32,457 nt of DNA from Micavibrio sp. (lineage in GTDB: Bacteria; Pseudomonadota; Alphaproteobacteria; Micavibrionales; Micavibrionaceae): positions 1-32,457 of the forward strand of contig JAHQVU010000038.1 in assembly GCA_019634145.1 (NCBI GenBank), written 5' to 3'. Under the pieces are notes generated by a model, which worked only from the letters and a program-made list of their open reading frames with translations, was not told the DNA's origin and did no database searches. The translations under genes were made by a program, and so were the position numbers. Positions within the stretch are counted from its first letter, which is position 1, and every line of letters begins with the position of its first letter. Shown here in pieces: positions 1-32,457 of the stretch.

Positions 1-1
1 G

Positions 2-742
2 GATGATATGATGCATGAGGCGCGCGAGGTTGTGGCCACGGGTGGGCGTTTGCTGGTGACGACATTGACCAAGAAAATGGCCGAAGACCTTACCGAATAT
101 TTGAACGAAAATGGTATTAAGGTGCGGTATTTGCACTCTGATGTTGAGACGCTGGAGCGCATTGAGATTATGCAGGATTTGCGTAAGGGCGTGTTTGATG
201 TGCTGGTCGGGATTAACTTGCTCCGTGAGGGGCTGGATATCCCCGAATGTAAGCGCGTGATGATTTTGGATGCGGATAAGGAAGGGTTTTTGCGCTCTAA
301 AACCTCGCTGATCCAGACGATTGGCCGCGCCGCGCGGAATGTGGAAGGTAAGGCGATTTTGTATGCCGATAAGATTACGGATTCCATGAAGTACGCGATT
401 GATGAAACAGCACGCAGGCGTGAGAAACAGATGGCGTATAATAAGGAGCACGGCATAACGCCCGCCACCATTATTCGCGCGATTTCCGGCGCGTTCGACC
501 ATGTGTATGAGGAAAAAGAGGGTGGCGCGGGGCTAGGCTCCAGCACGCGGATCGGTGATTATAAATGGGGGCTGCATGATGGGGGCGAGGCGGTGTTTAT
601 CGATGACCCTGTGGCCTTGCGCAAGAAGATCGATAGCTTGAAAAAAGAGATGCATAAGGCGGCGGAGAACCTTGAGTTTGAAGAAGCCGCAAAGCTCAGG
701 GATGAGGTGAAACGGCTTGAGAAGGCGGAGCTTGGGGTTTAG
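2..742 (+). CDS. uvrB: UvrB, excinuclease ABC subunit B (C-terminal part, 5' end outside window)
   Basis: The visible 246 residues are the second helicase half and the tail of UvrB, which loads onto damaged DNA with UvrA and then recruits UvrC in nucleotide excision repair. Seen here are the conserved stretches [55 protein letters not shown] and the motif VI region QTIGRAARN. The last 40 or so residues form a UVR domain ([18 protein letters not shown]), which in the family pairs with the UVR domain of UvrC. The frame is open to the window edge, so the ATG codons at 8 and 11 are internal. The gene ends with TAG. uvrC lies 3.5 kb downstream on the same strand, separated by accessory genes. The identification is secure. 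Confidence 0.97.
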
Positions 743-777
743 AGATGTAAAAACCACTTATGTTTGATTGAAAAGTT

Positions 778-786
778 TGGTATAAT
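778..786 (+). promoter_or_regulatory. Extended -10 promoter element before the membrane-protein gene
   Basis: The sequence TGGTATAAT is a perfect extended -10 box (TGn followed by TATAAT). No convincing -35 lies 17 bases upstream, which is tolerated by extended -10 promoters. Transcription would be expected to begin about 7 bases after the box, near 793-794, which is where an in-frame ATG sits. The downstream gene would then have its own promoter and an almost leaderless message, independent of uvrB. This is a sequence match only. Confidence 0.5.
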
Positions 787-793
787 GTTCGTT

Positions 794-1444
794 ATGGTGG
801 TGGATGTGTTAAGAAAAAGAATTGAAAATTGCATTCGGGCTGAAGTCGGTAAGTATGAGAAGAAGAAGTTCGAAGAAGGGCTTTCTAAATTTTATGAGAG
901 GGTGTATTTTCATGAAATTGACACTAGAGATCGTTTGAATAGTAGGTTGCAGTTACCTTTTGCCGTTATCGTTTCTTTAGTAGGTATTCTTGGTTATTTT
1001 TTAAGGCAGATAGATGTTTCACAAGACGGTTTGTGGGTTAATCTGTTTTATTTATTTTTTGTATATAGTTCAGTGACTCTGTTTATTGCAGTGTATCTTT
1101 TTATTAAAGCTTCTCACGGTAATGTATATTCTCTTATTCCTACGTCTAAAAAGACGAATGAGTATCATGCTAAATTGTCAGACTTTTATAGAGAATATGA
1201 TACATGTGAAGAGTTAACGCAGAACTATTTTGAACAGTATATGAACAATACATATATTGAATGCGCGTCAAAAAATACAAAATTGAATGAAAAAAGATCA
1301 GCGCTTTTGCATGGTTCGAATAATGCCTTAATAGTTACCATTGTATTAACTGTTATTACTTTTTTATTTTGGACAATTAGAAAAAGTGCAAAGAATAGAA
1401 TTTATAGAAGTTGGGCAGCAATCAATTTGGAAAGGAGAGAGTAA
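794..1444 (+). CDS. Three-helix membrane protein of unknown function, A+T-rich
   Basis: I do not recognise a named family. Counting from ATG 794 (216 residues), a charged N-terminal region ends in DTRDRLNSRLQ, followed by a hydrophobic pair at about residues 54-72 and 81-105. A polar segment of about 70 residues, rich in Tyr, Glu and Asn, comes next, then a third helix at 177-195 and a basic tail. Alternative in-frame starts are ATG 785 and TTG 764; none has a clear ribosome binding site, and I prefer 794 because a perfect extended -10 box lies just before it. Base composition is much richer in A+T than uvrB or uvrC, which suggests acquired DNA. Its stop codon overlaps the start of a polyproline microprotein by one base, so the two are probably translated together. 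The layout of a hairpin near the N-terminus recalls SLATT-type membrane effectors, but that is only a shape comparison. Confidence 0.8.
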   Translation: MVVDVLRKRIENCIRAEVGKYEKKKFEEGLSKFYERVYFHEIDTRDRLNSRLQLPFAVIVSLVGILGYFLRQIDVSQDGLWVNLFYLFFVYSSVTLFIAVYLFIKASHGNVYSLIPTSKKTNEYHAKLSDFYREYDTCEELTQNYFEQYMNNTYIECASKNTKLNEKRSALLHGSNNALIVTIVLTVITFLFWTIRKSAKNRIYRSWAAINLERRE

Positions 1445-1545
1445 TGGGAAAATATGGGCAAGCTCCACCACCACCACCACCACCTAAAATACGGTTGGTT
1501 AAAGAAGGTGTTGATGTTACGGAAGGTGAGGGCAGTGATGAGTGA
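1444..1545 (+). CDS. Polyproline microprotein 1 (33 aa)
   Basis: A 33-residue frame starts at an ATG that shares its first base with the TAA of the membrane-protein gene, an arrangement typical of translational coupling. Residues 8-14 are seven prolines (six CCA codons and one CCT), followed by KIRLVKEG and an acidic tail. The next frame repeats the plan PPPPPP-x-x-RLV-(K/R)-(E/D). Because the two copies use different proline codons, the likeness appears to be held at the protein level and is not simply a triplet repeat. No function is known to me. Polyproline ligand for a partner domain, or regulatory peptide for the membrane protein, are both guesses. Confidence 0.55.
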   Translation: MGKYGQAPPPPPPPKIRLVKEGVDVTEGEGSDE

Positions 1546-1621
1546 TATTGAAGATAACCCGCTCCCGCCTCCACCTCCGCCTAACGAGAGGTTGGTAAGG
1601 GATGAGGATTCTAATCATTAG
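1538..1621 (+). CDS. Polyproline microprotein 2 (27 aa)
   Basis: This 27-residue frame overlaps the end of the preceding one by eight bases. It reads MSDIEDNPL, then six prolines at residues 10-15 encoded by mixed codons (CCG, CCT, CCA), then NERLVRDEDSNH. It resembles the first microprotein in core and in the RLV plus charged-residue tail, and looks like a diverged tandem duplicate. Several consecutive prolines normally slow ribosomes and need EF-P, so expression could be sensitive to it. Function is unknown. The chance that this is a real gene rests on the overlap and on its similarity to its neighbour. Confidence 0.5.
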   Translation: MSDIEDNPLPPPPPPNERLVRDEDSNH

Positions 1622-1863
1622 GTGTGCAAAGAGTTTTTGTACGAAACCTGTGCCCAAAAATAAGCGATGATCTTGGGGGCTATATGATGAGATGTAGCGC
1701 AGAGATTTAAAACCACTTTAGTTGTAAGGCGTACTGGCAAGATTGAAGAAATCTCACCGTGAGCGTTTAAAGAACGTGTAACCGCTATTGAATCTTAAAT
1801 CACTTCCCCTTATTCCCGCATGTGTTGCAGATGGCGGTTGGTTTTTAGCCTGAAAAAAGGGCA
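1622..1863. other. Intergenic stretch without a convincing gene
   Basis: No frame here has a start, a ribosome site and more than a few dozen codons. Short protein-like fragments can be read on the plus strand around 1718-1790 (TLVVRRTGKIEEISP, then after a stop AFKERVTAIES), and a CxxC fragment (ICNTCGNKGK) on the minus strand near 1815-1845, but each is broken by stops. They may be remains of a decayed gene or chance. Two weak hairpins follow the microproteins, near 1623-1641 and 1652-1680. Neither has a T run, so I do not call them terminators. Confidence 0.4.
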
Positions 1864-1894
1864 ATAAAAAAAGGAAGCGATAAAGCCGCTTCCT
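1864..1894 (-). terminator. Rho-independent terminator of the small lipoprotein gene
   Basis: Read on the minus strand, an 8-bp stem (AGGAAGCG with CGCTTCCT) closes a 7-base loop and is followed directly by a run of T residues (the A run at 1865-1872 of the plus strand). It sits about 30 bases beyond the stop of the minus-strand lipoprotein gene, the right place for its terminator. Confidence 0.8.
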
Positions 1895-1925
1895 GATTGT
1901 CTATCTAATCTGCCTGAAATGTAGG

Positions 1926-2183
1926 CTATTTAGAAACTTTTTCGTTGAATATCTTTTCGATTTTTTCAGGTTCTTTATGAACAATGGCTTTTGGCTTTGG
2001 TGCGGTGGGCACTAGCTTCATTTCCTTCTCAGGCATCATCTTTGCCAGAACATAGGCATAACCGCTACCAGCTGTGCGTTTATTGCCGTAGGGGAACATG
2101 CTTTCTGTTCTTACCAGCTCGTATCCGTCACAAGCAGAAATTAGAATAGGTGTGGCCAGAATCAGGGCGCGAATGAGTTTCAT
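1926..2183 (-). CDS. Small predicted lipoprotein (85 aa)
   Basis: The first 17 residues form a lipoprotein signal peptide ending in the lipobox LISAC, so Cys18 should be acylated and the protein anchored in the membrane facing the periplasm. The mature part is short, with a GSGYAYVLAKMMPEKE stretch and a Lys/Pro/Glu-rich tail. No known domain is visible. A ribosome site (AGGAG) lies about 8 bases before the ATG, and the gene has its own candidate promoter (2241-2268) and terminator (1864-1894), so it appears to be a one-gene unit. The export call is firm; the role is unknown. Confidence 0.8.
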   Translation of the reverse strand: MKLIRALILATPILISACDGYELVRTESMFPYGNKRTAGSGYAYVLAKMMPEKEMKLVPTAPKPKAIVHKEPEKIEKIFNEKVSK

Positions 2184-2222
2184 GGTGTGAACTCCTGAGT
2201 GTAGATAGAATCAAAAAAGGAT

Positions 2223-2268
2223 GTGCGAACGCACGCTGTAATCATACAGTCTTTTACAGAAATTACAA
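2223..2268 (-). promoter_or_regulatory. Candidate promoter and palindrome for the lipoprotein gene
   Basis: On the minus strand TTGTAA (2263-2268) and TATGAT (2241-2246) are separated by 16 bases, a reasonable sigma-70-type promoter pointing at the lipoprotein gene. Where transcription would begin there is a small inverted repeat, GTGCG-AA-CGCAC (2223-2234), which could be an operator or a leader hairpin. The match is moderate. Confidence 0.4.
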
Positions 2269-2289
2269 AACCCTAAATTACAGGTGTGT

Positions 2290-2832
2290 TTATGGCTTGA
2301 GTTTGTAGAGGACAAAGCGCCCTAATGGGTGGCCAACGCGAAGAGCAGGATAATCGAAATCTTTACCTTTTTGGTATTTGAAACCCATTTTTTCCATGAG
2401 GTGAATGGTGCGGGAATTGTCATAGACCGTGAAGGCCACCAGCTCTTTAAGCTTAAGGTTATTAAAGGCGTGATCTATTACGGCGCGTGCGGCCTCCGAG
2501 CCGAATCCTTTGCCCCAATATTCATAATCTATTCGCCATGCAAGCCCGACGGCAGGGGTGAAAGATGCCTCGAAATCAACATTATGAAGACCGGTGAACC
2601 CTACGAATTCGCTGGTTTCTTTTTCTTCTATGACATAGAGGCCATAGCCGTGTTTTTTGAAGTCCTTTTGGAATTCTTTCATATGGCGTTTCGTTGCTTT
2701 TTTGTCCAGTACGCGCGGTAGGTACTGCATGACGAGCGGGTCGGCATTCAAGCGGGCGAAGGGTTCAAGATCACGATCTTCCCATTCGCGAAGGATTAAG
2801 CGGTCAGTTTCAAGGTGGATGTTTTTGTTCAT
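2290..2832 (-). CDS. GNAT-family N-acetyltransferase, RimJ/RimL-like
   Basis: The protein belongs to the acetyl-CoA-dependent GNAT superfamily, in the branch used for ribosomal proteins and small molecules (Acetyltransf_3). Seen are the opening ETDRLILREWEDRDLEPFARLN, the central strand AVGLAWRIDYEYWGKGFGSEAARA, which contains the acetyl-CoA loop, and the late NSRTIHLMEKMGF segment typical of this branch. Start: an upstream GTG at 2847 is possible, but ATG 2832 has an AAGAG-type ribosome site just before it, giving 180 residues. The substrate cannot be told from sequence. The gene stands alone between a lipoprotein and a MarR-like regulator, all on the minus strand. Confidence 0.88.
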   Translation of the reverse strand: MNKNIHLETDRLILREWEDRDLEPFARLNADPLVMQYLPRVLDKKATKRHMKEFQKDFKKHGYGLYVIEEKETSEFVGFTGLHNVDFEASFTPAVGLAWRIDYEYWGKGFGSEAARAVIDHAFNNLKLKELVAFTVYDNSRTIHLMEKMGFKYQKGKDFDYPALRVGHPLGRFVLYKLKP

Positions 2833-2920
2833 GAATCTCTTATACACGTCCGCGTGATAAAAGGGGAGTCGGATTATGCCGATTGGTAAGACTATCCAAA
2901 TAGTTTGTAAGCCGCTTTTT

Positions 2921-3247
2921 TTATGCGGCTATGATTCCTGATATGGAGTTTAAAGTGTTGCGCCCTTTAGGGGAGAGGTAGAGCTCTTTTTTGCGTTTTT
3001 CGGTCTCGGATGTGCGTACTTCAACCAGTTCGTAAGCCTGCCCGCGTTGGCGAGAGTTTGAGAGTGCGCCGATAATGCGTGAGATAGTTGAAATGCTTAG
3101 GCCGGTATTGTTCGATAGATCTGTTAGGGACATTCCCTCATTCAATGAAATCTCAGCCAGGCATATGGCATAGTGAAGTGGGAATTCGGGATCTAGTTTC
3201 TGCAACTCATGCAGTATTTTTAAAAAGTCTTTTACTTCTGTTTCCAT
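2921..3247 (-). CDS. MarR-like winged-helix transcription regulator (short)
   Basis: The 108-residue protein has a helical start (LHELQKLDPEFPLHYAICLAEI), a helix-turn-helix (GMSLTDLSNNTGLSISTISRIIGALS) and a wing reading ELVEVRTSETEKRKKELYLSPKG, the usual MarR order with the conserved basic residues and the L-(S/T)-P-KG turn. It lacks the long C-terminal dimerisation helices of full MarR proteins (about 140 residues), so it is a short form. ATG 3247 is preferred over the TTG two codons upstream. Its leader holds a palindromic element (3273-3296), which suggests self-regulation. Target genes are unknown; the neighbouring GNAT and pentapeptide genes are possible. Confidence 0.78.
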   Translation of the reverse strand: METEVKDFLKILHELQKLDPEFPLHYAICLAEISLNEGMSLTDLSNNTGLSISTISRIIGALSNSRQRGQAYELVEVRTSETEKRKKELYLSPKGRNTLNSISGIIAA

Positions 3248-3272
3248 GTTCAACGTCTTTTGTTCTCGAGTT

Positions 3273-3296
3273 TTGGCACGCCAAATAATATTGGCG
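3273..3296 (-). promoter_or_regulatory. Candidate operator: nested GCCAA/TTGGC inverted repeats
   Basis: Three half-sites lie in a row: TTGGC, then two bases, then GCCAA, then ATAAT sequence, then TTGGCG. They can pair as TTGGC-N2-GCCAA and as CGCCAA-N6-TTGGCG. The element sits about 25 bases before the MarR-like gene start and downstream of its candidate promoter, so a bound repressor could block transcription. Binding by the MarR-like protein is inference. Confidence 0.45.
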
Positions 3297-3344
3297 CACC
3301 TTCAGTTACTCACACACGTTAAACAATTTTTATTTTTTAAATGT

Positions 3345-3371
3345 ATTATACAATCATCCTTGATATGTCAA
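3345..3371 (-). promoter_or_regulatory. Candidate promoter for the MarR-like gene
   Basis: On the minus strand a perfect TTGACA (3366-3371) and a perfect TATAAT (3345-3350) are 15 bases apart. Both boxes match consensus but the spacer is shorter than the ideal 17, which could make the promoter weak or dependent on an activator. Transcription would begin near 3338, leaving a leader of about 90 bases that contains the palindromic operator. Confidence 0.5.
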
Positions 3372-3381
3372 ATTAATACTT

Positions 3382-4017
3382 TCATGCAGCTTTAATTGAT
3401 TTTTTTGATCTTTCTCCTAGAATTTTTCTGTTTAGTTTTTGCGAGATTTTTAAGATTTTTTGGCTCTGGTCATAGAGTTTTGCGCCAATCATGAATTTCT
3501 GTTCGGTAATTATTATGGGCTTGTTCGCTACGCCGTTTATAACGATCGGCGGGGAGGATAGGGTTATAACTGATCCATCACTATTGTAGAAGCGGATATT
3601 ACGCATTGATGTGGCGTCTTTGAAATTGAGGGTGAAGCAGGACAGCGTGGAAAAGCTGGACTCATCAAGTTTGCTGTAAAAAATATCTGTGGCGCCAAAC
3701 ATTGCGCCCTGAAAGTCAGCTGTGGCTAGGTCGCTTTCGCATAGGCAGGTATTGTAGAGCAATGTATTTTCAAAAATGGCTGAATTTAATGTGCTTTCAG
3801 ACAGGTTGGTTCCGGTGAGGTTTGCGCCTGTAAGGTCAGCATATGGCATATAAGCTGTATCCAAATTTGCATTGGATAATTGCTGGTGACGCAAATTTAC
3901 ATGTGTGAGATTTACACCGGATTTAACGGCTGTTTCCAGACAATGCTGATTGCTTTCAAAATAACCTTCGAATAATATTTCGTTGGTTGTAACTGTACGA
4001 AGCGTGTGGTGTTTCAT
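3382..4017 (-). CDS. Pentapeptide-repeat protein (211 aa)
   Basis: After an N-terminal segment of about 30 residues (TTNEILFEGYFES, then a Cys-containing helix), a run of A(D/N)Lxx-type pentapeptides spans roughly residues 34-125 (for example NLTHV, ANLDT, ADLTG, ANLTG, TNLSE, SDLAT, ADFQG). These repeats fold as a right-handed quadrilateral beta-helix. A non-repeat domain (VITLSSPPIVING, then IIITEQKFMIGAKLY) and a very basic tail follow. A ribosome site (AGGGG) lies just before the ATG. Some relatives mimic DNA and protect gyrase, but most have unknown roles, and nothing here points to gyrase. The N-terminal part resembles pentapeptide proteins in which a FEG/FEA strand precedes the coil. 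Confidence 0.88.
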   Translation of the reverse strand: MKHHTLRTVTTNEILFEGYFESNQHCLETAVKSGVNLTHVNLRHQQLSNANLDTAYMPYADLTGANLTGTNLSESTLNSAIFENTLLYNTCLCESDLATADFQGAMFGATDIFYSKLDESSFSTLSCFTLNFKDATSMRNIRFYNSDGSVITLSSPPIVINGVANKPIIITEQKFMIGAKLYDQSQKILKISQKLNRKILGERSKKSIKAA

Positions 4018-4183
4018 TATGTCCCCTTTTTATTAGTGCTTTTGTTACTCTGTGTGCAGATGTTGTTTTGCACCCGTAACAGTTGTGGTGTTAATAGTTG
4101 CTAGATTGCAAGTTTTGTCAAGTAAATTTATTATGTCATATTCGGAAGTATGGGTTTTATAGGGCTGCGGGTGGGTTTTTAGG

Positions 4184-4207
4184 TATAATTATCTATATTA
4201 TATAGAT
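4184..4207 (+). promoter_or_regulatory. Candidate uvrC -10 box with overlapping palindrome
   Basis: TATAAT (4184-4189) lies 16 bases before the upstream uvrC ATG. No good -35 is visible. It is followed by a 17-base inverted repeat, ATCTATA-TTA-TATAGAT (4191-4207), which covers the expected transcription start and touches the ATG at 4206. The repeat could be an operator or a hairpin over the start codon. It is not the GTTC-N7-GTTC box known for alphaproteobacterial LexA. Confidence 0.35.
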
Positions 4208-6056
4208 GAAAGATGATATTGGAATGAGCGTGATAGAGAGCGGCGCTAGCGCGATTAGAGGCTATGTGAAGAAATTACCTGATACACCCGGTGTGTATCG
4301 GATGATGGATGAGCATGGTGGCGTGCTGTATGTCGGTAAAGCTAAGTCACTAAAAAAGCGTGTTTCAAATTATACGTTGCCCGATAAATTGCCGATCAGA
4401 TTGCAGCGCATGATTGCAGCTACGGTAAAAATGGAGTTTATCCATACCCAGACAGAGGCCGAAGCTTTGTTGTTGGAAAGTAACCTGATTAAGAAGTTGA
4501 AGCCGCGCTATAATATCTTGCTCAGGGATGATAAATCATTTCCTTATATCTTGATAACCGATGATCATGACTATCCGCAGGTAGTTAAACACAGAGGCGC
4601 GAAAAAAGGGCGTGGTCAATATTATGGTCCGTTTGCGAGCGCGGGCGATGTGAACCGTACGATCGCGATATTGCAGCGTTTATTTATGCTGCGAAATTGT
4701 ACTGATAGCTATTTTGCGCAGCGCTCACGCCCATGTTTGCAATATCATATCAAGCGTTGTACCGCGCCGTGTGTAGGCTATGTCAGTAAGGATGGGTATG
4801 GCGAGCAAATCGCACAGGCGCAGGATTTTATGGCGGGGCGGAGTGTGGATATTCAGGCGCGTTTTGCGCGAGATATGGAGGCGGCCGCGGCGGATATGGA
4901 TTATGAGAGTGCGGCGCAATTCCGTGATAAAATCCGCACACTGAGCGCTATTCAGGCCAAGCAGGATATTAATGTCGAGGGCATTAAGGATGCTGATGTA
5001 TTTGCGCTGGTCAGCCGCGAGGGGGTTACGTGCATTCAGGCGTTTTTCTTCCGTGGCGGGCGAAATTACGGCAACCGCTCTTACTTTCCTCGGCATATGG
5101 CCGATGATGCGATTGAGGATGTGATATCGGCTTTTATGGCGCAGTTCTATACGACGCGTGCGGCGCCTGTGACGGTTCTGGTGAATGTTATGCCGCGTGA
5201 TAAAGGGCTTTTGCAGGAGGCGCTTTCAACGTCATATAAGGTCTCGATATCTGTGCCGCAGAGAGGTGGGCGCAGGCGCGTGACGGAGTTTTCGGAGCGC
5301 AATGCCAGGGCCGCACTGGCGACGCATATGGCAAATAAGTCGAATGAGAAAACGATGCTGGAGGCTGTGGCCGAGCTGTTCGATCTGGAAGAAGCGCCGC
5401 AAAGGATCGAGGTTTATGATAACTCGCATATATCGGGTACGAATATGGTCGGCGCGATGATTGTATCGGGCGAGGAGGGCTTTATCAAAAACGCCTATCG
5501 GAAGTTTAATATTCGCGAAGCCGCGGAATCGGATGATTTTGGCATGATGCGCGAGGTTATGGCGCGACGATTTAGAAAATTTGCCGATGCTGATAGCGAG
5601 CAGGACGAGCCCTTACCGGATCTTTTATTGATTGATGGCGGTTTGGGGCAGTTTAATGCTGTGAAGGAAGTTTTGGAGGATATGGGGTTGTGGTCGGTGC
5701 TTAATGTCGTCGCGATATCCAAGGGTCCGGATCGCAATGCGGGGCGAGAGCAGTTTCATATGGAGGGGCGCGCGAGCTTTCAATTGCCCGTTAACACACC
5801 GGTTCTGCACTATTTGCAGCGTTTGCGCGATGAGGCGCATAGATTTGCGATTGGCGCGCATAGGGCGCGCAGATCGAAGGATATTGTAAGCTCGCCGCTG
5901 GACGAGGTTGCGGGGATTGGTGCGAAACGAAAGAAGGCGCTGCTTGCTTATTTCGGCTCAGCCAAGGCCGTGGCGGGCGCGGGCATTGAGGATTTGGAAA
6001 AGGTTGATGGTATTAGCCGCGCGGTGGCGCAAACAATCTACGACCATTTCCATTAG
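4206..6056 (+). CDS. uvrC: UvrC, excinuclease ABC subunit C
   Basis: Full-length (616 aa) dual-incision nuclease of nucleotide excision repair. Domains in order: GIY-YIG nuclease with GVY at 29-31 and YVG at 42-44 plus a catalytic Glu in LLLESNLIK, which cuts 3' of the lesion; a cysteine cluster (RNCTDSYF, RPCLQY, KRCTAPC) matching the region reported to bind an iron-sulfur cluster in UvrC; a UVR domain (MDYESAAQFRDKIRTL) that contacts UvrB; the RNase H-like nuclease (EVYDNSHISGTNMVGAM, LLIDGG), which cuts 5'; and C-terminal helix-hairpin-helix repeats (EVAGIGAKRKKALL, KVDGISRAVA). ATG 4224 is an alternative start six codons later; neither start has a strong ribosome site. uvrB lies upstream in the same direction. 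Confidence 0.97.
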   Translation: MKDDIGMSVIESGASAIRGYVKKLPDTPGVYRMMDEHGGVLYVGKAKSLKKRVSNYTLPDKLPIRLQRMIAATVKMEFIHTQTEAEALLLESNLIKKLKPRYNILLRDDKSFPYILITDDHDYPQVVKHRGAKKGRGQYYGPFASAGDVNRTIAILQRLFMLRNCTDSYFAQRSRPCLQYHIKRCTAPCVGYVSKDGYGEQIAQAQDFMAGRSVDIQARFARDMEAAAADMDYESAAQFRDKIRTLSAIQAKQDINVEGIKDADVFALVSREGVTCIQAFFFRGGRNYGNRSYFPRHMADDAIEDVISAFMAQFYTTRAAPVTVLVNVMPRDKGLLQEALSTSYKVSISVPQRGGRRRVTEFSERNARAALATHMANKSNEKTMLEAVAELFDLEEAPQRIEVYDNSHISGTNMVGAMIVSGEEGFIKNAYRKFNIREAAESDDFGMMREVMARRFRKFADADSEQDEPLPDLLLIDGGLGQFNAVKEVLEDMGLWSVLNVVAISKGPDRNAGREQFHMEGRASFQLPVNTPVLHYLQRLRDEAHRFAIGAHRARRSKDIVSSPLDEVAGIGAKRKKALLAYFGSAKAVAGAGIEDLEKVDGISRAVAQTIYDHFH

Positions 6057-6076
6057 CTGCCATAGTTTAATCATGG

Positions 6077-6129
6077 CTACGCTATTTGTCACTTGCGTAT
6101 GAATTATACGCGGCGTTTCTCATGCCTTG
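6077..6129. repeat. Dispersed palindromic repeat, copy B
   Basis: This intergenic stretch after uvrC matches 13341-13395 upstream of dnaK in the same orientation. Both begin CTAC, share TTGTCACTT, carry a central palindrome (here GCGTAT-GAATT-ATACGC type) and end with GTT-CTC-GCCTTG elements. The last 24 bases agree at 18 positions. Similarity may continue beyond the end, toward 6164. It looks like one member of a genome-wide intergenic repeat family. Confidence 0.55.
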
Positions 6130-6158
6130 CCCTGCTTAAATTCTGTTTGTCAGTATAT

Positions 6159-6656
6159 TTACAGGCTGGATTTATAGAAAGCCTGAGCGTCGAGAACGTT
6201 GAAGTTGTTGCGAGGCTTGATGAGTGAGGCCACGCAGCTACGCTCTATTTTTTGGGCGGATACCGTTTTATTACGTGGGCGTATTTCATAGTGCACCACT
6301 GGCTCGGCCAATACGTTGTCACCTGAAGCAGTGAAGTAAATGTCCAGAACACACTCGTTGCTGCGGTACTGCCAGACAACGGTGGGAAGGTCGCGGCGAA
6401 CCATTTCCGGCTGATCCAGAACTTCATAAATATCACGGCCAGATAAATCAAGAATGCGATTTGACGTGTAGGAGATTTGATTGGATATGCGTGAACGTTG
6501 GCCCGCGCCATATGGGCGGCCAAGATCGCTTGATGCAGCGTTGGAGAAAATAGACGCCTGGGCGCTGTTTTCATCTACACGGAGCAATGCGTTGAATGTA
6601 AAAATTGCAAAGGCCAGCACAAAAGCTGTAGCCGTTGATATTATCTCGCGTTTCAT
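6159..6656 (-). CDS. Membrane-anchored or exported protein with WQY...CVLD motif, unknown role
   Basis: The first 27 or so residues hold a hydrophobic helix (ISTATAFVLAFAIFTFNALL), either a signal anchor or a signal peptide, so the rest is periplasmic. The mature part carries LLDQPEMVRRDLP-like spacing before VVWQYRSNECVLDIYF, a motif I associate with small alphaproteobacterial proteins distantly like SmpA/BamE, and a second Cys in ERSCVAS, so one disulfide is likely. The 165-residue length suits that group. It is convergent with uvrC. A role at the envelope is plausible, but the family assignment is from memory of the motif only. Confidence 0.75.
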   Translation of the reverse strand: MKREIISTATAFVLAFAIFTFNALLRVDENSAQASIFSNAASSDLGRPYGAGQRSRISNQISYTSNRILDLSGRDIYEVLDQPEMVRRDLPTVVWQYRSNECVLDIYFTASGDNVLAEPVVHYEIRPRNKTVSAQKIERSCVASLIKPRNNFNVLDAQAFYKSSL

Positions 6657-6724
6657 TTGTCTCTAACCTAATTTCCGTGTCCGGCAAGTCAACTCATTTT
6701 GAGTGTGATAACGCTTTAAAACGT

Positions 6725-6773
6725 AAAAAAGAGCCGAACCTCTTAAAATATTTTTTAATGTGTCCGGCTCTTT
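6725..6773 (-). terminator. Terminator downstream of the bactofilin gene
   Basis: On the minus strand AAAGAGCCG pairs with CGGCTCTTT across a 28-base A+T-rich loop, with the 3' arm running into a T run (plus-strand A run 6725-6730). It lies about 65 bases beyond the bactofilin stop and also separates that gene from the exported protein at 6159-6656. On the plus strand only three T residues follow, so it would act mainly on minus-strand transcripts. Confidence 0.7.
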
Positions 6774-6839
6774 AACATATAAATTTTGTTTTGATCAACT
6801 AAAAAATACCAATTTTGTACTTTTTTATAATCTTTTTAA

Positions 6840-7667
6840 TTATTCAGCGGCAGCTGCCTTGCTGAACAATCCGCCATCATTGTTTGCGGCTTCTGTCTCT
6901 TTTACTTCAGTTTTCTTTGCTTTAGCTGGGGCTGCAGGGGCTGAAGTTTCTTTTGCTTTAGAAGGGGCTTCCTTCTTCGCTGCGCTAGCGGCTGATAGTG
7001 GTGTCAACTTACCGTCGATCACTGCGCCTGCTTCGATTTCAAGCTCTTTATAAGCGATTGTTCCAGTTACTGTACCAGTTGAGCTGATTGTCAGGCGGCC
7101 ATGCACTGTGATGTCGCCTTCGAAACGACCGGCGATGGTGGCTTCATCGATTTCTACTGTACCGTAGAATGTACCGCTATCAGCGATGTCCAAAACATTT
7201 GCGCCTTTAAGGGCTGCTTCAACTGTACCTTCAACAAGAAGATAGTCACAGCTTTCGATCTCACCGGACATTGTGATGCCGGAGCCGATTGTCAGACGAC
7301 GGTCAGAAGATGAAGATACGCTGCGTGTTTCTGCAGCTGAACCGGATGCATATGATCCTGCATAGCCAGTGCTGCCAGGGTAGGCGGCAGGTGCGGAAGT
7401 CGGTGCCGCCGGTGCGCGCTGGTATGAAAATGATGCAGGTGCAGCAGATGTCTTTGCGTCTGCTTGCTTATCTTCTTCTTGTGAGCTGTTATCCATGTTC
7501 TTTGTGTCCTTTGCTGGGGTTGTGTATTCTTGTGTTGTTTGTAACTTTACATGTGGTGCTTTCGGCGCTGTCGGTGCTGGCGCTTTTGCCGCAACATTGT
7601 TGACCTCTTCGTTTTCCGATTTTGGGGATTGTGGATCCTGACCTTCGGATTTAACGCGATGAAACAT
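6840..7667 (-). CDS. Bactofilin (polymer-forming cytoskeletal protein) with long low-complexity arms
   Basis: The bactofilin domain (DUF583) spans about residues 123-225: RRLTIGSGITMSGEIESCDYL, then short beta-helix turns such as VEGTVEAAL, FYGTVEIDEATIAG, FEGDITVHGRLTI and GTIAYKELEIEAGAVIDGKL. Bactofilins polymerise without nucleotide and organise the envelope, stalks or cell shape. This one is long (275 aa against about 120-180 for many). It has an N-terminal arm of about 120 residues rich in Ala, Pro, Ser and Gln and a C-terminal arm rich in Ala and Lys, which probably act as linkers for partners or the membrane. An AAGGG ribosome site precedes the ATG. Neighbours are an exported protein and nth, so context says little about the partner. 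Confidence 0.92.
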   Translation of the reverse strand: MFHRVKSEGQDPQSPKSENEEVNNVAAKAPAPTAPKAPHVKLQTTQEYTTPAKDTKNMDNSSQEEDKQADAKTSAAPASFSYQRAPAAPTSAPAAYPGSTGYAGSYASGSAAETRSVSSSSDRRLTIGSGITMSGEIESCDYLLVEGTVEAALKGANVLDIADSGTFYGTVEIDEATIAGRFEGDITVHGRLTISSTGTVTGTIAYKELEIEAGAVIDGKLTPLSAASAAKKEAPSKAKETSAPAAPAKAKKTEVKETEAANNDGGLFSKAAAAE

Positions 7668-7836
7668 GTTTTTATCCCTTTCGAGTTAATGAACGTGCCG
7701 AGCTAGCAGCAACGAATGCATATGTTGAATATTCGCGGACGATAGCATGGGCAAAATACCCCCGCAAGTGGATATTCAGCAGAAAATTTTAAACCCTTGA
7801 ATCTTCTGGATAACTTTTTTGAGTTAAAGTGACCTG

Positions 7837-8475
7837 CTAGGTTTGGGCGGTTTTATCTTTGTAGGCACAAAGATCGTGCGCAAGGCATTGATTGCATTCA
7901 GGTTTTCTGGCTTTGCACGTATAGCGGCCATGTAGAATCAGCCAGTGGTGTGCATGGAGGGCAAATTCAGGGGGGACGACCTTCAGTAGGGCGTGTTCCA
8001 CTTGATCGACGTTCTTACCTTTGGCGAGGCCTGTGCGGTTTGAGACCCGGAAAATGTGGGTGTCGACGGCCATTGTCGGGTGCTTGAAATATTCATTTAG
8101 CACCACATTTGCGGTCTTTCGGCCAACGCCAGGAAGCTTAATGAGGGCATCCATATCTTCGGGTACTTCGCCCTGATGGTCATCAATTAGGATTTGTGCC
8201 ATGGCGATGACATTTTTGGCTTTGGTGTTGTAGAGGCCAATAGTTTTGATGTGGCTTTTTAGGCCGTCCAGTCCTAAATTCAGCATTTTTTGCGGGGTGT
8301 CGACAATTTTAAAAAGCTCTTTCGTGGCTTTGTTCACGCCGATATCGGTGGCTTGCGCAGAGAGCGTGACTGCCACCAGCAGGGTATAGGCATTTGTCCA
8401 TTCCAGATCACTCTTTGGGTCTGGATTTGCGGCTCTCATGCGATTGAAGAATTCGTGTATGTCTTTTTTGTTCAT
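7837..8475 (-). CDS. nth: Endonuclease III (DNA glycosylase/AP lyase)
   Basis: Base-excision repair enzyme that removes oxidised pyrimidines and cuts the abasic site. The helix-hairpin-helix LPGVGRKTANVV carries the catalytic lysine (Lys120), and VDTHIFR carries the catalytic aspartate (Asp138). The C-terminal iron-sulfur loop has C-x6-C-x2-C-x5-C spacing (Cys187, 194, 197 and 203). The length of 212 is normal. Order and spacing are all intact, so it should be active. No clear ribosome site precedes the ATG. It is on the same strand as dapB upstream but about 450 bases away, so it probably has its own promoter. Confidence 0.97.
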   Translation of the reverse strand: MNKKDIHEFFNRMRAANPDPKSDLEWTNAYTLLVAVTLSAQATDIGVNKATKELFKIVDTPQKMLNLGLDGLKSHIKTIGLYNTKAKNVIAMAQILIDDHQGEVPEDMDALIKLPGVGRKTANVVLNEYFKHPTMAVDTHIFRVSNRTGLAKGKNVDQVEHALLKVVPPEFALHAHHWLILHGRYTCKARKPECNQCLAHDLCAYKDKTAQT

Positions 8476-8618
8476 GGTTTTTATTATTATTTATAGAGGC
8501 TTAGGGCAAGTGTTTAAAAATCGAAATTCTTTAATTTTTCATAATTTTCGGGTCGTGTAATACTTATGCTCTTTAGTATAGTCTCTTGCTTTAAGAATAA
8601 TACATGGCTGCAAATTGC

Positions 8619-8681
8619 CGTTTTTATAAAAAAAAGCCGCACGTATATTAAATACGCTTACGTTTATTTTTATAAAAGCCG
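8619..8681. repeat. Pair of direct repeats around a small palindrome
   Basis: Two 21-base units, 8619-8639 and 8661-8681, both begin CGTTT, contain TTTATAAAA and end in AAAGCCG. Between them is CGTAT-ATTAA-ATACG, which can form a hairpin. On the minus strand each unit reads CGGC followed by a T run, so the pair could serve as a tandem weak terminator for dapB. The central part (GTATATTAAATACGCTTACG) resembles the core of the repeats at 6077 and 13341, so this may be a diverged third copy. Confidence 0.4.
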
Positions 8682-8747
8682 AACAATTTTCGCTAGATGT
8701 ATTATTTTTAACCCAAACGACTATAATAAACGGATCATGGCGTGAAT

Positions 8748-8883
8748 ATGGCTTTTACAAAGCTGGGTGAAAAATAAGCAGCTCTTTAATACGAAGTTGC
8801 GCGAAGAAAAGCGTGCTAAGTTTAACCATGAAAAGAGCGAGGCGGCGAAGGAGTTCGCGAGCAGCGCCACTGCTTTCAATTGA
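8748..8883 (+). CDS. Doubtful small charged protein, possibly split by an A-run indel
   Basis: An ATG frame reads MAFTKLGEK and stops at 8775-8777. Shifting by one base in the A5 run just before that stop (8770-8774) gives an uninterrupted 45-residue reading that continues QLFNTKLREEKRAKFNHE, then KSEAAKEFASSATAFN, ending with TGA at 8881-8883. The shifted part alone could start at GTG 8767 (38 aa). The composition is protein-like, highly charged and then alanine-rich, with no domain visible. A TATAAT box lies 20 bases before the ATG. I do not recognise it, and it could be chance. Confidence 0.25.
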
Positions 8884-8928
8884 TCATATGATGAGGTTTG
8901 CACGCCGAAACAATCGTCACCTGTAACT

Positions 8929-9693
8929 TTAGAGATCTAATACATCGATCATGCTGTAGAGGCCGGGTTTCTTATTTTTTAGCCAATCAATGGCTATTAA
9001 AGCGCCTCTGGCGTACAGGACGCGGTTGGTTGCCTGTTGTTTCAGCTCTATGCGCTCGCCTTCACTAAGGAAATAAACGGTATGCTCACCCACAGCGTCG
9101 CCGCCGCGAATGGTGGAAAAGCCGATTTGTCCGTCAATGCGCTCGCCTGTATGGCCTTCGCGGGATAAGACGGAGACATCATTGAATTTTATCCCGCGCG
9201 CTTTGGCCGCAACTTTACCTAGCATGATAGCTGTGCCAGAGGGCGCGTCGACCTTATGCTTGTGGTGTGCCTCGACAATCTCGATATCATAGTCGGGGAG
9301 GGCTTTTGCTGCTTTTTCGACCAGCGCGGCGAGCACCGTGACGGCGACTGATGTATTAGCGGCAAGTATGACGGGCACTGATTTGGAGAGCTTTTCAATG
9401 GCCGCCTCGTCTTTATCGCTCAGGCCTGTTGTGGCGATGAGGATGGGGGTTTTATGTTTTTCAGCAAGGCGGATGTGCTCGCGCGTGGCATCGGGCAGGG
9501 TGAAATCGATGATAGCGTCGGAGCGCTCGAACAGCTCTTCGGCGTTTGAGGTTACAAAGAAGTCAGCGCCCTCGACAACGCCCTTACGGGTTGTCCCGCA
9601 GGCAAGGGTCATTCCGTCCCAACGTTTTGAGAGGAGTTCATTAACGAGGAGAGAGCCAACGCGGCCTGTGCAGCCTGGTATACCTATACGCAT
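8929..9693 (-). CDS. dapB: 4-hydroxy-tetrahydrodipicolinate reductase
   Basis: NAD(P)H-dependent reductase of the diaminopimelate/lysine pathway, cytoplasmic. The nucleotide fold starts with GxxGRVG (residues 7-13), followed by IIDFTLPDAT and ATTGLS. The active site EAHHKHKVDAPSGTA has His143/His144 and the catalytic Lys147, with the substrate-binding PSGTA loop. The length of 254 is slightly short of the usual 265-275 but the fold appears complete. An AAAGGA ribosome site precedes the ATG. Only four bases separate it from the dnaJ stop, so it is transcribed with the chaperone genes, a dnaJ-dapB link common in alphaproteobacteria. Confidence 0.97.
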   Translation of the reverse strand: MRIGIPGCTGRVGSLLVNELLSKRWDGMTLACGTTRKGVVEGADFFVTSNAEELFERSDAIIDFTLPDATREHIRLAEKHKTPILIATTGLSDKDEAAIEKLSKSVPVILAANTSVAVTVLAALVEKAAKALPDYDIEIVEAHHKHKVDAPSGTAIMLGKVAAKARGIKFNDVSVLSREGHTGERIDGQIGFSTIRGGDAVGEHTVYFLSEGERIELKQQATNRVLYARGALIAIDWLKNKKPGLYSMIDVLDL

Positions 9694-9697
9694 ATTT

Positions 9698-10861
9698 CTA
9701 ATCCTTTAAATCGTCCCAGAATTCTTTGACCTTACCGAAAAAGCCGGACGCTTCGGGGGAGTGCTTATTGCCGCCGGATTTGGACATGAAATCCTTATCC
9801 AGTTTCTTGAGTAAGTCTTGTTGCTCTTTATTCAGATTTACAGGCGTTTCAACATATGCCTCGATATACAGGTCGCCGAGTTGGTCGGAGCCGAGGATGC
9901 TCATGCCTTTGCCTTTCAGGCGGAAGGTTTGCCCTGTCTGCGTGCCAGGGGGGATTTTGACGCGTGCGGCCTTGCCCTCGATTGTGGGGACTTCGACATC
10001 ACCGCCTAAAGCTGCGCGGGTGACGGTGATTGGCACGCGGCAGAAGAGGTTGGGTCCGTCGCGGCGGAAGAGCTTGTGCGGCTTGACGGCGATAAGGACA
10101 TAAAGATCGCCCTTCGGCCCACCTTGTACGCCCGCTTCGCCTTCACCGGAAAGGCGGATGCGGCGGCCGGTATCAACACCAGCGGGGATGCGAACCTTAA
10201 GGTTCTTATTTTTCTGAACGCGCCCTTGGCCGTGACAGGCTTTACAGGGATCTTTGATGATTGTGCCTGCACCTGCGCAAGTGGGGCAGGTGCGCTCGAC
10301 TGTGAAGAAGCCTTGCTGTTGACGGATGCGCCCTTGACCGTCACAAGTAGAGCATGTTGTAGACCCGCTGCCATCGGCTGAGCCTTTTCCATCGCAGGTT
10401 TCGCAGGTGTCGTTGACGGGGACTTTGATGGTGACATCTTTGCCTTTATAGGCGTCTTTCATTGTGACTTCGAGCGTGTATTGCAGATCGGAGCCGCGCT
10501 GTGGGCCGCCCCTGCGTCCGCCGCCACGACCGCCCATAAAGTCGCCGAACATATCTTCGAAAATGTCGGAAAATGCACCTGCGCCGCCCATGCCGCCTGG
10601 ACCGCCGCCACCGCCAAAGCCGCCTGCGCCCATTGATCCGTCGAATGCGGATGAGCCGTAGCGGTCATAAGCACTGCGTTTTTGCTCGTCTTTGAGGACG
10701 TCATAGGCTTCGTTCAATTCTTTGAATTTGGCTTCGGCCTCTGGATTGTCTTTATTTTGATCTGGGTGATATTTCATCGCAAGCTTGCGATAGGCCTTTT
10801 TAATCTCATCGGCGCTGGCGCTTTGTTCTACACCTAAGGTTTTGTAAAAATCTTTGCTCAT
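9698..10861 (-). CDS. dnaJ: DnaJ, Hsp40 co-chaperone
   Basis: Full-length type I DnaJ (387 aa), which delivers unfolded clients to DnaK and stimulates its ATPase. The J domain (residues 1-70) has the HPD motif at 32-34. A Gly/Phe-rich linker follows, then four zinc-binding CxxCxGxG repeats ([32 protein letters not shown]), the two beta-rich client domains ([25 protein letters not shown]) and the dimerisation tail. It lies downstream of dnaK on the same strand with a second small J-domain gene between them, and is followed almost at once by dapB. Confidence 0.98.
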
Positions 10862-10892
10862 TGTTTTTATTCTTCAGGTCTTTGTTCTTCAA

Positions 10893-11225
10893 TTATCTCT
10901 GGCTGTTTGAAACAGTTTTGAGGCGGAAAATTCCGCTCATTTTGGTGAATATATTTGTGTTGTCATTGCCTGCGGGCAGGTGAATGCGTTGTTTCTTTAG
11001 CGGTATACGTTTTTTGCGGAGCAGGGCGATATAAGCCTGTCTGCGGTCTGCTGTTTTCAGAGCGTTATAGGCTTCGGTCACTAGGCGAAAACGCAATTCT
11101 GCCATGCGGCGTTCACGTGGGAAAAGATCGGGATGCAGCTTTTTCGCCATCATGCGATAAGCGCGGCTGATCTCTTGATCGGTCGCCCTTACTTCAACAT
11201 TCAAAATGTCAAAATAGCTGGTCAT
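10893..11225 (-). CDS. Small J-domain protein (110 aa)
   Basis: Residues 3-70 form a J domain: SYFDILNVEVRATDQEISRAYR, then KKLHPDLF with the HPD motif, then FRLVTEAYNALKTADRRQAYIAL. There is no Gly/Phe linker, zinc domain or client domain, only a basic tail of about 40 residues (RKKRIPLKKQRIHLP and then IFRLKTV). Such type III proteins bring DnaK to special clients through their unique part. It sits between dnaK and dnaJ on the same strand. A palindromic repeat (11255-11326) separates it from dnaK and may lower its expression relative to dnaK. The client is unknown. Confidence 0.88.
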   Translation of the reverse strand: MTSYFDILNVEVRATDQEISRAYRMMAKKLHPDLFPRERRMAELRFRLVTEAYNALKTADRRQAYIALLRKKRIPLKKQRIHLPAGNDNTNIFTKMSGIFRLKTVSNSQR

Positions 11226-11254
11226 GGTTATACAGTTTCCAAGTTGTTTAAAAT

Positions 11255-11326
11255 GTCATTGCGAGGAGTTTATAACGAAGCAATCCACATGGATATTATT
11301 GATTGCTTCGCCCTGCTCGCAATGAC
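11255..11326. repeat. 72-bp intergenic inverted repeat (GTCATTGCGAG family)
   Basis: The outer arms GTCATTGCGAG and CTCGCAATGAC (11 bp) and inner arms CGAAGCAATC and GATTGCTTCG (10 bp) pair perfectly, with unpaired stretches between them and a 15-base loop. This word pattern (GTCATTGCGAG ... CGAAGCAATC ... GATTGCTTCG ... CTCGCAATGAC) recurs as a palindromic intergenic repeat in many bacterial genomes, including alphaproteobacteria. In the transcript between dnaK and the J-domain gene it would form a strong hairpin, which may protect dnaK mRNA or reduce read-through. Confidence 0.8.
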
Positions 11327-11343
11327 GGAGCTTTATGTCTAGC

Positions 11344-12237
11344 TTAAGCGGATTTTGACGCTTTATCGTCGTCATCCTCTTCGATTTCCAGATCGGTGTA
11401 ATCGGCCTCGACTACATCATCATCACTGGCAGTTGCGGCGTCGGCAGGCTCGTCACTGTCGGCATCGCCTGCAGCGTCTTCTTGTGCCTTGCGATAGGCC
11501 AACTCACCTAGTTTCATCGCAGCCTGAGACAGTTCATCAGTCTTGGCTTTGATCGCTTCCGGGTCGTCGCCATCGATAACCTCTTTAAGCTCGGCAATCG
11601 CGGTTTCGATATTGGATTTTTCTTCCTCGGGTACATCATCGCCGAACTCTTCCATCGATTTTTCAGTCGAATGTATCATGCTTTCAGCCTGATTTCTCGC
11701 TTCAACGCTTTCGCGTTTTTTCTTGTCGGTGTCCGCGTTGGCTTCGGCATCCTTAACCATTTGATCAATGTCATCATCGGATAGACCGCCGCTCGCTTGA
11801 ATGCGGATTTGCTGTTCCTTATTCGTAGCTTTGTCTTTAGCGGAAACCTGAACGATACCGTTCGCATCAATGTCGAAGGTCACTTCAACTTGCGGAATGC
11901 CGCGTGGGGCAGGTGGGATACCGACAAGGTCGAACTGACCGAGTATTTTGTTGTCTGCGGCCATTTCGCGCTCACCCTGGAATACGCGGATTGTCACGGC
12001 GTTCTGGTTATCCTCGGCAGTCGAGAAGACCTGAGACTTTTTTGTCGGGATTGTCGTATTGCGCTCGATGAGGCGTGTGAACACGCCGCCCAAGGTTTCG
12101 ATACCAAGAGATAGTGGTGTAACATCCAGCAAGAGAACGTCTTTAACGTCACCTTGAAGAACGCCGCCCTGAATGGCTGCACCATCGGCAACAACTTCAT
12201 CAGGGTTAACACCTTTGTGTGGTTCTTTACCGAAGTA
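11344..12237 (-). CDS. dnaK: DnaK, C-terminal part after an in-frame stop
   Basis: This is the continuation, in the same frame, of the DnaK reading that stops at 12238-12240. It starts [21 protein letters not shown], which ends the ATPase domain. Next come the interdomain linker region [15 protein letters not shown], the peptide-binding beta-sandwich ([58 protein letters not shown]), the helical lid and an acidic tail. There is no ATG after the stop. The first possible start is TTG 12132, which would lose the last part of the ATPase domain, so a separate functional product is unlikely. With the N-terminal part it makes a normal-length 647-codon gene. Confidence 0.93.
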
Positions 12238-13287
12238 TTACTCAACGGTTTTGATCACCTTCGGCATACGGGTCATACCACCAACCAAAACGATATCATC
12301 AATCTCGGATGGTTTCAGGCCAGCATCTTTCAACGCCTTTTTAACCGGATCGATTGAGCGCTTGATGAGGTCATCAACAAGGCTTTCAAGTTTAGAGCGT
12401 GAAAGTGTGATTTGAAGGTGTTTCGGGCCGGACGCATCAGCGGTAACGAATGGCAGGTTCACTTCTGTGGTCTGTGAAGATGAAAGCTCAATCTTCGCTT
12501 TTTCAGCGGCTTCTTTCAGGCGCTGAAGTGCGAGCTTGTCTTCACGAAGGTCGATGCCATCGGACTTTTTGAATTCATCAGCGAGATATTCGATGATACG
12601 TGTGTCAAAGTCTTCACCGCCAAGGAATGTGTCACCGTTGGTTGATTTCACTTCGAATACGCCGTCGCCGATTTCAAGGACAGATACGTCGAATGTACCA
12701 CCACCCAAATCGTAAACCACGATTGTACCGGAAGATTTTTTATCCAGACCATAGGCTAGCGCAGCGGCTGTGGGTTCGTTGATAATACGCTCTACATCGA
12801 GGCCGGCGATTTTACCGGCATCTTTTGTTGCTTGACGCTGGGCATCGTTAAAGTAAGCAGGAACGGTAATCACTGCTTTGCTTACTTTTTCGCCTAAGAA
12901 ATCTTCGGCAGTTTCTTTCATTTTTTGCAAGATCATCGCAGAGATTTCGGATGGGGATTTTTTCTCGCCGTCAACTTCCACCCACGCATCGCCGTTGGGG
13001 CCTTCTACGATGTGGAAGGGGGCTTTTTTCGCCATATCCTGAACTTGCGCGTCTTTAAATGTGCGGCCGATCAAGCGCTTTACAGCGTAAAGTGTGTTAT
13101 TAGGGTTTGTTACAGCCTGACGTTTGGCGGGCTGGCCGACGAGGCGCTCACCATCTTTTGTAAAGGCTACCATTGAAGGGGTGGTTCTTGCGCCTTCCGC
13201 ATTTTCAAGGATGCGGGCTTCTTTGCCGTCCATAACGGCTACACAAGAGTTGGTTGTACCAAGGTCAATACCAATGATTTTAGACAT
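12238..13287 (-). CDS. dnaK: DnaK, N-terminal ATPase part ending at a premature TAA
   Basis: Hsp70 chaperone. Residues 1-349 hold most of the nucleotide-binding domain: [14 protein letters not shown] (phosphate 1), [53 protein letters not shown] (phosphate 2) and [14 protein letters not shown] (adenosine). The frame then reads KTVE-stop-YFGKEP, where relatives have a glutamate or similar residue, so a single GAA-to-TAA change would explain it. The ribosome site AAGGAG is well placed before ATG 13287. Upstream lie grpE and a leader with a palindromic repeat and a hairpin. If the stop is real, no complete DnaK would be made without read-through or a second copy elsewhere. Confidence 0.95.
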
Positions 13288-13340
13288 GCTTTTAATCTCC
13301 TTATATTAAGCAAGACTTTCAGTCTTTACATTTTGCTTTT

Positions 13341-13395
13341 CTACTTCGTTGCTTGTCACTTATGTATTTAAATACACTTCGTTCCTCGCGCCTTG
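13341..13395. repeat. Dispersed palindromic repeat, copy A
   Basis: It lies between grpE and dnaK. The central palindrome TGTATTTAAATACA is perfect. It is flanked by TTGTCACTT on one side and CTTCGTTCCTCGCGCCTTG on the other. It matches 6077-6129 after uvrC along its whole length with scattered substitutions. In the grpE-dnaK transcript it would lie in the dnaK leader. Confidence 0.6.
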
Positions 13396-13429
13396 TATAA
13401 AAGTCAAAATGCTTTGACTGGGTTTATAC
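13395..13429 (-). promoter_or_regulatory. Strong hairpin in the grpE-dnaK spacer
   Basis: GTATAAA and AGTCAAA pair with TTTGACT and TTTATAC around an ATGC loop, giving 14 base pairs with a three-base bulge. It directly adjoins the palindromic repeat and may be part of it. No T run follows on the minus strand, so it is not a classic terminator. A processing site or a leader structure that sets the dnaK:grpE ratio is possible. Confidence 0.45.
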
Positions 13430-13517
13430 GCGCGGCCCAATATTAGGCACCGCATAGCTTTATATAGCATTATTTTGAGGAGAATCCAGAGGTAAATCGA
13501 TTCTTTTCACAGGCTTT

Positions 13518-14282
13518 TTAAGCGCCGATGTCGATCTGGCCGCCTTTTTCAGGGCCTTGCGTTGGCGGAGCGGACGGATCTTCTTTTGTGATGCCGACTT
13601 TGGCTGCGCGGAGCAGGCGGTCATTGATCATATAGCCTGGCTCTAAGACCTGCATCACGATTCCGGCAGGTTTGCCGGGGACGGGTGCTTCGAACATCAC
13701 TTCGTGGAAGTTGGGGTTGAAGGGCTCATCCATAGGTTCGAGCTTAACAATGCCGTTTTTCTCGAAACTCTTCAGCAGGATGCGCTGTGTGGCGTCCATG
13801 CCCTCTAGGAAGGATTTTAGGCGCGGCTCGCTCTCGGCCAGGTCATGTGGTGCGGAATTAAGCGCGCGGGTGAGGGTGTCGGAAATCTCGAGGATATCCT
13901 TGGCGAATTTGGTAATGGCGAATTTTCCGGCGTCTTCGGCGTCTTTGCGGGCTCGGCGGCGGGTGTTTTCTGCCTCGGCCATGGCGCGGGCAACGGTGTC
14001 GCGTGCGGATTCAAGCTCGTTTTGTAAGGACTGGATAATCGCTTTTGTCTGTTCTGCGCCTAAAGAATTTTCGGTTGCATCATTGGCGCTATCTGTATCT
14101 TCATCTTCAATCGCGCTGGGGGCGAGGGGGTCTTCTTCTTCACTCATATGCTCATAGTGAAGGGTGGCATCGCGCTGTGCCATAGCAGCGGCTTCTGCTT
14201 CCAGACGTGCGGAGCGTTCAGCCAGCGTTTCGCTTTCGGCGTTATTTGAATTTTGTTGTGATTTTTCTGGGGTGTTCGTCAT
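13518..14282 (-). CDS. grpE: GrpE, DnaK nucleotide-exchange factor
   Basis: GrpE opens the DnaK nucleotide pocket to release ADP. The C-terminal signature is clear: FNPNFHEVMFEAPVPG, then GIVMQVLEPGYMINDRLLRAAKVGI. Ahead of it are the long dimer helices (about residues 80-150, with AENTRRRARKDAEDAGKFAI). The N-terminal 75 residues are acidic and low in complexity (EEEDPLAPSAIEDEDTD), longer than in E. coli GrpE (197 aa against 254 here). It is read toward dnaK on the same strand. In many alphaproteobacteria hrcA precedes grpE, but here the upstream gene is an unrelated exported protein 30 bases away. Confidence 0.96.
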   Translation of the reverse strand: MTNTPEKSQQNSNNAESETLAERSARLEAEAAAMAQRDATLHYEHMSEEEDPLAPSAIEDEDTDSANDATENSLGAEQTKAIIQSLQNELESARDTVARAMAEAENTRRRARKDAEDAGKFAITKFAKDILEISDTLTRALNSAPHDLAESEPRLKSFLEGMDATQRILLKSFEKNGIVKLEPMDEPFNPNFHEVMFEAPVPGKPAGIVMQVLEPGYMINDRLLRAAKVGITKEDPSAPPTQGPEKGGQIDIGA

Positions 14283-14312
14283 AACTCTATACTTGGTTTT
14301 TTATAATATAAA

Positions 14313-15296
14313 TTATTCATACAGTCCCGGGCGCTTCATGAAAACAGGTATTTCGACTGTTTTTTCATAGGGGCCATCTGCACCGATATGTGTTTCTTCT
14401 GTTTGTATTTTGCCGATAGATTCAACATCATCGACTGTGGCCAAATCTGAAGTATAGGCGCCTGTTTTGTCAACAAAATACATTTTGTGTTTGCCTTTTT
14501 TGTAGAAACGGTCAAAGCGGTTGTTGGCTTCGATCCTAAAATCGGGAAGATAGTCCGTTATAGGAACAAGCCCGCGACGCATTGCAAAATTAGCGAGTTT
14601 GGTGATGTTTTCTTCGTTTAACTCCAGGTCTTCGTTATAAAGAATGACGGTGTTTTCAGGGTAGGTCCAGAAGATGTCGATATTGTTGCCATTTGTAGGG
14701 TCTTGACCGGCAGCTATCATATTCATGATTGGGGTGACGGTTACTACGCGTTCTTCGGTTGCGTTAATCTTTATTATGGCGCCGGATTTGCGTCCCTGTG
14801 TCATGATGGCTAGATTTTTTGACTCGTTTTCAATGAGCTGGCGGCGATCCAGAACAATATCCATATGCGGTGCGGCGGATTGTACATCACATTCATGCAG
14901 GCTGTATTCACGCTTTTCATCTTGCATATTTATGCGCACAGGGGTGAATTCAACGCGTACATTTTTACCGGTGTATTTGATTTCTACGCGCGGCTTAGAT
15001 GTTTCATAGCAACCGCTTACGGTATTGGGCAAGCTCATGCGTAAGACGAGGTCATCGGGATCTGCGCCCGGTACGCGCACAAAATGCCCAGCCCAGACCA
15101 TATCTTTATCAATGCCGGTTGATAGGTAGAGTTCATCCTCTTGCTTCAAAAGGTCATTTAGAAAATCGGGGCGATATTCGGGGTCGTATTGCTTTACAAC
15201 ATTCTGTGCCATGGCATTTGCGCCGGAAAGCGCGCTCGTTATAAATAGCGAGGTGCAAAGTATTTTACGAAGCGATAGGCGATTTAGAAGCGTCAT
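14313..15296 (-). CDS. Exported protein of unknown function upstream of grpE
   Basis: A Sec signal peptide covers residues 1-31 (SLFITSALSGANAMA, cleavage before QN), so the 296-residue mature part is periplasmic or secreted. It has two cysteines, in VSGCYET and LHECDVQ, which could form a disulfide. It looks beta-rich in the first half (VEIKYTGKNVRVEFTPVRI) and has a mixed second half with NRFDRFYKKGKHKMYFVDKTG. I recognise no family. It ends 30 bases before grpE on the same strand and may be co-transcribed with the chaperones. It occupies the place where hrcA is often found, but it is not HrcA. Confidence 0.85.
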   Translation of the reverse strand: MTLLNRLSLRKILCTSLFITSALSGANAMAQNVVKQYDPEYRPDFLNDLLKQEDELYLSTGIDKDMVWAGHFVRVPGADPDDLVLRMSLPNTVSGCYETSKPRVEIKYTGKNVRVEFTPVRINMQDEKREYSLHECDVQSAAPHMDIVLDRRQLIENESKNLAIMTQGRKSGAIIKINATEERVVTVTPIMNMIAAGQDPTNGNNIDIFWTYPENTVILYNEDLELNEENITKLANFAMRRGLVPITDYLPDFRIEANNRFDRFYKKGKHKMYFVDKTGAYTSDLATVDDVESIGKIQTEETHIGADGPYEKTVEIPVFMKRPGLYE

Positions 15297-15351
15297 GGTT
15301 AAGATATATCCGTTTTATTCCACTAATCAGACTTACAGAACATCGGCGGGG

Positions 15352-15379
15352 CTTGGCAACAGTAAAGAGCCAAGTTTTT
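15352..15379 (+). terminator. Terminator-like hairpin ahead of rph
   Basis: CTTGGC pairs with GCCAAG across an 11-base loop and is followed by five T residues. It lies about 107 bases before the rph start, in the divergent region with the exported-protein gene, where no upstream plus-strand gene needs terminating. It might be a leader attenuator if a promoter lies before it, or a chance hairpin. Confidence 0.4.
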
Positions 15380-15419
15380 ATCTTCATCCACGGGCTTTAT
15401 AAAAAGATACAAGTTGCGT

Positions 15420-15446
15420 TTGATCTTTGTGCGCGGGTTGTATAGT
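15420..15446 (+). promoter_or_regulatory. Weak candidate promoter for rph-rdgB
   Basis: TTGATC (15420-15425) and TATAGT (15441-15446) are 15 bases apart, or TTTGAT with a 16-base spacer. Transcription would start about 35 bases before the rph ATG. The boxes are imperfect and the spacing short. Confidence 0.3.
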
Positions 15447-15485
15447 CATGAACGCGTACAAACAACTATTACCAAGGATACAAAA

Positions 15486-16205
15486 ATGACCAGACCTTCA
15501 GGGCGTAGCGGCGATCAAATGCGTAAGATCGAAGTGATTAAGGATATTTCCAAACACGCGGAAGGATCTTGCATGATCAAATTCGGCGATACGCACGTGC
15601 TGTGTACGGCCAGTGTCGAAGAAAAGGTTCCGGGCTGGATGCGTAATACGGGCAGTGGTTGGGTTACGGCGGAATATGGGATGCTACCGCGCTCGACCGG
15701 AAGTCGTATGGACCGTGAGGCGGCCAGAGGAAAGCAATCTGGCAGGACTCAAGAAATTCAACGTCTTATTGGGCGTTCTTTGCGCGCGGTCGTGGATATG
15801 CAAGCGCTGGGTGAGCGTCAGGTGCGAATCGATTGTGATGTGATACAAGCCGATGGCGGAACGCGCACGGCGGCGATTACGGGTGGTTTTATTGCGATGC
15901 ATTTGGCGTTTCAGCATTTGGTAAATATTGGTTTGTTGGCGGCGGTTCCTGTTAAGGACACGGTAAGCGCGATTTCATGCGGTGTGTTTGAAGGGCAACC
16001 TGTGCTTGATCTGGATTATGATGAGGATTCAGCGGCTGATACGGATGCGAACTTCGTGATTACGGGTAATAGCGGTATTTGTGAAATTCAAGGTACTGCG
16101 GAGAAAGAGCCCTTTAGTGAGGATGAGTTTTTGAAGTTGCTCGGGCTGGCGAAAAAGGGTTGTTCTGAGCTGACGGCAGTGCAAAAAGACGTTTTGGAGC
16201 TTTGA
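15486..16205 (+). CDS. rph: RNase PH
   Basis: Phosphorolytic 3'-5' exoribonuclease that trims tRNA 3' ends. The chosen start ATG 15486 gives [17 protein letters not shown], the standard beginning, and has AAGGAT before it; the longer frame from 15414 adds an unrelated 24-residue stretch. Conserved parts seen: [63 protein letters not shown] (active site, phosphate and RNA binding) and [21 protein letters not shown]. The length is 239. rdgB begins three bases after its stop, so the two form an operon, a pairing common in alphaproteobacteria. Confidence 0.97.
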
Positions 16206-16208
16206 TTT

Positions 16209-16832
16209 ATGGGGCGGATTTTTGAAGCGACCGAGCTGGTGATTGCCACGCATAATGCGGGTAAGGTTCGCGAGATAAAGGATTTGCTGAAGTCTTATTC
16301 GGCGGGCGTTACATTCTTTAGTGCGGGTGATCTGGGTTTGCCCGAGCCAGAGGAGACGGGCAAGACTTTCATTGAAAATGCGGAGTTAAAGGCGCAGGCG
16401 TCGGCTCGTGCATCAGGTAAGGTCTCGTTGGCCGATGATAGTGGTTTATCTGTTTATGCCTTGAACGGTGATCCTGGGATTTATTCGGCGCGCTGGGCGA
16501 TAAATGATGAGGGTAGTCGCGATTTTTCTCTCGCTATGCGGCGTGTCGAAGAGGCGCTGGGCGAGGTCGAAGATCGCAGGGCGGCTTTTATATGTGTGTT
16601 GTCATTGGCGTGGCCGGATGGTCATGTCGAGAGTTTTGAGGGGCGCGTTGAGGGCACTCTCGAGTTCCCGCCGCGCGGTGATAAGGGCTTTGGCTATGAC
16701 CCGATTTTTGTACCTTCGGGGTATGAAATGAGCTTTGCCGAGATGGAGCCGGATGCCAAACATGCGATTTCTCATCGCGCTGACGCGTTTGAAAAAATCA
16801 CCGGTGCTTGCTTTGAAATGGGCGGCAATTAG
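16209..16832 (+). CDS. rdgB: RdgB, non-canonical purine NTP pyrophosphatase (XTP/dITP diphosphatase)
   Basis: HAM1-family enzyme that removes dITP, XTP and similar deaminated nucleotides from the pool. Motifs in order: [11 protein letters not shown] (13-23), [45 protein letters not shown] and [11 protein letters not shown]. The length of 207 is normal. The ribosome site GGAG lies within the last rph codons, which supports translational coupling. The next gene, IcmD/DotP-like, has its own strong promoter. Confidence 0.97.
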
Positions 16833-16894
16833 TTTTTACATAATTTTATAACTCGTATTTTTATCAATGAAAACAATATATTTACGTGAAAAAC

Positions 16895-16924
16895 TTGACA
16901 GTGAGCATGGAATCCACGTATATA
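16895..16924 (+). promoter_or_regulatory. Strong promoter for the IcmD/DotP-like gene
   Basis: A perfect TTGACA (16895-16900) is followed after 18 bases by TATATA (16919-16924), with TATACT overlapping it. A good ribosome site (AAGGAG, 16964-16969) stands ahead of the ATG at 16978. Together with the gene's distinctive codon choice this suggests high, separate expression. Confidence 0.65.
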
Positions 16925-16977
16925 CTAGCCACAATTAAATGACGCTTAATGGAGAGCGGAATTAAGGAGATTTGAAA

Positions 16978-17379
16978 ATGATCAAGAATATCAAAATTAA
17001 AATGATGGCCGCGCAAGCAGCATTCGTAGTAGGTATGATGGCTGATAGCGCGAACGCAGCGGGTACAGTGCAAGGTAACAACTGGAGCACAGTATCACAG
17101 AACATTGCAGGATCTATGGAAGAGCTTCCAGGTTTGATTGCTTCTATCTCATACCTTGTTGGTATGCTGATGGGTGTTTTGGGTGTTGTGAAAATCAAAG
17201 ACCACGTTGAGAACCCAACACAAACACCAATGCGTGAAGGCGCTGTTCGTTTGGCAGCCGGTGGTGCATTATTCGCGCTTCCAATGATGTTCGAAGCGAT
17301 GCAGAACACAATCGGTACAACCACTGTACAGGTTGGTCCTGCACAGTTGAACCGTGCTACATTCTCACTGAACAACTAG
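16978..17379 (+). CDS. IcmD/DotP-like type IVB secretion membrane protein (lone copy)
   Basis: 133 residues. An N-terminal signal-like helix ends near SANAAG (about residue 26). After a short polar part there are two membrane helices, LIASISYLVGMLMGVLGVV and LAAGGALFALPMMFEAM, joined by KIKDHVENPTQTPMREGA. The pattern Y-x2-G ... K-x-K-x-H-x2-NPTQ-x-P ... G-A-L-x2-LP is that of the IcmD/DotP family, small inner-membrane parts of Dot/Icm (type IVB) secretion and of IncI-type conjugation. The start used is ATG 16978 with AAGGAG before it. Codon choice (many AAC, ACA and GAA) differs from its neighbours and fits high expression. No other Dot/Icm gene is in the window. The family call rests on motif recall. 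Confidence 0.68.
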   Translation: MIKNIKIKMMAAQAAFVVGMMADSANAAGTVQGNNWSTVSQNIAGSMEELPGLIASISYLVGMLMGVLGVVKIKDHVENPTQTPMREGAVRLAAGGALFALPMMFEAMQNTIGTTTVQVGPAQLNRATFSLNN

Positions 17380-17393
17380 TTCTTAGCCGAGAT

Positions 17394-18551
17394 ATGACAG
17401 AATTAGGCCAGATGGGTATTTATATCCACTGGCCTTTTTGTTTGTCCAAATGCCCATATTGCGACTTTAACGTCCATGTGCGATCCGAGATTGACCATGC
17501 GCGTTGGCGGGCGGCCTATGTCAGGGCGCTGGAACATTATCAATCCATGACAAGGGGGCGCATTGTGCGCTCTATCTTTTTTGGTGGCGGTACGCCTTCG
17601 ACTATGCAGCCGGAAACGGTGGGGGCGATTATTGATGCTGTGCGAAAATTATGGCCATGCGTGAATGACCTTGAGGTCACGCTGGAGGCCAATCCGACAT
17701 CAGTGGAAATCGATAAGTTCAGGGCGTTTCGCGAGGCGGGTGTTAACCGTGTGTCGATTGGCGTGCAATCTTTACGTGATGACGAGCTGAAGTTTTTAGG
17801 GAGGGCGCATAGCGAGGGTGAGGCGCGTAAGGCGATTGCGTTCGCGCAGGAGGTATTCGAACGCTCGAGCTTTGATCTGATCTATGCGCGGCCAAAGCAA
17901 ACATTGGATGATTGGCGTGCGGAACTGAGTGAGGCGTGTGAAATGGCAGCGGGGCATCTCTCGCTTTATCAGCTTACAATTGAGCGTAACACGCCGTTTT
18001 ATTTTGAAGAGCAGCAAGGTAAATTTTCTGTTCCGGAAGAGGGGCTTGCGGCGGATTTCTATGATCTTACACAGAGCATTTGTGCGGCGCATAACCTGCC
18101 TGCATATGAGGTGTCGAACCACGGGGCTTTGGGGCAAGAATCTGAGCATAACCTGATCTATTGGCGCTATGGTGATTATATTGGTATAGGGCCGGGCGCG
18201 CATGGGCGTTTGACTCTTATGGATGGCAAGGTCGCTATTCGTGACCATCATGCGCCAGATGTGTGGCTGGCGCGCGTTGAAGAGGCGGGGAGTGGTGCAC
18301 ATCCATTTGAGCCTCTCTTACCAAAGGATCGTTTTACCGAGTGTTTGATGATGGGATTGCGCGTTTGTGAAGGGCTGGCGCTTTCGCGTTTGAACGATCA
18401 GGGTGCAGGGGATTGGCAGGATATGGTCGATATCAAGCGCTATAAATTGTTGGAAAATGAGGGGTTTATATCGTGCAGTGATGATCGCCTTATACTCTCG
18501 CAGAGCGGAATGCTGCGTCTCAACGCGATTGTAAACTATCTTCTGAAATAG
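17394..18551 (+). CDS. hemW: HemW, radical SAM heme chaperone
   Basis: Radical SAM protein related to HemN, shown in other bacteria to deliver heme to respiratory enzymes, and often mislabelled coproporphyrinogen oxidase. The cluster motif is C-x3-C-x2-C (Cys16, 20 and 23 in HWPFCLSKCPYCDF). SAM-binding stretches are IFFGGGTPSTM, LEANP and VNRVSIGVQSL. Further HemW features are FDLIYARPKQT, SLYQLTIERNTPFY, YEVSNH and YIGIGPGAHGR. The 385-residue length is normal. It starts 14 bases after the IcmD/DotP-like gene and could share its promoter. The rph-rdgB-hemW order is common in alphaproteobacteria, and here it is interrupted by that gene. Confidence 0.95.
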   Translation: MTELGQMGIYIHWPFCLSKCPYCDFNVHVRSEIDHARWRAAYVRALEHYQSMTRGRIVRSIFFGGGTPSTMQPETVGAIIDAVRKLWPCVNDLEVTLEANPTSVEIDKFRAFREAGVNRVSIGVQSLRDDELKFLGRAHSEGEARKAIAFAQEVFERSSFDLIYARPKQTLDDWRAELSEACEMAAGHLSLYQLTIERNTPFYFEEQQGKFSVPEEGLAADFYDLTQSICAAHNLPAYEVSNHGALGQESEHNLIYWRYGDYIGIGPGAHGRLTLMDGKVAIRDHHAPDVWLARVEEAGSGAHPFEPLLPKDRFTECLMMGLRVCEGLALSRLNDQGAGDWQDMVDIKRYKLLENEGFISCSDDRLILSQSGMLRLNAIVNYLLK

Positions 18552-18556
18552 CCTGA

Positions 18557-20113
18557 TTAGAATAACTCTGCAGGGAATTTCAAATTTATGAGAAGCGGCA
18601 TAGCTGGCTTGCCATTCATTTGAATTTCGCCGCTATCGCTCATTGTAAGATCGAATTTGTGCGCGCCTGCGCCGACATTTTCGTCTGGCACGGCGATTTC
18701 TTTGAGGGCGGCCAGCGTGCCAGCGAGAGTTTTATACTCCTGAACTAGCGGGTTGTCTTCTTCTACGGCTTTTTCTTGGGCGTGAGAGAGTAGTCCATCG
18801 AGATTGGTAATGATTGTGGTCATGTTCAATCGGATGCCGTTGGTGGCCATAAGGTCGGCTTTGGCTTGGCCTTTGGACGTTATGCTGTAAAAGTCATTGC
18901 CGATTTTGCTATCCAGTGCGATGTTTGTTTCCGCTTGCGAGAGAAGGGCGGGCAGTTTGATCATCAGGCTGATCGGAGAGATTTTGTTGTTGGCGCTTAG
19001 CTCGTTACCCAGAACTTCCGCGACCTGATGTATCGGGATGTTTTGCGGTAAAATTTTGATGTCGGCGAAGGCGGGGGTAAGCTTTTCATCACCGGCATTG
19101 GAGGTCTCGTTTTTGAGGCCGCGATAGCCGATGGCAAGGGCCGAGCTGGCCTTATCCTCCAGCAAACCTTTTATACCAACGGATGCGTATGCATTATCAA
19201 GGTGGAAGCTCTCGGCATTTTTGGAGCCAATTGGCGTCATGCTCAGAATATTGCTGATCAAATCAACATCGCCTTTGGTAAAATCAAGGCCGCTGACCTG
19301 CACATTCATATCCAGCCCATTGGCGAGGGTCAGGAGCGTTTTTATCAATTTTCCAGGTTCTTGTGATTCGGGAGGGGTGGAGGCTAGCTCGCCTAATGTT
19401 TTGCGCGCTACAGCATCGAGCTGGTCTGCGTTAAAGGTCATTGTCATCTGGTTGAGCTTAAATGCGCCTTCTGATTTTGGTGAGCCGATGTTTAAGCCAT
19501 TGATGATGGTTTTGGCAGGGCCGCTCCAGCGGTCATTTGCGCCTTGCTTGATGTCGTAGTCCAGTATCGCGCTGTCGATGCTGGCTACATTGGTGCTATC
19601 AGCGAGAGTGGCGGTGATGTTTTTGTATTCGGCGTCAAGCTCTACAAATTCCTGCAGATCCTCGTGCCAGATGCCTGCTGCTTTTTGGCTGCCGATATGG
19701 TAGCTGATTTTTTTAGCGCCCGCCGCATCTGTGAGCTGGATGGGTGTGGGGATAGCCAGCGTCATATTCCAGAGTTTAGGTTTGGCGTTGGGGGTGGCGT
19801 TTATCGAGATCATGCCGATTTCGACATTTCCGGCTTGTGGTGCGCCTGCATCGTCTTTGCTTGTGTAATGCACCGTAGAGGGTGGCAAGGTGACGGCATA
19901 ATATCCGCCTGCAGGCTCAACGATAATATTGCCTTTACGCTCGATCGTGCGGTTGGACCCTGTCATTTTCGCATCTTGCTTATCAAGCATAGCTTGAAAA
20001 ACCGCTTTGAGTTGGGTTGCGCCTTGCTCGTTGATCTCGTTAGCAGCGCTAGCGCCTAAGGGGGTGAGGGTGGTGAAAGCAATGAAGGCAAACGTCAAAA
20101 GGGGGTGGCGCAT
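18557..20113 (-). CDS. Large exported protein of unknown function (518 aa)
   Basis: The start chosen is ATG 20113, which yields a Sec signal peptide (HPLLTFAFIAFTTLTPLGASA, cleavage before ANE) with GGAG upstream; a longer frame to 20239 would put 42 unrelated residues ahead of the signal. The mature protein is beta-rich, without cysteine pairs. It has repeated modules such as VEIGMISINATPNAKPKLWNM, DSAILDYDIKQGANDRW, GLDMNVQVSGLDFTKGDVDL and HKFDLTMSDSGEIQMNGKP. The lay-out resembles DUF2125/YdgA-like periplasmic proteins of Gram-negative bacteria, but I cannot confirm a family. It is convergent with hemW (five bases apart) and divergent from the next gene. Confidence 0.82.
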   Translation of the reverse strand: MRHPLLTFAFIAFTTLTPLGASAANEINEQGATQLKAVFQAMLDKQDAKMTGSNRTIERKGNIIVEPAGGYYAVTLPPSTVHYTSKDDAGAPQAGNVEIGMISINATPNAKPKLWNMTLAIPTPIQLTDAAGAKKISYHIGSQKAAGIWHEDLQEFVELDAEYKNITATLADSTNVASIDSAILDYDIKQGANDRWSGPAKTIINGLNIGSPKSEGAFKLNQMTMTFNADQLDAVARKTLGELASTPPESQEPGKLIKTLLTLANGLDMNVQVSGLDFTKGDVDLISNILSMTPIGSKNAESFHLDNAYASVGIKGLLEDKASSALAIGYRGLKNETSNAGDEKLTPAFADIKILPQNIPIHQVAEVLGNELSANNKISPISLMIKLPALLSQAETNIALDSKIGNDFYSITSKGQAKADLMATNGIRLNMTTIITNLDGLLSHAQEKAVEEDNPLVQEYKTLAGTLAALKEIAVPDENVGAGAHKFDLTMSDSGEIQMNGKPAMPLLINLKFPAELF

Positions 20114-20241
20114 ATAAAAAATCTCCATAAAGGTCATAAAGCTTAGATTAAAAAACAGCATTTGGATGGACATGTATAGTGTTTTTCTTCTATATTCGCC
20201 TTTCATTGAAACGAAAACATAGAATTTAAGGATACACATAG

Positions 20242-21492
20242 GTGAATATTCTTCAGGCTCAAGACGCGCATTTTAAACTCTCCGACGATGGCGGGGTGTT
20301 TTATCAAAAGCTTCCCAACAACCCGTTGCCGGGTGAGCAGGTTGGGACGCTGCATAAGGGCGAGAGCGTGCTTAAGCCAAAAATTTCTCTTGTGAAATCG
20401 ACAGAGACCGAAGGTCTGGATGATGCCGAGGTGCAGGCGCGCCTGGAGCAGTGGCTGGAAGCGCACACGAAATCAACGCTTGAGCTGTTAATTGCGCTGG
20501 ATACGCAGGATGAAGTTTCTGCGCCTGTAAAAGCTATATTGGAGCAGGTTTATAACTCAATGGGTATTATCCCGCGTGAGCAGCTGGAGGGTCTGATTGG
20601 CCAGCTGGATGCGGATATGCGCAAGGAGCTGAGAAATTATCGTGTGCGTTTGGGGCCTATATTGGTGTTCATCCCTGCGCTGAATAAACCTGCTGCGGTG
20701 CGTTTGCGTGCGCTGTTGTTCGGGATTTATAATGACAAAGATTTGCCGATGCCATTGCCCAAGGATGGGATTGTCTCATACGAGATTGACCCCGCCGAAG
20801 CGGATAAGGCCTATCAGCAGGCGATTGGATACCCTGTATTCGGCAATCGCGCGATCCGCATCGATATGCTTGATCGTGTGATCAGCGCGATTTATGATTC
20901 TGCGGATAAGGGGCAGTTCAAGGCACAGCACAAAATGGCTGAGTGGCTGGGGAGTTCGATTGAGGGTTTGTATGATGTTTTGACCGCGATGGGACATACG
21001 AAGGTTTCCGAGCCTGCTGCGCCTGCTGAATCTACAGCTAAGGCGGAGGAAAAATCTGTTGAGGAAGCGATCTCCTCCGATGCGCCAATTGCAGTAGAGC
21101 CAAAGGAAAGCGCCGTATCACTGGATGATCTAAAAGCTGCTGAAGGTGCGGAAAGCGCTCCGAAAGAAAAAGTAGAGGAAAAAGCGGCGGACAAATCCGA
21201 AGAAAAGCCTGCGGAGAAAAAGGTTGAGGTTAAGCCCGAGCTTGTGACCTTCCGCCTCAAAAAAGGTAAGGCGTTTGAGAAGAGTGCGGGGGGCGGTAAG
21301 CGTCCGTTCAACAAGGACAAAAAGCCTTATAATAAGGATAAGAAAGAGCCTTCGAAAAAGTCCCATGGTGATAAGAAGGGCGGCAAAAAAGGCGGTAAGC
21401 CTCAAGATCGCGGTCCACGTGTCATTAAGGCCGAGGTCGAGAAAAAGCTTGAAGACTCTCCTTTTGCGATCCTTCAACAGCTGAAAAAATAA
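20242..21492 (+). CDS. Stand-alone C-terminal domain of a SUV3/Mgps-type helicase, Lys-rich tail
   Basis: Residues 10-200 match in style the region that follows the motor in alphaproteobacterial SUV3-like (Mgps) helicases: LSDDGGVFYQKLP, then VQARLEQWLEAHTKSTLELL, then LDADMRKELRNYRVRLGPIL and FIPALNKPAAVRLRALLFGIY. No Walker A, DExH or helicase motif is present anywhere in the 416 residues. Residues 250-400 are low in complexity: Ala/Glu/Lys first, then a strongly basic part (FNKDKKPYNKDKKEP, KKSHGDKKGGKKGGKPQ), likely nucleic-acid binding. The GTG start has AAGGAT about 10 bases upstream, and stop codons block any extension. It may be a split or worn-down helicase, or an RNA-binding factor in its own right. 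Confidence 0.72.
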   Translation: MNILQAQDAHFKLSDDGGVFYQKLPNNPLPGEQVGTLHKGESVLKPKISLVKSTETEGLDDAEVQARLEQWLEAHTKSTLELLIALDTQDEVSAPVKAILEQVYNSMGIIPREQLEGLIGQLDADMRKELRNYRVRLGPILVFIPALNKPAAVRLRALLFGIYNDKDLPMPLPKDGIVSYEIDPAEADKAYQQAIGYPVFGNRAIRIDMLDRVISAIYDSADKGQFKAQHKMAEWLGSSIEGLYDVLTAMGHTKVSEPAAPAESTAKAEEKSVEEAISSDAPIAVEPKESAVSLDDLKAAEGAESAPKEKVEEKAADKSEEKPAEKKVEVKPELVTFRLKKGKAFEKSAGGGKRPFNKDKKPYNKDKKEPSKKSHGDKKGGKKGGKPQDRGPRVIKAEVEKKLEDSPFAILQQLKK

Positions 21493-21495
21493 TTT

Positions 21496-21900
21496 ATGTC
21501 ACGGTTTGCTTGCGTCCTTATCTTGGTGCTGGCGGCGATGCCGTTCAGGCTTGCTCATGCTGCCGAGTTTTCTGGCGATTATCTGATGCAGATGTGCTTA
21601 TCGGATAAACAGGGGGGCGAGTTGGTGCCCGGTGCGCATAATGCGTGTCAGTCATACATCGCGGGGGTCATGGATTATCACAATTTGATCAAATCGCTGG
21701 GTACATCACCGAGTGTGGAGTTCTGTGTGCCGGAGGGGACGCCGCTGAATGATATTCAGCGCAAGATTGCGACTTACCTCTATCGTCATAAGCATTCGCA
21801 AGGGCCGTTTATTGCTGCGCCCGCAGTTGCGCTGGGGCTAAATCAATATTATCCGTGTAATAAGGCGGGTAAGCCAGCGAAGAAGAAAAAGCCGCAATAG
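21496..21900 (+). CDS. Secreted Rap1a/Tai-like domain protein
   Basis: A signal peptide ends at residue 22 or 23 (AAMPFRLAHA). The mature part has the cysteine plan of the Rap1a/Tai family: MQMCLSD (Cys34), NACQSYIAGVMD (Cys51), EFCVPEG (Cys77) and YYPCNKAG (Cys121), with the typical CQSYIxGVxD and C-P-E-G-x(6)-Q steps. In enterobacteria such proteins neutralise peptidoglycan-cutting type VI effectors, but many relatives are house-keeping periplasmic proteins with no effector beside them, as here. A basic tail ends the protein. It begins three bases after the helicase-like gene, so the two are co-transcribed. The fold call is moderate and the immunity role is not supported. Confidence 0.7.
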   Translation: MSRFACVLILVLAAMPFRLAHAAEFSGDYLMQMCLSDKQGGELVPGAHNACQSYIAGVMDYHNLIKSLGTSPSVEFCVPEGTPLNDIQRKIATYLYRHKHSQGPFIAAPAVALGLNQYYPCNKAGKPAKKKKPQ

Positions 21901-21902
21901 CC

Positions 21903-22976
21903 TCACATAATGTTCATGATCCAGCCTAAAAGGATGATCTGGGGTAGGGTGATGAGGGGCAGGAAGAGTGCGATTTTCCAGCTTTTTGTGAATTCGCGCA
22001 CGACCATGATCTCGGTATAATCGGTGGCCACGCCTGCCATGAGGAAGGCGAAGCCGTTTCCGACCGCGCCGCCGCTATTCATGATTTCGGCAGCAATAGG
22101 GGCGGAGCCTTCGGAGCAGACCTCGATGATGGTGGCGGCAATAATTGTGATTGCGAGACCGATGATGGTAGGCCCGAAATAATCCGCAAAGATGTCTTCG
22201 GGGATAAAGGCGTTCATCGCGGCGGCGATGACTGTGCCGAACAAAATCCAGCGCACGATCATTTGGCCTTCGTTCCAGCCGTCACGCGCAATATCGCATG
22301 CCCATGCTTTATTCGGGCGCCAGCCCTTCATGCGGGATTTGAAATCTGCGCGAATGCTGAAATCGTCTGGGATGTCGATGGTATTGGGGTTTTCGGACAG
22401 CACGCCGCGCTTAACCAGTACCATAAAGACAAAGCCCGTTAGAATGGCAATTACCATCGAAGCAGCGGTGAAAATAAGCGTCCATTTTAGCCCTATCAAT
22501 GAGATCAGCACGAAGGTTAGGGTTAGAGAATTCCAAGGGCTGGAGACCAAAAAGGTCAACACTTGCGCCGCGGATAGGCCGCGTTCATATAGCTTTCCTG
22601 AAATTACCAGTATGCCGTGATTACATAGATCGAGCAGCACGCCGGCGATTGCGGCTTTAAAGATATCAATCGGTTTGTTACCAGCACCCATGGTTTTCAC
22701 AAAATATTCGCGCGGGATTTTGTTCATAAGGCCGACAGTCAGAAGTCCAAGGGCAATTCCCCACCACATTGTCTTAAGTAACTCTAAGGCTGAATGTGCG
22801 AAGTGCGTGAAATAGGGCACTTCCAGCCCCGCCATATGCACGATGATGGCGGGCACGATTAGCGCCAGCGAGGCATACATAATCCAATCGACTGATTTGG
22901 CATGATCGTCGTGGCAAGATTCGCTTGGCTCTTTGGTTTTAGGGCTACAGCATGATGGCTTTGTGTTCATGCTCAT
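21903..22976 (-). CDS. ArsP/DUF318-family permease with Cys/His-rich N-terminus
   Basis: Integral inner-membrane protein with about eight to ten helices. The two related halves each carry the family loops VLLDLCNHGILVISGKLYERG with SPWNSL, and IIEVCSEGSAPIAAEI with AGVATDYTE. The family (PF03773) includes ArsP, an exporter of trivalent organoarsenicals, and SO_0444-type transporters linked to copper or zinc efflux. The first 25 residues hold SCCSPK and SCHDDH, which could bind a soft metal. The substrate cannot be fixed from sequence. Read downstream of the response regulator on the same strand (42-base gap), so it may be under the same control. Confidence 0.85.
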   Translation of the reverse strand: MSMNTKPSCCSPKTKEPSESCHDDHAKSVDWIMYASLALIVPAIIVHMAGLEVPYFTHFAHSALELLKTMWWGIALGLLTVGLMNKIPREYFVKTMGAGNKPIDIFKAAIAGVLLDLCNHGILVISGKLYERGLSAAQVLTFLVSSPWNSLTLTFVLISLIGLKWTLIFTAASMVIAILTGFVFMVLVKRGVLSENPNTIDIPDDFSIRADFKSRMKGWRPNKAWACDIARDGWNEGQMIVRWILFGTVIAAAMNAFIPEDIFADYFGPTIIGLAITIIAATIIEVCSEGSAPIAAEIMNSGGAVGNGFAFLMAGVATDYTEIMVVREFTKSWKIALFLPLITLPQIILLGWIMNIM

Positions 22977-23018
22977 AAAATAGGCCTGTATGGCGGTAAT
23001 AACAAGTCGGATTGACGT

Positions 23019-23471
23019 TTAATCAATACCTTTTGGCGGGAGGCGCACAACACCGAGCCAAAAATCACTGATGACGCTGATGGTCTTTTTGAAGGTTTGG
23101 AAATTTACGGGCTTAACGATATAGCAGTTCGCCATAGAGCGATAGCATTTCTCGATGTCGTTATCGTCGGATGATGTGGTGAGAACGACCACTGGGATAT
23201 AACTGTAAGACGGGTCACGTTTAATGAAACGTAAAAATTCCAATCCGTCGAAGCCAGGCATATTCAAATCTAGAACCACCAGATCCGGCCTTGGCGCATC
23301 TTCATGGGGGGCTGATTTATTCAGGAATTCCATGCCGCTTTTGCAGTTGTTGAAAATGTGGATATTGCTGGTGGTGGCTGTGTCTTTTAATGCTTCTTCC
23401 ATAAGCAGTGTATCGGTATCACTGTCATCAATGATTAATATGTCGGCAATGTTTTTAATGCTTGTGTTCAT
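23019..23471 (-). CDS. Single-domain response regulator (Rcp1/CheY-like)
   Basis: A receiver domain without an output domain. The acidic pair Asp15-Asp16 (LIIDDSDTD), the phosphorylated Asp68 (VVLDLNMPGFDG), Thr98/99 (VVVLTTSSDD) and Lys120 (YIVKPVNF) are all in place. The VLTTSSDDNDI and KPVNFxxF wording is that of Rcp1-type regulators that pair with phytochrome-like kinases. It lies 40 bases after the histidine kinase gene and is surely its partner. With no DNA-binding part, signalling must pass by protein contact or by phosphotransfer to another protein. Confidence 0.95.
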   Translation of the reverse strand: MNTSIKNIADILIIDDSDTDTLLMEEALKDTATTSNIHIFNNCKSGMEFLNKSAPHEDAPRPDLVVLDLNMPGFDGLEFLRFIKRDPSYSYIPVVVLTTSSDDNDIEKCYRSMANCYIVKPVNFQTFKKTISVISDFWLGVVRLPPKGID

Positions 23472-23511
23472 ATATACATATAATATCTAAAATAACTGAT
23501 TAAATAAAGCG

Positions 23512-24600
23512 CTATGCAGGTAATGTGAGGTGAAATGTTGTGCCTCTACCGAATTCCGAGGTTGCCCATATCTCTCCATCATGCAGGTGAATGATTTTCC
23601 AGCAAATGCTTAAGCCGATTCCGGTGCCTTCATATTCATCTTTAAGATGAAGGCGATTGAACATATGAAAGATTTTATCGAGGTTTTTCTCTTCAATCCC
23701 GATGCCATTATCCTGTATTTGAATATACCAAAAATCCTTATCGCGCTCGCACGTGAATTTAATGTGTGGGACTGTTTCGTTATTGCAGTATTTTAATGCG
23801 TTATCGATCAGATTGATGAATACACGTTGTAATTTATATTCATCGCAAATTATATCCGGCATCTCGTCGATTTCGATTTCAGCTTCTTTTTCTTCGATGA
23901 TGTGTAAGATGTGTCTGCTCGCTTGGTTTATGATCTTGTTCAGGTTAACGGGTTTCTTTTTTAATTCTTCCGTTTCCAGCTTTGAATAGGACATCAGGTC
24001 GTTAACGAGGTAACTCATATCCTCTGCGCTTTGGAGTGCTTTGGAGACCATATACTTGCCATTTTCGGATAGGCTTTCCTTATTATAGACAATATCGAGC
24101 AGGCCGCTGATAGCGCGCAAAGGTTGTTGCAAATCATGGGCGGCGACGGATGCGAATTGCTGGAGATCATGGTTTGATCGCATGAGGCGGTCTTCGGCCT
24201 GTTTGAGGTTGTCTATGTCGGTGAAAGAGCCGCTTAAACGAATGGGTGTGCGGTTCTGGTCGAATTGCGCCTGCGCCTTGGCCATAACCCAAAGTGGGGT
24301 GCCGTCGGCTTTACGAATGCGTAGGGGGAGTGCCAGCTCTTTGTTGTCTTTGAAGTGGGTGTCGATGGCTTGCTTTAGGGCAAGCTCAAAATCTTCATGG
24401 ATCAAACTGGAGAAGAAATTATCTGCATTTTGCGGGATGCTGTCCAGAGAGATATAGCCTAGGGAACGATAGGAGTGACCGAGCCAGTGGATTTTGTCCT
24501 CGGTCATGTCCCAGTCCCAGATGGCAATGCGGGAGCCGAGAACGGCGCGCTCAATTCTTTCGTCATTCAGTTCGGAAGGTGATGCCATCGTGTCTAACAT
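23512..24600 (-). CDS. Soluble PAS-domain sensor histidine kinase
   Basis: No membrane helix is visible, so it is cytoplasmic. A PAS/PAC sensor covers about residues 20-131 (IAIWDWDMTEDKIHWLG, RIRKADGTPLWVMAKAQ, GSFTDIDNLKQAE). It is followed by the HisKA helix with the phosphorylated His155 (QQFASVAAHDLQQPLRAISG) and the ATPase domain: N box FINLIDNALKYC, G1 IQDNGIGI, F box and G2 YEGTGIGLSICWKI. This is the phytochrome/FixL-like soluble type. It lies between the prenyl synthase and the response regulator on one strand. The signal is unknown; PAS folds sense redox, oxygen, light or small ligands. Confidence 0.95.
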   Translation of the reverse strand: MLDTMASPSELNDERIERAVLGSRIAIWDWDMTEDKIHWLGHSYRSLGYISLDSIPQNADNFFSSLIHEDFELALKQAIDTHFKDNKELALPLRIRKADGTPLWVMAKAQAQFDQNRTPIRLSGSFTDIDNLKQAEDRLMRSNHDLQQFASVAAHDLQQPLRAISGLLDIVYNKESLSENGKYMVSKALQSAEDMSYLVNDLMSYSKLETEELKKKPVNLNKIINQASRHILHIIEEKEAEIEIDEMPDIICDEYKLQRVFINLIDNALKYCNNETVPHIKFTCERDKDFWYIQIQDNGIGIEEKNLDKIFHMFNRLHLKDEYEGTGIGLSICWKIIHLHDGEIWATSEFGRGTTFHLTLPA

Positions 24601-24630
24601 TTTACCACGAGTTCCTTGTGAACTCTAAAG

Positions 24631-25644
24631 TTAAAGCTCTCTTCGTATGGTGTATGAAATCAAGTTCTGCAATATGGTTTTTAAAGGATGGTCGCTAACG
24701 GCTGTGTCCAATGCGTTTGCAGCTTTTTCGCCATATTCATCGGCCAGTGCGAGCGTACGATTATATATATCATATTTTTCGAAGAGGTCTTGGGCCGTTT
24801 TTAAATCGTTACTATTGTATTCACGGTTGCCCATTGTGCGTTCCCAGAACGCGCGCTCTTCATTATCGGCCTCTTGAAGTGCGAGGATAACGGGGGCGGT
24901 CATTTTTCCTTCGCGGAAATCATCGCCGATTGTTTTGCCAAGCGTTTCACGCTCTGCCATGTAGTCCAGAACATCATCAGCGATTTGAAAGGCGATGCCG
25001 AGATACATGCCGTATTTTGCCATGGCTTCCGCTTTTTCAGGGGCGGCGCCCGCAATCACGGGGCCAACTTCGCAGGCGGCGGCAAAAAGTGCGGCTGTTT
25101 TGGATTTTATTACCTCTTCATACTCTTCCATCGTTGTGGTGAGGTTGTTGGCCGTGGTCAGCTGCATTACTTCGCCTTGGGCGATTATCGCGGAGGCGTT
25201 GGAAAGGATGCGCAATATCTCAAGGCTACCGTCTTCTGTCATGAGCTGGAAAGCACGGGAGAAGAGAAAATCACCGACCAGCACGCTGGCTTGATTTCCG
25301 AAGACAAGATTGGCAGCATCTTTGCCGCGGCGTTGGTCGCTCTCATCCACTACATCATCATGGAGGAGGGTGGCGCTATGGATGAATTCGACTGCTGTTG
25401 CCAGGCGGTAAGCGCGGGTAATATCTCCGCTGAACATCTGTGTGGCAGCCAAGGTGAGGAGGGGGCGGATGCGTTTTCCGCCAGCAGCAACCAGATAGGT
25501 CGCGAGTTGCGGGATCAGCTTTACGGGGCTGTCCATGCGATCGATAATCATCGCATTCACAGCGCGCATATCATCGTCTAGCTCGGTGCTCAAAGCCTCA
25601 AGAGGGTTCGGTTTTAGAGGTGTTTGTTTGGCTGATGTGCTCAT
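24631..25644 (-). CDS. ispB: All-trans polyprenyl diphosphate synthase (ubiquinone side chain)
   Basis: Prenyl chain elongation enzyme that adds isopentenyl units to make the long side chain of ubiquinone. The first aspartate-rich motif DDVVD is at residues 96-100 (LLHDDVVDESDQRRG), and the second is IADDVLDY. Other hallmarks are GGKRIRPLLTL, EFIHSATLLHDD, QGEVMQLT and GKTIGDDFREGKMTAP. The start ATG 25644 (337 aa) has AAGG upstream and gives the usual N-terminus; the longer frame to 25707 is rejected. Chain length (8 to 10 units) cannot be read directly, so the symbol is by best analogy. It heads a close-spaced minus-strand series with a kinase, a regulator and a permease. Confidence 0.92.
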   Translation of the reverse strand: MSTSAKQTPLKPNPLEALSTELDDDMRAVNAMIIDRMDSPVKLIPQLATYLVAAGGKRIRPLLTLAATQMFSGDITRAYRLATAVEFIHSATLLHDDVVDESDQRRGKDAANLVFGNQASVLVGDFLFSRAFQLMTEDGSLEILRILSNASAIIAQGEVMQLTTANNLTTTMEEYEEVIKSKTAALFAAACEVGPVIAGAAPEKAEAMAKYGMYLGIAFQIADDVLDYMAERETLGKTIGDDFREGKMTAPVILALQEADNEERAFWERTMGNREYNSNDLKTAQDLFEKYDIYNRTLALADEYGEKAANALDTAVSDHPLKTILQNLISYTIRREL

Positions 25645-25754
25645 ATATACAGCCTTAATTGAGGAGAGGATGCAGGGCAAGAGAAAACTTGCCTTTGACA
25701 AGACCAAAATCAGCTTTTATAGATATGAAAATTCTAAATTATATAGGGGTAAAA

Positions 25755-26141
25755 ATGAGCTTGGCTAACGCAAGTAGTAGCTTTAATCAGCTGCAAGATT
25801 CTTCGAATGAGGAAAATAGCGGAAAAGAATTGGCGCACGAGATGCCAAAAGTTGGTCTTCATGATCATTTGGAAGGATCGTTCGAGCCGGAATTGATTTT
25901 TGAAATCGCCAAGCGAAATCAGATGCCGGTGGTTATTAAGCGTCCTGCACCAGAGGATGCGAAACAGGCAGAATCTATTGATAAGCTGCTAAAGACCGCG
26001 CGCGGGCATGGGCTCATGACGCACGTAGATGACGAAGGTTTGCAGATTACTCTGGAAACACCTGATCAGCTTAAAAGCTCTATGATTTTGATGATCTTCA
26101 GGAATTTCTGGATATCTATTATGCGGGAATGCACGTTCTGA
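25755..26141 (+). CDS. Adenine/adenosine deaminase-like protein, N-terminal part (frameshifted)
   Basis: ATG 25755 follows an AGGGG ribosome site. The reading carries the first metal-binding motif (PKVGLHDHLEGSFEPE, His36 and His38). It goes on sensibly to TPDQLK, then leaves the family pattern at the A run 26073-26076 and ends 22 codons later at 26141. Restoring one A would give LKKLYDFDDLQEFLDIYYAG and join it to the following frame. The product as written lacks most of the active site. The break is probably a sequencing or recent mutational deletion. Confidence 0.88.
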   Translation: MSLANASSSFNQLQDSSNEENSGKELAHEMPKVGLHDHLEGSFEPELIFEIAKRNQMPVVIKRPAPEDAKQAESIDKLLKTARGHGLMTHVDDEGLQITLETPDQLKSSMILMIFRNFWISIMRECTF

Positions 26142-27013
26142 GGGAAAAACAGGATTTCTATGATTTGACGATGGCCTATATGAAGAAGTGTCATGAGCAG
26201 AATGTCATGCATACCGAGCCTTTCTTTGATCCGCAGGGACATACAAGCCGCGGGGTAGAGTTCAAAACCGTGATTGAAGGCATAAGCGAAGCTTTAGCAG
26301 ATGCTAAAAAGAATTACGGTATCACATCGGGCCTTATCATGTCTTATCTGCGCCATTTGCCCGAAGATGATGCGATTGCGACATGGAACGAGGCGAAGCC
26401 GTATCGCGATAAATTTATTGGTGTCGGGCTTGATAGTTCCGAGCTTGATTTTCCACCTGAAATATTTTCCCGGGTGTTCCAGATGGCGGAAGATGTCGGA
26501 AAGAAAAAGGTTGCGCATGCCGGAGAAGAAGGGCCACCCAGCTATGTTCGCCAAGCACTTGATATATTGCAGGTTCATCGGATTGATCACGGAAATCGTG
26601 CGATGGAAGACTCGGCGTTAGTGGAAAGATTGGTTAATGAACAAATGCCTCTAACTGTTTGTCCGTTAAGTAATGTCAGGTTGAAAAATGTTGATGACAT
26701 TAAAAATCACCCTATCGTCAGAATGTTGCATGCCGGTGTCAAAGCCACCGTTAATCCAGATGATTCGGCGTATTTCGGTGGGTATTTTAACGAAAACTAT
26801 GATGCTCTGTTTGATAATGTCGCCGGATTTACAATCGCTCACGCTATTCAGACGCAGCAAAATGCGATTGAAGGCTCGTTTGCGCCTGATGAAAGAAAAT
26901 CCCAGATGCTTAGGCAGCTAGAGCGCTTTAAGAGCCAAGTTCAGAAGCATGGATATAGCACGATCTTTGGTCAATCTCATAAGGTTGAGCCCGGTCCATA
27001 TGTCGAGCCGTAA
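26129..27013 (+). CDS. Adenine/adenosine deaminase-like protein, C-terminal part (frameshifted)
   Basis: This part supplies the rest of the amidohydrolase barrel: KKVAHAGEE (metal His and catalytic Glu), ILQVHRIDHGNRAMED, TVCPLSNVRLKNVDD and NPDDSAYFGGYFNENYDAL (metal Asp pair). The YFGGY wording and RIDHG in place of RIGHG are more like the adenine deaminase branch than classic adenosine deaminase. Adenine deaminase makes hypoxanthine for purine salvage. DDS replaces the usual DDP. The frame is open from about 26077 in the shifted reading; the first internal ATG is at 26129. Without the upstream half, which holds His36/38, it should be inactive. Confidence 0.88.
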   Translation: MHVLREKQDFYDLTMAYMKKCHEQNVMHTEPFFDPQGHTSRGVEFKTVIEGISEALADAKKNYGITSGLIMSYLRHLPEDDAIATWNEAKPYRDKFIGVGLDSSELDFPPEIFSRVFQMAEDVGKKKVAHAGEEGPPSYVRQALDILQVHRIDHGNRAMEDSALVERLVNEQMPLTVCPLSNVRLKNVDDIKNHPIVRMLHAGVKATVNPDDSAYFGGYFNENYDALFDNVAGFTIAHAIQTQQNAIEGSFAPDERKSQMLRQLERFKSQVQKHGYSTIFGQSHKVEPGPYVEP

Positions 27014-27589
27014 TTATTGATTGAGTTGCGAATTGTTGTTTAGCTTTGGCACAGGCAGGGTTCTGCTGCGCATTTGTTTTTGCTGGCTTTTATTTTGCTG
27101 ATATTGCTGGATCAGGCTTTGCATAAGGGTGGGGTCTTTTTGCTCGGCTGATGTAGTCTCCGCACTCGGTTTGGCGGGGGCGTTGGGGGGATCCACATGA
27201 GGTACGGGAACTGCCGGAGGGTTGCCATTAGCGGATGTTTTAACCGCCTCATCGGATGCATCATCTTTAGCCGTGCCAGTCGCTAGCTTTTTATACTTAT
27301 TCCAAATTCGGTCCTCTTGAGGCTCTTGATCTTCTGCATTCTCAGCCGCTTCTAGGGCAGCTTGTTCTTCTTGTTGCTTGCGGTATTGTTGGGCGCGCAA
27401 GGTTGTGATGTCGGGGCGGGCGGCCTCCATGGTTTTTAAGCCTTTGGCATTTTTATTGATAACCGTTTGCTGGTTGATTTGAGGGGCAAGGCGCGTTGTG
27501 TTAATGCCGCCCTGATATTCACGCTCTTGCGCGGAGGCGGGAATCGAGAGCATTATAAGTGCCGAAGTGATGAGGAATCGTTTAATCAT
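27014..27589 (-). CDS. Secreted Gln/Pro/Ala-rich protein of unknown function
   Basis: A clear signal peptide (residues 1-20, ITSALIMLSIPASA, cleavage before QER) leads into a low-complexity protein. It has a Thr/Gln-rich start (GGINTTRLAPQINQQTV), a coil-like Ala/Glu/Gln segment (about 65-90), a Pro-rich middle (NPPAVPVPHVDPPNAPAK) and a Gln/Lys/Asn-rich end (LIQQYQQNKSQQKQM). There are no cysteines and no recognised domain. It converges with the deaminase gene with no gap and diverges from the GNAT gene, with starts 30 bases apart. The secretion call is good; the function is unknown. Confidence 0.8.
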   Translation of the reverse strand: MIKRFLITSALIMLSIPASAQEREYQGGINTTRLAPQINQQTVINKNAKGLKTMEAARPDITTLRAQQYRKQQEEQAALEAAENAEDQEPQEDRIWNKYKKLATGTAKDDASDEAVKTSANGNPPAVPVPHVDPPNAPAKPSAETTSAEQKDPTLMQSLIQQYQQNKSQQKQMRSRTLPVPKLNNNSQLNQ

Positions 27590-27619
27590 AGCGCAAGTCT
27601 AATCCTATGGAGGCGGAGA

Positions 27620-28135
27620 ATGCAATCTGAAAAAGTGGAAATCGCGCAAGCCGATGGTGAGAGCTTTGATGTTCTGCTTGGTCTGACGCGCCAGATGCAT
27701 AACCCGAAGGATGAGGAGCATTTTAAGCAGGCGCTGGCTTTACAAGATCAGGGGGAGCGGCAGGTTTTTATTATCAGCGTCGATGGCGCGGCGGCGGGTT
27801 ATACGATGTTGAGCTGGAGCCCGAAATACCCGCTTTACCGTTCGCTGGGCATTCCCGAAATTCAGGATCTTAATATTGTGCCTGATTATCGTCGGCGCGG
27901 GCTGGCGGGGGGGTTGATTGCGCATTGTGAGGGGCTGGTGCGCGGGCGCGGGTTTGAGCATATCGGGATTGGTGTGGGGCTGGATGCCTCATATGGCGCG
28001 GCGCAGCGGCTCTATGTGCAGATGGGCTATGTGCCGGATGGGAATGGCGTGACTTATGATCGCGTTAATGTGCGCTTTGGCGAGATGCGTCCGATTGATG
28101 ATGACTTGAGCTTGATGATGGTGAAGGGGCTGTGA
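27620..28135 (+). CDS. GNAT-family N-acetyltransferase
   Basis: 171 residues from ATG 27620, which has GGAGGCGGAG just before it; a longer frame to 27467 runs into the divergent gene and is rejected. The GNAT core is clear: GAAAGYTMLSW (strand 2-3), IQDLNIVPDYRRRGLAGGLIAHCE with the acetyl-CoA loop RRRGLAGG, then HIGIGVGLDASYGAAQRLYVQMGYVPDG, the classic late motif. The form is that of ordinary small GNATs acting on amino groups of small molecules or proteins. The substrate is unknown. A hairpin after the stop may be its terminator. Confidence 0.9.
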   Translation: MQSEKVEIAQADGESFDVLLGLTRQMHNPKDEEHFKQALALQDQGERQVFIISVDGAAAGYTMLSWSPKYPLYRSLGIPEIQDLNIVPDYRRRGLAGGLIAHCEGLVRGRGFEHIGIGVGLDASYGAAQRLYVQMGYVPDGNGVTYDRVNVRFGEMRPIDDDLSLMMVKGL

Positions 28136-28138
28136 GAT

Positions 28139-28170
28139 AAGGCTTGTTTTACGAAAGATTAAGCCTTTTC
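28139..28170 (+). terminator. Possible terminator after the GNAT gene
   Basis: AAGGCTT and AAGCCTT form a 7-bp stem over a 15-base loop, followed by a short T-rich tail (TTCATTT). It begins four bases after the stop codon. The T run is poor, so termination may be partial. Confidence 0.4.
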
Positions 28171-28216
28171 ATTTATGGTTATACCAACTGTAAGTGAAAA
28201 AAGGGGTGTCATTACC

Positions 28217-28960
28217 ATGTCTGATGTTAATAATTCCACGCCTGAACCAGGTATACGGGGATTGGATTTTATGCTCTCTGAATTAGGGTTTCAAGATCCG
28301 GGCGAGCTTGGGATAGGGCTTAGGACGACTAATGTTAATTTCAAAGAATTATTTACCAGGGTGGCTGAGGAGCAGTTGGCGGCTAAAAAGCTTTTCTTGA
28401 GCAAGGATTTTCAGCGTGCAGCAGATACTGACGAGTCGTTCTCGGTTGATCCTTTAGCAGACCAAGAACTTGAAGCGGAAATTAAAAATTTAGAGAGTGA
28501 ATTAGATTATCTTAATAAGAAGAGAGGGGGTGAAGAAAAGGAAGCATTTATAGAGGAGTTGGCTGATCGGTATAGGGGCGGCGCGATGAAGGAATTAAAA
28601 ATTAATGTTGGGGGATATGTAGGAGATGGTAATTTCAGTAAAGCTGAATTCTTTGAGATTCTTCGTGATTCATACACTTCAAATAAAGCTGAGAGTGAGG
28701 TTGCTCTGAAGAATGTCGGTGGGGAAATTACTCAGAAGCATATTGCTAATGCCGAGGCTTTTATTGAAAAACATGCTCTGCATGAAATAGGTGCTTTTGA
28801 GGATGGAGATGTCGAGATGTTGGCGCATTTTTCTGCGGTATATGAGGTTATTGATGAACGAAGGGCTGAGGCGCACCGGAAAATGAATGATACAGATTCT
28901 GCTTATGACGTTGAAACTGGATCTAATTTTAAGCATGATACTCTCGCTCCGGGCTCATAG
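28217..28960 (+). CDS. Acidic soluble protein of unknown function (247 aa)
   Basis: ATG 28217 is preferred because AAGGGG lies about ten bases ahead; ATG 28175 in frame would add 14 residues without a ribosome site. No signal peptide, membrane helix or cysteine is seen. Residues 75-110 are a likely coiled coil (DQELEAEIKNLESELDYLNKKR). The rest is acidic and helical (FFEILRDSYTSNKAESEVALK, HIANAEAFIEKHALHEIG). Base composition is somewhat more A+T-rich than ppdK. I recognise no family. Standing between a hairpin and the ppdK promoter, it looks like a single-gene unit. Confidence 0.75.
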   Translation: MSDVNNSTPEPGIRGLDFMLSELGFQDPGELGIGLRTTNVNFKELFTRVAEEQLAAKKLFLSKDFQRAADTDESFSVDPLADQELEAEIKNLESELDYLNKKRGGEEKEAFIEELADRYRGGAMKELKINVGGYVGDGNFSKAEFFEILRDSYTSNKAESEVALKNVGGEITQKHIANAEAFIEKHALHEIGAFEDGDVEMLAHFSAVYEVIDERRAEAHRKMNDTDSAYDVETGSNFKHDTLAPGS

Positions 28961-28976
28961 GTCTTGCGATAATATG
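28955..28976 (+). repeat. 22-base sequence matched in inverted orientation at 32369-32390
   Basis: CATAGGTCTTGCGATAATATG here and the reverse complement of 32369-32390 agree over 20 positions with two one-base gaps (GGTCTTGCGATAA is shared exactly). The copies flank ppdK and the following secreted-protein gene in opposite directions. The second lies just before the IS1182-type transposase start, so they may be insertion-sequence ends, one of them solitary. Confidence 0.4.
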
Positions 28977-29052
28977 TGTTCCAATACAGTGTTTTTTTAC
29001 TCTATCCTCTCGGCTTTCTTGTCTGCATAGGTGACGTTCCTACTTTCTTCTT

Positions 29053-29080
29053 TTGACTCTTTCGAAAAATGTGCTAAACC
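29053..29080 (+). promoter_or_regulatory. ppdK promoter of the alphaproteobacterial housekeeping type
   Basis: TTGACT (29053-29058) is followed after 14 bases by GCTAAACC (29073-29080). This fits the Caulobacter sigma-73 consensus TTGACGS-N10-14-GCTANAWC with one mismatch in the -10 box. It lies 43 bases before the ppdK ATG. The classic TATAAT form is not present here. Confidence 0.55.
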
Positions 29081-29122
29081 ACGCGTGAAAAAGGTTTTGC
29101 TAGCATATTTGGAGCGCTGAAA

Positions 29123-31828
29123 ATGACGACACAATGGGTCTATAACTTTGGTAAGGATAAGAATGAGGGGGATGCGTCTATGCGCAACCTTCTGGGTGGT
29201 AAGGGTTCTAACCTTGCGGAAATGGCTGGTCTTGGCCTTCCTGTGCCGCCGGGTTTTACGATTACGACCGAGGTTTGTACGGCCTATTACGATAATGATA
29301 AGAATTATCCGGATGAGTTAGCCGCGCAAGTTGAAGCCGCGCTGGAGCAAATCGAATCGTCTATGAGCGCTAAATTTGGTGATAGTGAGAACCCGCTTCT
29401 CGTTTCTGTGCGCTCAGGTGCGCGTGTGTCTATGCCGGGGATGATGGATACGGTTTTGAACCTTGGTCTGAATGATGCCACCGTTGAGGGTCTGGCGAAA
29501 AAATCGGGCGATGAGCGTTTTGCATGGGACTCTTACCGTCGCTTTATCCAGATGTATGGTGATGTGGTGTTGGGCGTTGATCACCATGATTTTGAAGATG
29601 TGATTGATACCTTTAAGCGTAATAACGATTTGCGTCAGGATACTGACATTTCCGCTGATGGCTGGAAAGAGATTGTCGCAGATTATAAAACTCTTGTTGA
29701 GCGCGAGACAGGAAAGCCATTCCCTGATGATGCGCGTGAGCAGCTTTGGGGCGCGGTGAATGCAGTGTTTGATTCTTGGAATGTGCCACGTGCGGTGACT
29801 TATCGCCGTATTCATGAGATTTCCGACAAGTGGGGAACTGCCGTGAATGTGCAATCTATGGTCTTCGGTAATATGGGCGATGATTGTGCGACTGGTGTTT
29901 GCTTTACACGTGATCCGAGCACGGGCGACAACTATTTCTACGGTGAGTATCTGATTAATGCACAAGGCGAAGATGTTGTTGCAGGTATTCGCACACCTCA
30001 GTCTCTAACGATCAAGGGGCGCGAAATGGAAGGCAGCGATCTGCCGTCTATGGAAGAGTCTATGCCTGCTGTGTTTAAGCAGTTAGATGATGTACGCCAT
30101 AAGCTTGAAAAGCATTACCGTGATGTGCAGGACCTTGAGTTCACTGTACAAAAAGGTCAGCTGTTTATGCTGCAAACTCGTGCTGGTAAGCGCACAGCCA
30201 AGGCTGCGCTGAAGATTGCGGTTGATATGGAGAAAGAAGGGTTGATCACTAAGGATGAGGCGTTATTGCGTATAGAGCCACAATCTCTTGACCAGCTTTT
30301 GCACCCGACACTAGATCCGAATGCGAAGAAAGATATTTTGAGCAAGGGCTTGCCGGCCTCTCCCGGTGCGGCCTCAGGCAAGATCGTATTCACATCCGAT
30401 AAGGCTGAAGAAATGGCGCAAGCGGGCGAAAAAGTTATGCTTTGTCGTCAGGAAACTTCACCGGAAGATATTTCAGGAATGCATGCCGCGCAGGGGATTT
30501 TGACATCCCGTGGTGGTATGACATCGCACGCTGCTGTGGTTGCACGCGGTATGGGTAAGCCATGTGTGGCAGGTGCTGGCGAGCTTCACATTGATGGAAA
30601 AGCAAAGCTGATCCGGGTTAAGGGTCGTGAGTTGAAAGAGGGTGATATCCTGACTATTGATGGTGCGACAGGCGAGGTTATGGCTGGTGCGGTTGATACG
30701 ATCAAGCCAGAGCTATCAGGCGATTTCGGCACTTTGATGGCATGGGCTGATAAGCGCCGCCGTATGAAAGTGCGTGCGAATGCGGAAACAGCATTGGATT
30801 CTAAAACTGCGCGTGACTTTGGCGCGGAAGGTATTGGTCTTTGTCGTACAGAGCATATGTTCTTTGAACCGACACGCATTCAAAATGTACGCGAGATGAT
30901 CTTTGCAACGAGCGAAGACAAGCGCCGCGCGGCCTTGGAAAAGTTGTTGCCCGAGCAGCGTAAGGATTTTGCGGAATTGTTTGACATTATGAGCGGGCTT
31001 CCTGTGACCGTGCGTTTGCTTGACCCGCCTTTGCACGAGTTCTTGCCGCATGGTGAAGAAGATACTGCGCAGTTTGCGAAGGCAGCTGGTTTCAGCGCGT
31101 CAGATGTTGAAAAACGCCTTAATGATTTGCATGAATCTAACCCTATGCTTGGTCACCGTGGGTGTCGTTTAGGTATTTCATTCCCTGAGATTTATGAGAT
31201 GCAGGCCCGTGCGATTTTCGAAGGTGCGTTGGAAGCTTCGGCAAAAAATAATGAAGCGGTTGTACCGGAAATCATGATCCCTCTTGTGGGAACACGTAAA
31301 GAGCTAGAAATTCTTCGTGCTAAAGTTGAAGATATAGCCAAAGACGTTTTCGCGGAGAAAGGCAAGGGCCTTGAATATATGGTCGGAACGATGATTGAGC
31401 TTCCACGCGCGGCTTTGACTGCCGATGAAATTGCGCAGTCTGCTGACTTCTTTAGCTTTGGTACAAATGACCTGACGCAAACAACGCTCGGGATGAGCCG
31501 TGATGATGCGGGGAATTTCTTGCCTGAATATATAGGGCAGGGGATTTATGAGCGCGACCCGTTTGCATCATTGGATGTTGATGGCGTTGGTCAGCTTGTC
31601 GATATTGCGCAGAATAAGGGACGCAGTGTGAATGCGGATATCAAGCTTGGTATTTGCGGTGAACATGGTGGTGACCCTAGCTCAATCGCATTTTGTGAGA
31701 GCGTCGGCTTGCACTATGTTTCTTGTTCGCCATACCGTGTGCCGATTGCACGTCTTGCGGCTGCGCAGGCAACGATCAAGGCAGAAGAGGCGCCGGGAAA
31801 GTCTGAAGCTGCTAAGAAGGCGGCTTAA
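29123..31828 (+). CDS. ppdK: Pyruvate, phosphate dikinase
   Basis: PPDK interconverts pyruvate, ATP and phosphate with phosphoenolpyruvate, AMP and pyrophosphate, and can serve gluconeogenesis or PPi-linked glycolysis. The ATP-grasp domain opens with LLGGKGSNLAEMAGLGLPVPPGF-type sequence and has SVRSGARVSMPGMMDTVLN. The swivelling phosphohistidine domain has GGMTSHAAVVARGMGKPCV with His469. The PEP/pyruvate TIM barrel contains GLCRTEHMFFE, NPMLGHRGCRLG, DFFSFGTNDLTQTTLGMSRDD and the catalytic Cys845 in GICGEHGGDP. The length of 901 is slightly above the usual 870-890, partly from an Ala/Lys/Glu-rich tail. A GGAG ribosome site precedes the ATG. Confidence 0.98.
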   Translation: MTTQWVYNFGKDKNEGDASMRNLLGGKGSNLAEMAGLGLPVPPGFTITTEVCTAYYDNDKNYPDELAAQVEAALEQIESSMSAKFGDSENPLLVSVRSGARVSMPGMMDTVLNLGLNDATVEGLAKKSGDERFAWDSYRRFIQMYGDVVLGVDHHDFEDVIDTFKRNNDLRQDTDISADGWKEIVADYKTLVERETGKPFPDDAREQLWGAVNAVFDSWNVPRAVTYRRIHEISDKWGTAVNVQSMVFGNMGDDCATGVCFTRDPSTGDNYFYGEYLINAQGEDVVAGIRTPQSLTIKGREMEGSDLPSMEESMPAVFKQLDDVRHKLEKHYRDVQDLEFTVQKGQLFMLQTRAGKRTAKAALKIAVDMEKEGLITKDEALLRIEPQSLDQLLHPTLDPNAKKDILSKGLPASPGAASGKIVFTSDKAEEMAQAGEKVMLCRQETSPEDISGMHAAQGILTSRGGMTSHAAVVARGMGKPCVAGAGELHIDGKAKLIRVKGRELKEGDILTIDGATGEVMAGAVDTIKPELSGDFGTLMAWADKRRRMKVRANAETALDSKTARDFGAEGIGLCRTEHMFFEPTRIQNVREMIFATSEDKRRAALEKLLPEQRKDFAELFDIMSGLPVTVRLLDPPLHEFLPHGEEDTAQFAKAAGFSASDVEKRLNDLHESNPMLGHRGCRLGISFPEIYEMQARAIFEGALEASAKNNEAVVPEIMIPLVGTRKELEILRAKVEDIAKDVFAEKGKGLEYMVGTMIELPRAALTADEIAQSADFFSFGTNDLTQTTLGMSRDDAGNFLPEYIGQGIYERDPFASLDVDGVGQLVDIAQNKGRSVNADIKLGICGEHGGDPSSIAFCESVGLHYVSCSPYRVPIARLAAAQATIKAEEAPGKSEAAKKAA

Positions 31829-31833
31829 TTTTC

Positions 31834-32409
31834 GTGAGAAATGTTGTTCTTTTTCTTTTGTTTGTTTTTGTAGCGTTTGTGCCTGTTGATGCGTATGCAG
31901 GTTTGCGTGAAAAATTTCATGGGTTATGTCTGGAAAAACGTTACCCCCCTAATGCGGATGCTGCTTTTTGTGGCTGCATGACGGGAAAGCCGTTTGATGA
32001 TTTCATAAATCATCTTCAATATGGTGCAAGCAACAAAAAAAGTGATCAACAGAAGGAAATGTTGGCGACTATTATCAAAGAGCCGGGTATGAGTGAAAGT
32101 CGCGTTGAAAAGCTTTGTAATCTCTATGAAATGCAGTTTGCTCCGGCATCTCCGGCAGCTGCTAAGGCTACGGATGAGATACATAAAACGATTCAAAATT
32201 TAAAAGCTGAATATTCGGGTGGAAGTATCGGGCAAGGCATGATCCAAAGCATGATGGTTCAGGGCTATTGCCGCGTGGCTTATGATGCTAAAAAATTATC
32301 GCAAAAAGCAGGTGCTGTGGATAGTTCGGTTTATGATACCAGCCTGTGTGAAAACCTACCCCCCCCCTCATATTTATCGCAAGACCATGGTATAAATATA
32401 ATGTTTTAA
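31834..32409 (+). CDS. Secreted six-cysteine protein of unknown function
   Basis: It starts at GTG 31834, five bases after the ppdK stop, and is probably co-transcribed. A signal peptide ends at residue 22 (FVFVAFVPVDAYA). The mature part has six cysteines (32, 46, 48, 95, 146 and 172), enough for three disulfides, and sits outside the cytoplasm. Parts read RYPPNADAAFCGCMTGKPF, SRVEKLCNLYEMQF and MVQGYCRVAYDAKKL. No family is recognised. Near the end a run of nine C (32359-32367) encodes three prolines, after which SYLSQDHGINIMF overlaps an inverted repeat tied to the transposase start, so the native C-terminus may have been altered. Confidence 0.75.
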   Translation: MRNVVLFLLFVFVAFVPVDAYAGLREKFHGLCLEKRYPPNADAAFCGCMTGKPFDDFINHLQYGASNKKSDQQKEMLATIIKEPGMSESRVEKLCNLYEMQFAPASPAAAKATDEIHKTIQNLKAEYSGGSIGQGMIQSMMVQGYCRVAYDAKKLSQKAGAVDSSVYDTSLCENLPPPSYLSQDHGINIMF

Positions 32410-32425
32410 ACTCTTTAAATATGAG
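32367..32425. repeat. Inverted repeat flanking the start of the transposase gene
   Basis: CTCATATTTA (32367-32376) and TAAATATGAG (32416-32425) are exact reverse complements separated by 39 bases; with one more base each side the match is 11. The right arm overlaps the ribosome site (GAGG) of the transposase frame, so in a long transcript the hairpin could hide it, as seen in several insertion sequences. It may alternatively be a terminator remnant for the ppdK unit. Confidence 0.45.
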
Positions 32426-32431
32426 GAATAA

Positions 32432-32457
32432 ATGAAGCGTTATATTGAGGGAGAAGA
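32432..32457 (+). CDS. Start of an IS1182-type transposase (3' end outside window)
   Basis: Only eight codons are visible: MKRYIEGE. This is the characteristic beginning of many IS1182-family DDE transposases (MKR-F/Y-IEGED). GAGGAATAA provides a ribosome site just before the ATG. The preceding inverted repeat and A+T-rich lead-in suit an insertion-sequence left end. With so few residues the call is tentative, but the match is specific enough to report. Confidence 0.5.

What the first reader, a model, noticed from the sequence alone, without database searches (positions are those of the whole stretch)
16895..17379. Lone, strongly promoted IcmD/DotP-like gene between rdgB and hemW
The loop K-x-K-D-H-V-E-N-P-T-Q-T-P between two helices is the hallmark of IcmD/DotP, a part of type IVB secretion. 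Here it is outside any Dot/Icm cluster, splits the common rdgB-hemW pair, has a near-consensus promoter, a perfect ribosome site and codon use unlike its neighbours. Abundant expression suggests a structural, perhaps pilin-like or membrane-scaffold part of a scattered or unusual secretion machine.
Basis: partly seen in the sequence, partly recalled or inferred. Interest (0 to 1): 0.65.

Follow-up and report, generated by a model that had tools for sequence, protein, structure and literature searches.

The report
Detached, highly expressed secretion-machine pilin-like gene
A small two-helix membrane protein, probably a building block of a type IVB secretion machine, has a second gene copy far from the rest of the machine, with its own conserved promoter and codons tuned for very high output, in bacteria related to the predator Micavibrio.

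Summary
The gene is real (ATG 16978 to stop 17379, 133 aa), alone between rdgB and hemW, with its own promoter and ribosome site; its codon adaptation exceeds that of 17 ribosomal genes. The genome has a type IVB (Dot/Icm-type) system in separate loci: DotI-H-G-F-(IcmD)3-IcmC-IcmD-IcmJ-DotO, DotM-DotL, IcmT-DotB-DotC-DotD. The window gene is a second IcmD, 51% identical to the cluster copy. Of 30 hemW loci (own included) 13 keep rdgB-icmD-hemW; in 11 others rdgB and hemW are within about 55 nt. Detached copies form one clade (22 of 23). Nineteen of 23 have TTGAC[AT] upstream, against 1 of 55 cluster copies. The family resembles IncI TraR (PF20535) and, more weakly, VirB2/TrbC pilins; the window gene stays below the cut-offs. 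Best reading: a bulk-expressed TraR/VirB2-type (pilin-like) subunit of this T4BSS. T4BSS genes, paralogy, promoter conservation and codon bias are shown by computation; polymerisation and attack on other cells are inferred. T4BSS in this order was already noted in print; in my ten paper searches I saw nothing on the detached copy.

The parts
16978..17379 (+). detached icmD/traR-like gene (133 aa plus stop): signal-like helix 2-22 with a likely cleavage site A-N-A|A after residue 27 (by eye), helix 36-78, turn with KIKDHVENPTQTP (72-84), helix 85-113, C-terminal tail ending LNRATFSLNN
16895..16924 (+). promoter: TTGACA, 18-nt spacer, TATATA
   Evidence: TTGAC[AT] within 140 nt upstream of 19 of 23 detached genes
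16964..16969 (+). ribosome-binding site AAGGAG, 8 nt before ATG
16209..16832 (+). rdgB, upstream neighbour (name from the finding and recall, not profile-tested here)
17394..18551 (+). hemW, 14 nt downstream, possibly also read from the icmD promoter (inference; name from the finding and recall, not profile-tested here)
15516..16205 (+). rph, head of the rph-rdgB-hemW block into which the gene was inserted (coding part used here; RNase PH domains by Pfam)

Best explanation
The gene encodes a second IcmD/TraR-like subunit of the T4BSS that nearly all sampled members of this order carry. A copy of the cluster gene moved, most simply once in an ancestor of several genera of this family, into the rph-rdgB-hemW block, where it has a strong sigma-70-type promoter of its own. 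It works, most likely, as the bulk supply of the machine's small VirB2/TraR-type (pilin-like) subunit: exported by a signal peptide, stored in the inner membrane as a two-helix hairpin, then assembled in many copies into the tube or pilus through which the T4BSS reaches another cell, powered by DotO (VirB4-like) and DotB. Shown by computation: the T4BSS genes, paralogy, one clade, conserved site, conserved promoter, very high codon adaptation of this copy, and a similar bias of the cluster IcmD but of no other tested component to that extent. Inferred: inner-membrane storage, polymerisation, ATPase-driven extraction, and a role in contact with prey or host cells.
For: T4BSS in the same genome: DotI 7e-60, DotG 2e-51, DotF 1.5e-11, IcmJ 5e-28; DotH 3e-68; DotM 1e-41, DotL/TrbC 2e-115; DotB 5e-119, DotD 2e-31, IcmT 5e-19; DotC 6e-77; DotO by tblastn to plasmid TraU-type proteins over 92% or more. 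Cluster gene order follows IncI traM-N-O-P-Q-R-S-T-U, which puts the cluster IcmD at TraR. TraR is a strong member of PF20535 (4.5e-47); 39 of 69 family members match PF20535 (best 1.8e-5; window gene 7e-4) and 16 of 69 match TrbC/VirB2 pilin (best 1.2e-4) at E<=0.05. One paper classes TraQ and TraR as VirB2-family pilins; another lists TraR as R64's VirB2 and none for Dot/Icm. CAI 0.809, above 17 of 17 ribosomal genes; cluster IcmD 0.720 against 0.54-0.66 for ten other T4BSS genes. With amino-acid make-up controlled, z>2 in 14 of 21 detached and 40 of 55 cluster IcmDs; IcmJ, DotH, DotG, DotI and the IcmC fusion have medians between -0.7 and 0.7, DotO 1.4. Detached copies: 22 of 23 in one starred clade (97/85); 13 of 30 hemW loci hold it, 11 show rdgB and hemW within about 55 nt. 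DotO is found in 12 of the 13 genomes with the detached gene.
Against: The window gene scores 20 bits for PF20535 (27 needed) and 16.7 for TrbC (27.9 needed). In those scans unrelated families also reach up to 7 of 69 members in Pfam and 10 of 69 in NCBIfam, so the 16 of 69 for TrbC is only about twice background. hhalign against one TraR sequence is weak (E 0.021, probability 2) and against TraQ weaker (E 0.17). Foldseek finds no PDB match with E below 2. The Agrobacterium T-pilus subunit is only one of many middling VIA matches (8fai_A Z 4.7, 67 residues, rmsd 4.1), below pore-toxin hairpins (Z up to 8.1) and an ATP-synthase c subunit (5.5). The loop has no net charge (mean 0.07). Several T4BSS parts score below NCBIfam's equivalog cut-offs. 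One genome (G002, 99% complete) keeps the detached gene although DotO, DotH, the cluster IcmD and the IcmC fusion were not found; it has DotL and a DotI-like gene, so an assembly gap is likelier. The codon bias is milder in relatives, scored with this genome's weights (median z 2.2). Codon bias shows output, not polymerisation.
Confidence: 0.6

Rival explanations
1. IcmD is a structural inner-membrane subunit of the T4BSS, needed in many copies (a ring or scaffold round the channel), and never leaves the membrane. The detached copy tops up its supply.
For: IcmD-like units occur fused head to tail (1 to 4 recognisable repeats) to an IcmC/TraQ-like end, which suits a fixed oligomer in the membrane better than a growing fibre. 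No pilin fold match stands out. The fusion itself is not codon-biased (median z 0.63).
Against: PF20535 (TraR) and TrbC/VirB2 matches, the VirB2 assignment of TraR in print, and codon adaptation above ribosomal genes for the detached copy.
Confidence: 0.27
2. The detached copy is a regulated variant subunit that swaps into the machine at one stage, such as attack or attachment, and changes its binding, like alternative pilins.
For: Its own promoter, conserved where the cluster copies lack one; a separate clade; further single copies at other sites in other genomes. A review tells of six divergent VirB2-like pilins in the T4SS locus of epibiotic Patescibacteria (passage).
Against: Most nearly invariant columns of the detached set are also nearly invariant when cluster copies are added, so no new binding surface stands out. 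No expression data.
Confidence: 0.25
3. The detached copy has left the T4BSS and does something else in the membrane.
For: Genome G002 keeps it although DotO and DotH were not found there; L040, which I take to be the same gene from its contig length, has a short branch (0.15).
Against: G002 still has DotL and a DotI-like gene, so the main cluster is probably just missing from the assembly; the other 12 genomes with the detached gene all have DotO.
Confidence: 0.08

Closest known systems
TraR of IncI1 plasmids (PF20535, DUF6750; MPF_I conjugation system)
   Same: Size (134 aa); place matching that of the cluster paralogue; weak profile match over nearly the whole protein. A paper gives IncM TraR a signal sequence and three membrane segments and labels it pilin (table passage)
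   Different: Window gene below the profile's cut-off; the motif KDHVENP is absent from TraR; TraR is encoded inside the tra cluster
IcmD/DotP of Dot/Icm systems
   Same: Place of the cluster paralogue between an IcmC-like protein and IcmJ, and small hydrophobic protein (Legionella order icmG-C-D-J-B recalled, not fetched)
   Different: Not compared by sequence with Legionella IcmD; the window copy is outside the cluster and has its own promoter
VirB2/TrbC conjugative pilins
   Same: Layout of signal-like helix, two helices and short turn; weak profile matches in 16 of 69 members; T-pilus subunit aligned over 67 of 68 residues
   Different: No significant fold match; polymerisation untested
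IcmC/DotV-like gene of Legionella adelaidensis (names recalled)
   Same: A T4BSS-type small membrane protein with no annotated T4BSS gene in the 10 kb around it; its first half matches the IcmD profile (hhalign E 2.9e-7, probability 93)
   Different: IcmC-like length (176 aa) and another genomic context

Membership tests
TraR family (PF20535) | Profile match above the curated cut-off | tested here: not met
   Window gene 20 bits against 27 needed (E 7e-4, residues 4-120); 39 of 69 family members match at E<=0.05, best 1.8e-5. The 611-aa IcmD-IcmC fusion of the same genome passes (30.9 bits). So I call the window gene TraR-like, not a PF20535 member.
IcmD/DotP | Sequence similarity to IcmD/DotP of a characterised Dot/Icm system | not tested
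   No such sequence was fetched; NCBIfam gave no IcmD model hit at E<=1 for the window gene
IcmD/DotP | Encoded between icmC and icmJ in the T4BSS cluster | tested here: not met
   Window gene lies between rdgB and hemW. Its 51% identical paralogue on contig C11 meets it. So I call the window gene an IcmD paralogue, not the icmD of the cluster.
IcmD/DotP | Co-occurrence with a T4BSS | tested here: met
   Own genome. DotO in 36 of 37 and DotH in 33 of 37 genomes, own included; G002 lacks both.
IcmD/DotP | Small exported protein with two hydrophobic helices | tested here: met
   AlphaFold2 helices 2-22, 36-78, 85-113, mean pLDDT 77; prediction only, export judged by eye. A 19-residue hydropathy window passes 1.6 only in the first long helix.
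VirB2/TrbC pilins | Profile match above cut-off | tested here: not met
   Window gene 16.7 bits against 27.9; 16 of 69 members match at E<=0.05, best 1.2e-4
VirB2/TrbC pilins | Pilin fold | tested here: inconclusive
   8fai_A Z 4.7, 67 residues aligned, rmsd 4.1, within the noise
VirB2/TrbC pilins | Assembles into a filament | not testable with these tools
   Needs biochemistry or cryo-EM
Dot/Icm-type T4BSS (the machine) | DotB, DotC, DotD, DotG, DotH, DotI, DotL, DotM, DotO | tested here: met
   All found in the own genome over contigs C11, C39 and C66, with a second DotI-like gene on C70. Over curated cut-offs: DotI, DotH, DotC, DotD, IcmT and the DotG TrbI domain; below NCBIfam equivalog cut-offs: DotB, DotF, DotG, DotL, DotM, IcmJ. 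DotO by position, a weak VirB4 match and tblastn. DotA and IcmX not tested.

The most novel reading that the evidence does not exclude
Dot/Icm-type machines do have a pilin, IcmD/DotP, and this family of Micavibrio-like bacteria runs its machine as a pilus-bearing weapon: bulk pilin comes from a detached, very strongly expressed gene; ready-made strings of one to four pilin units fused to IcmC seed or cap the structure; and in some genomes a VWA protein encoded next to a sigma-factor-like gene displays the pilin's own two ends to sense or bind the structure.
Probability: 0.2. Interest if true: 0.82.

Novelty: new variant of a known kind. Interest (0 to 1): 0.58.

Why it matters
A recent reference table gives TraR as R64's VirB2 and leaves the VirB2 row empty for Dot/Icm (PMC12624023, passage). 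A second IcmD gene, with the highest codon adaptation of 46 coding stretches scored in its genome and kept at one site in seven genera, gives a separate handle on that gap: it can be removed or tagged without touching the T4BSS operon. [quoted passage not shown] aeruginosavorus holds the cluster (L100); ARL-13 itself was not searched. A later paper had already counted such systems in seven marine Micavibrionales (PMC9418006, passage).

Tried and rejected
PDB sequence searches with the protein, a 12-row profile and the IcmC fusion gave nothing significant (0 matches; best E 0.25; best E 1.5). Foldseek gave no match below E 2, and the VIA second look only middling hairpins. The model of a triple-repeat fusion (from L057) was poor (pLDDT 64) and was not searched. 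I considered that G002 shows a T4BSS-free role for the gene and set it aside when DotL and a DotI-like gene turned up there. I considered conjugation as the machine's purpose: a MobP relaxase is found in 12 of 37 genomes at E<=1e-5, so protein delivery is likelier in most, but the own genome has a NikA-like/relaxase pair on another contig. In a sample of the phylum 2 of 397 other genomes matched. Tree limits: few columns, bootstrap not settled, weak deep forks, and one detached row (L096, long branch) falls outside the clade. Paper searches for IcmD+DotP+TraQ and IcmD+IcmC+IcmE+pilin found nothing; Micavibrio+Icm and Micavibrionales+secretion gave only the passing mention quoted; the search was swamped by unrelated words.

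Rows dropped: the tree used 85 rows (window, own cluster copy, 83 different proteins of 95 aa or more from L037-L116), leaving out identical proteins, loci L008-L036 and fragments. The 69-row alignment left out 15 of those 83. The promoter count used the window gene and all 83 (23 detached, 55 cluster, 6 other). The codon comparisons in relatives left out the window, the 6 'other' copies and, one detached locus with fewer than two neighbours.

Full report
What is there. The window holds an intact 133-codon gene at 16978-17379, preceded by AAGGAG and by TTGACA-18-TATATA, with rdgB ending 145 nt upstream and hemW starting 14 nt downstream. AlphaFold2 gives a signal-like helix, two long helices (36-78 and 85-113) and a tail without secondary structure (mean pLDDT 77).

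The genome carries a type IVB machine. The same genome (1.87 Mb, 87 contigs, 92% complete) has a second, 51% identical copy on contig C11 and, beside it, a 611-residue protein holding three such domains. C11 reads DotI, DotH, DotG, DotF, (IcmD)3-IcmC, IcmD, IcmJ, DotO. Other contigs hold DotM and DotL (C39), IcmT, DotB, DotC, DotD and a transglycosylase (C66), and a second DotI-like gene (C70). DotB, DotF, DotG, DotL, DotM and IcmJ score below NCBIfam's equivalog cut-offs; DotI, DotH, DotC, DotD and IcmT pass a curated cut-off. So the machine's main parts are present, scattered over several contigs. DotA and IcmX were not looked for.

Family. The cluster order is that of IncI traM-N-O-P-Q-R-S-T-U, so the C11 copy stands where TraR stands and the fusion where TraQ stands; the fusion's end matches TraQ (1.9e-13). 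TraT was not compared with IcmJ. TraR is a strong member of PF20535 (4.5e-47). Of 69 family members, 39 match PF20535 and 16 match TrbC/VirB2 pilin at E<=0.05, while unrelated families reach up to 7. In NCBIfam 8 match TraQ, 3 a pilin-like conjugal protein and 1 VirB2, while 10 match an acyl-CoA synthetase model, plainly by chance. The window gene alone stays below the cut-offs. A paper on an IncM plasmid says that TraQ and TraR are distantly homologous to VirB2 and indispensable for transfer (PMC6112013, passages); a 2025 review lists TraR as R64's VirB2 and none for Dot/Icm (PMC12624023, table passage). Direct fold evidence for a pilin is within the noise.

Distribution and origin. Of 37 genomes from genus to order (own included) 36 have IcmD-like matches, 36 DotO and 33 DotH. 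In a sample of the phylum 2 of 397 other genomes match. Record titles of related loci mostly say 'Micavibrio sp.' or 'Alphaproteobacteria bacterium', from which I infer the order Micavibrionales. Of 30 hemW loci (33 genomes had hemW matches), 13 hold IcmD between rdgB and hemW; 17 do not, and in 15 of these rdgB was found, in 11 within about 55 nt of hemW. In a tree of 85 single-domain proteins 22 of 23 detached copies form one starred set (97/85); L096, a very long branch, does not. So one move into the rph-rdgB-hemW block is the simplest account. A few other genomes have single copies elsewhere: beside leuC-like and helicase genes (L088), an alanine-dehydrogenase-like gene and a helicase (L109), a comM-like gene (L056) (names by eye from opening residues), and L122; L060, L082 and L095 were not placed.

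Expression. TTGAC[AT] lies within 140 nt upstream of 19 of 23 detached genes (1.8 expected by shuffling), of 1 of 55 cluster genes (4.2 expected) and of 0 of 6 other copies. The reference for codon adaptation was 17 genes of the ribosomal operon round L2 (L2 by profile; the rest named by eye). The detached gene has CAI 0.809; the reference genes themselves 0.664-0.783, DnaK 0.73 and 0.68, RdgB 0.560, HemW 0.554; 0 of 2000 synonymous shuffles reach it. The cluster IcmD has 0.720, ten other T4BSS genes 0.54-0.66. In relatives, scored with this genome's weights, IcmD beats every neighbour tested in 20 of 22 detached and 47 of 55 cluster loci. With amino-acid make-up controlled, z exceeds 2 in 14 of 21 and 40 of 55, against 0 of 21 for RdgB, 0 of 20 for HemW, 4 of 19 for Rph, 1 of 55 for IcmJ, 14 of 53 for DotO and 6 of 50 for the fusion. 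By codon use, IcmD is the part of this machine made in bulk.

Mechanism. The best account is a TraR/VirB2-type subunit needed in many copies. Homology, high codon adaptation, one clade and T4BSS co-occurrence are shown by computation; polymerisation into a tube or pilus, extraction by DotO and DotB, and use against prey or host cells are inferred. The main rival is a many-copy inner-membrane scaffold, which the repeat fusions would suit (of 45 fusion reading frames in L037-L116, 17 have one recognisable repeat, 1 two, 25 three, 2 four; some are cut by contig ends). A stage-specific variant subunit is also open.

Counter-evidence. G002 (99% complete) keeps the detached gene while DotO, DotH, the cluster IcmD and the fusion were not found; it has DotL and a DotI-like gene, so I take it for an assembly gap. 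TraR similarity by hhalign to a single sequence is weak. Legionella IcmD was not compared.

Known before. A type IV system of this kind in seven marine Micavibrionales was reported in one sentence (PMC9418006, passage), whereas the Micavibrio aeruginosavorus ARL-13 genome paper reports no evidence for one (PMC3189940, passage). In my ten paper searches I saw nothing on the detached gene, the repeat fusions or the VWA proteins; only passages of seven papers were read, and most subscription journals are not held.

Noticed in passing
L124:7414-9537 (+), L174, L175, L176 (G002, G006, G003, G015): Proteins of 711-756 residues (L124 matches VWA-type families; the others share its N-terminus by eye; next to L124 lies a sigma-factor-like gene, by eye) carry IcmD pieces near the N-terminus: second helix and tail (profile hits 8e-10 to 1e-6), and in three of four, by eye, the mature N-terminal motif (NNFSNIASNIS-like; profile 0.004, 0.012, 2.6), in rearranged order. 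It looks like mimicry of the subunit's ends.
   Followed up: partly
L006:16678-18513 (-); L078, L105 and others: IcmC/TraQ-like proteins with one to four recognisable IcmD-like repeats fused in front; the number varies across the order.
   Followed up: partly
L007:3517-4968 (+); L059:170-4051: Unknown 483-aa protein divergent from DotI, with relatives near T4BSS genes in L059, L089, L101, L103 and L106 and three tandem copies in L059. No Pfam or NCBIfam match at E 0.1.
   Followed up: no
L178:6071-7758 (+) (own genome, contig C79): NikA-like gene (just below the Pfam cut-off) followed by a MobP relaxase in the own genome; such relaxases are in 12 of 37 genomes. Possibly a mobilisable element that could use the T4BSS.
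   Followed up: partly
11344-13287 (-): dnaK is split into two reading frames (349 and 262 aa) that match the two parts of HSP70: a frameshift, real or an assembly error.
   Followed up: no
L139, about 2700-3050 (+): A distantly related genome of the same phylum (G063) has a single IcmD-like gene (E 4e-6) between a pilin-like and an smc-like gene (by eye), with no T4BSS genes recognised by my queries in the 9 kb read.
   Followed up: partly
L127:3432-6439 (-): A run of proteins of about 190-240 aa that look alike by eye, close to the T4BSS cluster in G027; function unknown.
   Followed up: no
21496-21900 (+): Rap1a-type immunity domain protein (PF18602, 6e-12) next to an ArsP-like permease.
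   Followed up: no
18557-20239 (-): 560-aa protein with no Pfam match at E 1, convergent with hemW, with relatives beside hemW in three other loci (L011, L014, L029).
   Followed up: no
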